A program made the translations under genes and the position numbers. This document shows positions 1 to 64,000 of a stretch of 64,000 nucleotides of DNA, in pieces; within the stretch, counting starts at the first letter, position 1, and every line of letters starts with the position of its first letter. The DNA is from Draconibacterium sediminis. Lineage in GTDB: Bacteria; Bacteroidota; Bacteroidia; Bacteroidales; Prolixibacteraceae. The stretch spans positions 1 to 64,000 of the forward strand of contig NZ_JRHC01000006.1 in assembly GCF_000949475.1 (NCBI RefSeq). Direction: 5' to 3'. The notes under the pieces are model-generated. The model had not been told where the DNA came from. It saw nothing but the letters and a program-made list of their open reading frames with translations, and made no database searches.

Positions 1-575
1 GGTATTTCCGTCTCCAAAATCCCATTCCCATGATGTTGGGTTGTTTGCAGACAGATCTGAGAAGATAACAGCATCTCCCTGGTTAATGGTTGTTTTGTTT
101 GCTGAGAACTCAGCAACCGGCACCAATGAGTTAACGGTAATATAATTGGTTTTAGTAATTGTATCTGCAGCAACACTATTGGCGACTATCAGTTGCACCG
201 TATAAACTCCGGCTGTTGCATAGGTATGATTAGGATTTTGAACAGTGCTGGTATTTCCATCGCCAAAATCCCACAACCATGATGTTGGATTATTGGTAGA
301 CTGGTCCGAGAAGCTAACAGCATCTCGCTGGTTAATCGTTGTTTTATTAGCGGAGAACTCAGCAACCGGCACCAATGAGTTAACGGTAATAAAATCAGTT
401 TTAGTAATTGTGTCTGCTCCAAAACTGTTGGTGGCTATCAGTTTTACGGTATAAACTCCAGCTGTTGTATAAGTATGAGTTGGATTTTGAACTGTACTGG
501 AATTTCCATCTCCAAAATCCCATTCCCATGATGTTGGATTGTTGGTAGACTGATCGAAGAAGCTAATGCTACTAC
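1..575 (-). repeat. 249-bp coding repeats (PKD units)
   Basis: Three copies of a unit encoding one PKD domain start near 2, 251 and 499 on the + strand. The copies look highly similar at DNA level, for example the shared phrase around GTTAACGGTAATA at about 130 and 379. This makes unequal recombination and copy-number change plausible. Confidence 0.75.
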
Positions 576-1311
576 CTTCATTTATATTTTGTGTTGAAAC
601 ATCGAAATTTGCTACAGGAAGATAGTTTGTTACATCAAAAATAAGGGTATAAGTTTTGTCTCCATCAGGTATGTCATGAATGGTTTCTGATACAATTTCT
701 CCTGAATACCCGATAAAAGTAAGGCTGTCACCGGTTCTGTATTCAAAAGTGTTGTATAAATTACTACCAGATTTGATTTTATAATTCGTTATTGGGGAGT
801 AGGAATTGTCAATCAATTTTAAATCGGCTGTTCCACTGCTTTTGTTACAAATTAACTTTGCTTTTAGTCGTAAATTTGGTGAATAGATCGTTAAAAAAAG
901 CACTCCGGTTACATTAGATTCTAAAAATAATTTATTCTCCCCAACGCTAATAAAATCATTCCATTCCGCTATTTTCCTGCCATTTACAGAAAAAACGTTA
1001 ATTTGCGCCCGTTCGTAGAAATTCGAATTAAAGATAATGTTAGCTGAATTGTCGAAGGGATTTGGGTAAACAACAATATTATTGTTTTCCTGGTCATCTA
1101 AAATTTCCAATGACGTTATTAAGATTGAAAAAATATTGCCGCTAACCAACGTATCTGTACCATTGGTATTGTTAATTATTTGAACGCTATCAATAGTTAA
1201 TGGTGCATTATTAAAACTGTTTTCTCCCAAAAATGTTAACGTTATATTTTGACCAAAAGCGTGAATATTACAAATGGCAAATAGGATTGATAATAGTAAC
1301 AAGTGTTTCAT
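1..1311 (-). CDS. PKD-repeat surface protein, C-terminus beyond window edge
   Basis: The minus-strand frame is open from an ATG at 1309-1311 to the left edge (437 codons visible). It begins with a signal peptide (MKHLLLLSILFAICNIHAFG). Around residues 75-125 is a segment resembling a T9SS sorting domain (VVYPNPF, then VFSVNGRKIAEW). Three PKD domains follow, each with the hallmark WxWDFGDGN motif, at about 83-residue spacing. Bacteroidota proteins of this layout often continue into a FISUMP-type or adhesin region, but that part is outside the window. The product is probably exported and surface-exposed, with PKD domains acting as spacers or glycan-binding modules. Substrate unknown. It lies 56 bp downstream of the next minus-strand gene. 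Confidence 0.8.
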   Translation of the reverse strand, partial: MKHLLLLSILFAICNIHAFGQNITLTFLGENSFNNAPLTIDSVQIINNTNGTDTLVSGNIFSILITSLEILDDQENNNIVVYPNPFDNSANIIFNSNFYERAQINVFSVNGRKIAEWNDFISVGENKLFLESNVTGVLFLTIYSPNLRLKAKLICNKSSGTADLKLIDNSYSPITNYKIKSGSNLYNTFEYRTGDSLTFIGYSGEIVSETIHDIPDGDKTYTLIFDVTNYLPVANFDVSTQNINEGSSISFFDQSTNNPTSWEWDFGDGNSSTVQNPTHTYTTAGVYTVKLIATNSFGADTITKTDFITVNSLVPVAEFSANKTTINQRDAVSFSDQSTNNPTSWLWDFGDGNTSTVQNPNHTYATAGVYTVQLIVANSVAADTITKTNYITVNSLVPVAEFSANKTTINQGDAVIFSDLSANNPTSWEWDFGDGNT

Positions 1312-1367
1312 TTTTTGGTCGTTTAATGTAACATGAATGGTATACTGGATACATAAATCATCTTCTG

Positions 1368-3758
1368 CTATTTTGTCCAGATGATTTTCCTACTATGGTT
1401 ATAAGTTTCATTTTTTATATTGATGATATAAACTCCCGGTTTGCCTGAGAAGCGAATCAAATTGTTATTTCCTTTGTAAATCTCTTCCGAAATCAGGATG
1501 CGTCCGGAAATGTCGATAACATTTACGCGAGCAGGTTTCTCTTCCGTGGAAATCACTTGAATGTAATCTTGTCGGGTGTTTGTTCTAATTTCAAAAGGAT
1601 TGTTAAGTGCTACAACATCGGCACTGGTAGCTACATTACTACTGGTATGCAGAAACAGTTTCTCTGAATTTTTATATTCATCAGTATAGACAAAAGAATA
1701 TTCATTTCCTTCTTTTAAGGAAGTAAAAGTTCCCTTCACTTTATCTTCAATGGTAATATGGCATTCTTCCGGAAGATTAAATGCTGCTGAAGTAAAATTG
1801 ACTTCAACTCCTACCTGAGCATCAAGTCCCAATGGGATCACTAAATTATCGTAGTCAGGTGGCAGACATTGAACCGAAAAATCGACCCCATTATCGTCAA
1901 CCAGTCTTGTATAAAGCACAAAATCGGGATTTGCTTTGAACATACCTGCATCGTAAGTTACGTCAAGACCAGTTGTCATTGATGCATTAAAGGTTACCAG
2001 TGTATTGCTAACGCTATTGCCGCCGGTTGCAGTAAGTTTTATTGTTGGCCACCCATTGTCTTCCGATTTTAATGGTATGGAGGTTTGATGAGCTTGCATC
2101 GCTTTTGAAATGCTAAAACTTCGGGAACTATTGTCTTTTGCGCGCACAAAAAAACCTTGACCTGCTTGTATGTAGTCCTGATTTAATGTGCCGTCTGGTG
2201 TTCCTCCCGAGTTGTTGATTATAACATACTGTCCGGACGAAGGATCCCATAAGTACAGGCCTGCGAAATTCGGATCCATATTTTCAACATTGGCATCTGA
2301 TAAAAGACGATCAGTACCCGACGCAGCGTTGGTAGCAGCTACGGATGAAGTAAAAGGATTTCCCAATAAATTCCATCCTTTATTTACATATGAAATGGGG
2401 ATATTAGAAATGTCACTTAAATTTATTTGTCCCGAAAAAGATACATAACCTGAAGTTTCACGTAGTGTCGAGTAGCCTTTGCCCAGCGTAAAGTTCATGC
2501 CCGGATCTATTGACGGGTAGTTGTCCCAATTGTCATTTTCTTCGATATAACTTGTAATTGCGTATTCTGATGAATTGGTGGCAATATTATTTTCTGTTGC
2601 AGTAGCCCATCCCCAAATATCCTGACCGGAAACCGGTGAGCTTATTAAGTGCCAGTTTGGATCACCGGATATATATTTTTCAAAGTTTATGGTTGCTTCA
2701 GACTCACCTTTAATTATCATTGAGCCGGAACTTGATTCGCTCGTGGAACTTACTGTAACAGTACCTTGATTAACTAAGTTGCCATTTACCGTTAATTCTC
2801 CTCCTCCGGTTATTGTTAAGTTACCACCCGGTTCAACAGTTAGATTTTTACAAATTACACCACTTGTGTTGATAACAGGATTAACGGCAGAATCAGGAAT
2901 CAATGCATTGTCAAAAGCCGAAGGAATTGTATCCAATTCCCAATTGGATTTGGTAAACCAGTCATCGTCGGTTAAACCTATCCAACGGGTGGTAGGCGTG
3001 AATCTGTACAGTAATCCGTCATTAATGTAATCTTCCATATTGGTAAATCCAATTTCTTTATCAACAGTAAAACTATATGTTGGCTCTGGCCCGGGCGTTA
3101 TACTCATAAAACTATAATCGCGTTCATCGTTTAACCCAATGTTTATTCCCGCGTCAGAAAACGACCACCAACTGTTTACCGATTCATCATCACCATATCT
3201 GAATTCGATTACATTTGTTCCTTCGTATAACCATACCTGGAATTTCAAGTGAAATCTTTCATTTTCATCCAACCAAAACGTCAGATCATTGAATTCGATT
3301 TTTAAGATTCTGTTACCTGCCGATCCGGTTAACTGGTATCTGATACTTCCGCCATCGTTAATTATAAAATCATCCCAAAGCGGAGCAATAACAAGCTTTC
3401 GATATGCACTTTCAAAGTAGTTCCAGAATAAATCTTCATTCCATCCAAAATTTTCATCCAAGGAAATAAAACCATTTGCGCACACTTTAAATTTTGTGTA
3501 GGGTTTATAGTTATATATAAAGGTAAAACCAATGGGAAGAGCTTCGGAGAGGCCGTCATCCCATGCATCATATTCAATATCATTGACAAATAATTCAATA
3601 GGAGGGGTGTTCAGGGTGTCGTATGTATTTCCCGTGCTATATGAGAAAGTATATAGTGGTTGTGCTTTCATACAAAGCGGAAAGAGTAATACAAGTATGA
3701 TTAGGAAATGACTTAAATACGGTGGCTTGTTTTGGAATATTTTTACGAAACTTTCCAT
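1368..3758 (-). CDS. T9SS type A sorting domain-containing secreted protein
   Basis: The protein has 796 residues from the ATG at 3756-3758; the longer reading two codons upstream would need a TTG. An N-terminal hydrophobic export signal ends near CMKAQ. Residues about 35-260 resemble a beta-sandwich domain (aromatic- and Asp-rich, WDDF motif). A parallel-beta-like stretch follows (NLTVEPGGNLTITGGGELTV), common in Bacteroidota surface proteins. The last 75 residues form a T9SS sorting domain (VNVIDISGRILISEEI, then GVYIINIKN). It is therefore likely secreted through the outer membrane and attached or released at the surface. No catalytic motif was recognised. The PKD gene follows on the same strand, so the two may be cotranscribed. 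Confidence 0.8.
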   Translation of the reverse strand: MESFVKIFQNKPPYLSHFLIILVLLFPLCMKAQPLYTFSYSTGNTYDTLNTPPIELFVNDIEYDAWDDGLSEALPIGFTFIYNYKPYTKFKVCANGFISLDENFGWNEDLFWNYFESAYRKLVIAPLWDDFIINDGGSIRYQLTGSAGNRILKIEFNDLTFWLDENERFHLKFQVWLYEGTNVIEFRYGDDESVNSWWSFSDAGINIGLNDERDYSFMSITPGPEPTYSFTVDKEIGFTNMEDYINDGLLYRFTPTTRWIGLTDDDWFTKSNWELDTIPSAFDNALIPDSAVNPVINTSGVICKNLTVEPGGNLTITGGGELTVNGNLVNQGTVTVSSTSESSSGSMIIKGESEATINFEKYISGDPNWHLISSPVSGQDIWGWATATENNIATNSSEYAITSYIEENDNWDNYPSIDPGMNFTLGKGYSTLRETSGYVSFSGQINLSDISNIPISYVNKGWNLLGNPFTSSVAATNAASGTDRLLSDANVENMDPNFAGLYLWDPSSGQYVIINNSGGTPDGTLNQDYIQAGQGFFVRAKDNSSRSFSISKAMQAHQTSIPLKSEDNGWPTIKLTATGGNSVSNTLVTFNASMTTGLDVTYDAGMFKANPDFVLYTRLVDDNGVDFSVQCLPPDYDNLVIPLGLDAQVGVEVNFTSAAFNLPEECHITIEDKVKGTFTSLKEGNEYSFVYTDEYKNSEKLFLHTSSNVATSADVVALNNPFEIRTNTRQDYIQVISTEEKPARVNVIDISGRILISEEIYKGNNNLIRFSGKPGVYIINIKNETYNHSRKIIWTK

Positions 3759-4217
3759 ACACAAAGATTTAGTTATGGGTTAAAACTTTTTATAAATTTC
3801 GATTGGACTAAACTGAATATAGAGTTAGACCACTTATTTTTTATCTGATATAATTTAAGGATTATAAACGATTTTGCAAAAAATAACTTCTTGATTTTTA
3901 GTTTTGTACAACTAAGTACAACCGTGTTTGTGCCTGAATCATGGCCTTTTGGTCAGTATTGAAAATAGATATTGAAAAGAAACCGGAGAATGTTTTATTC
4001 CGGTTTATTGATCTTTTCTCTTCTTTTATTTAGTATTGAGAGGCCTGTTTGCTGTTGAATTTTTCCCTGATGTAAAGGAGCTGAATTTTTATACCTTGTC
4101 GGTAAATCAGGGCATAAAGGGCATGGATGTACCGCTTTCATTGAAAGAAAGATGCCATTGTATTTCTGAATGTTATAGCACAAATCCACTAAAGCATAAT
4201 GAATATAGAATAAACGC
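3759..4217. other. Intergenic region, 459 bp
   Basis: No credible gene. It contains an inverted repeat TTGTAC-n6-GTACAA at 3904-3921, in the upstream region of the minus-strand T9SS gene, and an 8-bp hairpin at 3980-4006. Short ORFs at 3995-4189 (-) and 4036-4329 (+) overlap each other and show no family resemblance. Confidence 0.5.
3980..4006 (-). terminator. Possible terminator of hrpB
   Basis: Perfect 8-bp arms AAACCGGA/TCCGGTTT enclose an 11-nt loop. On the minus strand they are followed by only a moderately T-rich stretch. The position about 210 bp past the hrpB stop is plausible but the U-tract is weak. Confidence 0.3.
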
Positions 4218-6758
4218 TTATGAATTCTTTTTTCGTTTTACGCCACGTAATGGCTCTGCTTCCAACGGATTGTCCGGCCAGTGGTGTTTCGGATACCGTG
4301 CTTTTAACTCCTTTTTTACTTCGAAATAGGTGTTGGTCCAAAAGCTGTTCAAATCATCGGTTACCTGAACCGGTTTAAACCCCGGCGACAAAAGATGTAG
4401 TAACACTTTTACTCTTCCATTGTTAACGGTTGGCGTGTCGAGCAAACCGAATATTTCCTGCAGGCGAACAGCCAGAACCGGTGCTTCACCTCCTGGGCCA
4501 TATTTTAGCTTGACATTTGATCCGCTTCGTACTTGAAGTTTCTCCGGTGCAAGTTTATCCAATAATTGCTGTAGTTCATAAGGTAGGTGATTTTGCAGCA
4601 CTTTCTTCAGGTCTATTTTTTTCAGGTCTTCCGGCTTTTTTATAGCATTAAGGTAAGGCGAAAGCCATTCGTAGTTGGTTGTTAGCAGGTGGCTGGTACT
4701 AACATCAGGCCAATCATTCGCTGTGTCCCAATGCCTCAGACTGATTATGCGGTTTTGCCATTGTTCCACTTCCTGATTAAAATCGAGCAGCCAGGCACCT
4801 TCTTTTTTTACGGCATCAGAAATAGCCTTTATTTTCTGGTCGATATTATAATCCTGTAGCGGTTTTTGTTGCAGAATTATACTGCCAATTCGTAATTCTG
4901 CAAAAGCTGAAAAACCACCTCTTTTTGTATCCCAACTGATGGATTCAACGGTTTTAACCATCGGTGCAAGATCGCGTGGATTTAGTGGCGATGCCAAGAA
5001 TATGCGGCCAACACCATCGCGGGCATTTATACTTGCGATCGACAGCCAATCTTCATGAGCAAGGTCGTCTTCGTGCCCTGCTGCAGCGATATTGCCGTTA
5101 GCCAGTTTGAACTGAGCATTGTTACCCGGAGTTGCGTGCGCGATTCGTTCAGGGTAGGCGTAAGCCAGCAATAAACCGGTCTCAAACGGATCTGTTGATG
5201 AATTGTCTTCATCAATATTGAGCATTTTCCGGTATTGCGCCGAAATTTTGGCAATATGTTTCAATCGTTTGTTTTTTAATGTCCCGCTGCGATAGCGTCG
5301 CAAAGCCTCAATACGCAGATTTATATCGATTCCGGCGTCGCGTTGTAAAGGATCGCGTTCTTCCAAAATAGCAGCAATATCGCATGCCAGTGCCGTTAAA
5401 TCATCGTTTTGCGCCAGAAGTAACATGTGTGCCAGTCGCGGATGACATGGGAGTCTGTGAATCGCTTTTCCGTGTTCGATAATCTTTCCGCCTTCAATGG
5501 CATCCAGTTGCTCCAGCAGTTCATTGGCTTGCAGAACATGGCCTTTGGGTGGGGGAGTCAGCCAGGTTAATTTATTGATATCGTCAACGCCCCATTTAGC
5601 CATTTCCAGTGCAAGCGAAGCCAGATCAGCTTCCTCAATTTCGGGGGTGCGGTGTTTATTCAGGCGATGATGTGTGGCCTTTGTCCACATGCGGTAACAA
5701 ACACCGGGGCCAAGCCGGCCGGCGCGTCCGGCTCTTTGGTCGGCCGAATCTAAAGTTATTTCCACCGTTTCAAGACGCGATAAGCCGGTGTTGGGATTAA
5801 ATTTAAGTGTTCGGCTAAAACCACAGTCAATCACCACTTTAACGCCTTCAATGGTTAAACTGGTTTCGGCAATGGAGGTGGCGAGAATGATTTTTCGTCG
5901 TCCTTCGCGGCTCGGCATTATGGCAGCAAACTGCTTTTGCGGCGTTAACTGCCCGTAAAGCGGATGAATGGCAATTCCTTTGTGTTTGTTTCGTAAAATG
6001 GCCTCAGTATTTTTAATTTCCGCTTCGCCGGGCAAAAAAACCAATATGTCGCCATCGTGTTTTTCAACTGCTTTTGTAACTAAACGACTGGTTAACTCAG
6101 GAAGAAGTTTTAGGTCATTATCGCCTTCATAATGAATATCGACAGGGTACTGACGTCCTTCACTTACTACCGACGGTGCGTTAAGCAGTTGCGTTAGTTG
6201 TGGCATATTTAGCGTGGCCGACATGATCATGATGCGCAGATCAGGACGTAAAATTTGCTGTGCTTCGCGCGACAGGGCCAAAGCCACATCGGCAAAAAGA
6301 CTGCGCTCGTGGAATTCATCGAAAATAACCATACCAATACCTTCCAAGGCATTATCGCTTTGCAGCATACGGGTTAAAATTCCTTCGGTAACCACTTCCA
6401 GTTGAGTGGATTCACTAACGCAATTATCAAAACGTATGCGGTAACCAACCCGTTTACCAACCGGCTCGCCTAAAAGATCGGCCAGGCGTGTGGCAATAGT
6501 TTTGGCTGCCAGACGACGTGGCTCAAGCATGATGATCTTTTGCCCGTTCAGCCAGCTTTCTTCAAGAAGCACGAGCGGAAGAACCGTACTTTTTCCGGCT
6601 CCGGGAGGCGCATGTACAATTAAGGTGTTTTCCTTTTGCAGATGTTGCTTTACCTCGCCGATAACTTCAACGATGGGCAAATTGGTTGTATGTGGATCGA
6701 AACTCAATTTCTCAGATTTTACTGTAAACTGCAAAAGTAGGGCGTTTTTATAAAACAA
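4218..6758 (-). CDS. hrpB: ATP-dependent RNA helicase HrpB (DEAH box)
   Basis: A superfamily 2 helicase of 846 residues, close to the usual HrpB length. Numbered from 6758, Walker A (PPGAGKS) is at 51-57, the DEAH-type motif II (DEFHER) at 147-152, motif III SATL follows, and motif VI AGRAGRLGPG is present. The C-terminal HrpB-specific region is also intact (GWLLDF-like and WPVVMP-like conserved stretches replaced by local variants). It unwinds RNA or RNP; the cellular role of HrpB is not well defined. No ATG lies near the N-terminus: 6758 is a TTG inside the hairpin that ends the upstream gene. A TTG at 6734 or 6707 is equally possible. It sits downstream of xth on the same strand. Confidence 0.88.
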   Translation of the reverse strand: MFYKNALLLQFTVKSEKLSFDPHTTNLPIVEVIGEVKQHLQKENTLIVHAPPGAGKSTVLPLVLLEESWLNGQKIIMLEPRRLAAKTIATRLADLLGEPVGKRVGYRIRFDNCVSESTQLEVVTEGILTRMLQSDNALEGIGMVIFDEFHERSLFADVALALSREAQQILRPDLRIMIMSATLNMPQLTQLLNAPSVVSEGRQYPVDIHYEGDNDLKLLPELTSRLVTKAVEKHDGDILVFLPGEAEIKNTEAILRNKHKGIAIHPLYGQLTPQKQFAAIMPSREGRRKIILATSIAETSLTIEGVKVVIDCGFSRTLKFNPNTGLSRLETVEITLDSADQRAGRAGRLGPGVCYRMWTKATHHRLNKHRTPEIEEADLASLALEMAKWGVDDINKLTWLTPPPKGHVLQANELLEQLDAIEGGKIIEHGKAIHRLPCHPRLAHMLLLAQNDDLTALACDIAAILEERDPLQRDAGIDINLRIEALRRYRSGTLKNKRLKHIAKISAQYRKMLNIDEDNSSTDPFETGLLLAYAYPERIAHATPGNNAQFKLANGNIAAAGHEDDLAHEDWLSIASINARDGVGRIFLASPLNPRDLAPMVKTVESISWDTKRGGFSAFAELRIGSIILQQKPLQDYNIDQKIKAISDAVKKEGAWLLDFNQEVEQWQNRIISLRHWDTANDWPDVSTSHLLTTNYEWLSPYLNAIKKPEDLKKIDLKKVLQNHLPYELQQLLDKLAPEKLQVRSGSNVKLKYGPGGEAPVLAVRLQEIFGLLDTPTVNNGRVKVLLHLLSPGFKPVQVTDDLNSFWTNTYFEVKKELKARYPKHHWPDNPLEAEPLRGVKRKKNS

Positions 6759-6786
6759 CAGCGGATGAATAAAAACTCACCCGCTG
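6759..6786 (-). terminator. Hairpin between exonuclease III and hrpB
   Basis: Arms CAGCGGaTGA (6759-6768) and TCAcCCGCTG (6777-6786) pair with one mismatch. On the minus strand the stem is followed by TTGTTTTATAAAAA. It probably terminates or attenuates the xth transcript and borders the proposed hrpB start. Confidence 0.5.
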
Positions 6787-6808
6787 AATAGTATTTATTT
6801 TTTGCGAA

Positions 6809-7576
6809 TTAACCGGCAATTTCAATGCCTACAGGGCAATGGTCGGAGCCCATAACTTCGTTTAAAATATATGCTTTTTGTACATGCGGAATAAAACTTT
6901 CGGAAACGAGGAAATAATCGATTCTCCAGCCTACATTCTTGCCACGCGCTCCGGCACGGTAACTCCACCATGAATATTTATCGGTAACATCGGGGTAAAA
7001 ATGGCGGAATGTATCAACCAGCCCGCCTTGCGTAAAGCGGTCCATTCCATCAATTTCTTCCTGCATATAGCCTGCTGATTTATTATAATTGGGTTTAGGT
7101 CGCGCCAAATCGATAGGGCGGTGGGCCACATTAAAATCGCCACACACCACAACCGGTTTAGTTTTTTCCAGGTCTTTCAGGTAATCGAAAAATGCCAGGT
7201 CCCATTCCTGGCGGTAGTCCAAACGCTTTAATTCGCTACCCGAGTTGGGTACATATACAGTTACCAAATAAAACTTTTCATATTCCAAACACAAAACACG
7301 GCCTTCCGTATCGTGAACTTCAATTCCCATATCGCGCGAAACGTTTAGTGGTTCTGTTTTTGAAAGGATTGCTGTTCCCGAGTAGCCTTTCTTTTCGGCC
7401 GAATTGGAGTAAATATGGTAGCCATTTATTGGCGCCAGCGTTTCAGCAACCTGATCATCCTGCGCTTTGGTTTCCTGCAAACAAAGTATGTCGGCATCCA
7501 TTTGTTTAAAATCTTCATAAAAGTTCTTTTTGGTAACGGCACGAATTCCGTTTACATTCCACGATATGAGTTTCAT
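6809..7576 (-). CDS. xth: Exodeoxyribonuclease III (AP endonuclease family)
   Basis: 255 residues, a normal length for ExoIII. The start is MKLISWNVNGIRA, the classic family N-terminus with the metal-binding Asn. Further family motifs are LQETKAQ (catalytic Glu), CGDFNVAH (Asp and Asn) and the C-terminal GSDHCPVG containing the catalytic Asp-His pair. It cleaves DNA 5' to abasic sites and degrades 3' ends in base-excision repair, in the cytoplasm. It starts with an ATG at 7574-7576, and hrpB follows after about 50 bp and a hairpin. Confidence 0.95.
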   Translation of the reverse strand: MKLISWNVNGIRAVTKKNFYEDFKQMDADILCLQETKAQDDQVAETLAPINGYHIYSNSAEKKGYSGTAILSKTEPLNVSRDMGIEVHDTEGRVLCLEYEKFYLVTVYVPNSGSELKRLDYRQEWDLAFFDYLKDLEKTKPVVVCGDFNVAHRPIDLARPKPNYNKSAGYMQEEIDGMDRFTQGGLVDTFRHFYPDVTDKYSWWSYRAGARGKNVGWRIDYFLVSESFIPHVQKAYILNEVMGSDHCPVGIEIAG

Positions 7577-7661
7577 TTCTTTTCTTTCAAATTAATATTT
7601 GCGGTTAAAATACTAATTACAGTTAAACCGGGGAAGAGTTCAAAATAAAAAGCAATAAAAA

Positions 7662-7681
7662 ACCCGGACGAAAGCCCGGGT
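7662..7681 (-). terminator. Rho-independent terminator of fadL-like gene
   Basis: GC-rich stem ACCCGG/CCGGGT with an 8-nt loop. On the minus strand it is followed by TTTTTTATTGCTTTTTATTT. It lies 50 bp after the stop of the 7730-9076 gene. Confidence 0.85.
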
Positions 7682-7729
7682 CAGAAATATACTATTTCTA
7701 AATTTTTGGAGTATGCTAAATTGTATTCG

Positions 7730-9076
7730 TTAGAACGAGAATCCAAGTTCCAATTCAAACTGGTTCATCTCAAGTTCAATCATTTGATTCGGAACCATGT
7801 TACCTTGCATTGCCTCTGTTGGGTCGAAATCCATTGGGTTGTAGCCTTTAGTACTTCCATTCATTGCATAATTTATGGCCACATGAAGTTGATTTCCGCT
7901 ATTTCCAACTTCTTTAGAAAGCCCAAGTGCTAACTGTTTTTCAATTACACCAGGTGCAAGAATATTAAACATTACTTCTGATGAAGGGATTGGATTATCG
8001 CCAATTGAGAAACCTGCACGGAATTGCCAGGTATCAACTCCTGCGTAGTTAACACCAACTTTGTATACCATAACATCTTCCCATCCAAAACCAGAGCCAT
8101 TGTCAGAACCCAGTGGAACATGGTTTGGATTAGGAGTGTAAGTTCCGTCAGGATTTTGGAATGCCGGCATCAGTTCGCTAAGATTCATCGGATTGGCAAT
8201 CGACTTAACATCGCTGTACATAATCGACTTTACATCTCCCATAACGGTAAGATCCTCGATTACTTCCCACGAAAAACCTACAGTCCAGCTTGATGGGATA
8301 TCAAAATCACCTTGCTCGGCAAATAAACCAGCGTAGTCGTCAAACTCGCTCATAAATACTTTCGACTGGTACATGGCACCGATAGCAAAATTATCAGTTA
8401 TGTGTCCCATATAGCCAATTTTGAATCCGTATCCAAAACCGCTGTCAGTTCCATTTCCAGATAAAGCATTAGCATCAGCAGAAAAACCATACTGACCGAA
8501 AGTACTTAAACCTTTTGCCTCAAAATATTGATAGGCCAAAACACCTGTAACACCAACACTGTGGCGTTCGCCCAATTTTACAGAGTAACTAATATTACCA
8601 AACATTTGAGCCAGGTTAACGCCTGTTGTTGTTTCACTTTGGTCTCCGAAAGTTTGCGTAGGATAATCCGTGTTCATACCACCATTTCCGAATAAGGCCG
8701 CAGAAATACTGGAATTCTCACCAAGCATCCAGTTGGCACCTGCCGAAGGCATTAAAAACAGTCTGCTGTCGCTTTCAACTGTACCCGGCATTAAACCGAA
8801 TGTACCTGGCATACCCGAAGGAGCTCCTGTTACGGTGTACTGTCTGTTCGGATTAAAGAAGTTAACTCCCAACTGGTATTCCGTTCCAAGGAACACGTTA
8901 CCTGCAGGGTTTCCGTTTATTAACGATCCCTGGTAAAATGCAATACCGGCACCGGCCAATCCTTTATTAACTGTGCCATAGCCTACACTAAAATAACCAT
9001 CGGTTGCAAATGTTTGTGAAGTAATAAAAAGACCAGCTACCAGAACCAGCAAAGCCTTTAGTTTTAAGTGTTTCAT
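7730..9076 (-). CDS. OmpP1/FadL/TodX-family outer membrane channel
   Basis: 448 residues with a clear signal peptide (MKHLKLKALLVLVAGLFITS..TFA). The mature N-terminus (TDGYFSVGYGTVNKGLAGAGIAF, with an AGAG-type hatch motif and NPAG) is typical of FadL/TodX channels. The rest is rich in alternating aromatic/polar strands and ends in an aromatic beta-signal (ELGFSF). Family members import hydrophobic compounds such as long-chain fatty acids or aromatics across the outer membrane. The true substrate is not shown here. It is a single-gene unit with its own terminator at 7662-7681. Confidence 0.88.
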   Translation of the reverse strand: MKHLKLKALLVLVAGLFITSQTFATDGYFSVGYGTVNKGLAGAGIAFYQGSLINGNPAGNVFLGTEYQLGVNFFNPNRQYTVTGAPSGMPGTFGLMPGTVESDSRLFLMPSAGANWMLGENSSISAALFGNGGMNTDYPTQTFGDQSETTTGVNLAQMFGNISYSVKLGERHSVGVTGVLAYQYFEAKGLSTFGQYGFSADANALSGNGTDSGFGYGFKIGYMGHITDNFAIGAMYQSKVFMSEFDDYAGLFAEQGDFDIPSSWTVGFSWEVIEDLTVMGDVKSIMYSDVKSIANPMNLSELMPAFQNPDGTYTPNPNHVPLGSDNGSGFGWEDVMVYKVGVNYAGVDTWQFRAGFSIGDNPIPSSEVMFNILAPGVIEKQLALGLSKEVGNSGNQLHVAINYAMNGSTKGYNPMDFDPTEAMQGNMVPNQMIELEMNQFELELGFSF

Positions 9077-9433
9077 TTGTAATAATTTTTTGGTTTCGGT
9101 AGAACAGAATCAGGTTGTTAGTAACAGATATAATGATTTTATGTTTGTTATTGATTCGTTTACCTATTAATATTATTCAATAAAAGCTCAAAGATATTTC
9201 TGAAATTATTTTACTATTAAGAAGTGCCTATGATACATATCATAAGGGTAACATTGATGGGAAAGTCACGTATATCGGATGAAAAGCTAACCTTTTACAT
9301 TTTGTTACAATAAGTCGCCTTTGGGTTAACAAATCAATAAAGAATTGCTGTTTTTAGGTTAATTCCGAAATTTCATTCAATCGATGAAACTTCAATTCTA
9401 TATTTTTGTTTAAGGACTAGAAATATAATTATT
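9077..9433. other. Divergent promoter region, 357 bp
   Basis: AT-rich DNA between the fadL-like gene (-) and the PEPCK-like gene (+). A + strand -7 box is at 9401-9408. No small ORF or RNA gene was recognised. Confidence 0.5.
9401..9408 (+). promoter_or_regulatory. Bacteroidota -7 box upstream of PEPCK-like gene
   Basis: TATTTTTG matches TAnnTTTG exactly and lies 26 bp before the ATG. No good -33 TTTG was found at the standard distance. Confidence 0.45.
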
Positions 9434-12400
9434 ATGAATAAAAAATCCGCTTCTTCTAAACAGACGAGAAGAGATCGCCGCGATATGATTCAATACATTA
9501 ATCTGCAGTTGGCTTCTCTTGGTCAGCCTACGTTTAATGATGATTCAGACTCGGGCACTAAATATGCCAATTCTAGATTTCAGGAATTAACCGAAGGCCT
9601 GGTAAAAAGTTTCCAGGAAAAATCGCGCTTACTAAGCGAGCACATGTCTCCGGCCGATGAACGAATTCAGAATTTTATTGATGATTACCTAAAAGAGCTT
9701 GAATTTAATAAGCCTTATCGTTTGCCAAATAATACCCTGGTGTTGAACCAGAAAAAGATGGCACGCGAGCTGAGTTTGCCACCCAATGGCAATGAGTTTA
9801 AAAGCGATTTGTTGAGTTCGTACCGTTTAAAACAGGGTATTCTGAATAATCCTGCCAAGGATAAACGAACAACACAGGGAACTTTCCATATTGTACGTGG
9901 TGGACTTCCGGTACCTGCTGATAAAAAAGAAGTGCCGAAAATTACTTTTGCACACCTGCTGCATTACGCACTAAAACCTACCGATGAGTTAATGACTTTG
10001 CCTTTTACATCGGCGCAGGATGAAAAAGCAAAAGTGATGGTGTCGTTGTTGTTGCGCCCGGTTGTTTGTCCTGAAGTGCCCGGTATTGTTAGCGAAAAGA
10101 GTATGGAAGTGCGCTTTTTTGCACCGGGAAGTTTGGTGAGTAACCTCGACTTTGTTGAAACCATTTTTGGTAACGCCGGCGACCCGAACCTGGCTGTAAA
10201 CGATGCGGCACTGGATGTTGAGCACTGGACCGGCCACACCGGATGTATAATTTTAGCACCACACCTAACTGCGCTTAAGAAAAAAGATGTTGGTCTGCCG
10301 CATTATGATGATGCTTCGGAGCGTCAGAAACGCGACGGCATGTGCTGGAAAGACGAGAATGAGTTGTATAATGATGGTTCGGCATTTAAACTTACTTGCC
10401 GCGATGAACGCGGGGTAGTGGTTACGATTATTGCGGATAATTATTACGGCTATTCGAAAAAAGAAATTAAAACACAGATTAGCTATTCGGCCAACCTTTA
10501 TGGATTGGTGGAGGAAGAGCATGCAGGTGGTGCCATTGCTTTCCCGCGTGGAAATATGAGCGACAGTGTTTTTGGAACCAATTTTACCAAAAAGTTCGAT
10601 CAGCCTTATTCTTTTGAGGAAGCGAAAAAGCTGCTCGGAAACCGAATAGAGTTGCAGGAAGGAAACTTCGCCATAGATAAAAAATATCCTGATGTGGTTT
10701 ACATTCCTGAGAACGCCGACATTGATGTGGAGAAAAGTTCGGTAAGCTGGAAATACAAAAACAAAGATTACAGCCTGAAACTTTCGCCGAAAAAAGTTTA
10801 CGTTCATCCTACCGGGCATAAATTTCAGTTGGTAAAACATCCAACACAAGCCATGTGGCGTATAATAGACACCGCACCCGAAGGAATGTTCTGCCATAAA
10901 CCAAGTACGGTTTCAGGAGGTGGAAAATCAGAGATCTCCAAATCAATGCAGAATGCCATCAAATACGGGTCGTTCTACATCGAAAACCTGGAGCAGGTTG
11001 AAAACATGGTGGATGAGATCATTAATAAAGATTATTCTAACCGTTGGAAAAAGGTGCGTCCGGATGCCGATCCGTCACGCTCGTTCCTGAGTAAAGAACG
11101 TACCTTGGGTTCGGCGGTAAAATTATTAACGCCGTCTGATCAATACAGCGACGAGTACAATAAATTCTTACAAGATCTGCCTGACAATGTTCGTACGCTG
11201 GCCTTTTTCGTTAAACGCCATTACCGCGGTAACGAAGAAAAAGGATTAAAATGGCGCGAGTTATTTAATGTGGAAATTGTAAATGGCCGCCCCGGAAATG
11301 TGTTGCGCTACAAGCACAACCCAATTACAGCCAGCTATGTGCGTATCGGATTTAACGAAGAAGGACGCTGGTATTTACACAAACTGCGTTCTGATTTTGT
11401 TCCGTCGATGAAAATTCAAACCGAGGATGATATTTCGGCAACGATTACTGTGCCGTCAAACCGTTTGAAAGATTTGAATAAGGAATACAACAATCCGAGT
11501 GTAAAACTGGTTGCCAACTGCGAGAGTTACTTGTTCCAGCGCCCGGATGAAGCCGTAATAAGAGGTTACGATAAAGAAGCCGAAATGGAAATTGTGGATA
11601 ATAACACATTCCTGACGAATTACGAACCGCTAACCCGCGAGAATGCTATAGAGCTGATTGAAGAGGCCATTAGTTTTGAGAAATATACCAAGCCGGTAAA
11701 AAACTTCATTAAAGAAGTGGCTGAGAGCGATAGCGATAAATACTTCGTTACACCTTCGCATCCGCGAATTGTCGATGGTGAACCAACTAAAAACCCGCGT
11801 TACCTGCAACGCAATATATTTAAAGAAGAAACACAAGACTCATACCTCGGAGAAATAGGTGTGCGTTTGTTCCGTAAAATAAAAGATAAAGATCCGGTAG
11901 TTTGGCCTGTAAACGCTGTATTGCCCGGACGAAGAAACAATCCGGTTGATAAAAAAGCAGGAATTCGCCCGCTGGCCGTTTATAATCCAATTCATTACCA
12001 GGAGTTGCCTGAATTGTTTATGGATTTTGTTGCAAGTATTACCGGAAAGTCGCCATCAACAACCGGTGCCGGATTGGAAGGTGCCCTTACCAAAGGGCCT
12101 TTTAATATGCTTGTGCCAACCACCGATTTGAATAACGCCTTGTTGTCGTACATTCTTACCGAATACCAGGGATTTAGTTCGGCAGCAGGTTATATTGGCT
12201 CGGAGAACCGTTTCGACCACGATATCAGTATTCTGGTTCCTGAAATCTGGGCACGTTTGGTTCCTGAAGATCGCGATCCGAAGAAGCTGATTGAAAATGG
12301 TTGCTTGGAGAAACTGGAGGACTTTGAATACAATGGGCAAAAAGTACTGGCCAGCCGTTTAGGCTATCGTATTACCAAAAACTTTGCTTTCCGTTGTATG

Positions 12401-12907
12401 AACCGTTTGTTTGATGAGCCGCTGGCGGTATTTAACGAGCGCATGTTAAAGCCTGAACTTCAGGGAATGGATGACTATGTTGATGGTATTAATAACATCA
12501 CCGAAGCCATGCAACGAGCTGCACTGCCATTCTTTGAGGATGGAAGTGTTGAGTCTGCTATTCCGCCGCTGAAAGTGTTGCTGCATGTTATGGCTTATGG
12601 CCATTACGAAGGCAAAGATATCAGCGATCCGGAGCTGCGTAAACTTTTCGTAAGGGAAGAGGTACTAAAAAGCGACTGGTATAAAGCCCGCCTGAAACTA
12701 AAGCAAGACAAGGATATTGCTTTCCTTGTTGAGCAAATCGGTTACCTCGAGGACTTTAAAAACAACGAAAATAACGCTGCGCTGGTTGCCGAAATGGATA
12801 TTGATGGTCGATTGGCAAAAGCAAAAGAGCGCCTGAAAAATGTAGAATCGAAACAGTACCTGAAAGATTTGGTTGGCACTATCGGTGCTGATCCGCTGTG
12901 TAAGTAA
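9434..12907 (+). CDS. Probable PPi-dependent phosphoenolpyruvate carboxykinase
   Basis: 1157 residues with no signal peptide, so cytoplasmic. The size matches the PPi-type PEPCK family of Propionibacterium and Entamoeba (about 1100-1150 residues) and is twice that of ATP- or GTP-PEPCK. A glycine-rich P-loop-like motif SGGGKS is at 494-499. A highly ordered motif beginning TGKSPSTTGAG is at 870-891 and continues LEGALTKGPFN; I associate it with the PPi family. The reaction would be oxaloacetate + PPi to PEP + CO2 + Pi, possibly run in the carboxylating direction during fermentation. It stands alone between a promoter and a strong terminator. The assignment is from recalled motifs, so the family name is less certain than the gene. 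Confidence 0.6.
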   Translation: MNKKSASSKQTRRDRRDMIQYINLQLASLGQPTFNDDSDSGTKYANSRFQELTEGLVKSFQEKSRLLSEHMSPADERIQNFIDDYLKELEFNKPYRLPNNTLVLNQKKMARELSLPPNGNEFKSDLLSSYRLKQGILNNPAKDKRTTQGTFHIVRGGLPVPADKKEVPKITFAHLLHYALKPTDELMTLPFTSAQDEKAKVMVSLLLRPVVCPEVPGIVSEKSMEVRFFAPGSLVSNLDFVETIFGNAGDPNLAVNDAALDVEHWTGHTGCIILAPHLTALKKKDVGLPHYDDASERQKRDGMCWKDENELYNDGSAFKLTCRDERGVVVTIIADNYYGYSKKEIKTQISYSANLYGLVEEEHAGGAIAFPRGNMSDSVFGTNFTKKFDQPYSFEEAKKLLGNRIELQEGNFAIDKKYPDVVYIPENADIDVEKSSVSWKYKNKDYSLKLSPKKVYVHPTGHKFQLVKHPTQAMWRIIDTAPEGMFCHKPSTVSGGGKSEISKSMQNAIKYGSFYIENLEQVENMVDEIINKDYSNRWKKVRPDADPSRSFLSKERTLGSAVKLLTPSDQYSDEYNKFLQDLPDNVRTLAFFVKRHYRGNEEKGLKWRELFNVEIVNGRPGNVLRYKHNPITASYVRIGFNEEGRWYLHKLRSDFVPSMKIQTEDDISATITVPSNRLKDLNKEYNNPSVKLVANCESYLFQRPDEAVIRGYDKEAEMEIVDNNTFLTNYEPLTRENAIELIEEAISFEKYTKPVKNFIKEVAESDSDKYFVTPSHPRIVDGEPTKNPRYLQRNIFKEETQDSYLGEIGVRLFRKIKDKDPVVWPVNAVLPGRRNNPVDKKAGIRPLAVYNPIHYQELPELFMDFVASITGKSPSTTGAGLEGALTKGPFNMLVPTTDLNNALLSYILTEYQGFSSAAGYIGSENRFDHDISILVPEIWARLVPEDRDPKKLIENGCLEKLEDFEYNGQKVLASRLGYRITKNFAFRCMNRLFDEPLAVFNERMLKPELQGMDDYVDGINNITEAMQRAALPFFEDGSVESAIPPLKVLLHVMAYGHYEGKDISDPELRKLFVREEVLKSDWYKARLKLKQDKDIAFLVEQIGYLEDFKNNENNAALVAEMDIDGRLAKAKERLKNVESKQYLKDLVGTIGADPLCK

Positions 12908-12934
12908 GAGATAGATTCTTTTATTAAAATAGTT

Positions 12935-12971
12935 AAGGTTCCGTTTGTTGATACGAACGGGACCTTTTTTT
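12935..12971 (+). terminator. Strong rho-independent terminator
   Basis: A 13-bp stem (12935-12947 with 12954-12966, two G-U pairs) with a 6-nt loop runs into TTTTTTT. It ends the PEPCK-like transcript. Confidence 0.92.
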
Positions 12972-13044
12972 GTGCCTGCTTGTAAACATTTGGCAGATTA
13001 TTGTGGTTATTATTCCGTAATTAAACTCCATTAACTAAATAGAA

Positions 13045-13680
13045 ATGAATTCAAGAAAACTCTCGATCATTACCGGAATCAGCTACCTGATCATATTTTT
13101 TGCGGCCGTTTTTGCCAATTTTGTTATGTTGGAGTCGCTCAAACAAAATCCACTTGAAACGATCAGGCTTGATCATATGTCTGTGCGCTTTGGCATTTTA
13201 GCCTTTTTAATTACTGTGTTATTTGATGTGGTTGTGGCGTGGGGACTTTTTGGTTTGTATCGCAAGCATAAATTTACACGTTTAAGTACTTATTTCCGTC
13301 TGATGCATGCTGCAATAATGGGCGTTGCGGTATTTGCGCTGGTGCTTACTTTAAAACTTGATTCTGCAGATGAGATTTTATACCAGGTAGATGTGTTCGA
13401 AATTATCTGGCTTATTGGGTTGTTCTTTTTTGGTGCACATTTAATTCTTCTTTCCAATATCATACAAAAGCCAAAGTGGATTGCAGCATTTCTTTTCATT
13501 GCCGGAATAATGTATATGGTTGATACAACAGCACATTTTTTGTTGCCCGATTACGCCGATTTTGCCGGAATATTCCTTGCTATGGTAGCTGTGCCAAGTA
13601 TTTTGGGCGAAATGGCCTTTACGGTTTGGTTGCTCGTAAAAGGCGGAAAGGACAAGGAGAAAGAGATTGAGAAAGATTGA
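13045..13680 (+). CDS. DUF4386 family integral membrane protein
   Basis: 211 residues with about six hydrophobic segments (for example residues 10-28, 50-72, 88-108, 120-140, 148-165, 175-200). The N-terminus RKLSIITGISYLIIF and the segment LRLDHM-like region match the DUF4386 family as I remember it. No enzymatic motif is visible and no function is established for the family. The C-terminus is short, charged and cytoplasmic (KGGKDKEKEIEKD). The gene has its own leader 137 bp after the previous stop and is followed by low-complexity DNA. Confidence 0.7.
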   Translation: MNSRKLSIITGISYLIIFFAAVFANFVMLESLKQNPLETIRLDHMSVRFGILAFLITVLFDVVVAWGLFGLYRKHKFTRLSTYFRLMHAAIMGVAVFALVLTLKLDSADEILYQVDVFEIIWLIGLFFFGAHLILLSNIIQKPKWIAAFLFIAGIMYMVDTTAHFLLPDYADFAGIFLAMVAVPSILGEMAFTVWLLVKGGKDKEKEIEKD

Positions 13681-13991
13681 ATAGAGATTGAATATAGATT
13701 GAATTAGATTGATAAATTGTAATTTTTGGTCGTTTATCTTTTCTCTGTGAAACTCCGTGTATTCTTTGTGGACCTCTGTGGTAAAAAAAAATATCCAAAG
13801 CTCCTCCCATTCAAGCATTCCTCATTAACTCAATTCCTCATTTGCCAATTTGTCCTTCAACTTCTTCATAAGGTTATCTTTCTGAACCGAAGCCCCCGAA
13901 ATCTGTTTCACCAACTCTTTTTTAATATTTTCAAAAAAAAAAATGTAACTATCCGTTTTTAGCTTTACTAAATAGGAAAAAACACTGAAAA
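13681..13991. other. Mosaic intergenic region with repeat phrases and a coding relic
   Basis: It starts with GATTGAATA-type iterations (13676-13715). A phrase of the kind CTCTGTG-n-CTCTGTGG with about 11-nt rhythm follows (13741-13782), and then a minus-strand stretch (13825-13948) that translates without stops into about 40 residues but lacks a start. No complete gene. An A11 run lies at 13933-13943. Confidence 0.45.
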
Positions 13992-14504
13992 GTGACGAAA
14001 GAAGAGAAATTTAACACGATTGTATCTGAGAATGGCGAGCGGATCCGCAACATCTGCAGGTACTACAATTCTAATGTCGAAGATCAGAAAGACATGTACC
14101 AGGAAGTGCTGGTAAATATCTGGAAAAGTCTCGACAGCTTCAGGGGCGATTCGGCCATGAGTACCTGGGTTTACCGGGTGGCTGTAAACACGTCGTTAAC
14201 CTTTACCGGAAAGGCTTTTAGACACATGAAGTTGATGGTTGACAGCGACACCACAAACCTGAACTCCATACTTGACGATGAAAATCTGAAACAAAAACTG
14301 GCCGAAGAAAAGTTACTCGAACGTATGCAACTTGAGCTTAATCAACTGTCGGTAATCGATAAAGCATTGATATCGCTGCTACTCGAAGGACTGTCGATGA
14401 AAGAGATTGCCGAAGTGATTGGTATTACCGAGCCAAATGTAAAGGTGAAAATCCATCGTATTAAATCGCAATTAAAAGAAAAGCTGAAAGGAGAACAATT
14501 ATGA
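13992..14504 (+). CDS. RNA polymerase sigma factor, ECF/sigma-70 family
   Basis: 170 residues. Region 2 is visible at about 20-70 (DQKDMYQEVLVNIWKSLDSF, then STWVYRVAVN) and region 4 at about 125-165 (LSMKEIAEVIGITEPNVKVKIHRIK). It directs RNA polymerase to a dedicated promoter set. The start is a GTG at 13992-13994 with no ATG at a better position. It overlaps the next gene by 4 nt (ATGA), so the pair is translationally coupled. This is the usual sigma/anti-sigma arrangement, although the partner is not a standard anti-sigma. Confidence 0.88.
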   Translation: MTKEEKFNTIVSENGERIRNICRYYNSNVEDQKDMYQEVLVNIWKSLDSFRGDSAMSTWVYRVAVNTSLTFTGKAFRHMKLMVDSDTTNLNSILDDENLKQKLAEEKLLERMQLELNQLSVIDKALISLLLEGLSMKEIAEVIGITEPNVKVKIHRIKSQLKEKLKGEQL

Positions 14505-15034
14505 CCGCACACGAATTTGATACTAACCTGAGTAAATTAACCGGGAAACTGAAAAAAGAAGACAGGCATTATGCCACAATTGTAAAAGTGGTACAGATTT
14601 TTTACTGGATTTTTATACCGTTATTTATGGTAAAAACTGCGGTTGAGTATACCAACTCGCACGAAATTAGCGATATAATCAGTGGAGTTGCCCTTATTTT
14701 GGGATTTTTGTTCATTGCACTTTCTTTCCGAAAACTTTATAATGAATACCAGTATGTTGATTATTCGTTGCCTACGCTCGAAATGTTGAAAAAAGCAGTC
14801 TGCCGTTACCAGCCTTTTCAGAAAAGGGCATTGGGGATTTTACCTGGCCTTTTGCTAATGGATGTGGGTTTAACTTTCGAATGGATGGGTGAAGGCAAAT
14901 CGGTGCTCGATTCCCAGCTGTTCTTTTTAGGAGCAATACTGTTTGGAGTGATAATTGGGCTTGTGATCTGGTATTTCAAATACAAACCCTTGCGCGATAA
15001 GATTCTCCATCTGGTCAGGGAAATTGAGCAGTAA
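14501..15034 (+). CDS. Membrane protein coupled to ECF sigma factor (possible anti-sigma)
   Basis: 177 residues with no recognised family. The N-terminal 35 residues are charged and cytoplasmic-like. Hydrophobic helices follow at about 30-47, 58-75, 105-122 and 135-157, and the C-terminus is charged. No zinc-binding HxxxCxxC motif is present. The 4-nt overlap with the sigma gene suggests that its product holds or controls the sigma factor at the inner membrane, but this is inferred from position only. Confidence 0.6.
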   Translation: MTAHEFDTNLSKLTGKLKKEDRHYATIVKVVQIFYWIFIPLFMVKTAVEYTNSHEISDIISGVALILGFLFIALSFRKLYNEYQYVDYSLPTLEMLKKAVCRYQPFQKRALGILPGLLLMDVGLTFEWMGEGKSVLDSQLFFLGAILFGVIIGLVIWYFKYKPLRDKILHLVREIEQ

Positions 15035-15062
15035 ACTAAGGGCGCGATTTTTTATTATTTGA

Positions 15063-15276
15063 GGTAATTATCATTCTAACCTTGGGTAAAAGCCTTCTAC
15101 CTCAGGTAATAATCATTCTCCCCTTGGGTACAGGCCTTATCCCCTTGGTAAAAATCATTCTACCCTTGGTTACAGGCTTTCGAACTTAGGTAATTACTTC
15201 GCTACCCTTGGGTAAAAGCTTTCTACCCTCGGTATTACCCTTGTTACCCTTGGGTATCGTCCTTCTTACCTTGGTA
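15063..15276. repeat. Palindromic tandem array, 21-bp units in a 42-bp super-period
   Basis: Eleven copies of a unit built on TACCnnnnGGTA. The GGTA (once GGTT) marks fall at 15063, 15085, 15105, 15127, 15147, 15168, 15189, 15211, 15231, 15253 and 15273. The spacings are 22, 20, 22, 20, 21, 21, 22, 20, 22, 20. Units alternate between TACCCTTGGGTAAAAGCCTT-like and ACCTCAGGTAATAATCATT-like forms. It lies between two convergent genes. No frame through it has a start codon. Confidence 0.9.
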
Positions 15277-15310
15277 ATAATTATTATTCCCTGGCGCAGG
15301 ATTGTTTTGT

Positions 15311-16996
15311 TTAAAATCCGGCAGCCTGCCCGTCTTTTCTTGATTCAGACGCTCCGAAAAATACTTTGTTTTCTTTGTCCCACATAATAGCCTGGTAGCC
15401 GCCGTAAGGTCCCAAAGCGTATCCAATCCGGTGTCCTTTGCTCATGAGTTCCCGAATGGTTTGGTAGTCAAAACCGCTTTCCAGTGAAACACGGCCCCCG
15501 TCGTTCATTTTTTCACCTGTTGGCTGGCTCGATCCATCGTGGCTTATACGTGGCGCATCACCGGCTTCCTGCAGGTTCATGCCAAAATCGATCAGGTTGC
15601 AGACGATTTGTACATGCCCTTGTGGTTGCATGGCACCGCCCATCAATCCGAAACTAATATAAGGTTCGCCATCCTTGGTAATAAAGGCCGGGATAATGGT
15701 GTGGAACGGACGTTTGTGTGGTTCGTAAACATTCATGTGGCCTTCCTCTAAAGCAAATAGTTCTCCTCGGTCTTGCAAAATAAATCCCAATTTTCCGGGA
15801 GTCATTCCCGAGCCCATTCCACGGTAATTACTTTGTATTAGCGAAACCATATTGCCGTCTTTGTCGGCAGTTGTCAGGTAAATCGTATTTCCCTGTTCAA
15901 GCTCTCCGGCAGGATAGGAGCGGGCTGCACGGTTTTCATTGATCAACGCTGCTCTTTCTTTTCCGTATTCTTTCGAGATCAGTTCATCGATAGGAAGATC
16001 GTTAAAATCCATATCGGAATAATATTTTGCTCGGTCTTCGTAGGCCAGCTTTTTGGCTTCAATAAAATGGTGCATGTATTCAGGAGAGCCAAATCCCATG
16101 CTGGCAATATCATAATTCTCCAGGATGTTTAACATCTGCAATACCGCTGTCCCTTGTCCGTTTGGCGGAAGCTCCCAAACATCATAACCACGGTAGTTGG
16201 TAGAAATGGGCTCCACCCATTCCGAACGATGGTCTTCAAAGTCTTTCATGCTTAAAAAGCCACCTTGTTCGCGCACATATTTTACAATTTTCTCGGCGAT
16301 TTCGCCTTTGTAAAACACATCGCGGCCTTGCCCTGCAATCAGTTTAAAAGTGTTAGCCAGATATGGATTTTTAAATACTTCTCCTTTTTTAGGTGATTTT
16401 CCATTGGGCATAAAAATCTCTTCAAAACCCGGGTATTGACTTAAAAAGGCACTGCGCCCCCAGTAATAAGCAATAAGTTCGGTTACTGGAAATCCATTCT
16501 CGGCATACGAAATAGCAGGATACAGGACTTCTTTCATTGGCAGACTGCCAAATTTATTATGGAGTTCGAACCAGCCATCAACACAACCTGGAACTGAAAC
16601 CGGAAGTGGCCCGTGCGATGGTATTTTTTCGTAACCGTTTTCTTTAAAATAATCAAGCGTTAAATCGTAAGGCGAGCGTCCGCTGGCATTTAAGCCGTAT
16701 AGTTTTTTTGTTTTTGCATCCCAAACAATGGCGAACAAATCGCCGCCCATGCCGTTTCCAGTGGGTTCTACCAATCCCAGAACAGCATTGGCGGCAATGG
16801 CTGCATCGATGGCATTGCCGCCGGCTTTTAAAATATCAAGTGCCGCTTGTGTGGCCAGAGGCTGGCTGGTGCAAGCCATTCCGTTTTGTGCGATTACCTC
16901 GCTGCGGGTGGCAAAGTTGAGACCTGTAATACGATCTTGAGCGAACAATTGAATCGTTAGAACAAACGATAAGAGTGATAGTGCTATTTTTTTCAT
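15311..16996 (-). CDS. ggt: Gamma-glutamyltransferase family protein
   Basis: 561 residues from the ATG at 16994-16996. That start begins a clean signal peptide (MKKIALSLLSFVLTIQLFAQ); an upstream start at 17020 would bury it. The family features are GNAIDAAIAANAVLGLVEPTGNGMGGD near the N-terminus, the autoprocessing/nucleophile region GNTIYLTTADKDGN (the Thr pair), and GSGMTPG and GGAMQPQGH near the C-terminus. The enzyme hydrolyses or transfers gamma-glutamyl groups, for example from glutathione, in the periplasm. Its 3' end abuts the 21-bp palindromic array. Confidence 0.9.
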   Translation of the reverse strand: MKKIALSLLSFVLTIQLFAQDRITGLNFATRSEVIAQNGMACTSQPLATQAALDILKAGGNAIDAAIAANAVLGLVEPTGNGMGGDLFAIVWDAKTKKLYGLNASGRSPYDLTLDYFKENGYEKIPSHGPLPVSVPGCVDGWFELHNKFGSLPMKEVLYPAISYAENGFPVTELIAYYWGRSAFLSQYPGFEEIFMPNGKSPKKGEVFKNPYLANTFKLIAGQGRDVFYKGEIAEKIVKYVREQGGFLSMKDFEDHRSEWVEPISTNYRGYDVWELPPNGQGTAVLQMLNILENYDIASMGFGSPEYMHHFIEAKKLAYEDRAKYYSDMDFNDLPIDELISKEYGKERAALINENRAARSYPAGELEQGNTIYLTTADKDGNMVSLIQSNYRGMGSGMTPGKLGFILQDRGELFALEEGHMNVYEPHKRPFHTIIPAFITKDGEPYISFGLMGGAMQPQGHVQIVCNLIDFGMNLQEAGDAPRISHDGSSQPTGEKMNDGGRVSLESGFDYQTIRELMSKGHRIGYALGPYGGYQAIMWDKENKVFFGASESRKDGQAAGF

Positions 16997-17124
16997 GTTG
17001 TGAAAGAATGATTTATACAAAAAGCTTATTACGAATGCTCTAATTTAAGAAAATTTTATTGCATCAATTTCTTGTTTATTCAGGCTAAACTATGAACTTT
17101 AAGCCCTGAACGATGAACTGAAGT

Positions 17125-19974
17125 ATGGAACGATTTCTCTCGCAATGCGCTAAATTTATTTATCAAAAACATCAAAACGAGTTAAAGGATCTTTGTGTGG
17201 TTTTTCCTAACCGCAGAGCCGGCGTTTTTTTTACTCATTATTTGCAGAAAACTGTTGATGGTGCGGCGATTGGCCCCAATACGACTACGATAAATGAGTT
17301 GATGGCATCGTATTCTTCCATGCAAAAAGGCGAGAAGCTGCAGCTGATTTCTTTGCTTTATGATGTGTTTCTGAAGAACACCAAAACCACTGAAACCTTT
17401 GATGAGTTCTACTTCTGGGGCGAAATTCTGCTGGCAGATTTTAATGATATCGATCGTTACCTGGTTAATGCCAAAGATCTGTTTACCAATGTTTCTGATC
17501 TGAAAGAAATAGAATCGGTGTTTGATTACCTCACCGACGAGCAGAAAAAAGCGCTGGAGCAGTTTTGGGGAAGTATGGCCGTGGTGGATAAAAAAGGTTT
17601 CAAAGAAAAATATATATCGATTTGGGATAAGTTGTATCCCGTTTATCAGGATTTTAAAAAGCAGCTGGCCGAAAAACAATTGGCTTACCCCGGAATGCAG
17701 GATCGGGAAGTGGCTGAACATCTGGATGACGAAAAAAAGAGTTTCCCGTACAAAAAATATTATATCGTAGGCTTGAATGCACTGAATGCCTGCGAAAAGC
17801 GATTCTTTAAGCATCTGCAAAGTTTGGGAAAGGCAGAGTTTTTATGGGATTACGATGAGTCGTATCTCAACGATCAACAAAATGAAGCCGGCCATTTCTT
17901 GAGAACAAACTTGGTGGAATTTCCGCAGCCTGACGATTTTAAGTTGGACGTAACATGTTTTAATCATCGGAAAAATATGAAAATGGTTGCTGTTTCGTCG
18001 GTTTACGGGCAGGCGCAACAGATTCCTAATTTTCTGGATGAAACAAAAAAGTCGTACAAAAAAGAGTTTGACAATACCGCGATTGTGCTTGCCGATGAAA
18101 GTCTGCTGTTTTCGGCGCTGGGTGCCGTGCCGGCGAATATCGATAAGGTAAATGTTACGATGGGGTATTCGGTGCGAAATTCGGTGGTTTACGGCTTTTT
18201 AATGTTGCTGGTAACGCTGCTGAAGAACAAACGAAAAGAAGGCGATAATTCTGTGGCTTATTACCGCTATGTTACCGATGTGCTGAATCATCAGTTGTTG
18301 GGCGATACCGCGAGTGATGCTGCAAAGGCATATATTAACCAATTAAAAAATTACAACCGAATTACGGTGCCACTTGCCGAGATTGATTTCTCGCCATTGC
18401 ACAAACAAATATTTACGCTTCCGGAAAAAACGGCGGATTACAGTTCGTACTTCTTAAATGTGCTTGCCGCATTTTATGGTCATTTAAAAGATAGTGAGAT
18501 TGATAATGCAATGTTGCTGGAGCTTATCTATTCTATTTATCAGGCCATTGAAAAGCTAAAAGCCGTTGTTAATGACGTGTTGAGTGAGCAGCAGCGGGAA
18601 ATTAGTGAGGCTGTTTATTTCCGATTGTTTTCGCAGTATTTGGGGCAGGTTTCGGTAGCTTTTGAAGGCGAACCGTTAAGTGGCATGCAGGTAATGGGAA
18701 TTTTGGAAACCCGCTGTCTGGATTTTGAAAACCTGATCATTCTCGGGTTGAACGAAAATAAATGGCCACGAAAATTCACAGCACCGTCGTTTATTCCTTT
18801 TAATATTCGTTTGGGATTTGGATTACCGGGTATCGATGAACAGGATGCCATGTATGCCTATTATTTTTATCGTCTTGTTCAGCGTGCAAAAAATATTACG
18901 GCTACCTACAGTGTTGTGAAAGAAGGAATCGGAACAGGAGAGCTAAGCCGTTACGGTTACCAGTTGCAGTACGATTCAGTGCATAAACCTGCTATGCTGA
19001 ACCTAGATTTTTCGTTTTCGAATGATCCGGTAGAGGAGATTCGCATAAAAAGTTCGAAAGAAGTAGTGGCGAAACTGCTGGCTAATAATTCCGAGGATCA
19101 CCCGCTTTCGCCAAGTGCGATAAATACATACCTGAATTGTAAGTTGAAATTTTACTATCAGTATGTGGTTCGTTTACCGGAGCCTGAGGAAGTGAAAGAA
19201 GAAATTGACGGCGTTGTTTTTGGTAATATTTTTCACGATACGCTTGAAGAGCTGTATAAGCCGTATGTTGGTAGGGTTGTTGAGAAAAGTAATATCGAGA
19301 AAATTCAAAAAGACCGTGTGTGGCTGGAGAACGAGGTGACCAAACAGATTGCCATTCACTATTTGAAAAAGAAACTTCCGTTAAAAGGCGAAATTAAGCT
19401 GGAAGGTAAAACCTTGCTGATTTTCGAGAATGCTATAACCTACTTGCGCCAACTTTTGAAAATTGATAAGGAAATGGCGCCATTTACCGTTGTTAGTCTG
19501 GAACAGCGCTACAAACGTTGGATACAAGCCGGCGATAATAAAATATGTGTTGGTGGAATGATCGACCGTGTTGACCGTGCTGATGGCGTGACCCGGGTGC
19601 TCGATTATAAAACCGGAAATGTAAAAACAACGCGTTTTAAAGCGGTTGACGAGCTGTTTGAAAGAGATGCAAAAGAGCCGAAAAAGGAGATTTTGCAGGC
19701 TTTGATCTATTCGTGGGGATTGGCAACAGAAACAAATGCCGCAGAAATTCAGGCGGCTATTTACCCTTTGCGCAGTTTATTTGCCGAGAATTTTACGGCG
19801 GCAGTGCAAATGAATTACAAAGATTTTTTCTTTGACGAAGTAGCTGAAGAATTTGAAGGTGAATTGGCCGGTTTAGTTTCCGAAATCTTTTCGGAAGATA
19901 ACGAATTTGCACAAACAGAATACGATAAAAAGTGCGAGTATTGTGCTTATCGCGGAATTTGCAGAAGGTTTTGA
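17125..19974 (+). CDS. AddB-like PD-(D/E)XK nuclease with Fe-S cysteine motif
   Basis: 949 residues. The C-terminal RecB-type nuclease shows GGMIDRVDR (Asp814) and DYKTG (Asp827, Lys829). Cys672 (YLNCKLKFYY) plus the terminal CEYCAYRGIC (C-x2-C-x5-C) reproduce the four-cysteine iron-sulfur pattern of AddB nucleases. The N-terminus (VVFPNRRAGVFF) lacks a canonical Walker A, so its helicase-like half is probably inactive, as usual for Bacteroidota AddB proteins. It should process double-strand breaks together with an AddA/UvrD-type helicase, which is not beside it here. Confidence 0.82.
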   Translation: MERFLSQCAKFIYQKHQNELKDLCVVFPNRRAGVFFTHYLQKTVDGAAIGPNTTTINELMASYSSMQKGEKLQLISLLYDVFLKNTKTTETFDEFYFWGEILLADFNDIDRYLVNAKDLFTNVSDLKEIESVFDYLTDEQKKALEQFWGSMAVVDKKGFKEKYISIWDKLYPVYQDFKKQLAEKQLAYPGMQDREVAEHLDDEKKSFPYKKYYIVGLNALNACEKRFFKHLQSLGKAEFLWDYDESYLNDQQNEAGHFLRTNLVEFPQPDDFKLDVTCFNHRKNMKMVAVSSVYGQAQQIPNFLDETKKSYKKEFDNTAIVLADESLLFSALGAVPANIDKVNVTMGYSVRNSVVYGFLMLLVTLLKNKRKEGDNSVAYYRYVTDVLNHQLLGDTASDAAKAYINQLKNYNRITVPLAEIDFSPLHKQIFTLPEKTADYSSYFLNVLAAFYGHLKDSEIDNAMLLELIYSIYQAIEKLKAVVNDVLSEQQREISEAVYFRLFSQYLGQVSVAFEGEPLSGMQVMGILETRCLDFENLIILGLNENKWPRKFTAPSFIPFNIRLGFGLPGIDEQDAMYAYYFYRLVQRAKNITATYSVVKEGIGTGELSRYGYQLQYDSVHKPAMLNLDFSFSNDPVEEIRIKSSKEVVAKLLANNSEDHPLSPSAINTYLNCKLKFYYQYVVRLPEPEEVKEEIDGVVFGNIFHDTLEELYKPYVGRVVEKSNIEKIQKDRVWLENEVTKQIAIHYLKKKLPLKGEIKLEGKTLLIFENAITYLRQLLKIDKEMAPFTVVSLEQRYKRWIQAGDNKICVGGMIDRVDRADGVTRVLDYKTGNVKTTRFKAVDELFERDAKEPKKEILQALIYSWGLATETNAAEIQAAIYPLRSLFAENFTAAVQMNYKDFFFDEVAEEFEGELAGLVSEIFSEDNEFAQTEYDKKCEYCAYRGICRRF

Positions 19975-20033
19975 TAAGCCTGAAGCACGAAGCTTGAAGA
20001 GAGGGCCTGAAAACTGTTTACTGAGACTGTAAA
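19975..20033. other. Short convergent gap with repeat phrase
   Basis: It contains GAAGCACGAAGCTTGAAG, a phrase also echoed at 26631-26660 and 26829-26845. No clear terminator. Confidence 0.4.
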
Positions 20034-20663
20034 CTAATAAACGGCCAACCAGTTAAAAATCTTTTCCGTTTTCTTGTAAATGCTTTCGTAATCTTCTTCG
20101 TCGTCGTATTCAAGAGTGATGGTAGGTATGTTGCGTTCAACACCGCAGTAAGTGCCAAACGATCCGGGAGTAGGGTATCCCAAGTCTGCAATTACCGGAT
20201 AATCACAAAATTCCGAAATTTTCTCAGCCAGTTCTTTTGCCGGGCCATCGTAGTTCACACATTTTAATGGTGCATGGAGTGTAAGGATGATGTCGGGTTT
20301 TAATTCTTTCAATATCTCGGTCATCTGACGGGTTGTAAGTTCCGATGCCGCATGTGTTCCCGAGTAAAATTCATCTTTTTCCGTTTCAATCCAGTTTTTT
20401 GTGGGGTAGTTTCGGTTTAAATCCACACCATTTTGATTTACACGAACGCCGCGCTCTTTGCCCCAATGATTTAAACAGGGAATAAAAAACAAATGATTTT
20501 TTGTGTCAGACAGATTCCCGTTTTCAAGATATCTGTTGATTACATATTCTCCCTGAGGTTCCTCCCCATGAAAAACGCCAATTATCAGAATATTTTTAGC
20601 TTCAGTATGGTTCGAGCTTCTTTTAATTACCTCAATTGTGTTGAATGGTGCTGTATTTGGCAT
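20034..20663 (-). CDS. M14-family peptidase, MpaA-like (murein peptide amidase)
   Basis: 209 residues. Zinc-carboxypeptidase signatures are GVFHGEEPQGE (His and Glu ligands), NQNGVDLNRNYPT (substrate-binding Arg) and ILTLHAP (third ligand His). The catalytic Glu is plausibly in the C-terminal ITLEYD. Family members cut the gamma-D-Glu-diaminopimelate bond of recycled murein peptides in the cytoplasm. No signal peptide fits this. It starts 3 bp after the trmD stop, so the two form an operon. Confidence 0.75.
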   Translation of the reverse strand: MPNTAPFNTIEVIKRSSNHTEAKNILIIGVFHGEEPQGEYVINRYLENGNLSDTKNHLFFIPCLNHWGKERGVRVNQNGVDLNRNYPTKNWIETEKDEFYSGTHAASELTTRQMTEILKELKPDIILTLHAPLKCVNYDGPAKELAEKISEFCDYPVIADLGYPTPGSFGTYCGVERNIPTITLEYDDEEDYESIYKKTEKIFNWLAVY

Positions 20664-20666
20664 AAA

Positions 20667-21359
20667 TTAATCTTCTCCTAAATACTTTTTGTATAAGTCG
20701 GGACGCAATGTTTTAGTTCGTTCAATAGCTTGGTCGTGTTTCCAGTCATCAACCAGTTTATCATTTCCGCTGAGTAGAACTTCTGGTACTTTCATACCTT
20801 TATATTCAGCCGGACGTGTATAAACGGGCGGACTCAACAGGTGGTCCTGGAACGAGTCGGTAAGGGCGGATGTTTCGTCGGAAAGTACTCCTGGCAAAAG
20901 GCGAACAACAGCATCAGTAATTATTGCTGCAGCAAGTTCGCCGCCGGTTAGCACAAAGTCTCCAACCGATATTTCTTTTGTAATATAGGTGTCCCGAATT
21001 CGTTGGTCGATACCTTTGTAATGTCCGCAAAGAATGATTAAATTTTGCTTTAGCGAGAGTTTATTGGCTTCCTGTTGGTCAAAAACTCCTCCATCAGGTG
21101 TTGTAAAAATTATCTCATCATAATCGCGTTCGGCTTTTAATGTCTCAATCGCTTTTTCAATAGGTTGAATGGCCATTACCATGCCTGCGCCCTTGCCAAA
21201 CGAATAATCATCTACTCGTCGGTGTTTGTCTTCCGAATAATCGCGTAAATTATGAATATGTATTTCTGCCAGCCCTTTATCCTGTGCCCGCTTAATGATT
21301 GAATGACTAAACGGACTTTCAATAATTTCCGGTAAAACTGTTATAATATCAATCCTCAT
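20667..21359 (-). CDS. trmD: tRNA (guanine-37-N1)-methyltransferase
   Basis: 230 residues from the ATG at 21357-21359 ([11 protein letters not shown]), the standard family start; the ORF can be read seven codons further but that part is not conserved. The SPOUT-fold knot motif [12 protein letters not shown] is present, together with [11 protein letters not shown] and the C-terminal [15 protein letters not shown]. It methylates G37 of tRNAs using S-adenosylmethionine and prevents frameshifting. A -7 box lies just upstream on the minus strand. Confidence 0.96.
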
Positions 21360-21377
21360 TTCTGGAAAAATTTTGCG

Positions 21378-21385
21378 CAAAGGTA
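21378..21385 (-). promoter_or_regulatory. -7 box of trmD promoter
   Basis: On the minus strand TACCTTTG matches TAnnTTTG exactly, 19 nt before the trmD ATG. No clear -33 TTTG was seen. Confidence 0.5.
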
Positions 21386-21867
21386 ATAACCTGAATTCAA
21401 TTCTAAAATATTCTCACAGAAAGTCATAATTGCGTCAGATTTGTATTTTATTTTTTGCAGGAATAACGGGTTATTTCAAAAAAATTAAAATGCATAGATG
21501 GCGTAAGAAGGACTTTCTTTACAGGCTTTGCTCTTTTTGCCATAAACTTCCCCCAATTTTCTTGAATTATCTCGATAGTACTTCGAAAACCGGTGGAAGT
21601 TTCTGACTATAAATAGCTAAAGCTGTGACTTATTTTAGAATTGAACTCAGGTTAATAATATTTTCAGCTTTGATTGATCCTCATTAAACATCTATAAAAC
21701 TGAACAAAGTGTCAAATAGGCATGATTTAAATAATAATTCGGTCAATATGACATTGTGTTTATGGTCAAAAATGATAAGATCGGCAGAAAAAGTTTGTTG
21801 GAACAGGAATTGATTTATGGCATGCAGTAATTTGAAAACAAAATTTTAAACAAGAATTTAAAATATT
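21386..21867. other. Long leader region of hsp20
   Basis: About 480 bp, AT-rich, no homologous gene recognised. It holds one short ORF (21490-21606, 38 codons). Nothing resembling a CIRCE element or a structured riboswitch was found by eye. Confidence 0.4.
21490..21606 (+). CDS. Possible small basic protein, 38 residues
   Basis: An ATG-to-TGA frame encodes MHRWRKKDFLYRLCSFCHK and then LPPIFLNYLDSTSKTGGSF. It is Arg/Lys-rich with two Cys. There is no visible ribosome-binding site and no family assignment. It could be chance or a relic. Confidence 0.2.
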   Translation: MHRWRKKDFLYRLCSFCHKLPPIFLNYLDSTSKTGGSF

Positions 21868-21873
21868 AGGAGG
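21868..21873 (+). promoter_or_regulatory. Strong Shine-Dalgarno site before hsp20
   Basis: AGGAGG sits 7 nt upstream of the hsp20 ATG. Most genes in this window have A-rich leaders without such a site, so this one stands out and supports a high translation rate. Confidence 0.75.
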
Positions 21874-21880
21874 AAAAGTC

Positions 21881-22327
21881 ATGAATTTAGTAAGATTTGA
21901 AAACCCACGTTACAACGTAAACAGAACTTTAGTTGATGAATTATTCAACAATTTCCTGAGAAACGATTACCACGAAAACTACGTAAATAAATGTGGTGCA
22001 TCGCCCGCAACCAACATTTTTGAAACAGAAAAAGAATTTAAGATCGAAGTATTGTTGCCAGGTTTCGTAAAAGAGGATCTTCAGCTAAATGTTCACAAAA
22101 ATGTATTGACCGTTAAGGTTGAAAAAGAAGAAAAGGAAAACGACGAGGTTTACAAATATGCACACCGCGAGTTTGGTGCAAAAAATTTCGAAAAGAAATA
22201 TCGTTTGCCAAAATCGGTTGATACTGAAAAGATTAGCGCAAAATTTGAAAATGGAATTTTAAACATTGAACTTCCGAAAAAGGAAGAAGCGCTTAAAAAA
22301 GAGCCCGTTGAAATTAAAGTGTCATAA
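21881..22327 (+). CDS. Hsp20/alpha-crystallin small heat-shock protein
   Basis: 148 residues. The alpha-crystallin domain spans about 38-140, with ATNIFETEKEFKIEVLLPG, the LTVKVEKEEKE strand, the FEKKYRLPKSVD segment and the hallmark FENGILNIELPK. The N-terminus is short and hydrophobic. It is an ATP-independent chaperone that binds unfolding proteins in the cytoplasm as an oligomer. A perfect AGGAGG and a dedicated terminator suggest strong expression as a single gene. Confidence 0.95.
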   Translation: MNLVRFENPRYNVNRTLVDELFNNFLRNDYHENYVNKCGASPATNIFETEKEFKIEVLLPGFVKEDLQLNVHKNVLTVKVEKEEKENDEVYKYAHREFGAKNFEKKYRLPKSVDTEKISAKFENGILNIELPKKEEALKKEPVEIKVS

Positions 22328-22357
22328 TTGGTTTTTAGAGGAAAGTTAATAACGCAG

Positions 22358-22396
22358 AAGCCTGTTTTTGTAGAAATACGAAAGCAGGCTTTTTTA
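22358..22396 (+). terminator. Terminator of hsp20
   Basis: AAGCCTG/CAGGCTT, extended by T/A and G-U pairs to an 11-bp stem, is followed by TTTTTAT. Confidence 0.88.
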
Positions 22397-22455
22397 TGTG
22401 TATGTGGTAGAGTCGAATTTCAGTGAACAATTGAAAGTATTAGTGTATTGAAAAT

Positions 22456-22495
22456 AAAATGGCGGGAACCAATCAATTCTGGTTCCCGCCATTTT
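22456..22495. terminator. Bidirectional terminator
   Basis: A perfect 15-bp stem (AAAATGGCGGGAACC with its complement) has a 10-nt loop and A/T tracts on both sides. It is placed to end the minus-strand beta-propeller gene and any readthrough from hsp20. Confidence 0.92.
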
Positions 22496-22513
22496 TATAC
22501 AAGAGACAATTAA

Positions 22514-23797
22514 TTATTCTTCAAAACAATACAGGCTTTCAAATCCTCTTAAAATAAGTTGGTTATCAACAAATACCGGCGATGCATGGAAGTCGTCATC
22601 AAGTTCGTTTGAGGCCAGGATTTCAAAATCCTCACCGGCTTTAATAACTAAACAGATTCCTTTCGCGGCAATGTAAATTTTTCCATCGGCTCCCGAAGGA
22701 GATGAAAAAATAGTGCTTATTCCTTCCAGTCTTTCTTTGGAGTAAAGAACGCTTCCGTCTTTTGCATCAAGACAGGTCATCACTCCATTGTTTGCACGTA
22801 AAAAATAAAGCTTGCCATCCATCAGCAGAGCACATGGCGTATAGGGTGTATCCTGGTTATATTCCCATATTATTGCGTCAGTTCCGGTGATATCGCCACT
22901 GGCTTTTGTTAAATCTATTGCCTGCAGAGCTGCTCCTCTAAAGCCACTCGTTACATACAACATGTTATTTTCAACCATTGGTACCGGTATTACATTGCCG
23001 GTCATTCCAGTTGACGACCATAAAACGTTTCCGTTCTCATAATCGTAGCTCCGAATTGCTGTTGTTGCACTGGTTATTACCTGAGTTTTTCCGTTGGCCT
23101 CCACAACAAAAGGTGTCGACCAGCTGGTGGGTTCGTCGCGTTCCATTTTCCAAATGTCGTTACCGTTTTTTTTATCAACACAATATATCCATGAGTCACC
23201 TTCATGATCCCATTGTATAAAAAGCCGGTCTTTGTAAAGGTATGGCGATGCACCATCGCCAAAGTTCATGCGCTTTTCCATTGTTCCGAAATCGCGTTTC
23301 CAGATAATATTCCCTTCGAAATCAAGGCAGTACAGTCCAAACGATCCGAAGTAGGCATAAATCATCTCGCCATCGGTACAGGGTGAATTCGAGGCCCAGC
23401 TGCTTAATTCATGAATTTTGCCTTGAGGAAGATCGGTGGCAACCGTTTTTTCCCAGATAATACTACCATCGTTTCGGTTCACCAGAACTACGTTAAAATT
23501 GTGATCGACATTAGGCGAAACTTGCGGATCGGCAGACGAATCAGTTGGAACAGCTGTTAAAATTATGATCTTGTCCTCGTAAACAATTGGTGTAGCGTTT
23601 CCTCTGCCAGGTATTGCGGTTTTCCATTTCAGATTTTTGGTTTCATTGAAATCAATCGGGGGATTTGCTTTTACCGCCACACCGTTGCCCAGCGGGCCTC
23701 GCCATTGCATCCAGTTATCGTCGGCCTGAGGTTGTGCTTTGCTCGTTGAAACAGCAAAAAGAAAAAGAAGAGAAAATAGAATGAACTGAGATTTCAT
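22514..23797 (-). CDS. Secreted PQQ-like beta-propeller repeat protein
   Basis: 427 residues with a signal peptide (MKSQFILFSLLFLFAVSTSKA). The mature start DNWMQWRGPLGNGVA has the WRGP motif frequent in secreted PQQ-like WD/beta-propeller proteins. Repeats of the ATPIVYEDKIIILT, SPYLYKDRLFIQW and SSPSGADGKIYIAAK type (about 45 residues each) suggest a 7- or 8-bladed propeller. It has no quinoprotein dehydrogenase catalytic signature, so a binding or scaffold role in the periplasm is more likely. Precise function unknown. Confidence 0.8.
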   Translation of the reverse strand: MKSQFILFSLLFLFAVSTSKAQPQADDNWMQWRGPLGNGVAVKANPPIDFNETKNLKWKTAIPGRGNATPIVYEDKIIILTAVPTDSSADPQVSPNVDHNFNVVLVNRNDGSIIWEKTVATDLPQGKIHELSSWASNSPCTDGEMIYAYFGSFGLYCLDFEGNIIWKRDFGTMEKRMNFGDGASPYLYKDRLFIQWDHEGDSWIYCVDKKNGNDIWKMERDEPTSWSTPFVVEANGKTQVITSATTAIRSYDYENGNVLWSSTGMTGNVIPVPMVENNMLYVTSGFRGAALQAIDLTKASGDITGTDAIIWEYNQDTPYTPCALLMDGKLYFLRANNGVMTCLDAKDGSVLYSKERLEGISTIFSSPSGADGKIYIAAKGICLVIKAGEDFEILASNELDDDFHASPVFVDNQLILRGFESLYCFEE

Positions 23798-23856
23798 GGT
23801 AAAAATTTTTGGTTTATTTTGATTTTGACTGAAAATACACTTTTTAGTTTAAAACC

Positions 23857-24570
23857 CTAATCGCTTTCTACTTCAAAACTGTTTACGGTTTCAAATTGCC
23901 AGATTTCCATCACCTGCGAAACCGCAATTTCGTAAGGTGAATAATTTCGGTTTAACGAAACCAGTAAGAATTTTTTATCTTTTAATCGTTTGTAAACCAG
24001 CTTAAAAACTACACCATCATCCTGAGTTACAACAATGCAGGCTTTGCCATCTTTAATGTTGGTCCAGTCTTCGGTAAACGAACAGGTTACCCACGAGTCT
24101 TCTTTTATGGGCAGCATCGAATCGCCCTGAATTTGGAAAGTGCGGTATGTTTTGTCTTCCGGAAGAAACGGGAGTCTGAATTTGGGTAGCGACGCAATAA
24201 AATCCAAATCGCCATAGCTGTTGGTATAACCGGCCTGTGCCTTTACCGGAACCATTTCAATGTTTTCTTTGCCTTCTTTATCCACAGAGATCGTCAGTAG
24301 CCGGAGTTTTCGTCCGGTAACATCTACATCAAATCCTTTTTCTATTTGCGAAAGTTGTTCTTCCGACAAAACTTCCAGCCGGTATTTTATCAGTGCATCG
24401 AGCGATACATTAAAGTACTCCGATATTTTTATCAGCACCGGAAAAGGTGGCTGCACATTTTTTTCGTACCCGGAAAGGGTAGTACGCGTTAATCCCAGTT
24501 CGGTTGCCAGATCCATTTGCGATCTTTTGCGCCGTTTACGTAGGAATTTTAGATTGTTTGCGAAATGCAT
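23857..24570 (-). CDS. XRE-family regulator with S24 (LexA/CI-like) domain
   Basis: 237 residues from the ATG at 24568-24570, directly before the HTH; the frame extends 16 codons upstream into a REP element, which argues against the longer start. HTH: LRKRRKRSQMDLATELGLTRTTLSGYEK. The C-terminal S24 peptidase-like domain carries FQIQGDSMLP (Ser nucleophile) and GVVFKLVYKR (candidate Lys). Such proteins repress SOS-like genes and cleave themselves when RecA is activated. The divergent dinB-dnaE2 genes are the natural targets. A clear Ala-Gly cleavage site is plausible at QAGYTN. Confidence 0.82.
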   Translation of the reverse strand: MHFANNLKFLRKRRKRSQMDLATELGLTRTTLSGYEKNVQPPFPVLIKISEYFNVSLDALIKYRLEVLSEEQLSQIEKGFDVDVTGRKLRLLTISVDKEGKENIEMVPVKAQAGYTNSYGDLDFIASLPKFRLPFLPEDKTYRTFQIQGDSMLPIKEDSWVTCSFTEDWTNIKDGKACIVVTQDDGVVFKLVYKRLKDKKFLLVSLNRNYSPYEIAVSQVMEIWQFETVNSFEVESD

Positions 24571-24582
24571 AGTTTCTTGTTT

Positions 24583-24641
24583 TGCGCCATGCTTTAGCTT
24601 GGCGATAATAATTGACAATTAAAACAGGCTTTAGCCTTTAA
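24583..24641. repeat. REP doublet, left flank (type 1 + type 2)
   Basis: Type 1 hairpin CGCCATGCTTTAGCTTGGCG at 24585-24604 (arms CGCCA/TGGCG, core GCTTTAGC) and type 2 hairpin GGCTTTAGCC at 24627-24636 followed by TTTAA. Type 2 overlaps the stop codon of the transposase relic. Confidence 0.8.
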
Positions 24642-25064
24642 AAACTTTAAAGCCATAAATTTTAATGAACTCCAGATATTCTTCCTCCCAGGTTTTCTTT
24701 TTATGATGGCTTTCCTGTGTATGAATATAATTTACAACTCTCTCTATTTGTGATTCACTTACACTCACCGCAAAGTATTCTTTTTGCCAGCTTAGTTTTA
24801 TGTGATTAGAAATATTCTTGTTAAACCAGAAAGATGATTCCCCCTTTATTAATTGCATAATTTTCTCAATGGTTTGATCATTTTCAACCGAAAAAGACAA
24901 TGTACATGGTTATTGTACCCTCCAACAGCTTCTATTAGTATCTCTTTTTCCAAAGCATTTTTGTGGATATGCTCAAAAAGAATCTTTCTGTTCTCTTCTG
25001 AAATTATTGGTTCCCGGTTTTTTACTGCCCAGACAGCATGAATCCAAATTTTAACGTACGACAT
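24631..25064 (-). pseudogene. REP-associated HUH tyrosine transposase (RAYT/IS200-like), frameshifted
   Basis: Two overlapping frames (25064-24849 and 24900-24631) together make one Y1 transposase of about 145 residues. The first has IHAVWAVKNREP and the HUH motif NNHVHCLF. The second has ENDQTIEKIMQLIKGESSFW and the candidate catalytic Tyr in VNYIHTQESHH. The break lies in an A5 run at 24891-24895 (T5 in the gene); one more T would restore CLF-SVENDQT. It is therefore a recent pseudogene, a sequencing indel or a slippage-decoded gene. It is flanked on both sides by REP-like palindromes it would have mobilised, as in RAYT systems. Confidence 0.8.
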
Positions 25065-25075
25065 AACTTAAGATT

Positions 25076-25133
25076 AAAGGCTAAAGCCGTTTCTGTATTG
25101 TATCTCATAATCACCGGGCTAAAGCCGCGGTGC
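25076..25133. repeat. REP doublet, inverted orientation
   Basis: TTAAAGGCTAAAGCC at 25075-25088 (type 2 inverted) and a long hairpin at 25112-25132 with outer arms CACCG/CGGTG and inner GGCTAAAGCC (type 1 inverted). The order mirrors the left-flank doublet. Confidence 0.78.
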
Positions 25134-25165
25134 AAAATTTTCTTATAGTGGTAATTTCCTTTTTA

Positions 25166-25226
25166 GCACCATGCTTTAGCTTGGTGTAAAGAGACTGTTC
25201 AATCCAAATATGGCTTTAGCCTTTAA
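25166..25226. repeat. REP doublet, direct copy of left flank
   Basis: Type 1 CACCATGCTTTAGCTTGGTG at 25167-25186 and type 2 GGCTTTAGCCTTTAA at 25212-25226. Order and orientation match 24583-24641. The arm changes CGCCA/TGGCG to CACCA/TGGTG are compensatory. Confidence 0.8.
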
Positions 25227-25398
25227 TCGCTTTTTGCCAGATTATCAGCTTTTCAAACTTAAATTCCATAATATATATCTTAAAGGTTACACTTACTAAA
25301 AACTTCCGTCTCCCGACTTCGGTCTTCAGACTTTTATTTCCAAATATAATAAAAAATGACTAAATTATAGTCGAAAAATTGACGAAAATATCGACATT
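25227..25398. other. Upstream region of dinB
   Basis: It contains GACTTCGGTCTTCAGACTT-like mosaic sequence at 25305-25335, also echoed at 31838-31870, and then an AT-rich segment with TCGA at 25371 and 25391. No gene. Confidence 0.4.
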
Positions 25399-25407
25399 TT
25401 GAATCGA
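25371..25407 (+). promoter_or_regulatory. Candidate operator overlapping dinB start
   Basis: TCGA recurs at 25371, 25391 and 25404. A near-perfect dyad AAAATATCGACATTTT occupies 25385-25400 and runs into the TTG start codon. It would suit repression by the S24 regulator next door; this is inference. Confidence 0.35.
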
Positions 25408-26613
25408 AATATTGTACATATTGATCTGGACACCTTTTTTGTGTCGTGTGAAAGGCTGATGAACCGCGAGTTGATTGGCAAACCGGTGTTGGTTGGAGGT
25501 ACCAGTGGACGGGGAGTGGTGGCAGCCTGCAGCTACGAGGCGCGACAATACGGTGTACATTCGGCCATGCCCATGCAAATGGCGCGCCGGCTTTGTCCCG
25601 AGGCCATTGTGGTAAAAGGAAACAGCTCCATTTACAGCAAATTCTCCGATGAGATAACGGATATAATTAAAGAGGAAGCACCGCTTTACGAAAAATCATC
25701 CATCGACGAGTTTTATATCGATGTAAGCGGAATGGATAAATTTTACGGCTGCTACAAGTGGGCACAGGAATTGCGCCAGCGCATTATCGATCAAACACAT
25801 TTACCCATTTCTTTTGGGCTGTCGACTAATAAAACGGTCTCGAAAGTAGCCACCGGCGAGATAAAACCCAATAATTTTCAGCAGATTGAATACGGGCATG
25901 AAAAAGAGTTTCTGGCGCCGCTGCCGGTGAAAAAAATTCCGATGGTGGGCGATCAGACTTACAAAATGCTGCTGAGTATGGGAATCCGTTATGTGAAAAC
26001 CATCCAGGAGATGCCTATCGAACTGATGGACAAAGTGATGGGAAAGAACGGAATTGTGCTGTGGAAAAAGGCGCAGGGAATCGATAATTCGCTGGTAGAA
26101 CCTTATCACGAGCGAAAATCCATTTCGTCGTCGCTGACTTTTGAGAAAGATACCATTGATGTGCAGGCGCTGAAAAACCTGCTGCTGGCCATGGCCGAAA
26201 AACTGGCTTTTTACCTGCGCAACGGAAACAAATTAACGTCGTGTGTTACGGTAACCGTGCGTTATTCCGATTTTGATACCCGCACCCGGCAAAAGCGCAT
26301 TCCGTACACTTCACTCGATCATACGCTTATTCAAACCACCATGGAACTTTTTGATCAGCTGTATACGCGCCGGGTTTTGGTGCGGTTGGTGGGCGTGCGT
26401 TTTAGTCATTTGGTGGGCGGAAGTTACCAGATGAAACTGTTTGAAGACGATACCAAACTGATAAATCTGTATCAGCGCATGGATAAGATACGCAACCGCT
26501 TTGGACAAAATGCAGTGCAGCGCGCCTCAACCATGGGAACCCGTGGTATCGGACAAATGAGTAATCCGTTTAACGGCCAGCCACCGGTAATTCCGGCCCA
26601 CAGGAGGATGTGA
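25399..26613 (+). CDS. dinB: Y-family DNA polymerase IV
   Basis: 404 residues from a TTG at 25399; the conserved N-terminus (NIVHIDLDTFFVSCE) begins at residue 4, so little or nothing is missing. Metal ligands Asp9 and Asp103/Glu104 (SSIDEFYIDVSG) are present, as is the steric region YEARQYGVHSAMP. The thumb HhH region and the little-finger domain follow. It performs error-prone bypass synthesis across DNA lesions. It precedes dnaE2 by 260 bp of mosaic repeat DNA. Expression is probably damage-controlled by the S24 protein at 23857-24570. Confidence 0.93.
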   Translation: MNRNIVHIDLDTFFVSCERLMNRELIGKPVLVGGTSGRGVVAACSYEARQYGVHSAMPMQMARRLCPEAIVVKGNSSIYSKFSDEITDIIKEEAPLYEKSSIDEFYIDVSGMDKFYGCYKWAQELRQRIIDQTHLPISFGLSTNKTVSKVATGEIKPNNFQQIEYGHEKEFLAPLPVKKIPMVGDQTYKMLLSMGIRYVKTIQEMPIELMDKVMGKNGIVLWKKAQGIDNSLVEPYHERKSISSSLTFEKDTIDVQALKNLLLAMAEKLAFYLRNGNKLTSCVTVTVRYSDFDTRTRQKRIPYTSLDHTLIQTTMELFDQLYTRRVLVRLVGVRFSHLVGGSYQMKLFEDDTKLINLYQRMDKIRNRFGQNAVQRASTMGTRGIGQMSNPFNGQPPVIPAHRRM

Positions 26614-26873
26614 AAGAAGCTGGAAGCACGAAGTTAGAAGACTGAAGAAAGCCGACAGCATGAAAGTAGCAAGATTGATTGTAAGAAAGATTGAAAATAG
26701 ATTGAGATGATTGAAAAGATTGATGTTGGGAACAAGTACCCTTCGACTACGCTCAGGGTGACACTGGCTGATTTTGCATACTGCTATTTTGCCAATTGCC
26801 TATTTCTTTTGGGATTAGATTGATTCTTGAAGCTTGCAGCTTGAAACTAATAGCTAAAAACTCGTAACTAAAA
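26614..26873. repeat. Mosaic of recurring intergenic phrases between dinB and dnaE2
   Basis: It includes GAAGCACGAAGTTAGAAGAC (26632-26651), GATTGA iterations (26674-26725), a hairpin-forming phrase at 26738-26760 (arms ACCCT/AGGGT around TCGACTACGCTC) and GAAGCTTGCAGCTTGAAAC (26829-26847). No gene and no terminator were identified. Confidence 0.5.
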
Positions 26874-29870
26874 ATGCTACTAAATTGCCATACCTATTAC
26901 AGCTACAAATTCGGCACGCTTTCCATCGATGAGTTGATTGATGAAGCTACCGGGAAAGGTTACAGTTCGCTGGTGTTGACCGATATCAACAACACTTCGG
27001 CAATCATCGATTTTATCCGCCGTTGCGAAGGAAAAGACCTGCGTCCGGTTGCAGGCATCGATTTTAGGAACGGAGCACAGCAACAATACATTGGCATTGC
27101 CAGAAACAACAGTGGTTTTCAGAAGCTAAATGAACACCTTACCATGCATTTGCATGAAGAAGCTGATTTTGCGGAACGAGCTCCGGAAATGGAGGATGTG
27201 TATTTTATTTATCCGGTTGGGAAAGTACATCCAAAACTGTTGCGCGAGAATGAATTTATCGGTGTAAAAGCAACGCAGATCAGCAAAATATTTGGCGACC
27301 TACGCAACCACCGGGAAAAACTACTTGTGTTGCAGCCGGTTACTTTTCGCAATAAACGCGACTTTAATATCCACCGGCTCTTGCGCACGATGGACAACAA
27401 TACGCTGTTGAGCCGCCTGCCCAAAAGCGAAGAAGCCAGTCCGGATGAGATAATGTTTCCGCAGGAAAAAATACGGGACGTATTTCGCGATTTTCCGGAT
27501 ATTATTGAAAATACGCAGCGCCTGATTAACAGTTGTTCCATTCATTTTACCTTCAAGAAAGCCAAAAACAAAAAGTGTTTTACCAACTCGCCCGAAGAGG
27601 ATTTCGAATTATTGACAAAGCTGGCGAACGAAGGATTGAAGTATCGTTACAAAAGTCCTTCGGAGGCTGTGGTGGCGCGAATGGAGAAAGAGCTGGCGGT
27701 GATTCGTCAGATGGATTTTGCCTCGTATTTTCTCATCAATTGGGACCTGGTGGAGTACGCCCGCCGCGAAGGTTGTTATTATGTGGGGCGGGGAAGTGGT
27801 GCCAACAGTATGGTGGCCTACCTGCTTCGTATTACCGATGTCGATCCCATTGAGCTGGACCTGTATTTCGAGCGTTTTATTAATCCTTCGCGGCAGAGTC
27901 CGCCTGATTTTGACATTGATTTTGCTTCGCGCGACCGCGATCATATTACGCGCTACATTTTCGAACGGCATGGCTGGGATCACACAGCGCTGGTGGGAAC
28001 TTACATCACATTTCAGTACAAATCGGTAGTTCGCGAGTTAGGAAAGGTGTTTGGTTTGCCTGCGCATGAAATTGAGAAACTGCAAAAGGTAAAAGATTTC
28101 GGTAGTCTTGATGAAATCAGTCGGCTGGTGTTGCAGTACAGCAAACTCATTCACGGTTTTCCGAGCCATTTAAGTGTACACTCCAGCGGGATATTGATTT
28201 CCGAAGAGCCTATCAGTACCTATTCGGCTACTATTATGCCGCCCAAAGGTTTCCCTACTGTTCACTTTAGTATGCTTGAAGCTGAAGACATTGGTTTTGC
28301 CAAATTCGATATTCTGGGACAGCGTGGTTTGAGTAAAATTCAGGATGCCATTCAGTTGGTACAGGAAAATGCAGGTGCTGAAATTGACATTCACGACCTG
28401 AAAACGTTTAAGGAAGATCCACAAATAAAAGAGCTCCTGAAGCGTGGAAATACCATCGGGTGTTTTTATGTGGAATCGCCGGCCATGCGTATGTTGCTGA
28501 CTAAGCTGGAGGCCGACGATTACCTGCGTTTGGTGGCAGCCAGCTCGATTATTCGCCCGGGTGTGGCACAAAGCGGAATGATGCGCGAGTATATTCTGCG
28601 TTACCGCGACCGCAGTCGTTGTGTGGCTGCCAAAGCCGAGGCTCCGGAACTTTACCAACTGCTGGAAGAAACCTTCGGCGTGATGGTTTACCAGGAAAAT
28701 GTGATAAAAGTAGCGCATCTTTTTGCCGGGCTCACGCTCGCCGAGTCGGATATTTTGCGCCGCGGTATGTCGTGGAAATTCAAACAACGCAACGAGTTTG
28801 GAAAGATCAAGGATAAATTCTTCTCCAACTGTGCCGAACGCGGTTATGCCCACGATTTGGTAAAACGTGTGTGGGAGCAGATCGAGAGTTTTGCCAATTA
28901 CGCTTTTTCCAAGGGGCACTCGGCGTCGTATGCGGTAGAGAGTTTTCAGGCGCTGTTTATAAAGGCCTACTATCCGCTGGAGTATATTGTGGCCACCATC
29001 AATAACGGCGGTGGTTTTTACCGCACCGAATTGTATGTGCACGAGGCACGTATGCATGGGGCAACGATCTTCCCGCCCTGTGTTAACCGCAGCGAAATGC
29101 AAACCGTGATCGATGGAAAAGTGATTCATCTTGGCCTGGGATTTTTAAAAAGCCTGGAAACGAATACGATAAATGCGGTTTTGAACGAGCGTTACCGTGG
29201 CGGTTATTACCACAGTTTGCAGGATTTCCTGGAGCGTGTGCCCATTTCGCTGGAGCAGCTGAGTATTTTGATCCGGATTGGCGCCTTTAATTTTACCCGC
29301 AAATCGAAAAAGGAATTACTGTGGAATGCACATTTTATTCTGTCGAAATCGAAAAAAACGGCGCCCGAGCGTACTTTATTCAAGCAGGAAGTGAAGGAGT
29401 TTAAAATTCCGGAGTTGTACTATCATCCGTTGGAAAATGCTTACGATGAAATTGAACTGCTGGGATTTCCGGTTACCTGTTCACCTTTTCATTTGCTGGA
29501 AAATATGCAGTTGCCGCCAACCACTGCCGCCGATCTGGCCTTTCTGATTAACCAGAACGTGGCAATTGTAGGAAGCCTGGTGCATGTAAAACGTACCCGC
29601 ACCAACGATGGCAAAAGCATGAGTTTTGGTGTGTTCATCGATTTTAAAGGGCACTGGATCGACACGGTGCAGTTTCCCGAAATTGCCGCTCGTTACCCGT
29701 TTTCGGGAGGTGGCTGCTACCTGATAAAAGGAAAAGTGGTAGAAGAATTTGGCTTCCTCAGTATTGAAGCCACCCAAATCTACCGTTTGCCCAACGAAAA
29801 TATGGAAGAACCGTCGACACGGTTAAAAGCGCCGGATAAAAGTAGGTTATTGGGGACAAATTATGTATAG
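26874..29870 (+). CDS. dnaE2: Error-prone DNA polymerase III alpha-like subunit
   Basis: 998 residues, shorter than replicative DnaE (about 1150 or more), as expected for DnaE2. The N-terminal PHP domain is partly degenerate: NCHTYYSYKFGTLS replaces the usual HVHSxYS and TDINN replaces TDHGN. The palm carries PDFDIDFASRDRD with the catalytic aspartates, preceded by YYVGRGSGANSMVAYLL. A tandem HhH motif (FLERVPISLEQLSILIRIGAF) and a C-terminal OB fold follow. No beta-clamp or tau tail is obvious. It works with DinB in mutagenic lesion bypass. Confidence 0.92.
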   Translation: MLLNCHTYYSYKFGTLSIDELIDEATGKGYSSLVLTDINNTSAIIDFIRRCEGKDLRPVAGIDFRNGAQQQYIGIARNNSGFQKLNEHLTMHLHEEADFAERAPEMEDVYFIYPVGKVHPKLLRENEFIGVKATQISKIFGDLRNHREKLLVLQPVTFRNKRDFNIHRLLRTMDNNTLLSRLPKSEEASPDEIMFPQEKIRDVFRDFPDIIENTQRLINSCSIHFTFKKAKNKKCFTNSPEEDFELLTKLANEGLKYRYKSPSEAVVARMEKELAVIRQMDFASYFLINWDLVEYARREGCYYVGRGSGANSMVAYLLRITDVDPIELDLYFERFINPSRQSPPDFDIDFASRDRDHITRYIFERHGWDHTALVGTYITFQYKSVVRELGKVFGLPAHEIEKLQKVKDFGSLDEISRLVLQYSKLIHGFPSHLSVHSSGILISEEPISTYSATIMPPKGFPTVHFSMLEAEDIGFAKFDILGQRGLSKIQDAIQLVQENAGAEIDIHDLKTFKEDPQIKELLKRGNTIGCFYVESPAMRMLLTKLEADDYLRLVAASSIIRPGVAQSGMMREYILRYRDRSRCVAAKAEAPELYQLLEETFGVMVYQENVIKVAHLFAGLTLAESDILRRGMSWKFKQRNEFGKIKDKFFSNCAERGYAHDLVKRVWEQIESFANYAFSKGHSASYAVESFQALFIKAYYPLEYIVATINNGGGFYRTELYVHEARMHGATIFPPCVNRSEMQTVIDGKVIHLGLGFLKSLETNTINAVLNERYRGGYYHSLQDFLERVPISLEQLSILIRIGAFNFTRKSKKELLWNAHFILSKSKKTAPERTLFKQEVKEFKIPELYYHPLENAYDEIELLGFPVTCSPFHLLENMQLPPTTAADLAFLINQNVAIVGSLVHVKRTRTNDGKSMSFGVFIDFKGHWIDTVQFPEIAARYPFSGGGCYLIKGKVVEEFGFLSIEATQIYRLPNENMEEPSTRLKAPDKSRLLGTNYV

Positions 29871-30058
29871 AATGCGGATGTAGCAGGGAAAGTAGAATGA
29901 TACATTTTAAAGAAGTGCGTTTAAACTGTTCTTTTTATTGTTGAAAACAAATTGTTAGTTGTAGGGTTATGAGATGGGGAATATGTACCTAAAAAACATA
30001 TTTGAATTTATTGAATATTCGAAGCTATTTTATTTCATAGCTTCTAAAAAGCTGGCAA

Positions 30059-30862
30059 ATGATAAATGACCAAATCAAAATATCAAAGATAGTTCAGAGT
30101 CGACATATTAAACCACAAGGTAATTACTACTCAATAATTTGGATTAGAGGAGCTGTGAAAGGAATACTGATTAATAAGGTTTTATATGAGAATATAGCCA
30201 ATACCATGTTTTTTCTAAATCCCAGTTTCGAGTGGGAAATAATTAAAGAAAATGAAGCTCAATCAAGCGGATATATTATGTATCTGTCAGATCCTATTAT
30301 GAATCAGCCAGTGTTAAGCAGACTTGAAATAAATGTGGTTAGAATTCTTCACTCCGATACAGTTCATCGGGCACAACTGGCTCCGGGTATAGAAATTAGG
30401 GTGCAAGCAGTTTTAGAGATGTTGGATGAATTATTAACCACAAATCTAAATCACAAAGAGGATGCAATAATGGGGCTCGTTAACACTTTCTTTGTATACT
30501 GCGATGGGCAATGCAATATAAAATCGCCAATAAGCAAACACAGCAGTAAAGCAACTTTGGTTTATAAATTTAAAAGACTCCTTAGTGAAAATGTTACCGA
30601 ACTTCAAAAAGTTAACGATTATTCTGATAGGCTAAACGTATCATCAACCTATTTAAACGAGAGCATTAGAGAAGTGTTGGGAGTGAGTGCAAAAAGCCTG
30701 ATTATAGAACAGCTTGTGATGCGATCCAGGCATGCATTAAAATTTACCGATAAAAGTTCAAAAGAAATCGCTTATGAACTGGGGTTCTCCTCTCCTGAAT
30801 ATTTTACTGCTTTTTGTAAAAAGCATATTGGTTACTCTCCTTTGGAGTACCGAAAATTATAA
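30059..30862 (+). CDS. AraC-family transcriptional regulator
   Basis: 267 residues. The C-terminal double HTH is clear at about 180-267: VNDYSDRLNVSSTYLNESIREVLG for the first helix pair and SSKEIAYELGFSSPEYFTAFCKKHIGYSPLEYRK for the second. The N-terminal half resembles a cupin-like effector domain but has no recognisable ligand motif. It is followed by a cupin gene on the same strand with its own -7 box, which may be its target. Confidence 0.88.
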   Translation: MINDQIKISKIVQSRHIKPQGNYYSIIWIRGAVKGILINKVLYENIANTMFFLNPSFEWEIIKENEAQSSGYIMYLSDPIMNQPVLSRLEINVVRILHSDTVHRAQLAPGIEIRVQAVLEMLDELLTTNLNHKEDAIMGLVNTFFVYCDGQCNIKSPISKHSSKATLVYKFKRLLSENVTELQKVNDYSDRLNVSSTYLNESIREVLGVSAKSLIIEQLVMRSRHALKFTDKSSKEIAYELGFSSPEYFTAFCKKHIGYSPLEYRKL

Positions 30863-30922
30863 TGATTTCCATTTTCTAAGATTTTACCCCGAAAATTACA
30901 TTTACATACCTTATTGTCTTTT

Positions 30923-30930
30923 TATCTTTG
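30923..30930 (+). promoter_or_regulatory. -7 box upstream of cupin gene
   Basis: TATCTTTG fits TAnnTTTG exactly, 78 bp before the cupin ATG. No good -33 match. Confidence 0.4.
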
Positions 30931-31007
30931 AATAGCGCAAAAAGATAAATTAAAACACGTGAAAAGAGTACTCTTTATTGGAATTATTATATCTAAATAG
31001 TAAAATT

Positions 31008-31553
31008 ATGAATAGAAAGACATTTATTAAAAGCACAGGAATTGGTTTAAGTTTAGCAATGTTTCCTGTCTTTTCTCACGCAGAAGTAAATTCAGATAAA
31101 AATTCAACATCAAGCAAACTCGATCCCAAAATAGTTCGAAATGAAGATGGGGAAATTCTTAATGTAATCGGAGATATTCAAACGCATAAATTGCTCGGAA
31201 GCGATACAAATAACCAAATTGTTGAATGGGTTGATAATGTTGAGCCCGGTGTTGGTATACCGCCACATATTCACACAAAAGAAGATGAAATTTTTCGTGT
31301 GATAAAAGGGCAAATTGAGATAATGGTTGATGGAAAAATTACAGTTTTAAATGCTGGTGATGTTGCTTTTGCCCCCAAAAACTTATCGCACTCATGGAAG
31401 GTGGTAGGTACAGAAAAAGCACAAATGATAACTAGTGCTTTTCCTGCAGGTATTGAAAAAATGTTTAACGAACTGTCTAAACTCCCTCCAGGTCCGCCCG
31501 ATTTTGAAAAAGTTGCAAAAATATGTGCAGACCAGGGAATTACATTTGTTTAA
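31008..31553 (+). CDS. Exported cupin-domain protein
   Basis: 181 residues from the ATG at 31008, which opens an export signal (MNRKTFIKSTGIGLSLAMFPVFSHA); the longer frame needs a TTG. The cupin fold is shown by GVGIPPHIHTKEDEIFRVIKGQIE (metal ligands His, His, Glu) and the second motif AGDVAFAPKNLSHSW. Cupins of this type are mostly small-molecule dioxygenases, isomerases or binding proteins. The substrate cannot be told. It probably works in the periplasm under control of the AraC regulator upstream. Confidence 0.82.
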   Translation: MNRKTFIKSTGIGLSLAMFPVFSHAEVNSDKNSTSSKLDPKIVRNEDGEILNVIGDIQTHKLLGSDTNNQIVEWVDNVEPGVGIPPHIHTKEDEIFRVIKGQIEIMVDGKITVLNAGDVAFAPKNLSHSWKVVGTEKAQMITSAFPAGIEKMFNELSKLPPGPPDFEKVAKICADQGITFV

Positions 31554-31877
31554 TATAAGTGCCTCTCAGTAAGGTTTTTAAATACAAAAAAAACGGTTCA
31601 ATTAGTTGAATAAATCCTGAGTTTTTAATGCCGGAACTAATTATATGAATAAACTGAACCACATCAAAAATCTGAAAATCTTTAGCACTTTGAAATTACC
31701 GGCACTTCGCTGTTGAAAAGTCATGTAAGAGTGGACAATAATTTTTCCTTTTTCCAATTTCTTCTAACTACATTTGAGTTCGTCAAGATATTGTGAAACT
31801 TAAAAAATAGGAAAGATTGATTTGGGAGTTGGAGACTTTTCTTCAGACTTCTGTCTTTGGTCTTCCGGCTAATTCAA
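31554..31877. other. Intergenic region, 324 bp
   Basis: It contains an asymmetric inverted repeat with arms GGTTCA/TGAACC near 31595 and 31664 and inner TTAGTT/AACTAA. A 23-codon ORF (31645-31716, MNKLNHIKNLKIFSTLKLPA) and a GACTTCTGTCTTTGGTCTTC mosaic phrase (31848-31867) are also present. It could be a degenerate small mobile element; no gene is claimed. Confidence 0.4.
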
Positions 31878-32918
31878 ATGAAGGCTGTTTATTACGAAGA
31901 ATTTCAGGGAAAAGTTGATATCAAGGAAGTTCCCAATCCAACGGTTTCTCCCGATAGTGTGATCGTTAAAGTTGGAGCCACCGGGCTTTGTCGCAGCGAC
32001 TGGCACGGTTGGATGGGACACGACCCGGATATTGTTTTACCACATGTTCCGGGGCACGAATTGGCAGGAACAATTGCCGAAGTTGGATCGGAAATCAAAA
32101 ACTTTAAAGTTGGCGACCGCGTTACTGTTCCCTTTGTAAGTGGTTGTGGATGCTGTCCCGAATGCCAGACGGGTAATCTGCAAGTGTGTGATAATCAGTT
32201 TCAACCAGGATTTACTGCCTGGGGATCTTTTGCCGAGCTGGTGGAAATAAAATACGCCGATATTAACCTGGTACATTTGCCCGGTGAGATTGATTTTGTA
32301 ACAGCTGCCAGCCTGGGGTGCCGGTTTATCACCTCGTTTCGTGCGGTTATCGACCAGGGGAAAGTTACAGCCGGACAATGGGTAGCAGTGCATGGTTGTG
32401 GGGGAGTAGGTTTATCTGCCATAAATATTGCATCGGGTGCAGGCGCCAATGTAATTGCCGTTGATATTGATGATACAAAATTGCAACTGGCTAAAAAGTT
32501 AGGCGCAAACATTCTGATCAACGCAAAAGAAACACAGAATGTTCCGACCGAAATTATAAAAGTTACCGGTCGCGGAGCTCATCTTTCCATCGATGCGCTG
32601 GGCAGCCAGGAAACCTGTTTTAATTCCATTTCCTGTTTGCGAAAACGGGGAAAACATGTGCAGGTTGGTTTAACAACTGCCGATCATAAACACCCAAAAG
32701 TGCCAATGGATAAAGTAGTGGCTCACGAAATTGAAATTCTTGGAAGCCACGGTATGCAGGCATTTCGTTACAGCGCAGTATTCGAAATGATAAAAGCAGG
32801 CAAGGTACATCCTGAACTCATGTTGGGCAAAACTATTTCATTGGAAGAAGCACCTGAGGCTCTGGTGAATATGAACAACTTTGAAAATCTGGGAGTTACT
32901 GTGATTGATAAATTTTAA
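31878..32918 (+). CDS. Zinc-dependent alcohol dehydrogenase family protein
   Basis: 346 residues from the ATG at 31878 ([11 protein letters not shown]), the usual MDR start. Catalytic zinc ligands are [10 protein letters not shown] and GHELAGTI. The structural zinc loop is [15 protein letters not shown]. The NAD(P)-binding glycine motif is [16 protein letters not shown] with VDIDDTKL. It oxidises an alcohol or reduces an aldehyde in the cytoplasm; the substrate is not determinable. The nitrilase-family gene follows 34 bp later, so they may be cotranscribed. Confidence 0.88.
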
Positions 32919-32952
32919 TTTGCGCTTATCCGCTTAATCTGCGAGAAACAAA

Positions 32953-33720
32953 ATGGAAAACCTAAAAATTACCGTCATACAACCCGATATAATCTGGGAG
33001 AATCCAGACGCAAACCTGAAAAAATATTCGGAATGGTTTGATAAAATTAACGAGACAGACGTGATCATACTTCCTGAAATGTTTACCACCGGTTTTTCAA
33101 TGCATCCGGAAAAGTTAAAGGAACAAATGGATGGCCCATCTATAAAATGGATGCAGCAAGTAGCTTCGGATAAAAATGCGGCTGTGGTTGGAAGTCTGAT
33201 CATCGAAGAGGATGGAAAGGTGTATAACCGTGCGATTTGGGCATTTCCTGAAGGTAAAACAGAAACGTACGATAAACGCCACTTATACAGCATGGGGCAG
33301 GAGCATTTGCATTATACGCCCGGAAAAGATAAATTGATTGTTGATTATAAAGGCTGGAAATTCTGTCCGCAAATTTGTTACGACCTCCGTTTCCCGGTTT
33401 TTGCAAGAAACCAGGAAGATTACGATGTGATATTTTATATTGCCAACTGGCCATCGCCACGGCATCATGTCTGGAAAAACCTGCTCATTTCAAGAGCTAT
33501 TGAAAATCAGGCCTATTGTTTTGGTGTTAACCGTGTTGGAACGGATGGTACCGGTTTAAAATATCTTGGCGATTCGTCTTGTATTTCTCCAAAAGGATTT
33601 GCCGAGTTTATGGGAGAAAATGAAGCGGTAAAAACCTTTGAAATTTCCTATTCTCAACTTCACGATTTCAGGCATAAATTTCCCTTGCTTTCCGACAGGG
33701 ATAACTTTAAAATTCTATAA
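32953..33720 (+). CDS. Nitrilase-superfamily amidohydrolase (omega-amidase-like)
   Basis: 255 residues. The Glu-Lys-Cys triad is visible as ILPEMFTTGF, TYDKRHLYSM and CPQICYDLRFP. WPSPRHHVWKNLL and RAIENQAYCFGVNRVG are characteristic of the YafV/omega-amidase branch. The likely activity is removal of ammonia from alpha-ketoglutaramate or alpha-ketosuccinamate, products of glutamine transamination. Cytoplasmic, no signal peptide. Confidence 0.85.
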   Translation: MENLKITVIQPDIIWENPDANLKKYSEWFDKINETDVIILPEMFTTGFSMHPEKLKEQMDGPSIKWMQQVASDKNAAVVGSLIIEEDGKVYNRAIWAFPEGKTETYDKRHLYSMGQEHLHYTPGKDKLIVDYKGWKFCPQICYDLRFPVFARNQEDYDVIFYIANWPSPRHHVWKNLLISRAIENQAYCFGVNRVGTDGTGLKYLGDSSCISPKGFAEFMGENEAVKTFEISYSQLHDFRHKFPLLSDRDNFKIL

Positions 33721-33755
33721 GACAGCTCCTTTTTCGTAATTCCCACACAATCTAT

Positions 33756-33771
33756 AACTAAAAATATAGTT
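33756..33771. promoter_or_regulatory. Operator-like dyad 1 upstream of tonB
   Basis: AACTAAAAATATAGTT: arms AACTA/TAGTT. It starts 63 bp before dyad 2 (three times 21 bp). Confidence 0.45.
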
Positions 33772-33818
33772 CTGTAATAAACAGTAATACAGTCTATTGA
33801 GATGCCATAGTTTTAAAT

Positions 33819-33854
33819 AACTAAGAATTTAGTTTGTAAACTAAAATATTAGTT
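33819..33854. promoter_or_regulatory. Paired operator dyads upstream of tonB
   Basis: AACTAAGAATTTAGTT (33819-33834) and AACTAAAATATTAGTT (33839-33854). Both are perfect AACTAAnnnnTTAGTT dyads and start exactly 20 bp apart. BlaI/MecI-type repressors bind similar dyads (TACTACA/TGTAGTA in Gram-positives), and a blaI-like gene lies 1.7 kb downstream. Confidence 0.6.
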
Positions 33855-33961
33855 ATATGTTTGTTCAAGTAACGGATAACTGAAAAATGGCCATACAAAA
33901 GATGTTGTTTTTACTATTAATGAACGGTAAACTTTAGAGTAATAACAAAAATCTGATGATT

Positions 33962-34651
33962 ATGGAATGTAAAAAGACACAGAGAGCAGATCTGGAAGGA
34001 AAACGAAACACCTTCTTTTTAGTTGGTTTAGTAGTTGCGCTGGGAACCATGTTACTGGCTTTTGAATGGACAACGTCGCCCAAAAAAGCAGATTCCCTGG
34101 GAATGATTCAATCGTTTGAAATAGAGGAAGAAATTATTCCCGTAACACGAGAACCGGAGGTGAAACCACCGCCGCCGCCGCCACCTCCTAAAGTAATTGA
34201 GGTGTTAAATATCGTTGACGATGATATTGAAATTGAGGATGAACTTTTAATAGAGGACACCGAAGCTGATGACGAAACCATTATTGAGGTGCAGCCAATA
34301 GTGGAAAGTATGGATGAAGAAGAAGAGGCCGTTGATGAAATATTTGTGATTGTGGAAGAGTCTCCGGAATTTCCGGGCGGTACCAAAGCCTTGTACCAGT
34401 ACATCAATTCGCATGTACATTATCCGGTAATAGCACAGGAAAATGGAATACAGGGAAAAGTATATGTAAAATTTGTAGTAGATGAAAACGGAAAAGTTAA
34501 CAATGCAGAAGTGCTGCGACCTGTAGATGCGTCGCTGGATAAAGAAGCACTACGCGTAATAAACAGCCTGCCTCGTTTTAAACCCGGTAAACAACGCGGT
34601 AAACCTGTTAAAGTGTACTACAATGCGCAAATAACATTTAAGCTGCAGTAA
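33962..34651 (+). CDS. tonB: Energy transducer TonB
   Basis: 229 residues from the ATG at 33962 (MECKKTQRADLEGKRN), the common Bacteroidota TonB start; an ATG two codons earlier is also possible. One transmembrane helix at about 18-36 (FFLVGLVVALGTMLLAFEW), an acidic/proline stretch with eight consecutive prolines at about 64-71, and a C-terminal TonB_C domain (SPEFPGGTKALYQYI to YYNAQITFKLQ). It transmits the proton-motive force to outer-membrane TonB-dependent receptors. The ExbB/ExbD partners are not in the window. Paired dyads upstream suggest BlaI-type control. Confidence 0.88.
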   Translation: MECKKTQRADLEGKRNTFFLVGLVVALGTMLLAFEWTTSPKKADSLGMIQSFEIEEEIIPVTREPEVKPPPPPPPPKVIEVLNIVDDDIEIEDELLIEDTEADDETIIEVQPIVESMDEEEEAVDEIFVIVEESPEFPGGTKALYQYINSHVHYPVIAQENGIQGKVYVKFVVDENGKVNNAEVLRPVDASLDKEALRVINSLPRFKPGKQRGKPVKVYYNAQITFKLQ

Positions 34652-34684
34652 GCAATTTTAAAATAACCACTAATAAAAAGAATT

Positions 34685-35440
34685 ATGAGAAAATTTGTTT
34701 TAATTATCTTGGGTTTGATGCTGACAATGAGCGTATTTGCCCAGGAGGACAATAAGGAAAAAGGCGTATTTCAAGTTGTTGATGATATGCCCGTATATCC
34801 GGGAGGAGATATGGCTCTTCGAAACGACATTGCATCGTTGGTAAAATACCCGGTTGTCGCTAAAGAAAATGGTATACAAGGTAAAGTCTACGTTTCTTTT
34901 GTGGTAAACAAAGAGGGAAAAATTGAAGATGCAAAAATAGCACGCGGTGTTGATCCGTCGATTGATAAAGAGGCATTGCGGGTAATTAATGCGCTCGACA
35001 AAACCTGGAAACCCGGTAAAGAAGACGGAGAACCGGTTAAGGTAAGCTACACGGTGCCTATTAAATTTGCCCTTGGCGAAGATAAATCAGACGAGAAAAA
35101 AACATACTACGGAGAAGGGGAAAACAAGGTATATTATATTGTAGACGAGATGCCTCAATTTCCGGGTGGCGACGAAGCGCTTAGAAAGTACATTGCCAAT
35201 GCAGTCACTTATCCGGATGTGGCCCAAAAGAACGGTATTGCAGGAAAGGTATATATTTCTTTTGTTGTTGAAAAAGACGGTACGGTAGGTAATGCCCGTG
35301 TAGCACGCGGAGTTGATCCATCGTTGGATAAAGAAGCATTGCGTGTGGTAAAAGCTTTGCCAAAATGGAAACCCGGAGTGGATAAAGGAAAGCCTGTTCC
35401 GGTTGAATACACTGTTCCGATAAATTTCGCTTTACAGTAG
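34685..35440 (+). CDS. Secreted protein with two tandem TonB_C domains
   Basis: 251 residues. The signal peptide (MRKFVLIILGLMLTMSVFAQ) is followed by two TonB C-terminal domains, each with the pattern MPVYPGGDMALRNDIA or MPQFPGGDEALRKYIA, ENGIQGKVYVSFVV-like, GVDPSxDKEALRV and KWKPG. There is no transmembrane anchor and no proline-rich linker, so it cannot act as a normal TonB. It may be a soluble periplasmic partner or decoy for TonB boxes, or bind peptidoglycan. It starts 33 bp after the tonB stop and is probably cotranscribed with it. Confidence 0.8.
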   Translation: MRKFVLIILGLMLTMSVFAQEDNKEKGVFQVVDDMPVYPGGDMALRNDIASLVKYPVVAKENGIQGKVYVSFVVNKEGKIEDAKIARGVDPSIDKEALRVINALDKTWKPGKEDGEPVKVSYTVPIKFALGEDKSDEKKTYYGEGENKVYYIVDEMPQFPGGDEALRKYIANAVTYPDVAQKNGIAGKVYISFVVEKDGTVGNARVARGVDPSLDKEALRVVKALPKWKPGVDKGKPVPVEYTVPINFALQ

Positions 35441-35451
35441 CAGTGTTATTT

Positions 35452-35501
35452 AAACTGTACCTAAAAGAATAGTTTTTTAACTAATTTTTTAGGTACAGTT
35501 T
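35452..35501 (+). terminator. Long inverted repeat between TonB_C gene and blaI, with embedded dyads
   Basis: Perfect 15-bp arms AAACTGTACCTAAAA (35452-35466) and the complement at 35487-35501, then TTTTTG. The loop holds a further TAGTT/AACTA dyad. It may end the tonB transcript and at the same time form the blaI control region. Confidence 0.6.
35459..35494. promoter_or_regulatory. Paired imperfect operator dyads upstream of blaI
   Basis: ACCTAAAAGAATAGTT (35459-35474, two mismatches) and AACTAATTTTTTAGGT (35479-35494, one mismatch) against AACTAAnnnnTTAGTT. They again start exactly 20 bp apart, as upstream of tonB. This supports autoregulation by BlaI. Confidence 0.5.
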
Positions 35502-35537
35502 TTGTAGTTTAGCAAAAATCATAAATAAACGAACAAA

Positions 35538-35924
35538 ATGAAGGAACTTACCAAAGCCGAAGAGCAGGTAATGCAGTTACTCTGGAATCTTGAAAAAGCA
35601 TTTGTTAAAGACATTATTGAAGAAATGCCTGTTCCGAAACCCGCGTACAATACGGTTTCTACAATTGTCCGCATTTTAGAAAAAAAAGGTTTTGTGGGGC
35701 ACAATGCTTACGGTAAAACCCACGAGTATTTTCCTTTGATATCGCGAAAAGAATATACCCGTACGTTTATGAAGAATTTTATGCGAAATTATTTCAGTGG
35801 CTCATTCCAGGAAATGGTTTCGTTTTTTGCCAAAGAAGACAACATGAGTTTATCGGAACTGGATGAATTGATGGAGGATGTGAAACGCGATATAGAAAAC
35901 GAAAACCGGAACACCGATGAATAA
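35538..35924 (+). CDS. blaI: BlaI/MecI/CopY-family transcriptional repressor
   Basis: 128 residues with the winged-helix N-terminus LTKAEEQVMQLLWNLEKAFVKDIIEEMP and NTVSTIVRILEKKGFVGH, a dimerising C-terminal helix region, and normal family length. Such repressors bind dyads as dimers and are cut by a membrane M56 protease when a signal is sensed. The gene overlaps the M56 gene by 8 nt, the classic BlaI-BlaR1 pairing. No beta-lactamase is nearby, so the targets are probably the TonB_C genes. Confidence 0.92.
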   Translation: MKELTKAEEQVMQLLWNLEKAFVKDIIEEMPVPKPAYNTVSTIVRILEKKGFVGHNAYGKTHEYFPLISRKEYTRTFMKNFMRNYFSGSFQEMVSFFAKEDNMSLSELDELMEDVKRDIENENRNTDE

Positions 35925-37335
35925 TTTGATAAACTTTATTATCGAGTCGGGGATAAGCCTGTCGCTGCTGGCGCTCATTTACGTGCTGTTTTTACGTAAA
36001 GAAACATTTTTTCGTTTAAACCGGCTTTTCCTGCTTTTTTCCATTTTGTTTTCCGTCATTCTGCCATTTCTGCATTTTCGGGTTTACGCCCCTCAATCAA
36101 ACATGCTTGCCGAAGTTACTGTAACACCATACCGAAATGTTTTAGAGGCAGTTACCATCTACGGTCAGGATCTTTCAGGTGCTATGGTAAATTCAATCAG
36201 TTCAAGCAAGATTATCATACTTATTTATCTGTTGGGATTGATATTCTTCCTTGGAAGAATGATTTTTCGGATCATTCAGATTTTAATGATCATCTCGAAA
36301 AATGAGATGCAACACATTGATAATTATCGTTTTGTGTTGGTTGATGAAGAAATCAGTCCGTTCTCATTTTTGGGTTATATTTTTATAAATCCGGGCATGA
36401 AAAAACAACCGGGTTACGAAAAAATGGTGACTCACGAAATGGAACACATCAAACAAGGGCATACATTCGATGTACTTATTCTTGAGATTCTTACCGTTTT
36501 TCAGTGGTTTAATCCTTTTATGTGGCTGTTAAAACGTGCAATTCGCGAAAATCACGAATATTTGGCCGATCATGCGGTACTGAGTTCAGGTATAAGTTCT
36601 GCTCAGTACAAACATTTGCTTTTAAGTCAGGCGGTTGGTATGCAGTTGGAAATTGCCAATAACTTTAATTCATCGTTGGTTAAAAAAAGGATCCAAATGA
36701 TTTCAAAAATCCGGTCTTCAAAATTGGCCAACCTGAAATATATATTGGGATTTGTTTCGCTGCTGGCTTTGGTTATAATTTTTGCCTGCGAACAAAAAGA
36801 AGCACTTCAGGTAACTAAGGTTGAGGATAGTAACGAACGAAAAGTTACGGTTCGATTGCTTGATGATGGGATGAAGCTGGAGGGCAGCCAGGAAGATCTG
36901 GAATTGTTACATGCCATGCTGAATGGAAAAAGTAAATACGAATTTGATACCGATAGTACCGGATCAGTTTTTTTGGTAAAAAGCAAAGAACAAGAGCCGC
37001 GCCAGCTTGAGGAAGAAGATCAGGTATTTTTTATTGTTGAGAATATGCCGGAGTTTCCGGGGGGCGATCTCGCGTTACGCAAATACATTGCCAACTCAAT
37101 TAAGTACCCGGAGATTTCTATAGAGAACGGAATTCAGGGCAAAGTTTATGTAAGTTTTGTGGTTACAGCCGAAGGCACAATTGCTAATGCTAAAATTGCC
37201 AGGGGAGTTGATCCGTCGATAGATAAAGAGGCACTGCGTGTTGTAAATACTTTACCAAAATGGAAACCCGGATATCAGCGTGGCGAGCCGGTTAATGTGA
37301 GTTATACCGTGCCAATTAATTTTGTTCTTCAATAA
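35917..37335 (+). CDS. M56 (BlaR1-like) membrane protease fused to TonB_C
   Basis: 472 residues. N-terminal membrane helices lie at about 8-24, 35-52 and 90-115. The zinc motif HEMEH is at 173-177 (MVTHEMEHIKQGH), with FNPFMWLLKRAIRENHEYLADHAVL containing the downstream Glu. A transmembrane helix at about 272-289 leads to a periplasmic tail that ends in a TonB_C domain (about 375-472) nearly identical in pattern to those upstream. In place of the penicillin-binding sensor of BlaR1, the TonB_C domain is a candidate sensor module. It would inactivate BlaI on signalling. Confidence 0.88.
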   Translation: MNNLINFIIESGISLSLLALIYVLFLRKETFFRLNRLFLLFSILFSVILPFLHFRVYAPQSNMLAEVTVTPYRNVLEAVTIYGQDLSGAMVNSISSSKIIILIYLLGLIFFLGRMIFRIIQILMIISKNEMQHIDNYRFVLVDEEISPFSFLGYIFINPGMKKQPGYEKMVTHEMEHIKQGHTFDVLILEILTVFQWFNPFMWLLKRAIRENHEYLADHAVLSSGISSAQYKHLLLSQAVGMQLEIANNFNSSLVKKRIQMISKIRSSKLANLKYILGFVSLLALVIIFACEQKEALQVTKVEDSNERKVTVRLLDDGMKLEGSQEDLELLHAMLNGKSKYEFDTDSTGSVFLVKSKEQEPRQLEEEDQVFFIVENMPEFPGGDLALRKYIANSIKYPEISIENGIQGKVYVSFVVTAEGTIANAKIARGVDPSIDKEALRVVNTLPKWKPGYQRGEPVNVSYTVPINFVLQ

Positions 37336-37393
37336 CCTTTTGATGAATTAATACACCTCTTCAACCGATAACACTATTGAATAAATAAAAATT

Positions 37394-38644
37394 ATGCGAT
37401 TTAAAATTTTAACCCTATTGATTATTATGTTTTGTGCAGTTAGCAGTTCAATGGCACAGCGCAAAATTGATTTACTTTTAATTGAAAAGAGCTACGATAA
37501 AGCACTTCAGGAGATCGATAAAGAGTTGGTTGCAAATCCATCGGCCGAATTGTATTATAAAAAAGGTGTGGTGTATAAAAACCTGCAAAATTACCAACAA
37601 GCGTTGGAGGCTTTTATGCAAGGGCTTCAGTACGATGCCAATAATATTGTAATGCTGGAAGAAACGGCAGAGTGTTTTTCCATTTTAGGCAACAACCGCG
37701 ATGCTATAGCTTTTTACGATAAAGCGCTGCAGGTTGAACCAAATAACCTGGCTATGGCCGGAAAACTCGGACGCGTTCATATTAACCTTGAAGATTATAA
37801 AACTGCTTACAATGTTTTCTCCGGTATTTATGAAAAAGACTCGTCCAACGTTTACTGGAACAAGCAGTTGGCTTATTGTTCGTACCGTGTTTTTCAGCGC
37901 GAACAGGCACGCGATCTTTACGAAAAAGTGCTTGAGGCAAATCCCCGCGATCATGGAACTTACATTAATCTGATACACTGCTATAACTGGAAAAAAGAGG
38001 CCAACGAGATAATGGCTACTATCGATTCTGGCCTGGTACAGTTTCCGGCTGATAAAGAGTTACTGTTTGAAAAAGCGATGTTTTTTTATAAAACAAAACG
38101 TTATGGCCCTGCAATGTTGCAGTTTGAAAAATACCTGGAACAGGAAAAACAACCGGCTTTTGAAACATTGATGAATTACGGCATTAGCACGTACTTTGCC
38201 GGGCACGAAGAAAAAGCGCTCGACATATTTGGCGACTTAAAACTGCTTAGTCCGAATGATCCGCTGGTGATGTACTACCAAAGTTTATGCAACCGAAAAT
38301 TAAATAATTTCGAGGACGCTATTGAACTAATGACTTTTGCCATTGAAGCAACGGTACCTGATTATGTGTCGGAAATGTATCATCACCTGGGGCAAATGTA
38401 CGGACAGCAACGACAGTTTAAAGAATCGATAGAAGCATTAAAAAAAGCCTACGAGCTGAATCCGGGAAAAACCGAAGTTCTTTTTGAAATTGCAACTACC
38501 TACGAAGAATACAATTCCAATAAAACGCTGGCAATGAATTATTACCGGATCTATTTGACCGAATCGGGTGAAGCGGCTAAAAATGCGATTTACGCACTTG
38601 ACCGAATTGAAAAATTAAAAGAGGATCTCTTCTTTGAAGAATAA
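37394..38644 (+). CDS. Tetratricopeptide repeat protein, exported
   Basis: 416 residues with a signal peptide (MRFKILTLLIIMFCAVSSSMA). About ten TPR-like units follow, for example AELYYKKGVVYKNLQNYQQALEAF, NNRDAIAFYDKALQVEPN and EMYHHLGQMYGQQRQFKESIEALKKAYELNPG. TPR solenoids mediate protein contacts, so a periplasmic scaffold is likely. It lies 58 bp after the M56-TonB_C gene and probably belongs to the same operon. Confidence 0.85.
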   Translation: MRFKILTLLIIMFCAVSSSMAQRKIDLLLIEKSYDKALQEIDKELVANPSAELYYKKGVVYKNLQNYQQALEAFMQGLQYDANNIVMLEETAECFSILGNNRDAIAFYDKALQVEPNNLAMAGKLGRVHINLEDYKTAYNVFSGIYEKDSSNVYWNKQLAYCSYRVFQREQARDLYEKVLEANPRDHGTYINLIHCYNWKKEANEIMATIDSGLVQFPADKELLFEKAMFFYKTKRYGPAMLQFEKYLEQEKQPAFETLMNYGISTYFAGHEEKALDIFGDLKLLSPNDPLVMYYQSLCNRKLNNFEDAIELMTFAIEATVPDYVSEMYHHLGQMYGQQRQFKESIEALKKAYELNPGKTEVLFEIATTYEEYNSNKTLAMNYYRIYLTESGEAAKNAIYALDRIEKLKEDLFFEE

Positions 38645-38659
38645 CCGGGGGAGACACAG

Positions 38660-39607
38660 TTAAATCTCGCCGGTTTTTTCGCGAACCAGGTTGGCCAGTT
38701 GAACCCTGCTTTTTACTCCTGTTTTGGTGTAAATCCGATGATTGTGATCTTTTACGGTTTGCAAGGTGATAAACAGTTTATCGGCAATCGCCTTGTTTGA
38801 TTTTCCGCTGCAAATTTCCTGAATGATTTCAGCTTCGCGTTTCGATATTTCGAAAAAGTTACAAAACGATTGAAAATCCATATTCTCATTTTCGTTTGCC
38901 GATTGATTTTTAAGGCGAACAATTGCCGGAAGTGCCAGGTTGCATGCAAATAAAAAAATTAAGGCAATACACGTAGAAATATACCCGAACCGGTTAAAAA
39001 AGAACATCACGCCTGAATAAAGTAAGGTACTGCCAATAATAATCAGTACCCGATTTTTGTTGAGTCCGCTTTCTTTTAAAATACCGGCATCTTTTGTTTT
39101 TCTGAAAAACGGTAACAGAAAAAATAAATAAACGATCAGGTTTAGCAGTACTAAAATTCGTACAACAAAAAGATCTGCATTATCAGGCACATCGATAAAT
39201 TCTTTCTGAATAAGAAAAACCAGGGCAAAAGCCAACACTACAAAAGTAGGAAAGAAGGTAAAAATGAATGTTTTTGTTAGCCGGCGTCCGTTGCAATTGT
39301 TGGCAAACTTTAAAAGCATAAACCAACTTACCACCATAAACGGAATTCCAATAATGGGTATAAAAACGGCTAACTTGGCACTTAATGCATCGCTAATATC
39401 TAAATCCGCAATTACCATCCGCAAACTTATATTTCCCCAAACGCCATAAAACAGAAAGGAGAAAAGAAATATTTGCTGATACAGCAAAGTCGTGAAAATT
39501 GGCTTCTTGTTCTGCTGGTATTGCTGATAGGCAAGCATAATTCCCAAAGCCGATATTCCGGCCGAAATAATAAATGTAACTGTGTATGCTAAAATTTTAA
39601 TCCACAT
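38660..39607 (-). CDS. Membrane-tethered LuxR-type regulator
   Basis: 315 residues. The N-terminal about 230 residues contain seven hydrophobic segments (for example 5-25, 40-60, 75-100, 112-135, 145-165, 187-205, 208-226). The C-terminus is a LuxR/GerE HTH (ISKREAEIIQEICSGKSNKAIADKLFITLQTVKDHNHRIYTKTGV). The regulator thus appears fixed in the inner membrane, sensing a membrane or lipophilic signal and binding DNA from there. The shared upstream region with the divergent gene contains three dyads that are candidate operators. Confidence 0.82.
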   Translation of the reverse strand: MWIKILAYTVTFIISAGISALGIMLAYQQYQQNKKPIFTTLLYQQIFLFSFLFYGVWGNISLRMVIADLDISDALSAKLAVFIPIIGIPFMVVSWFMLLKFANNCNGRRLTKTFIFTFFPTFVVLAFALVFLIQKEFIDVPDNADLFVVRILVLLNLIVYLFFLLPFFRKTKDAGILKESGLNKNRVLIIIGSTLLYSGVMFFFNRFGYISTCIALIFLFACNLALPAIVRLKNQSANENENMDFQSFCNFFEISKREAEIIQEICSGKSNKAIADKLFITLQTVKDHNHRIYTKTGVKSRVQLANLVREKTGEI

Positions 39608-39610
39608 AAA

Positions 39611-39701
39611 AACTACTTAAGTAGTGCATTGCAATTTTACGCACTTTGCCCGTGCAGCGCTAACTACGAAAGTAGTGAAATTACTAAATCCAACTTTAGT
39701 A
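39611..39701. promoter_or_regulatory. Three dyads in the divergent luxR/membrane-gene spacer
   Basis: ACTACTTAAGTAGT at 39612-39625 (perfect 14-bp palindrome), ACTACGAAAGTAGT at 39663-39676, and TACTAAA-n6-TTTAGTA at 39682-39701. The half-site ACTAm/kTAGT resembles the tonB/blaI dyads, so either BlaI or the LuxR-type regulator could bind here. Confidence 0.55.
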
Positions 39702-39817
39702 GGAAGGATTTTTTTGAGATATACAGTAGATTTGAATAACAATTACAAAAAACAATGTTCAGGCGCCGAAAGGTGCCACTCAGAAAACAGAAAACAAAAA
39801 CATTAAAAACAAAAACA

Positions 39818-40531
39818 ATGGAAAGCTTAAAGTATTTTAATTTGGGACCATCGGCAGGTGGAAGTTTTAGTTACGCCTGGAGAAAAATGTTTGATAAATC
39901 ATTCCTGACACTTCTGGTAGCCGTTATAATTACGGGGCTACTTAATGGCCCAGGATTTGGTTTTAGAGGCGAATGGAATGGAGGTGATTTTAATAACATT
40001 GGCCTATTGCTATTCCCAATAGCATTATTTGCATTGGCGTATGGTTTTTTATTTGTGCCTGTAATTAAATACGGCGAAAAAAAGCTGTTTTTAGCCGCCA
40101 TGAGAGACGAAGAAACCGACCTAAAAGTAATGTTCGAAGGTTTTAAAACACAGTATTTAAATATTGTTTTAGCCAACTTAATTGTAGCAGCATTGGTAAC
40201 GGTCGGAATATTTATGCTGGTAATACCCGGTATAATTGTGGCATGCCGACTGGTTTTTGTACCTTACCTTGTAATGGATAAGCAGCTGGATGCAATGAAA
40301 GCTGTTGAAAAAAGCTGGCAAATGACACGCGGTTATGGTTGGACCGTTTTTGGAATGGCTATTTTATCGTTCTTCATCATAATTGCCGGATTAATAGTGT
40401 GTTTCGTGGGAGTCATTTTCTCACTTATTTGGGTTCATGCTGCATTTGCAACACTTTACGCATCTATTGACGGTGAAAAAGAAGACGACAATCCAATCCC
40501 GATTTTAGGAGTTAACGAAGTAGAAGAATAA
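39818..40531 (+). CDS. Polytopic membrane protein of unknown function
   Basis: 237 residues from the ATG at 39818; the longer frame reads through an AAAAC-rich leader. Hydrophobic segments occur at about 25-42, 63-85, 120-145 and 180-215. The pattern DAMKAVEKSWQMTRGYGWTVFGMAIL resembles DUF975/glycerophosphodiesterase-type membrane regions, in which a polar helix precedes each membrane segment. No catalytic residues are evident. It is divergent from the membrane-tethered LuxR regulator and is probably its target. Confidence 0.65.
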   Translation: MESLKYFNLGPSAGGSFSYAWRKMFDKSFLTLLVAVIITGLLNGPGFGFRGEWNGGDFNNIGLLLFPIALFALAYGFLFVPVIKYGEKKLFLAAMRDEETDLKVMFEGFKTQYLNIVLANLIVAALVTVGIFMLVIPGIIVACRLVFVPYLVMDKQLDAMKAVEKSWQMTRGYGWTVFGMAILSFFIIIAGLIVCFVGVIFSLIWVHAAFATLYASIDGEKEDDNPIPILGVNEVEE

Positions 40532-40556
40532 AAAACAAAACATGTTCAAGTTCAGG

Positions 40557-40583
40557 AGCCCGGATTTTTCTGGGCTTTTTGTT
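40557..40583 (+). terminator. Rho-independent terminator
   Basis: Stem AGCCCGG/CTGGGCT (one G-U pair) with loop ATTTTT, followed by TTTTTGTTTTT. Confidence 0.88.
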
Positions 40584-40632
40584 TTTATATAATTTCGTTT
40601 GTGTATTTTGGCATTTCATTTCCACTGATAAA

Positions 40633-43515
40633 ATGAAGAAACTACTTTTATTACTTCTGGTCTTGACAACTTATGTTGTTCATGCTCAGTATTTCGATAC
40701 GGGGCAAGATCCGGCGTCGTTGAAATGGCGCCAAATTAATACCACCAATTTTCAGCTGATATATCCCGATTATTATGAAGACCAGGCACAGATTCTGGCT
40801 CAAAAGCTGGAGATGGTTTACGATTTCGGAAGTTATTCGTTGAAATACAAGCCGGGAAAAATATCGGTAATTCTTCATACACAAACGGTGCAATCGAACG
40901 GTTTGGTGGCTTATGCCCCAAAACGCTCGGAGTTTTATACCACGCCGCACCAGGCCATTTATCCGCAAGATTGGTTGGAACAGCTGGCTTTGCATGAATT
41001 CCGGCACGTGGTACAGATCGATAAATTAAATGCCGAGTTACCAAAAATCATAAAAATTATATTGGGCGAGCAGGGAACGGCTTTATTGTTTGGAGCTTAT
41101 CTGCCGTGGTGGTTTATTGAAGGTGATGCAGTGGTAACAGAAACAGTATTAGGCAACTACGGGCGCGGACGTTTGCCGTCATTTTTGGTGGAACATCAGG
41201 CGCAGGTGGTCGACAACAAAATATTTTCATACGATAAAGCTTACCTCGGATCATTCAAAGATTACATTCCCAACCACTATCAGCTGGGTTATTACCTGGT
41301 GGCTGGTTCACGAGAACGATATGGAAGTGATATCTGGGAGAAGGCCATAAAAAGAGTGGGCAGAAAACCTTTTTCGATCACTCCTTTCAACAGAGCTTTA
41401 AAGCTCGAAACCGGTTTAGGAAAGGTTCGGCTTTACGAATCGATATTTGACAGCCTCGCAACCGAATGGAAAAATAATGATACAAAATTCGTAGCCGATC
41501 CATCAAATCAACTTTCGAAAGAAAATAAAAGATATACGAATTATTTGTACAAACACTGGCTTAACGATAATGAAATAATTGCCTACAAAACAGGCTTGAA
41601 TGTAGTTCCTTCATTTGTAAAGATCGATACAAAAACAAATAAAGAAAAGCGCGTAACAATTCCCGGATATATTTTTGAAGAGTCGGTAAATTTCAGAGGA
41701 GAATGGATCGTTTGGGCAGAAAAAGTACCTGATGTTCGCTGGTCGCACAGTGGACTTTCGCGAATTCGGATCTTAAATGCAGCTACAAAAAAAATGTATT
41801 CTGTTGCTCCTGAATTTAAGGCATTTGCTCCGGCACTTTCACCCGATTTAAAAGAGGTAGCAGTTGTGGAAACCGATTTTTCAAGTTCTAATTATTTAAC
41901 GGTTTATGATATCTCGAGTGGAAAAATGAAATTCCGCTTCCAGACTGACAATAACAATTATTTCTTTTCTCCGGTTTGGTTAAACCAGCACGAATTAATA
42001 TATGTGCTGCTGGATGAGAACGGAAAACATATAGCAAAAGTGAATCTGCAAAATAAGGAGCAAACTTTGCTTCCGGGAACAGCGTTGGGTGAGATTAAAC
42101 AATTACAGGTTTCAGGAAACAACTTGTATTTTATTAGCAGCTACTCAGGCAAGAATGCCCTTTATATGTACGACTTAACCAGCTCTGAAATTCAACAAGT
42201 TTACGAACCTCGTTTTGATGTTGCTTATCCGGCGATAGGCCAAAGTGGAACAATTGCACTTAGCGATTATACAGGTGATGGTTTTCGGATTATTGAATTT
42301 CAACCGAAAAATGCATTACCGTTAAACGAGATTTCATCAGGCAACTGGCCATTGGCCAATACCATGCAACAGCAAGAGCCGGGCATTGTTGACTTTTCGA
42401 GTGTTGATAGCACTAACTTGTTCGCTTCGCAGACTTATAGTAAAACAAAACATCTGTTTAATTTTCATAGTTGGGCGCCTGTTTTTGTAGATCCCGACAA
42501 CTATGAGTTTTTGCCCGGTGTTAGTCTGATGTCGCAAAATAAGTTGGGAACAGCTTTTACCACTTTGGGATATAGGTGGGACACCAGCGAAAAAACAGGA
42601 AATTTTTATGGCCGGTACACATATAAAGGCTGGTTCCCTGTTTTTGATTTTGAAGTAACTGGAGGTAAACGGGCATCGCAGTATTGGTTGATTCGGGAGT
42701 ACCAAAACCAGGAAGGACAGGTGACAAAAAGAGATACCACGCTTCAGGATTATAAATGGAATGAAACGAATTTTAGTGCCAATATGCGTATTCCGTTAAA
42801 TTTATCGAGGGGAGCATTTACGCGCTTTTTTCAACCTGAAATTGAATACCAGTTTACTCGCTACGGAAAAGAGGAGTCGACACCCGACGAGTTTAACACT
42901 GGCGATTATCAATCGCTTTCGTACCGCTTATATTATTACCAGCTTCTACGAAGAAGCCATCAGGATATTTATCCGAATTTTGGCTTTGCATTAGAAGGGA
43001 ACTTTCGCCACTCGCCATGGCAATCAACCGAAATGGGGCGTTTGACTGCCGGCGCAGCCACGATGTATCTTCCCGGCCTTTTGAAAAATCACGGCATTCG
43101 TTTGTATGGAGGATTACAAGAAAAAAGTTCCGGTAATTTCTTTGGTTTTTCTGATGCGATTCGTTTTCCCCGCGGATGGACAAAAATAGAAACCGAACAA
43201 TTACAATCCTTATCGTTAAATTATGCACTGCCCCTTAGTAATCCCGATTTAAGTATTGGCGGACTTACCTATGTGCGCAGAATAAGTGCAACGTTTTTTG
43301 CCGATTACGCTAATCTGCAAGGAAGCTACCATGGTGGAGAAACTCCAACAAAATTTAATGTAGATATTTCATCGTATGGTGTAGAGTTGTTGGGCGATGT
43401 TAATTTCCTTAGATTTTATGCTCCGGTGAAAATAGGAGTCAGAACTTCCTATCTTAAAGAACTGGAAGATTTTGGTTTCGATTTCTTGCTGTCTGTTGAT
43501 TTTAATTCGTTATAG
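40633..43515 (+). CDS. HExxH metallopeptidase-like protein with propeller and outer-membrane barrel
   Basis: 960 residues from the ATG at 40633, which begins a signal peptide (MKKLLLLLLVLTTYVVHA). The first about 290 residues resemble a gluzincin peptidase: HEFRH at 121-125 and WFIEGDA with Glu163 as the third ligand. Residues about 300-570 carry WD40/TolB-like blades (LSPDLKEVAVVETDFSS, SGTIALSDYTGDGFRI). The last about 380 residues have alternating strands and an end typical of outer-membrane beta-barrels. The combination suggests a surface or periplasmic protease attached to its own barrel. No named family was recognised. Confidence 0.72.
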   Translation: MKKLLLLLLVLTTYVVHAQYFDTGQDPASLKWRQINTTNFQLIYPDYYEDQAQILAQKLEMVYDFGSYSLKYKPGKISVILHTQTVQSNGLVAYAPKRSEFYTTPHQAIYPQDWLEQLALHEFRHVVQIDKLNAELPKIIKIILGEQGTALLFGAYLPWWFIEGDAVVTETVLGNYGRGRLPSFLVEHQAQVVDNKIFSYDKAYLGSFKDYIPNHYQLGYYLVAGSRERYGSDIWEKAIKRVGRKPFSITPFNRALKLETGLGKVRLYESIFDSLATEWKNNDTKFVADPSNQLSKENKRYTNYLYKHWLNDNEIIAYKTGLNVVPSFVKIDTKTNKEKRVTIPGYIFEESVNFRGEWIVWAEKVPDVRWSHSGLSRIRILNAATKKMYSVAPEFKAFAPALSPDLKEVAVVETDFSSSNYLTVYDISSGKMKFRFQTDNNNYFFSPVWLNQHELIYVLLDENGKHIAKVNLQNKEQTLLPGTALGEIKQLQVSGNNLYFISSYSGKNALYMYDLTSSEIQQVYEPRFDVAYPAIGQSGTIALSDYTGDGFRIIEFQPKNALPLNEISSGNWPLANTMQQQEPGIVDFSSVDSTNLFASQTYSKTKHLFNFHSWAPVFVDPDNYEFLPGVSLMSQNKLGTAFTTLGYRWDTSEKTGNFYGRYTYKGWFPVFDFEVTGGKRASQYWLIREYQNQEGQVTKRDTTLQDYKWNETNFSANMRIPLNLSRGAFTRFFQPEIEYQFTRYGKEESTPDEFNTGDYQSLSYRLYYYQLLRRSHQDIYPNFGFALEGNFRHSPWQSTEMGRLTAGAATMYLPGLLKNHGIRLYGGLQEKSSGNFFGFSDAIRFPRGWTKIETEQLQSLSLNYALPLSNPDLSIGGLTYVRRISATFFADYANLQGSYHGGETPTKFNVDISSYGVELLGDVNFLRFYAPVKIGVRTSYLKELEDFGFDFLLSVDFNSL

Positions 43516-43897
43516 CCAAATTGTAAAAAAAGTATTCTACAAAATCCTAGTTTTTTAAGTAATTGATTTGAAAAAGTAGAAATTCATCGCTATTTATTCT
43601 ATTTGCTCGTTTGTTTCATTTTCTTCTATTTTTCTCTAAGTGGTTAAATTATTGGTATTTATATCGCAAAATGGCCGTTTTAAAGCTTTTGAGAATTCGT
43701 CAGACCTTTGTTTGTGTGTAATGATGCGTAAATATTTACTGCATTTGACGCAATAGCACCAAAATGAAAAGGACAGGAGCTGTTTTAAATCGCTTAGCCG
43801 ATGAAATTGAGTTTTACTAAAGTGTTAGCGAAAATATACCTTGTCAATAAACACTACATCAAAGCGATTGGAATTGTTACTACAACTTAGTGTCCAC

Positions 43898-43912
43898 TTG
43901 TAAAATTTACAA
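43898..43912. promoter_or_regulatory. 15-bp palindrome, candidate XRE operator
   Basis: TTGTAAAATTTACAA is a perfect 7-bp-arm dyad around a central A. It has the same TTTACAA half-site as the site at 51661-51688. Confidence 0.4.
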
Positions 43913-44397
43913 ATATATCTTAAACGTAGAATAATAATGTAAAAACTATTTAATACTAAAAGTATACATATGTTTCATGTTTGATTTTTTGACACACTAC
44001 AAATGTTTTACATGTGTAAATCAAATCTCAGAATTTAGTACTTCATTTTTGAATTGAAATCAGGATGCAATTGTATATATGTAACACGAAATAGGGTAAT
44101 GTTTAAATAAATAAAGACTAAATATACAAAGTGAAAAATTGTTGTCAATATTTGCTATGTATAAATATACACAAGATGCAAATCTATTTTTAAATCTCTA
44201 TATCAATGAATTACAATAATCATATAAAGTAGTTTAGTATCAAAGTTTGACAAAATACACTATTAGTGCTTTATTGTAGCAACATCATCGTATTACATAT
44301 TGATATCCTGTTACTTATGCGGTTTATATGAATTGGTTTATCGGCTAAATTAAAGGTTTTTGCAAGTAATTTCGTATTTACATTTTATGAAAAGTAG

Positions 44398-44428
44398 TTG
44401 TTATATTCGAAAAGAATATTTACATTTG
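44398..44428 (+). promoter_or_regulatory. Distal promoter of XRE gene
   Basis: TTG at 44398-44400, 20 bp, then TACATTTG at 44421-44428 (exact TAnnTTTG). The -7 box is part of the repeated TAYATTTGT element. Confidence 0.5.
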
Positions 44429-44470
44429 TTTTTGAAGTATACACGAAGTCTGTTGGACGCATGACAAATG

Positions 44471-44478
44471 TATCTTTG
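44471..44478 (+). promoter_or_regulatory. Proximal -7 box of XRE gene
   Basis: TATCTTTG matches the consensus and lies 16 bp before the ATG, giving a very short leader. Confidence 0.5.
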
Positions 44479-44494
44479 CAACACACCTTAGAAA

Positions 44495-44911
44495 ATGAAA
44501 GACCGAATTAAAAATTTTATCGAGGTAAAAGGAATTTCAGCCGGAGAACTGGCTGCTGTTCTGGATGTGCAACGATCTAACATCTCACATATTCTTAATG
44601 GAAGAAATAAACCAGGTGCTTCATTTATTGAGAAGCTACTACTGGAGTTCCCTGATTTAAACGCTCGCTGGCTACTCACGGGTGAGGGAGATATGTTTAG
44701 TGGACAAGTAACACCGGATAACAGTCCGCAACAAAAGCTACCAATAGTTGAAGAAACTATTAGACAGCAACCTTTGGCTGAACAGCCAGTGAAGAAGAAT
44801 ATAATACCGGAGGAGAATATTGATAAGACAATCTCGGCTCTTGATAGCGAAATAGATAAAATGGTTATTATATACCGTGATGGTACATTTAATATATATA
44901 AGCAACGCTAA
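44495..44911 (+). CDS. Small XRE-family (cro/CI-type HTH) regulator
   Basis: 138 residues. HTH at about 14-45: GISAGELAAVLDVQRSNISHILNGRNKPG, followed by FIEKLLLEFPDLNARWLLTGEGDMF, a pattern widespread in Bacteroidota. A polar linker (about 75-105) leads to a short C-terminal segment DKMVIIYRDGTFNIYKQR, which may be a dimerisation or ligand element. It is isolated by 979 bp and 761 bp of non-coding DNA full of TTTGTA/TACAAA words, so autoregulation and control of the downstream short transcripts are likely. No phage genes are nearby. Confidence 0.85.
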   Translation: MKDRIKNFIEVKGISAGELAAVLDVQRSNISHILNGRNKPGASFIEKLLLEFPDLNARWLLTGEGDMFSGQVTPDNSPQQKLPIVEETIRQQPLAEQPVKKNIIPEENIDKTISALDSEIDKMVIIYRDGTFNIYKQR

Positions 44912-45130
44912 GAAATTATTGAAGAAATGTATTAAGCAAGGCTTATAAAATTATATAATGCATTTACGTGCATGAAGTATATTAAATACAGATAGTTTAA
45001 AAAAGGATTTTACCCTATAGTTTTAGTTATAATTAGAATAAAAGCACTTGAATATTATATGTTGTAGAGAATTGTAATCGTTTTTACAAAAAGGTACTTG
45101 ACCTCCAAACGGTGGTTAAACCAGAGTAAC

Positions 45131-45165
45131 AAAGAGGGCTGTAGCAATACAGTCCTCTTTTGTTT
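45131..45165 (+). terminator. Terminator with GCAA tetraloop
   Basis: A 13-bp stem (45131-45143 with 45148-45160, one G-U pair) closed by GCAA is followed by TTTTGTTTA. It ends the XRE transcript with a 220-nt 3' UTR, or a separate short RNA. Confidence 0.85.
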
Positions 45166-45174
45166 ATATGTAAA

Positions 45175-45206
45175 TTTACCAAATATATAAATATAGTTTA
45201 TATTTG
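45175..45206 (+). promoter_or_regulatory. Promoter-like unit 1
   Basis: TTTA (45175-45178), 20 bp, then TATATTTG (45199-45206, exact -7 box), continuing as TAACATGGTTAAAC. The surrounding TAGTTTATATTTGTAACA is nearly duplicated 108 bp downstream. Confidence 0.45.
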
Positions 45207-45282
45207 TAACATGGTTAAACTATTGACATTCAATTGCCGAATAAACAAAAGTAAACTTTTTACAAAAATAAAATAAAAAAGA

Positions 45283-45314
45283 TTTGCATATGTAAATTAA
45301 TAGTTTCATATTTG
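45283..45314 (+). promoter_or_regulatory. Promoter-like unit 2
   Basis: TTTG (45283-45286), 20 bp, then CATATTTG (45307-45314, one mismatch), continuing as TAACAG and AGTAAAC. It is a near-duplicate of unit 1. Confidence 0.5.
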
Positions 45315-45320
45315 TAACAG

Positions 45321-45441
45321 CAAAAGTAAACAACAATACGACAGGATGATTAAAACAATATAGATTCAATTTACAAACCCAATTTAAGTTGATAAATCCA
45401 GAAGTCGCTTGGCCACTAGAAATAGTGGCCATTTCTGGTTT
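45321..45441 (+). ncRNA. Candidate small RNA ending in a nested hairpin
   Basis: Predicted start about 7 nt after the unit-2 -7 box. The 3' part folds into an outer stem CCAGAA/TTCTGG (45398-45403 with 45433-45438) and an inner 9-bp stem TGGCCACTA/TAGTGGCCA closed by a GAAA tetraloop (45419-45422). A weak U-run follows (GGTTTAT). No ORF. Both ends are inferred. Confidence 0.4.
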
Positions 45442-45496
45442 ATAAGAGTATGTTTTTTTCAAAATGAAGTTAAATGTAAAAAAAGTAAAGTATTAT

Positions 45497-45527
45497 TTTG
45501 TAAATGTAAATTTTATTGATACATTTG
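45497..45527 (+). promoter_or_regulatory. Consensus promoter of short transcript (unit 3)
   Basis: TTTG at 45497-45500, exactly 19 bp, then TACATTTG at 45520-45527: a perfect TTTG-N19-TAnnTTTG promoter. The -7 box merges into GTATACACGTAAAC, a putative operator. Confidence 0.65.
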
Positions 45528-45533
45528 TATACA

Positions 45534-45609
45534 CGTAAACAAAGACCCTTATTTTTTACCTAATTTAAATATAACATAGAAGGCCGTTATTCAACGGTCT
45601 TTTCTTTTT
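45534..45609 (+). ncRNA. Candidate small RNA of about 75 nt
   Basis: Bounded by the perfect promoter at 45497-45527 and a terminator (9-bp stem AAGGCCGTT/AACGGTCTT at 45580-45601, tetraloop ATTC, then TTCTTTTT). It contains no start codon with an ORF of any length. The start position is inferred. Confidence 0.5.
45580..45609 (+). terminator. Terminator of candidate small RNA
   Basis: 9-bp stem with one G-U pair, 4-nt loop and a following TTCTTTTT. It stands directly upstream of the pyrK promoter, insulating it. Confidence 0.85.
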
Positions 45610-45647
45610 GTATCAATTCATGGCGCAAAATTCAACGATTATTCTAT

Positions 45648-45655
45648 TATCTTTG
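45648..45655 (+). promoter_or_regulatory. -7 box of pyrKD promoter
   Basis: TATCTTTG, exact match to TAnnTTTG, 17 bp before the pyrK ATG. Confidence 0.6.
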
Positions 45656-45672
45656 CGGCAAAATCAGAATAC

Positions 45673-46449
45673 ATGCCAAAAAAGTTTGTTAAAGAATTCA
45701 CCGTAATTGAAAATAGCGCGCTAAACGCTACAAACTTTCTTATCAAAGTACAGTCGGATACCGAACTTCCGGAGATAAAACCAGGACAATTTGTAAATAT
45801 TGAGATAAAGGAAGCGGAAGAGATCTTTCTTCGCAGGCCTTTTTCAGTGTTTGAAGTGGATTACGAAAAGAATGTAATCTCGATGATCGTTAAAATACTG
45901 GGGCGGGGATCGCGTAAACTAACAGAGATTAAAGCAGGAAGTAAACTAAGTATGGTTTATCCACTTGGAAAAACTTTTACGTATCCGTCAGCAGACGATA
46001 AAATCTTGCTGATTGGCGGTGGTAGTGGTGTTGCGCCAATGCTTTTCTTAGCCAAAGAATCGGGTTTACCGGTGGAGAATGTTGACATTTTACTGGGTGC
46101 ACGATCAAAAGAAGACCATATAAATGTAGATAGTTATAAACAGTATGCGAATTTACATTATGCATCAGAAGATGGTTCGCTTGGTGAAAAGGGATTTGTA
46201 ACACAACATTCGGTATTTACCAATAACTTAAATATATACACTAAAATATATGCCTGTGGCCCGGATGGAATGATGCGTGCCATTGCAAAAGAAGCAAAAG
46301 CGGCTGATGTATTTTGCGAAGTATCGCTCGAAAACCTTATGGCCTGCGGTTTTGGCGTGTGTTTGTGCTGTATCGAGCCAACCACGAAAGGAAACCTGTG
46401 TGTGTGTACTGAAGGTCCGGTGTTTAACATTAATGATTTGAAATGGTAG
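45673..46449 (+). CDS. pyrK: Dihydroorotate dehydrogenase B, electron-transfer subunit
   Basis: 258 residues. The FAD-binding motif [11 protein letters not shown], the NAD-binding [17 protein letters not shown] and the 2Fe-2S ligand cluster CGFGVCLCC plus a downstream Cys in GNLCVC near the C-terminus are all present. It passes electrons from dihydroorotate oxidation by PyrD to NAD+. It overlaps pyrD by 7 nt, which couples translation of the two subunits. Confidence 0.95.
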
Positions 46450-47354
46450 ATTTAAAAGTAAAATTACACGATATAGAATTTAAGAATCCGGTAACACTGG
46501 CGTCGGGTACCTGCGGATTTGCACGCGAAACAGCTGAATTCTTTGAACCAGGCTTGCTTGGAGGTTATTTTCTGAAAGGTACAACGCTTAAAAACCGCGA
46601 TGGTAATAACTACCCGCGAATGGCGGAAACACCTTCAGGTATGCTTAATGCGGTGGGTTTACAAAATAAAGGCATCGATTACTTTATTGAAAACATTTAT
46701 CCTGAGATTGTTAACTATGATACACAATTGATTATAAATGTAAACGGATCTACTGTTGAGGATTATATTGCATTAACCGAAAAAGTTAATGAACTGGATA
46801 AGATAAATGCCATTGAGTTGAACATCTCTTGCCCCAATGTTAAAGAAGGCGGAATGGCTTTTGGTGTAAGCTGTCCGGGAGCCGAAATGGTTACCCGCGA
46901 GGTTCGTAAAGTATACGACAAAACGCTTATTGTAAAATTGTCGCCAAATGTTACCGACATTTCTGAAATTGCCCGTGCTGTAGAAGGGCAGGGAGCAGAT
47001 GCTGTGTCGTTGGTAAATACCTTTTTGGGAATGGCCATCGATGCCGAAAAAAGAGAACCACTATTATCTACTATAACCGGCGGATTATCCGGTCCGGCAA
47101 TAAAACCTATTGCATTACGCATGGTGTGGCAGGTTGCCAACGCGGTTAAAATTCCCGTTGTTGGAATTGGCGGAATAATGACTGCTTCCGATGCTATTGA
47201 GTTTATGCTGGCAGGAGCTTCAGTTGTTCAGGTTGGTACAGCAATATTTAAAGATCCGATGATTCCGGTGAAGATTGTTGAAGGCATTGAAGATTACTTG
47301 AAACGCCACAATATGCAGTCGGCCAGTGAATTAATCGGTGCTTTACAAGTGTAG
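46443..47354 (+). CDS. pyrD: Dihydroorotate dehydrogenase B, catalytic subunit
   Basis: 303 residues, class 1B. FMN and substrate motifs are [17 protein letters not shown] and [11 protein letters not shown]. The catalytic loop contains [12 protein letters not shown] with the class-1 Cys base. The C-terminal phosphate-binding motif is [28 protein letters not shown]. It catalyses the fourth step of pyrimidine synthesis. Together with pyrK and the more distant pyrG it makes this stretch rich in pyrimidine genes. Confidence 0.96.
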
Positions 47355-47376
47355 TATACATTTGGTTCCGTATACT
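47353..47376. promoter_or_regulatory. Inverted repeat at the pyrD stop
   Basis: AGTATAC (47353-47359) and GTATACT (47370-47376) are separated by 10 nt containing ATTTGG. It overlaps the pyrD stop codon and resembles other GTATAC/TACATTTG sites in this half of the window. Confidence 0.35.
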
Positions 47377-47446
47377 TCTGTATATTACTTTTGTCATTCG
47401 ATAAAATCTATCTGAGATAAATACTATTTAGTACGAATTTGCCCGA

Positions 47447-47481
47447 TTTTGATCGTTAAAATTCTTTTAACTCTATTTTTG
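47447..47481 (+). promoter_or_regulatory. Promoter and dyad upstream of 2-oxoacid dehydrogenase genes
   Basis: TATTTTTG at 47474-47481 is an exact -7 box; TTTG at 47447-47450 lies 23 bp upstream, somewhat far. Between them is a perfect dyad GTTAAAA-TTC-TTTTAAC (47455-47471), well placed for a repressor. Confidence 0.5.
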
Positions 47482-47570
47482 CATAAATTTAAAATTGCAA
47501 TCTGAACATTTCAATTTTAGTTCTGTTGTTATAAGTGCAAATAGCAAAACATAGATTAAAAGTATTTATT

Positions 47571-48887
47571 ATGGCAAGTTTTAATATCGTTATGCCTAAA
47601 CTGGGCGAAAGTATCCAGGAAGGCACCATTACTAAATGGTTCGTAAAAGAGGGAGACACTATTGAAGAGGACGATATGCTCTTCGAAGTTGCTACTGACA
47701 AGGTAGACTCTGAGATCCCGTCGCCGGTAGATGGCGTAATCACAAAAATTAATTATCCGGAAGATAGTCTGGTTGCAGTTGGCGAAGTTCTGGCTGTTGT
47801 TAGTCTTGATGGTGAAGTTGACGAAACTGAACAGGAGGAGACCGATAGCAAAGACGAAAAAGAAGCCAAAACCGACGAAGCACCTGCAAAAGCAGAAACA
47901 ACCGATGCTTCGGTTGATGACAGTAGAAAACTTTCAAACCGTTTCTATTCTCCTTTGGTAAAAACCATTGCTAAAGAAGAAAATGTTTCGTTTGACGAGT
48001 TGGAAAGTATAGAAGGATCGGGCGTTGGAGGCCGCGTTCAGAAGAAAGATATTTTAGCTTACCTGGAAAGCAGAGACAGTTCAGCAGCCCAGCCGGAAGC
48101 TAAAAAAGAAAGCAAACCAGCTGCACCGGCAGCGCCTGCAGTAGAGAGAAAAGCTGCACCTCCGGTTTCAGTAGGAGCCAATGACACTGTTGTTGAAATG
48201 GATCGTATCAGAAAACTGATCGCTGACCACATGGTGATGTCGAAACAAGTATCACCACACGTAACTTCAGTGGTTGAAGCCGATGTTACCGATCTTGTAA
48301 TCTGGAGAAATAAAAACAAAACGGCTTTCCAGGAAAGATATGGCGATAAAATTACGTTTATGCCGATATTTACAGAAGCAGTTGCTGCTGCTCTGGCCGA
48401 ATTCCCAATGGTTAACTCATCAGTTGACGGGGATAAAATCGTAATAAAAAAAGATATAAACGTTGGTATCGCTGTGGCTAAGCCCGACGGAAACCTTATT
48501 GTTCCTGTAATTAAAAATGCTGAACAGCGCAACCTGGTTGGTTTAACAAAAGAGCTGAACCGACTGGCTAATGCAGCGCGTAACAATAAACTCGATCCGG
48601 CCGAAATTCAGGGGGGAACATTTACTATTACCAATTTCGGATCGTTCGGAAATATTATCGGAACACCAATTATTAACCAACCGCAAGTTGCTATTCTGGC
48701 AACAGGAATTATCGAGAAAAAACCAGCCGTGTTGGAAACACCAAGCGGCGATGTAATTGCAATTCGTCATAAAATGTACCTGTCGTTATCATACGATCAC
48801 CGTATTATTGATGGTGCCCTGGGAGGCGCTTTCCTGCGACGCATTGCCGATCATCTGGAACAATTTGATATAAACCGCGCAATATAA
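47571..48887 (+). CDS. Branched-chain/2-oxoacid dehydrogenase E2 (dihydrolipoamide acyltransferase)
   Basis: 438 residues from the ATG at 47571 (MASFNIVMPKLGESIQEG). The lipoyl domain carries the modified Lys in EVATDKVDSEIPSP. A charged/alanine linker, a peripheral-subunit-binding domain (RFYSPLVKTIAKEENV to VQKKDILAYL) and the catalytic domain with the terminal motif LSLSYDHRIIDGALGG (His and Asp) follow. It forms the core of the complex that converts branched-chain oxoacids or a related 2-oxoacid to acyl-CoA. The E1 gene follows 6 bp later. Confidence 0.92.
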   Translation: MASFNIVMPKLGESIQEGTITKWFVKEGDTIEEDDMLFEVATDKVDSEIPSPVDGVITKINYPEDSLVAVGEVLAVVSLDGEVDETEQEETDSKDEKEAKTDEAPAKAETTDASVDDSRKLSNRFYSPLVKTIAKEENVSFDELESIEGSGVGGRVQKKDILAYLESRDSSAAQPEAKKESKPAAPAAPAVERKAAPPVSVGANDTVVEMDRIRKLIADHMVMSKQVSPHVTSVVEADVTDLVIWRNKNKTAFQERYGDKITFMPIFTEAVAAALAEFPMVNSSVDGDKIVIKKDINVGIAVAKPDGNLIVPVIKNAEQRNLVGLTKELNRLANAARNNKLDPAEIQGGTFTITNFGSFGNIIGTPIINQPQVAILATGIIEKKPAVLETPSGDVIAIRHKMYLSLSYDHRIIDGALGGAFLRRIADHLEQFDINRAI

Positions 48888-48893
48888 TTTATT

Positions 48894-50945
48894 ATGAAGG
48901 ATTTAAAAGTACCAAAGCAATATACAATTAAGAAAACTCCGAAGGAGACTTTAGAGAATTGGTACCGGTTAATGAAGATTGGCCGTGCACTCGACGAAAA
49001 AGCACCCAATTATCTGAAACAGGCTATTGGGTGGTCGTACCATGCTCCTTATGCCGGACACGATGGAATTCAGCTGGCTATCGGACAAAGTTTTGAGAAG
49101 AAAAAAGACCACTTATATATGTATTATCGCGATATGTTGACTGCTCTTGCAGGCGGAATGACATCGGAAGAGATAATATTAAACGGTATTTCAAAGGCAA
49201 CCGACCCATCAAGTGGTGGGCGCCACATGTCGAATCACCTGGCAAAACCCGAGTGGAATATGCACAGTGTGTCGTCGGCAACCGGAAACCACACTTTGCA
49301 TGCTGTTGGAACCGGCCGCGCTATTAAATATTATGGCGAAAAAGCGGTTTCTATCAGTAGCCAGGGCGAATCGTCGGTTAGTGAAGGTTACGTTTACGAA
49401 GCGATTACCGGTGCCGATAAAGAAGAATTACCGGTAATTTTTGTGGTTCAGGATAATGGTTATGGTATTTCGGTACCTAAAAAAGACCAAACTGCGCAAC
49501 GAAAAGTGGCCAATAACTTCACAGGTTTTAAAAACCTGCGCATTATTCACTGTAACGGTAAAGATGTTTTTGATTCGATGAACGCCATGGCCGAAGCCAA
49601 ACGTTATGCCATCGAGGAAAGCAAACCCGTATTGCTGCAGGCCAACTGCGTTCGTATGGGATCGCACTCTAACTCCGACGATCATTTGCTTTATCGTTCA
49701 GATGCGGAAAGAAACTACGTGGTGGAATACGATCCGCTGGCAAAATACAGAAGGTTGTTATTGCGTTACGAGCGATTTACTGAAGAAGAGCTGAATAAAA
49801 TTGACGAAGAAGTAAAATTAGAAATAAAAGCTTCTCATAAAGCAGCAATGGCTGCTCCGGATCCTGATCCTGCATCCATTTTCGATCATGTATTTTCCGA
49901 TCCATATGTTTCGGAGAAATACCCTGAAGGATTGCATAACGAAGAAGGAGAGAAGACAAAATTTATTACGGCGCTTAACGAGACTTTAAAGGCTGAATTC
50001 CGAAATAATCCTGATACGTTTATCTGGGGACAGGATATGGCGAACAAAGATAAAGGCGGTATTTTCAACGTATCAAAAGGCATGCAGGCCGAATTTGGCG
50101 AGAAGCGTGTTTTTAACGGCCCGATTGCCGAAGATTTTATTCTGGGAACGGCTAACGGTATGTCGCGCTACCACGAGAAAATCCGTGTTGTAGTTGAGGG
50201 TGCTGAGTTTGCTGACTATTTCTGGCCGGCAATGGAACAATATGTTGATACCAGTCACGACCTGTGGCGATCGAACGGTAAATTTTCGCCGAATGTGACT
50301 ATTCGCCTGGCATCAGGTGGTTATATTGGCGGTGGAATGTACCACTCGCAAAACATTGAAGGTTCGCTGGCTGCCATTCCGGGAGTACGTATTGTTTATC
50401 CGTCGTTTGCCGACGATGCAGCCGGACTGTTGCGTACATCGATACGTTCAGAAGGATTAACCATGTTTATGGAGCCAAAAGCACTTTATCAGGATCCGAA
50501 AGCTGCAACAGTAGTTCCGGATGATTTTGAGGTTCCGTTTGGAAAAGCACGAATTCGCCGTGAGGGTAGTGATCTGACTATCCTTACCTACGGAAATACA
50601 ACGCACTTAAGTCTTGACGCTGCTAAAAAACTGGCAGAAGAAGGAATTGCAGATGTTGAAGTTATCGATTTGCGTTCACTGATTCCGCTGGATGAAGAGA
50701 CCATTTTGAATTCGATTAAGAAGACCAACAAGGTATTGGTTGTTCACGAAGATAAAGTGTTTGGTGGTTTTGGTGGCGAGTTAAGCGCTCTCATCAATGA
50801 AAAAGGTTTTGAATACCTTGATGCACCTATTAAACGTGTAGGTTCGCCATTTACACCGGTTGGTTTCAACCGTATTCTTGAACAGGCGATCTTACCAAAT
50901 ACACAGCGTATTTACACTGCAGCAAAAGAATTAATTGAATACTAA
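48894..50945 (+). CDS. 2-oxoacid dehydrogenase E1, fused alpha and beta subunits
   Basis: 683 residues. The N-terminal half is E1-alpha: the TPP motif GESSVSEGYVYEAITGADKEELPVIFVVQDN and phospho-loop-like RxGSHSNSDDHLLYR. The C-terminal half is E1-beta: ALNETLKAEFRNNPDTFIWGQDMA, GPIAEDFILGTANGMS and VGSPFTPVGFN near the end. It decarboxylates the 2-oxoacid with thiamine diphosphate and acylates the E2 lipoyl group. Fused E1 is common in Bacteroidota branched-chain complexes. No E3 gene is adjacent, so a shared lipoamide dehydrogenase must be elsewhere. Confidence 0.92.
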   Translation: MKDLKVPKQYTIKKTPKETLENWYRLMKIGRALDEKAPNYLKQAIGWSYHAPYAGHDGIQLAIGQSFEKKKDHLYMYYRDMLTALAGGMTSEEIILNGISKATDPSSGGRHMSNHLAKPEWNMHSVSSATGNHTLHAVGTGRAIKYYGEKAVSISSQGESSVSEGYVYEAITGADKEELPVIFVVQDNGYGISVPKKDQTAQRKVANNFTGFKNLRIIHCNGKDVFDSMNAMAEAKRYAIEESKPVLLQANCVRMGSHSNSDDHLLYRSDAERNYVVEYDPLAKYRRLLLRYERFTEEELNKIDEEVKLEIKASHKAAMAAPDPDPASIFDHVFSDPYVSEKYPEGLHNEEGEKTKFITALNETLKAEFRNNPDTFIWGQDMANKDKGGIFNVSKGMQAEFGEKRVFNGPIAEDFILGTANGMSRYHEKIRVVVEGAEFADYFWPAMEQYVDTSHDLWRSNGKFSPNVTIRLASGGYIGGGMYHSQNIEGSLAAIPGVRIVYPSFADDAAGLLRTSIRSEGLTMFMEPKALYQDPKAATVVPDDFEVPFGKARIRREGSDLTILTYGNTTHLSLDAAKKLAEEGIADVEVIDLRSLIPLDEETILNSIKKTNKVLVVHEDKVFGGFGGELSALINEKGFEYLDAPIKRVGSPFTPVGFNRILEQAILPNTQRIYTAAKELIEY

Positions 50946-50956
50946 AAATCGGAAAA

Positions 50957-51460
50957 ATGAGTAAAACCGCAATTATATACAGTTACAATACTCAAAAATC
51001 GAAAAAGGTAGCAGAAAAAGTGATTGCTGCTTTTGGCGAGAAAGAGATTGAAGCAATTAATGCAGAAGAACTGAGCAAAGATGTACTGAATAAATATGAC
51101 AATTTTATTCTTAGCGCACCAACCTGGTTCGATGGTGAATTACCCAACTACTGGGATGAGTTTGTGCCGGATTTGGAAGAAATGGACCTTAAAAAGAAGA
51201 AGTTTGCAATCTTTGGATTAGGCGACCAGAAAGGATATACAGAGAATTTTTGCGATGCAATTGGTTTACTGGCTGAAATACTTGAAGAGTGTGGAGCAAC
51301 TATCGTTGGGGAAACCTCTGTTGAGGGTTATACATTCGAAGCATCGCGTGCACAACGAGGCGACAAATTTATAGGATTGCCGATTGACCAGGAAAACCAG
51401 GCCCGTAAAACAAAACAACGGGTTGAAGACTGGGTAGCGCAACTTAAGAAAGAGTTTTAA
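50957..51460 (+). CDS. fldA: Flavodoxin
   Basis: 167 residues, long-chain flavodoxin size. The FMN phosphate loop is SYNTQKSKKVAEKV (in place of the usual TGNTE). LSAPTWFDGELPNYWDEF and FGLGDQKGYTENFCDAIG match the isoalloxazine-binding loops. It carries single electrons between redox enzymes in the cytoplasm. It lies 11 bp after E1 and ends with a strong terminator, so it is in the E2-E1 operon. Confidence 0.92.
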   Translation: MSKTAIIYSYNTQKSKKVAEKVIAAFGEKEIEAINAEELSKDVLNKYDNFILSAPTWFDGELPNYWDEFVPDLEEMDLKKKKFAIFGLGDQKGYTENFCDAIGLLAEILEECGATIVGETSVEGYTFEASRAQRGDKFIGLPIDQENQARKTKQRVEDWVAQLKKEF

Positions 51461-51520
51461 AGTTAATAGTTATCGATTTTAGAGAAAAACGCTTGCTATA
51501 TAAGGTTTTTCTATTTGCAT

Positions 51521-51553
51521 AAAGGCCGTTGGTGTTGACCAATGGCCTTTTTT
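51521..51553 (+). terminator. Terminator of the 2-oxoacid dehydrogenase/flavodoxin operon
   Basis: A 12-13-bp stem (51521-51533 with 51538-51550, one G-U pair), loop GTTG, then TTTTTT. Confidence 0.9.
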
Positions 51554-51557
51554 ATGC

Positions 51558-51569
51558 TTTGTATACAAA
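51558..51569. promoter_or_regulatory. 12-bp palindrome TTTGTATACAAA
   Basis: Perfect palindrome. Its half, with the following TG, reads CATTTGTATAC on the minus strand, as in the small-RNA promoter at 45520-45533. Confidence 0.4.
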
Positions 51570-51660
51570 TGTGTAATTCATAGAAGTGTTGTTATATATA
51601 GCTTTTATAAATGTGGGGCAATAATGAAAAGTTTATTGCTACATATGTATCAGTGTATTG

Positions 51661-51688
51661 GTTTACAAATGTATTCACTTTTGTAAAC
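51661..51688. promoter_or_regulatory. 28-bp inverted repeat with 9-bp arms
   Basis: GTTTACAAA (51661-51669) and TTTGTAAAC (51680-51688) are perfect arms around a 10-nt spacer. On the minus strand the left arm extends to TACATTTGTAAAC, the same element as in the XRE region. Confidence 0.5.
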
Positions 51689-51860
51689 AAGTTGATCGCT
51701 ATTTCTGGCTAATTAATATTTTTTGATATTCGGAGTAACTGATCAGTTCATTTTAAATACGCTCAGGAAAACGATTTAATTATTGTTAAGCAGAATAAGG
51801 TTTTTAAAAGCTCATTGTTATTAACTATTTACTATATCGGTTAAATTGCCGGTTCATTAG

Positions 51861-53525
<1,665 letters not shown>

Positions 53526-53528
53526 AAA

Positions 53529-55478
53529 ATGGATAGAAAGTCGATTATTGGAATCGTTTTAATCTTTGTGATTTTGGTTGTATTTTCATTGATCAACCAG
53601 CCATCAAAAGAAGAAGTTGAAGCTGCAAGGCAACGACGCGATTCCATAGCACAAGTTGAAGCACAGCAAGCGCTGGAGCTGCAGAAAATGCAGGAACAGC
53701 AAGAAATGCAAAATGCGGCTATGGAAGCCGACACTGCAGTTCAGAATCAAATAATGCAGCAAAAAACCGAGGAACTTGGTGTTTTCGGAGCCGCATCAGT
53801 TGGTACCGAAGAGTTTACCACCCTCGAAAATAACCAGGTTAAAATTACCTTCTCAAACAAAGGAGGACGTATTTATTCGGTGGAGTTGAAAGACTACGAA
53901 AGATATGATTCAACACAATTAGTTCTTTTTGATGGGCCGGAAACGCTGTTTGGTCTGAATTTCTTTGCGCAAAACAGAAGCATAACCACTGATAACCTTT
54001 ACTTTAATCAGGTTGGTGGTGCAAAAGATGTTGTGGTAAGTGGTCCTAAAGTTCCAAAAGGAGATGAAGGAAGAACAAAGTTTAACAAAGAAAATCCGGG
54101 TGGAACCGAGTCGGTAACTTTCCGTTTGGAAGTTGCACCTGGTAAATTCATCGAGTACGTTTATACACTGGCATACAACTCGTTTATGGTTGATTTTGAC
54201 GTGAATATGCAGGGGATGGACAGCTATATTTCACGAAATCAATCGTACCTGAATTTTAGTTGGGCTTTTGATGTGCCACGTCAGGAACACTATTCGCGTT
54301 TTGGCGAAGACCGTTATACTTATATGACCTATAAGTTTTTTGAAGACGAGGTCGACAACCTGGATAAAAACAAATCGGACGAAGAAAACCTTTCAACAAG
54401 TGTTAAATGGATCGGCTTTAAGCAGTTATTCTTTAACTCTACAATAATTGGCGACGAAGCATTCCCGAATGCCCAGGTACGCCAGGAGAAGTACGATTAC
54501 GAAGACAACCAGAATTATTTGGGAAATTTTAAAGCTGATATTGCCATTCCTTTCAACGGAACACAAAGTGAAAAGGTTGGTATGCAGTTTTATTTTGGAC
54601 CGAACCACTATCAAACCCTAAAACAATACGGGCTTGATATGGAACGCCAGATTGATTTGGGATACGCCATTGTACGTCCGGTAAACCGTTACGTAATTAT
54701 CCCGGTATTTAACTGGTTACGTCGTTCTATCGATAACTTTGGTATCATCATCCTGCTGCTTACGCTGATGATTAAAGTGGTACTGTTCCCGTTTACCTAC
54801 AAATCATATATGTCGCAGGCAAAGATGCGTGCATTAAAGCCTGAGGTTGATGAAATAAATGCCAAGTTTCCGGGGCAGGAAAAAGCAATGGAAAAACAGC
54901 AGGCAACTATGGCACTTTACCGAAAGGCCGGAGTAAACCCAATGGGAGGTTGTTTGCCAATGGTATTACAGATGCCGATTTTGTTTGCCATGTTCTTTTT
55001 CTTCCCAACCTCTATTGAGTTAAGAGGAGAAAGTTTCTTGTGGGCAAATGACTTATCAACCTATGATTCGATTCTGAGCTGGGATTTTACCATTCCACTT
55101 ATCGGAGACTTTATGGGTAACCACCTTAGTTTATTTACCATATTAATGACCATCACAACAATCATTTCTACTAAGCTAAGCCAATCGGCTACTTCAAGCC
55201 AGGCAATGCCGGGAATGAAAACTATGATGTACATTATGCCGGTAATGTTCTTCTTCCTGTTGAACAGTTATCCATCAGGTTTGAGCTACTATTATTTCCT
55301 TGCCAACTTGATTACTATTGGCCAGACTTACCTGATTCGTTCGTTTGTTGATGATGAGAAGATTAGAGCACAGCTGCAAGCCAATAAAAAGAAACCGGCG
55401 AAAAAGCAGTCGAATTTCCAGAAACGTTTGGAAGAAATGGCGAAACAACGTGGGGTGCAGGCACCAAAGAAAAAATAA
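53529..55478 (+). CDS. yidC: Membrane protein insertase YidC
   Basis: 649 residues. A first transmembrane helix at about 5-21 (IIGIVLIFVILVVFSLI), a Gln/Glu-rich coiled stretch at about 30-75, the large periplasmic domain at about 90-370, then the conserved 60-kDa insertase domain: NFGIIILLLTLMIKVVLFPFTYKSYMSQAKMRALKPEV and NPMGGCLPMVLQMPILFAMFFFF. The C-terminus is strongly basic. It inserts and folds inner-membrane proteins with or without Sec. The pyrG-yidC pair is cotranscribed, 3 bp apart. Confidence 0.97.
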   Translation: MDRKSIIGIVLIFVILVVFSLINQPSKEEVEAARQRRDSIAQVEAQQALELQKMQEQQEMQNAAMEADTAVQNQIMQQKTEELGVFGAASVGTEEFTTLENNQVKITFSNKGGRIYSVELKDYERYDSTQLVLFDGPETLFGLNFFAQNRSITTDNLYFNQVGGAKDVVVSGPKVPKGDEGRTKFNKENPGGTESVTFRLEVAPGKFIEYVYTLAYNSFMVDFDVNMQGMDSYISRNQSYLNFSWAFDVPRQEHYSRFGEDRYTYMTYKFFEDEVDNLDKNKSDEENLSTSVKWIGFKQLFFNSTIIGDEAFPNAQVRQEKYDYEDNQNYLGNFKADIAIPFNGTQSEKVGMQFYFGPNHYQTLKQYGLDMERQIDLGYAIVRPVNRYVIIPVFNWLRRSIDNFGIIILLLTLMIKVVLFPFTYKSYMSQAKMRALKPEVDEINAKFPGQEKAMEKQQATMALYRKAGVNPMGGCLPMVLQMPILFAMFFFFPTSIELRGESFLWANDLSTYDSILSWDFTIPLIGDFMGNHLSLFTILMTITTIISTKLSQSATSSQAMPGMKTMMYIMPVMFFFLLNSYPSGLSYYYFLANLITIGQTYLIRSFVDDEKIRAQLQANKKKPAKKQSNFQKRLEEMAKQRGVQAPKKK

Positions 55479-55502
55479 TATACTACTAGTATAAAGCAAA
55501 GC

Positions 55503-55536
55503 AGCCGGCTGAGAAATTCTTAGCCGGCTTTTTTAT
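55503..55536 (+). terminator. Terminator of pyrG-yidC
   Basis: AGCCGGCT arms (55503-55510 with 55522-55529), extended by G-U and AGA/TCT pairs, followed by TTTTTTAT. Confidence 0.92.
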
Positions 55537-55563
55537 GTTTCTTTTTTGCGTGGCAATTATCTG

Positions 55564-56202
55564 CTAAAACAGTAATCCCAGGCTTATTGATGCCATTTTG
55601 TTGTGCAGATCGGGTTCTGATTTATAGACTTCTACAAATCCCATATCGTAATTTAATCCTACCTGTAACGCTTTCTGATTAAATACCGGAAACTGCATTC
55701 CCAGTTCCAGGCCCAAACCGGCATCAAAATCTTTGGTATCGCTTTTCATATCGAATTTTACACCATCCAACTCACCGTCAGCATCAAGCATGTAGCTTAA
55801 GTAGGGGCCGATAGCAAAATACAGACGTTGTCCTTTTTTAAACCCGGCTTTTTCTCCTGCCGAAAATTCAGCTTTTATCGGCATCGATAAATACTGAAGT
55901 TTGTTTGTTACATCCACATTCTCTTCGGTAAAGCTGCGTCCTTTTTGTTGGTACTCCAAACCACTCTTTACGGCAAAACCTTCGGTAATCTGGTATTTTC
56001 CAACAAAACCAATAGTTGGGCTAAAACGCACATCGCAGTTATTGGCCAGTTCCAGTAAATCTGACTGGCAGGCAGCACCAGCGCCAATTTTAATTCCGTA
56101 ACTCATCTGGGCTTTTGAGGCCAGTGAAAGCCCCATTGTTAAAACAACTATCAGCATTAAGCTGTAGAGTGTTTTTCCTGAATAATTTGTTTTCTGTTTC
56201 AT
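55564..56202 (-). CDS. Outer-membrane beta-barrel porin-family protein
   Basis: 212 residues with a signal peptide (hydrophobic 11-30, ending SKA). The mature part begins MSYGIKIGAGAAC and shows alternating strands of an eight-stranded barrel: FVGKYQITEGFAVKSGLEYQQKG, KKGQRLYFAIGPYLSYMLDA, LGLELGMQFPVF and a terminal ASISLGLLF. It matches the OMP_b-brl class common in Bacteroidota; function is usually unknown. It lies downstream of a TetR regulator on the same strand. Confidence 0.82.
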   Translation of the reverse strand: MKQKTNYSGKTLYSLMLIVVLTMGLSLASKAQMSYGIKIGAGAACQSDLLELANNCDVRFSPTIGFVGKYQITEGFAVKSGLEYQQKGRSFTEENVDVTNKLQYLSMPIKAEFSAGEKAGFKKGQRLYFAIGPYLSYMLDADGELDGVKFDMKSDTKDFDAGLGLELGMQFPVFNQKALQVGLNYDMGFVEVYKSEPDLHNKMASISLGLLF

Positions 56203-56284
56203 TTTTTAATTCTGTTTTCTATTCAATACTAACTTGTATTATTTGAACTAATATCTAAAATATTCGAATGTTGATGCAAAAAAA

Positions 56285-56860
56285 TTAAGTACAAATCCCG
56301 TAAAAAAACATGTCGATTACATTATTGATTTTTTTTACCGACTCTTCAGTAGTGTGGGTTTTGGTTAGTAAAGGAACCTCGAAACCAATCATGCAGGTAA
56401 GAATTGCTTCACCGGCAAAATTGGCGTCAATAGGTTTAAATTCTTTATTATCAATACCATGGCTAATTATTCCGGCAATCATTTCAACTTCAAAATCACG
56501 GTAATTATTCCGTATTTTTTCAATAAAAGCAAATGTTGCCAAAAAATTGTCGTTTAAGGCCGTTGCCAGGTTGCCCCTTTGTACAAAACGTTTCATGCGA
56601 ATATTCACATAGCTTCTTAACTTATCGACTGCCGAGTGCGACGCATTTATTGCCTTGTTTATTTCGGCTACCAATTGTTTTGCTTCATGCGCTACAACTG
56701 CTTCAAAAACCTCTTCTTTATTCTTGAAATAATAGTAAAGCGAACTTTTTCCTTTGCCTGCGGCATAGGCTATGTCGTCCATAGTAGTTTTTTTAAAACC
56801 AAAACGTTCAAAAACAATTCCGGCAGCTTCAATAATTTGTTGTTTCGAGTTCGCGCTCAT
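56285..56860 (-). CDS. TetR/AcrR-family transcriptional regulator
   Basis: 191 residues. The N-terminal HTH is typical: QQIIEAAGIVFERFGFKKTTMDDIAYAAGKGKSSLYYYFKNKEEVFEAVV. The variable C-terminal domain (about 60-190) would bind a hydrophobic effector. The adjacent porin gene 82 bp downstream is a possible target, as is the divergent gene at 57044. Confidence 0.9.
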   Translation of the reverse strand: MSANSKQQIIEAAGIVFERFGFKKTTMDDIAYAAGKGKSSLYYYFKNKEEVFEAVVAHEAKQLVAEINKAINASHSAVDKLRSYVNIRMKRFVQRGNLATALNDNFLATFAFIEKIRNNYRDFEVEMIAGIISHGIDNKEFKPIDANFAGEAILTCMIGFEVPLLTKTHTTEESVKKINNVIDMFFYGICT

Positions 56861-57043
56861 AATTATTTACTTTATTCGACGAATTTGTTCCAAATGTACA
56901 GGATTTTTAGTTCTTAATTATATAGCATTACCTGATGTGAGAATGTTTTTACCTGAATTGCCAATTTTAACATTTGAAATGAAAAGCGACATTAAATTAT
57001 AAATTCTGTTAAGGAAAATATATTGTTTTCTATTTTTACATCC

Positions 57044-57688
57044 ATGCAAAAATTGTACGTAATATTATTGTTGATTCTTGCAGGCACTAGCAGTTTTGCA
57101 CAAGAGCGCTCATTTGAACTTTGGAACAAAAACCAGGTTGAGATAGCCCCCTGGGAAAAAATAAGCATTACTGTTGCCGAGAAAATGCATTATTCACCTA
57201 AACGAAATACACTCGATTTAAAATACGGTGAAATATTTATTGGTCACCAGGTTTTAAACTGGCTGGAATATGGTGCTGGTTTTCGTGTGAGTTCAACAAA
57301 CCTTCAGATTGGTGAATGGTTGCAGGAGAACCGCACTATGGTTTATGCAGACTTCGGAAAAGACCTTAAAAATTTTGAATTCGACCTTTATAACCGCTTT
57401 GAATACAGAATCTATAAATCGCTCAATAACTATTTTAGATACAGGCATTCGTTACGAATGAAATTCCCTGCGATTACCGATTGGGGACTGCAATTTTATT
57501 TGCAGGAAGAAGCGTTTATTAAACTAAATGGTGAGGGCACACATTTGGCTCGTTTTTATTCGGGATTAACAGCTTTTGAAAAGGAGCACATAGAGATAAA
57601 AATTTATTATGCACTGCAAAAACGTCAAGTCCTGAATCATTGGCTATCTGGCGATATTGTTGGCTTAAATTTAAGTTTTGAAATTTAA
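57044..57688 (+). CDS. DUF2490-like outer-membrane protein
   Basis: 214 residues from the ATG at 57044, which opens a signal peptide (MQKLYVILLLILAGTSSFA). The pattern RSFELWNKNQVEIAPWEKISITVAEKM, YGEIFIGHQVLNWLEYGAGFRV and DLYNRFEYRIYKSLNNYFRYRHSLRM is that of DUF2490 proteins, which are probably beta-barrels. It may be divergently regulated by the TetR protein. Function unknown. Confidence 0.72.
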   Translation: MQKLYVILLLILAGTSSFAQERSFELWNKNQVEIAPWEKISITVAEKMHYSPKRNTLDLKYGEIFIGHQVLNWLEYGAGFRVSSTNLQIGEWLQENRTMVYADFGKDLKNFEFDLYNRFEYRIYKSLNNYFRYRHSLRMKFPAITDWGLQFYLQEEAFIKLNGEGTHLARFYSGLTAFEKEHIEIKIYYALQKRQVLNHWLSGDIVGLNLSFEI

Positions 57689-57762
57689 GCTGTCTCCAAC
57701 TGTTAAACTAAACATATCTCGTCTAGTCTAATCTCTTGATTTTTCACTTAAAAACAAGTCTC

Positions 57763-58155
57763 ATGAGAAAATTAGCATTTTTATTGGTAGTTGTTCTGGT
57801 AGGAACAACAATGGCTATGGCCCAAAACAGGGGAGGACAACGTCAGTTTAACCCCGAGGAAATGGCGAAAAGGCAAACAGCGCAATTTAAAACGGATCTG
57901 GAATTGAATGATACGCAGGCTGAAAAAATGGAAAAAGTTCTGTTAAAATCATACAAAGACATGTCGACTTTACGCCAGGAAATGAACGGCGAAGAAGACC
58001 GAAGCAAAATGGGTGAAAAGATGCGCGAATGGAGAGAAAATCAGCAGAAAGAAATGAAGAAGATCCTGACGGAAGAACAATTTGCCAAATATGAAAAATT
58101 AATGGAAGAAAGAAGAGCCAACCGTAGAGGTGGACCTGGTGGGGGAAGACAATAA
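57763..58155 (+). CDS. Small exported Glu/Arg-rich protein, Spy/CpxP-like
   Basis: 130 residues from the ATG at 57763 with a signal peptide (MRKLAFLLVVVLVGTTMAMA). The mature chain is helical and charged: MAKRQTAQFKTDLELNDTQAEKMEKVLLKSY, QQKEMKKILTEEQFAKYEKLMEERR, ending in a Gly/Arg tail. The LTxxQ-like ILTEEQFAKY motif recalls Spy/CpxP periplasmic chaperones. Assignment is by pattern only. Confidence 0.65.
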   Translation: MRKLAFLLVVVLVGTTMAMAQNRGGQRQFNPEEMAKRQTAQFKTDLELNDTQAEKMEKVLLKSYKDMSTLRQEMNGEEDRSKMGEKMREWRENQQKEMKKILTEEQFAKYEKLMEERRANRRGGPGGGRQ

Positions 58156-58218
58156 TGCTGAAAAGTAGGAGAGTGGCCGATCCGAAAGAACAATAAATAC
58201 AACTACATGGGCATAAAA

Positions 58219-58250
58219 AAAAGGAAGCAACATGGCTTCCTTTTCTATTT
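58219..58250. terminator. Bidirectional terminator between convergent genes
   Basis: AAAAGGAAGC (58219-58228) and GCTTCCTTTT (58235-58244) form a perfect 10-bp stem with A-tract left and T-rich right. Confidence 0.88.
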
Positions 58251-58267
58251 TATAAAACGATAATCGC

Positions 58268-59800
58268 TTATTGTAATTGTACTAAAACAACTGATTTTGA
58301 TGGTAGCTCAACGGTTAGTTTACCGTTTTTTGGTTTGGCTACATCAAAGTCTTTTAAGCTTACCGTTTCCTGCCTGCCAAAATCGTTATAGTTATTCATC
58401 TTGTCAGAAGTGATAATTTGTCCGTTTGCTGATGAGAAATCATCTCCGGTCACTTCAATCTCGATCGATTCGCTTTCATTCGGGTTCAGGTTACAAAGGG
58501 TAATAGATACCACTCCGTCTTTTGTTGAAGCCGAAGCATGTACATTCGGTACTGATTTTCCGTCAGCTTCATATTTTCCTGTTTTCAGGTTTGCCGGAAG
58601 AAGCATTGCATCCTGGTGAACGCTGTACATTTTAAATACGTAATAAGTTGGTGTTAACACCATTTCGTTTTCTTTCGTAAGAATAACGGATTGCAAAACG
58701 TTAACAGTTTGTGCAATGTTACTCATTTTAACACGGTCGGCGTGGTTGTTAAATATATTCAGGTTGATACCTGCTACCAACGCATCGCGCAAGGTATTTT
58801 GCTGGTACAGGAATCCCGGATTTGTACCTTCTTCCACATTAAACCAGTTCCCCCACTCGTCAACGATTAAACCTACACGTTTGTTAGGGTCGTATTTGTC
58901 CATAATTGTTGAATGACGGTTAACAAGCGTTTCCATATTCAGCGTGTTGTTCAGAACCGAAATCCACTCTTTTTCGCCAAAATCGGTGGCATGTCCTTTA
59001 TCTTCCCACGCAGTTGTAAAGGTGTAAGCATGCAACGAAACTCCCTGAACCAGGTGAGGATGACGCATGGTTTTTTGCATTAAAACTTCCATCCAATTGT
59101 AGTCGGCAACGTTCGGACCACCGGCAATTTTATATTCGGCACCGCCGCAGTAGCTGGCAAAACGATTGTAAAGATCAGAATAATATTCCGGGGTCATGTT
59201 TCCACCGCATCCCCAGTTTTCGTTACCAATTCCCCAGTATTTTACATCCCATGGCTCTTCACGACCGTTCTTTTTACGCAGGTCGGTCATTGGGCTAACG
59301 TTCGAAGAAGTAACGTATTCAACCCACTCCGAAGCTTCCCGTACGGTTCCCGATCCAACATTTATATTAATGTATGGTTCAGCACCAATTATATCACAAA
59401 AATCGAGGAATTCGTGTGTTCCAAAGCTGTTGTCTTCGGTAACTCCGCCCCAGTGAATATTTACCATTGAGGGGCGTTCGTCTTTCGGGCCAATTCCGTC
59501 TTTCCAGTGGTAGGTATCACCAAAACATCCTCCTGGCCAGCGCAATACCGGAATATCCATTTCCTGAAGTGCAACAATTACATCATCGCGGAAACCGCGG
59601 GTATTCGAGATATAGGAATTTTCTCCAACATAAATACCACCGTAAATACAGCGGCCAAGGTGCTCGGCAAAGTGTCCGTAAATTTCTTTGTTAATTTTTG
59701 TCTCTGCCTGATCGGTATGCAGCGTAAGTGTACTTTGAGCAAAAGACACCGAAACTGCAAACAGAAGTATAGCAGCTAATGTGATTCTTAATTTTAACAT
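58268..59800 (-). CDS. Alpha-L-arabinofuranosidase, GH51
   Basis: 510 residues with a signal peptide ([21 protein letters not shown]). GH51 motifs: [39 protein letters not shown], the acid/base Glu in [11 protein letters not shown] and the nucleophile Glu in [12 protein letters not shown]-terminal beta-sandwich follows. It releases terminal alpha-L-arabinofuranose from arabinan or arabinoxylan side chains, in the periplasm. It is the last gene of the arabinan cluster on this strand. Confidence 0.95.
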
Positions 59801-59824
59801 GATTCAGTTATTTTATATTTGTTT

Positions 59825-61426
59825 CTAATAGATTTTTTTACCCCACATAGCTTGGCCCTGAGCGTTTAACCCGGAAAGTACTATGGTAGCTTTTCTGGGC
59901 GAACTTTCCCAATTGTAACCATCGCGAACTATAAATTCCAGGTTGCCAATTGTTAAGATTCCTGTGCTGGCATTTAACGACCACTGACCCGACATAGTCC
60001 CACCTACTGAGCCATCGGAGTTCAGCTTAAAAGTTGTTGATGTTTGCTGGGTTTGGTATTCGTATTTCATGTTGATCAACTCGTAGGTTCCCCAAATGGC
60101 ATCATCGGTAAGGGCCAGTTGCGGAACAGCGGCATAGCGTTCGGGCATTACCACCGGCCAACCATCTTCTGTCCATTCAATGGCACGAACCTGCCCCATC
60201 ATTACTGCATTTGAAGCATTAATTCCGGGGACACCTTCCGGTAAACGGCCTTGCGACGAGAAGTACCATTGATCGGTTTCTGCATCCTGAAAAATACAAC
60301 AGTGTGAAATTCCTACCCAGCCATTGCTGCCCGAAAATTTATACGGATGTGTGAGCATTGGCCAGCATTCATCTCCATCGGTAATGTTTCCGCCATTTAT
60401 TCCGTAGTACGGTCCTGTAATATTCTCTGATCGGGCCACGCGTGTATTGTAGGCAACGGAAAGTTCATCGTAGGCCAGGAATAAGTAATAATATCCCGTT
60501 TCTTCGTTGTATATAATTTCCGGTGCCTCCAATGCCTGCCAGCGGTTTGTCGACACATCTCCACGACCTGCAATTCGAACACCATAATCTTCCAGTGTTT
60601 CAAGTTGATATGGTTTTCCGGTTTCCGGATCGAGTTGCACAGCAGCAATACCTGAGTGCCATGAACCGTAAATCAGCCAGTGTTCGCCTTCGGGCGTAAC
60701 AATAAAACTGGGATCGATGGCATTAAACTGAAAATAGCCACTCCAATCGTTGCTACTGCTTCGAGTATACGTTTCCAAACCATCGGGCTCTGAACAAATA
60801 ACCATGCCTTTGTCTTCCCAAACGTTTGATGCCAGATCGTCTGATTCGGCCAAACCAATAAAGGCACGTTCGGTCCAGGACGTTTCGGTTGAACTGCCCA
60901 CAATCGGATTAGTTACCACTATGCTGTAATAAAAACGGTATTTATTTCCCACTTTGCGGATGCACGGTGCCCAAAATCCATAATCAGGATTTTCAATTGG
61001 AGGCAACGATGGTATCATTTGTGCCCGCTTATTGTTTAACGAATCTTTAACCCAGGCCGGAACGGTTTCAAAGGCCATTCCCATAAATTCCCAGTTTACC
61101 AGATCTTTCGAGCGGCGATACGGAAAATGTCCGTGCCCATCGTGTGCATTACCATATGAGGCATCGGTTTGATACATATAATAGTAATCGCCACTTTTTG
61201 TTATTGTGGGGTCGTGTACGTTTGCAAGATTCCATTGATCACGTGCCGCCCAGCTTGCAACTGAGGTGTAATTATCGGAGTATGTTGGCCCGACAAAATC
61301 CTCATTTCGTGGTGGTGATACTTTTTCCTCCGGCTCTGGTTCCGGCTCCGGATCAATTGCTGAGCCCGAATTGCAGGAAGTTGCGAACATGATAATTGAA
61401 AACAGGTATAGAATATATTTTTTCAT
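59825..61426 (-). CDS. GH43 arabinan endo-1,5-alpha-L-arabinosidase-like lipoprotein
   Basis: 533 residues. A lipoprotein signal ends in the lipobox FATSC, followed by an acidic linker DPEPEPEPEE typical of surface-exported Bacteroidota lipoproteins. The five-bladed GH43 propeller shows NVHDPTITKSGDYYYMYQTD (base Asp), NAIDPSFIVTPEGEHWLIYGSWHSGI (pKa Asp) and LEAPEIIYNEETGYYYLFLAYD (acid Glu). The last about 90 residues form a lipocalin-like beta domain. It should cut arabinan at the cell surface. Confidence 0.9.
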   Translation of the reverse strand: MKKYILYLFSIIMFATSCNSGSAIDPEPEPEPEEKVSPPRNEDFVGPTYSDNYTSVASWAARDQWNLANVHDPTITKSGDYYYMYQTDASYGNAHDGHGHFPYRRSKDLVNWEFMGMAFETVPAWVKDSLNNKRAQMIPSLPPIENPDYGFWAPCIRKVGNKYRFYYSIVVTNPIVGSSTETSWTERAFIGLAESDDLASNVWEDKGMVICSEPDGLETYTRSSSNDWSGYFQFNAIDPSFIVTPEGEHWLIYGSWHSGIAAVQLDPETGKPYQLETLEDYGVRIAGRGDVSTNRWQALEAPEIIYNEETGYYYLFLAYDELSVAYNTRVARSENITGPYYGINGGNITDGDECWPMLTHPYKFSGSNGWVGISHCCIFQDAETDQWYFSSQGRLPEGVPGINASNAVMMGQVRAIEWTEDGWPVVMPERYAAVPQLALTDDAIWGTYELINMKYEYQTQQTSTTFKLNSDGSVGGTMSGQWSLNASTGILTIGNLEFIVRDGYNWESSPRKATIVLSGLNAQGQAMWGKKIY

Positions 61427-61596
61427 GAATTGATTCTGTGCAATTTTACTTTACTATTTTGTCCGTCAATAACTCAAATGATTGAGAAGAAAGCATAGTT
61501 AAATTGTTCTGCTTTTTTCTATTCTACATCACTTCAACAGGCTTGTTTGGGTAAATCCAGTTTGTGGTTTTGAGTGGCTCTTTATCCAGCAGAACG

Positions 61597-62574
61597 TTAT
61601 TTCGTTTGATCAACAACAGGCCAGTCGTTTTTATCCCAGCTAATTTCCTTGATAATCAGTTTTTGTCTTGCATTATCGTGCCTGTCGTAGCCATGGCAAA
61701 CCAAATAATCTTTACCATCGAAAGTATAAGCGGCATTGTGCCCGATTGCATACCAGTCATCGTTGCCTTTTAAAACCAGTGAACCTCCTCCCTCAAGCAT
61801 CGATTTTCCTTCTTTGTCGATGTACGGCCCTTCAATATTTTTCGCGCGCCCAACCATAATTTTATAGGTGCTTTCTGCTCCGCGACAACAATAATCAAAA
61901 GATACAAAAAGATAATAATACCCATTCTTTTTGAAGATAAAGGGTGCTTCAATGGCACCATCGCCAGCCTCGCTTTCATCAATTTCAATGCTTCTTGGTC
62001 GTTTTGCAATGGTGTGCCATTCCTCGGGCTGCGCAATGGTTTTCAGATCGTCGTTTAATTTTACAAGTTTCAAACCTCCCCAGAACGAACCAAACGACAT
62101 CCATGGTTGCCCGTCGTCATCGAAAGCAATGGCTGGGTCGATGGCATTCCAGTCATCTCTTCCGGGTACTGACTGAACCACATTGCCATGGTCGACCCAC
62201 TTATAATCCGGATCTTCCGGATCGAGGGTACGATTGGTAGCAACGCCAATGCACGAAGTATTTTTACCAAAAGCTGAAACTGAATAGTATAAATAATACT
62301 GATTATTGTGGAATATAATGTCGGGTGCCCACATGTGGCCTGCAAAATCATCCAGTGTTTCCGTAACCCATTGTGGAGTTTCCTGAAAAACACGGCCGTC
62401 TCTGGTCCAGTTTTTCATATCCGGCGACGACCAAATAGTTATTCCCAATCCTGTACTAAACAGATAATAGTTATCGTTATGTTGCGTAATAACAGGGTCG
62501 TGTACAAAGATTTGGGAAAATACCTTTCCTGAAAAAAGGATCAGGGCAATGAGTATGATTAATTTTTGTTTCAT
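61597..62574 (-). CDS. GH43 family arabinanase/arabinosidase, secreted
   Basis: 325 residues with a signal peptide (MKQKLIILIALILFSGKVFSQ). GH43 triad: FVHDPVITQHNDNYYLFSTG, NAIDPAIAFDDDGQPWMSFGSFWGG and AIEAPFIFKKNGYYYLFVSFD. CHGYDRHDNARQKLIIKEI is the usual arabinanase end. It likely degrades arabino-oligosaccharides in the periplasm. Downstream, the adjacent frame carries a coding-like tail (61524-61610), so the natural C-terminus may have been cut by a frameshift. It is only 13 bp from the next GH43 gene. Confidence 0.9.
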   Translation of the reverse strand: MKQKLIILIALILFSGKVFSQIFVHDPVITQHNDNYYLFSTGLGITIWSSPDMKNWTRDGRVFQETPQWVTETLDDFAGHMWAPDIIFHNNQYYLYYSVSAFGKNTSCIGVATNRTLDPEDPDYKWVDHGNVVQSVPGRDDWNAIDPAIAFDDDGQPWMSFGSFWGGLKLVKLNDDLKTIAQPEEWHTIAKRPRSIEIDESEAGDGAIEAPFIFKKNGYYYLFVSFDYCCRGAESTYKIMVGRAKNIEGPYIDKEGKSMLEGGGSLVLKGNDDWYAIGHNAAYTFDGKDYLVCHGYDRHDNARQKLIIKEISWDKNDWPVVDQTK

Positions 62575-62587
62575 TTTGATGTCATAT

Positions 62588-63583
62588 TTATTGAATTCCT
62601 TCTGAAGTCATGATCACCCGCTTCATGGTTCCATCTTCGTTGTAATAAAGCCGGTCGATACATACCGATCGGCGAAAGCTTCCACCGTGAGGTTGAATAC
62701 CGCCGGTGTGATAAAAGAAGTACCAGTTACCCTTGTATTCGATAATGGCCTGGTGATTGGTGTTTGAATTACCGGCCAGCTCGTTTAAAATTCCCTTGTA
62801 TTCCCATGGTCCGGTAATCGAACGACTCATGGCGTAAGCTGTTTTTTCAGGAAACTGATAGGCGTATGACAGGTAATACCAGTCGCCACGTTTATGAATC
62901 CACGGGGCTTCGGTAAAATTAGGCAGATCAACGGTGTGTATTTCACCATCCAGTTCGATCATATTATCTTTTAGTTTTGCCCAGTAACAAGCTGTATTTC
63001 CCCAATAAAGGTAGGCCTGACCATCATCGTCGATGTAAACTGTCGGATCAATATCGTCCCAGCTAATTTTTGTATGTTCCGTGGTCATATCGTTTGTTAT
63101 TAGTGCTTTTTCCAAAGCATCTTTAAACGGACCGACAGGGCTGTCGGAAACAGCAACACCAATTGCTTTTCCATGAATACTTCCATGTTCAACGGTTACG
63201 TACCAATAAAACTTACCATCCTTTTCAATTACCTGAGCAGCCCATGCGCTGTGTGCCGCCCACTCAAAATCGGCAGGTTTTAACGGCACCTGATGTTCTT
63301 TCCAGGTCACCAAATCGGTTGATGAGTACACCAGCCACTCGTTCATCTCGTAAAAGTTCTTTTCAATCGGAGCCTGATCATGTCCCGCATACAAATAAAC
63401 GGTATCGTTATAAACCAGAGCCGCCGGATCTGCTGTGTATTTATCGGTAATAATGGGGTTGTTAATTTGCATTGGAGTGCTATCCTTTGCAGTTGTTTTA
63501 AGCTCTGTTTTAACTTTTGTTGTACAGCCAAAATTAAGCGCAAATAGCAAAACGAATGTTGATGTAATGATCGATCGTCGCAT
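62588..63583 (-). CDS. GH43 family arabinosidase/xylosidase-like lipoprotein
   Basis: 331 residues. A signal ends in the lipobox ALNFGC. GH43 motifs are YTADPAALVYNDTVYLYAGHD (base Asp), DDIDPTVYIDDDGQAYLYWGN and NFTEAPWIHKRGDWYYLSYAY (acid Glu). SNTNHQAIIEYKGNWYFFYH matches the subfamily with broad arabinofuranosidase or xylosidase activity. It acts on glycan fragments in the periplasm or at the outer membrane. It probably belongs to the same operon as the SusD gene upstream. Confidence 0.9.
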   Translation of the reverse strand: MRRSIITSTFVLLFALNFGCTTKVKTELKTTAKDSTPMQINNPIITDKYTADPAALVYNDTVYLYAGHDQAPIEKNFYEMNEWLVYSSTDLVTWKEHQVPLKPADFEWAAHSAWAAQVIEKDGKFYWYVTVEHGSIHGKAIGVAVSDSPVGPFKDALEKALITNDMTTEHTKISWDDIDPTVYIDDDGQAYLYWGNTACYWAKLKDNMIELDGEIHTVDLPNFTEAPWIHKRGDWYYLSYAYQFPEKTAYAMSRSITGPWEYKGILNELAGNSNTNHQAIIEYKGNWYFFYHTGGIQPHGGSFRRSVCIDRLYYNEDGTMKRVIMTSEGIQ

Positions 63584-63651
63584 GTTATTGATGAAAGAAA
63601 GAAAAGGCAGGCTATAACAGAGACCTGCCTTTTCTGTATTAATCTATATTC

Positions 63652-64000
63652 TTAAATTCCCCAACCCGGGTTTTGTGTATAATTTGGATTTTTGTCGCGT
63701 TCAGCCGGTGGAATAGGAAAGTATTCGCGACCTTCGATAAATCCTGAAAATTCTGAATCGTGGTCTTTTAATTCCTGAAGTCTGTCTGCATTGTATAACC
63801 AACCCCAGCGAACAATGTCTTCGAAACGAATTCCTTCGAAAGCAAATTCCAGCACTTTATCATGTGAAAGCTGATTGTAGAATTCTTCGCGCCCCATGCT
63901 TGCAATATCAGCAGAAATATCGGCTAAATCCGATCTGTCGCGTACCATCTGGATGTATTGTCCGGCTACTCCGGCATTTCCAAGTTCGTACTGACATTCT
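63652..64000 (-). CDS. RagB/SusD-family glycan-binding lipoprotein, C-terminal part
   Basis: The frame is open from the stop at 63652 to the right edge (about 116 codons) and continues beyond it. The visible C-terminus is classic SusD: VRDRSDL, SHDKVLEFAFEGIRFEDIVRWG and EYFPIPPAERDKNPNYTQNPGW. SusD proteins sit on the outer membrane surface, capture glycan and hand it to a SusC TonB-dependent channel, which should lie just outside the window. With the GH43 and GH51 genes it defines an arabinan utilisation locus. Confidence 0.92.
   Translation of the reverse strand, partial: ECQYELGNAGVAGQYIQMVRDRSDLADISADIASMGREEFYNQLSHDKVLEFAFEGIRFEDIVRWGWLYNADRLQELKDHDSEFSGFIEGREYFPIPPAERDKNPNYTQNPGWGI

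Follow-up and report, generated by a model that had tools for sequence, protein, structure and literature searches.

A putative small-RNA array between an XRE-family regulator gene and pyrKD in Draconibacterium sediminis and its relatives

The closest described counterpart of the locus analysed here is FopS, a paralogous family of small RNAs (sRNAs) with 14 members in Bacteroides thetaiotaomicron (PMC11697453). FopS RNAs are reported to be multicopy sRNAs of Bacteroidota with a Bacteroidota-type promoter, in which a 5' stretch containing a conserved segment precedes an intrinsic terminator (PMC11697453). GibS (Rfam RF04182), likewise described from Bacteroidota, is encoded in an intergenic region and has a 5' seed that is unstructured (PMC7366714). 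In Listeria (LhrC) and Neisseria (NgncR_162/163), several related sRNAs are reported to occur in one genome. The Bacteroidota sRNAs in the surveyed literature stem mainly from Bacteroides.

In Draconibacterium sediminis, the 761-bp gap (44912-45672) between the gene of an XRE-family regulator and pyrKD carries three conserved units, A, B, and C (Table 1). All coordinates refer to the window, i.e., the first 64,000 nucleotides of contig NZ_JRHC01000006.1 (assembly GCF_000949475.1). The preferred reading, held at a probability of about 0.55, is that the units are trans-acting sRNAs under the control of XRE and that C belongs to a multicopy, FopS-like family, with transcription, targets, and control all predicted from sequence. 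Unit C shares with the FopS RNAs the order of a 5' segment and a terminator and the type of promoter, but the sequence of the segment is unlike the 5' sequences of the Rfam models GibS and BTnc231, which were the sequences compared; the C set comprises C and three conserved loci rather than the 14 members reported for FopS (PMC11697453), and C differs from FopS in its location in the XRE-pyrK gap. Unlike LhrC and NgncR_162/163, which are reported to be related RNAs, A, B, and C are a mixture of different RNAs and, by eye, not copies of each other.

The locus is probably new. Literature searches on Draconibacterium small RNA and on XRE with Bacteroidetes or Bacteroides sRNA, in sources that cover few subscription journals, yielded no report of it, nor did the matches listed for Prolixibacteraceae sRNAs. 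Rfam found no match at gathering score in the whole window, and all matches of permissive searches covering 43500-45800 and 45000-45180 stayed under their gathering scores; a FopS model was not among them. The best permissive match was BTnc231 at 45004-45161 (E 0.0044, 23.5 bits vs 80.4), and GibS, with a stretch that starts in unconserved spacer, scored 22.8 bits (gathering score 115) and is by this criterion not a homologue. Both were set aside because their 5' part lies in unconserved spacer and their 3' part on the terminator of A.

Table 1. Features of the XRE-pyrKD locus (window coordinates)
Feature	Position	Strand	Remarks
Likely XRE promoter, TTG-N20-TACATTTG with TTTACATTTGT (44419-44429)	44398..44429	+	candidate XRE operator
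ACAAATGTATCTTTG, reverse complement of TACATTTGT	44464..44478	+	overlaps second -7-like box
XRE-family HTH regulator, 138 aa	44495..44911	+	Pfam HTH_19, E 2.9e-7
Unit A, sRNA-like	45056..45166	+	TTGTAGAGAAT conserved from 45062; hairpin 45131-45160; 86% identity, 7 species
Promoter-like stretch of the first-pass annotation	45189..45209	+	not conserved; spacer identity 55%
B promoter, TTTGCATATGTAAA...CATATTTG	45283..45314	+	YAnnTTTG in 29/29 anchored B promoters
Unit B, putative sRNA	45322..45442	+	5' part, then structured terminator CCAGAA...GNAA...TTCTGG
B core 1, TTTACAAACCC	45370..45380	+	invariant in the 19 sequences of alignment A3, for which it served as anchor; also in dispersed E elements
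B core 2, CAGAAGTCGCTT	45399..45410	+	also in E elements
C promoter, perfect TTTG-N19-TACATTTG	45497..45527	+	1 of 2 in window
Unit C, putative sRNA of ~75 nt	45534..45609	+	5' segment, then terminator; model R2
C seed-like segment, ACCCTTATTTTTTACC	45545..45560	+	15/16 letters equal ACCCTTATTTTTTATC of three other loci, 6/6 species
C terminator hairpin	45578..45603	+	terminator scan
pyrK own -7 box, TATCTTTG	45648..45655	+	downstream of C terminator; invariant in 9 aligned species
pyrK, dihydroorotate dehydrogenase electron-transfer subunit	45673..46449	+	Pfam DHODB_Fe-S_bind
pyrD, dihydroorotate dehydrogenase	46443..47354	+	NCBIfam PRK07259.1, 411 bits vs cut-off 269

The HTH domain of the regulator also matches phage-repressor families in PHROGs (best E 1.6e-13); a comparison with PDB gave no match, and the sole NCBIfam match, HigA, is far under its cut-off. 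The nearest named relatives at the locus are Draconibacterium and Maribellus, with XRE identities of up to 88%. All NCBIfam matches of pyrK remain under the curated cut-offs. The first-pass annotation had described the gap as devoid of protein genes, in agreement with the single open reading frame of at least 40 aa found there (80 aa, minus strand, 45220-45462), which runs across unit B. A short frame in B that begins with ATGAT varies among species in both length and sequence (by eye).

A terminator scan of 43500-45800 identified six sites, compared with 0.8 +/- 0.9 in shuffled sequences, and three of them are plus-strand hairpins in the gap (45131-45160, 45410-45431, and 45578-45603). These correspond to the three strong hairpins noticed previously, two of which indeed have GNRA loops (GCAA in A, GAAA in B), whereas the loop of C is of another kind; the GNRA loop of A is not conserved. 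A sigma-70 type scan, which is not built for Bacteroidota promoters, predicted 13 promoters and thus no excess over the 14.3 +/- 4.4 expected. The perfect TTTG-N19-TAnnTTTG in front of C recurs just once in the 64 kb, counting both strands. Near-duplicate stretches are present around 45199 and 45307, as reported, but the promoter proposed at 45199 did not hold up, since it lies in a poorly conserved spacer (45165-45270) and is followed by no unit. Among the three promoter-like units originally claimed, those of B and C are conserved, the 45199 site is not, and the start of A had been overlooked.

Conservation separates the units from the DNA between them. In alignment A1 of nine species, with identities computed as pairwise means over seven of them (L001-L007), A, B, and C reach 85.6, 93.8, and 97.4%, compared with 45.4, 55.0, 70.5, and 72.4% for the spacers; invariant positions amount to 100 of 121 in B (94% identity) and 71 of 76 in C (97%). 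The pyrK promoter is similarly conserved (97.2%). Over all nine species, B and C remain at 94.2 and 97.2%, whereas A drops to 41.1% because an insertion in L008 misaligns it and L009 is diverged. The description of 45497-45609 as a complete promoter-RNA-terminator cassette of about 75 nt is borne out at the level of sequence by unit C, which has both the promoter and the terminator hairpin.

Structural evidence is strongest for B, whose hairpin shows compensatory changes on both sides in six of nine predicted pairs (19 sequences) and retains a GNAA loop in 14 of 19 copies (by eye). The stem of C contains one pair with changes on both sides. For A, RNAalifold found no consensus stem and no pair changed on both sides; its conserved part starts near 45062. 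The -7 region of A reads ACATTTGT in eight of the nine aligned species and GCACTTGA in the window genome, so that A may be weak there. By sequence criteria, A, B, and C are stand-alone units with their own promoter and terminator, the poor -7 region of A in this genome notwithstanding. Together with changes in copy number and the existence of C-like loci elsewhere, the conservation of the units and the compensatory changes in B indicate that the sRNA array proposed in the first-pass annotation is very probably real.

The array occupies a neighbourhood that extends well beyond the genus. A DNA search found matches in 23 of 41 genomes, and XRE and pyrK are both present in 19 of the 20 loci returned. 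Judged by anchor strings, A and C occur in 14 each of these 19 loci and B in 17, two of which have it in duplicate; the gaps of L016 and L019, with 99 and 124 nt, lack all three. The downstream structural conservation that the first-pass annotation had suggested as a check is present: of the 127 family genomes, 26 from 3 of 23 genera contain matches to covariance model R1 (B), four of them in two copies, and all 30 matched places lie, by coordinates, directly downstream of an XRE orthologue. With model R2 (C), 23 genomes of the family set gave 24 matches; the 19 strong matches (E <= 7.3e-5) are all in the XRE-pyrK gap and the other five (E 0.004-0.008) elsewhere. Both searches ran with filters that lose weak matches. 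Among 294 genomes of the order, R1 matched six; three of these matches fall in XRE-pyrK loci, namely that of the window itself and two others whose contigs measure 4-5 kb. The remaining three (E 0.001-0.003) adjoin neither gene and look like terminators only.

The regulator gene itself is far more widespread. XRE protein matches are present in 110 of the 127 family genomes, most of which lack B, so XRE must have some other job. Nor is it isolated, contrary to what had been assumed: among 40 further family loci chosen in addition to the initial 20, pyrK follows on the same strand at a distance of about 25 to 1399 nt in 39, and the fortieth is cut by a contig end. The exact ACAAACCC anchor is found in only 12 of the 40. 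Across Bacteroidota, 33 of 80 named loci with XRE homologues have pyrK downstream on the same strand, including those of Dysgonomonas and Paludibacter, and the gaps are mostly short outside the sRNA clade. Only one clade has RNAs in the XRE-pyrK gap, suggesting that the arrangement is old and that the RNAs were added later. In three loci (L158, L017, and L018), the 3' UTR of XRE contains, directly after the stop codon, TGATTGATGACTTAYAAA stretches followed by a terminator-like hairpin; these stretches are similar to the first part of the cores of B and E.

A link between XRE and the array is suggested by shared promoter motifs. Upstream of XRE, a TTG-spaced TAnnTTTG starts at 44398. TTTACATTTGT at 44419 is invariant in seven aligned species, as is ACAAATGTATCTT of the 44464-44478 site, although the last bases of that site vary. 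TTTACATTTGT is thus a better candidate for the XRE promoter than the gene-proximal TATCTTTG, whose last bases differ among species. The region 44400-44490 as a whole is strongly conserved and contains TACATTTGT and ACAAATGTA in inverted orientation at a distance of about 35 bp. In the window, TACATTTGT is present at both C and XRE. Among the B promoters (29 of 30 B copies could be anchored), TACATTTGT occurs in 16, TTACATTTGT in 14, and GCATATGTRAA in 19, and 13, including that of the window, have CATATTTG or CACATTTG. TTTGCATATGTAAA was found 26 times in 33 genomes of the genus, 16 of them in the XRE-pyrK gap, three each in G008 and G020, compared with one occurrence of the reversed control.

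Of 79 loci with XRE homologues, 29 have the motif TTACATTTGTA in the 150 bp preceding the homologue, compared with only 3 of 119 control upstream regions (other open reading frames of at least 150 aa from the same loci, identified with a simple ATG caller); the loci are related by descent and not independent, so p values overstate this enrichment. With its HTH domain and the suggestive enrichment of this motif, a candidate operator, upstream of its homologues, XRE may be an autoregulated repressor. The alternative that the sRNAs act in trans while XRE is unconnected, with TACATTTG being simply a strong -7 box and the gap a tolerated site, seems unlikely. It is compatible with the 50 homologues that lack TTACATTTGTA, with the predominance of family loci that have XRE and pyrK but no RNAs, and with the fact that TACATTTG is the commonest TAnnTTTG of the window (12 of 66), so that the "operator" might amount to no more than a strong promoter box. 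It does not readily explain why TTACATTTGTA is enriched at more distant loci (L174-L229) too, where it precedes 16 of 55 homologues and none of 86 controls, why up to three TACATTTGT per 200 bp precede distant homologues, or why every B match adjoins XRE. In six chosen genomes, TTACATTTGTA occurs 51 times and the reversed control 62 times, i.e., there is no genome-wide enrichment; 10 of the 51 exact sites are located no more than 1.5 kb from XRE and share its strand, and the five exact sites of the window genome are all outside the locus. On balance, the evidence modestly favours control of the array by XRE, as first proposed, with the indirect support of synteny and of a motif common to sRNA promoters and that of the XRE gene. 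XRE may well regulate its own gene as well as the array, and repression would be the likely mode because the motif overlaps the -7 box.

Unit C appears to have relatives elsewhere in the genome. The 12-nt reverse complement of its segment was found at 57 places in six genomes of the genus, six of which are C itself. Among the other 51, 24 bear the longer ACCCTTATTTTTTAT[CT], and 19 of these 24 have a hairpin 14-23 nt behind the segment (one, L307, without a T tail); at the remaining sites, hairpins are weak and present in 3 of 27. Eighteen of the C-like sites represent three loci, each conserved in all six species while their flanks diverge. They carry ACCCTTATTTTTTATC, which differs from the segment of the window C by one base, and their own terminators (L298, L299, and L300, near base 350; G000 C1:634468, 720976, and 1102159). 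Word models of the window predict 0.007-0.018 copies of ACCCTTATTTTTTATC per genome, compared with the 3-5 observed, with 12 of the 16 letters being fixed by the selection of sites with a 12-nt pattern. The terminators of the three loci are unrelated in sequence, RNAalifold found no consensus stem, and R2 did not recover these loci. With several loci, a common 5' segment, and separate terminators, C can with good reason be regarded as a member of a multicopy sRNA family. By eye, the 45 nt upstream of the C-like loci lack TACATTTGT, so these loci would answer other signals. The view of the C segment as unpaired rests on the alignment fold, since part of it is weakly paired in the lowest-energy fold of the window C.

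Unit B is connected to a second set of sequences through its core. The combination TTACAAACCC-N(8-36)-CAGAAGTYGC occurs at two other places in the window genome; in 396 genomes of the class, among which no other member of the genus is listed, it was detected (three times) in the window genome alone. These places belong to an element of about 100 nt, E. Of 41 relatives, 23, all members of the genus, carry 1-6 copies. Eight genomes share one copy that shows 100% identity over 116 bases, and divergent copies retain the outer stem with changed bases (GGGGAAAGC/GCTTTCCCC vs GGGTAGAAC/GTTCTACCC). Copies are located at L236:3325-3440 (G000 C1:1576824-1576939) and at G000 C1:2341831, C13:15185, and C1:2217358. 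E has no match in Rfam or among plasmids and no exact 20-mer in viral contigs; a comparison with phages gave one 33-base match. A G005 stretch that also bears E contains a group II intron RNA (Rfam RF02001, RF01998; L238:1457-1745).

Antisense partners were sought for both units. Among all 51 non-C places in the six genomes, 12-mers antisense to C are mostly C-like loci and chance occurrences in coding sequence, with no convincing conserved target. One such site, AAAAATAAGGGT (L236:5111-5122), is flanked by a methyltransferase-like and an OmpA-family gene in four of the six genomes, where by a rough estimate about 0.1 such pairs are expected by chance; the methyltransferase-like gene has an E element upstream, and the site is a weak target lead. 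Exact 11-mers antisense to B occur at 92 places in eight genomes, nine of which are B itself, and the 14 examined among the remaining 83 are E elements and unrelated sites without a convincing conserved target. The lack of conserved antisense targets in these searches and the same-sense orientation of the shared motifs would suit a role of B and C as decoys that titrate a shared RNA-binding protein or sRNA, the decoy site being the E core in B and the C-like segment in C. Such a role, which is compatible with control by XRE and not exclusive of the preferred reading, is nevertheless rather improbable, because the C-like loci have the appearance of independent, terminator-bearing sRNAs and not of mRNA leaders, and the decoys would have no known binding partner.

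The position of the units between XRE and pyrK, with tandem terminators that could attenuate read-through, might also suggest cis-acting leaders or attenuators of pyrKD that are read from the XRE promoter and sense pyrimidine levels. A riboswitch or pyr attenuator is disfavoured by the conserved promoter that pyrK itself possesses behind the terminator of C, although read-through may still reach pyrK. As B and C also have conserved promoters of their own, and copies of the B core and of the C segment exist at sites remote from the locus, a leader function is very unlikely. That the units are conserved DNA elements such as operators or repeats is most improbable, since the scattered E elements with their inverted ends, and a predicted fold whose stability in one copy does not exceed that of shuffled sequences (z -0.99), would fit, but the order of promoters and terminators, the compensatory changes in the B stem, and the different terminators behind one C segment all fit RNAs.

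In the preferred reading, i.e., XRE-controlled sRNAs acting in trans, A, B, and C would be transcribed separately and end at their own terminators. Binding of the XRE protein to TTACATTTGTA-like sites, which overlap the -7 boxes of its own gene and of the sRNAs, would repress both this gene and the array until a signal releases the protein. The 5' segment of C (ACCCUUAUUUUUUAYC) may pair with A-rich translation starts of target mRNAs, and its paralogues would act together with C, their different promoters bringing in other signals. B would act via the TTTACAAACCC / CAGAAGTCG core that it has in common with E, whether through base pairing or through competition with E over a common partner. The array would have been built up inside the older XRE-pyrKD neighbourhood.

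A more far-reaching and doubtful extension is that XRE, originally located in front of pyrKD, became the switch of an array assembled from different RNA families in one clade of Prolixibacteraceae, with C belonging to a dispersed set that has a nearly fixed 16-nt segment and B carrying the E core, so that one factor would feed two genome-wide RNA networks, in part through decoys. If true, such a two-network array switched by XRE is perhaps tied to nucleotide status. The locus represents a compact combination of a regulator and an sRNA array in marine bacteria that include the named strain Draconibacterium orientale (L152), and to this it adds a multicopy set of the C type as well as E, an extremely conserved element with a link to B. 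The locus supplies testable sequences in the form of seeds, a candidate operator, and paralogues, and suggests that sRNA genes accumulate inside an old operon neighbourhood.
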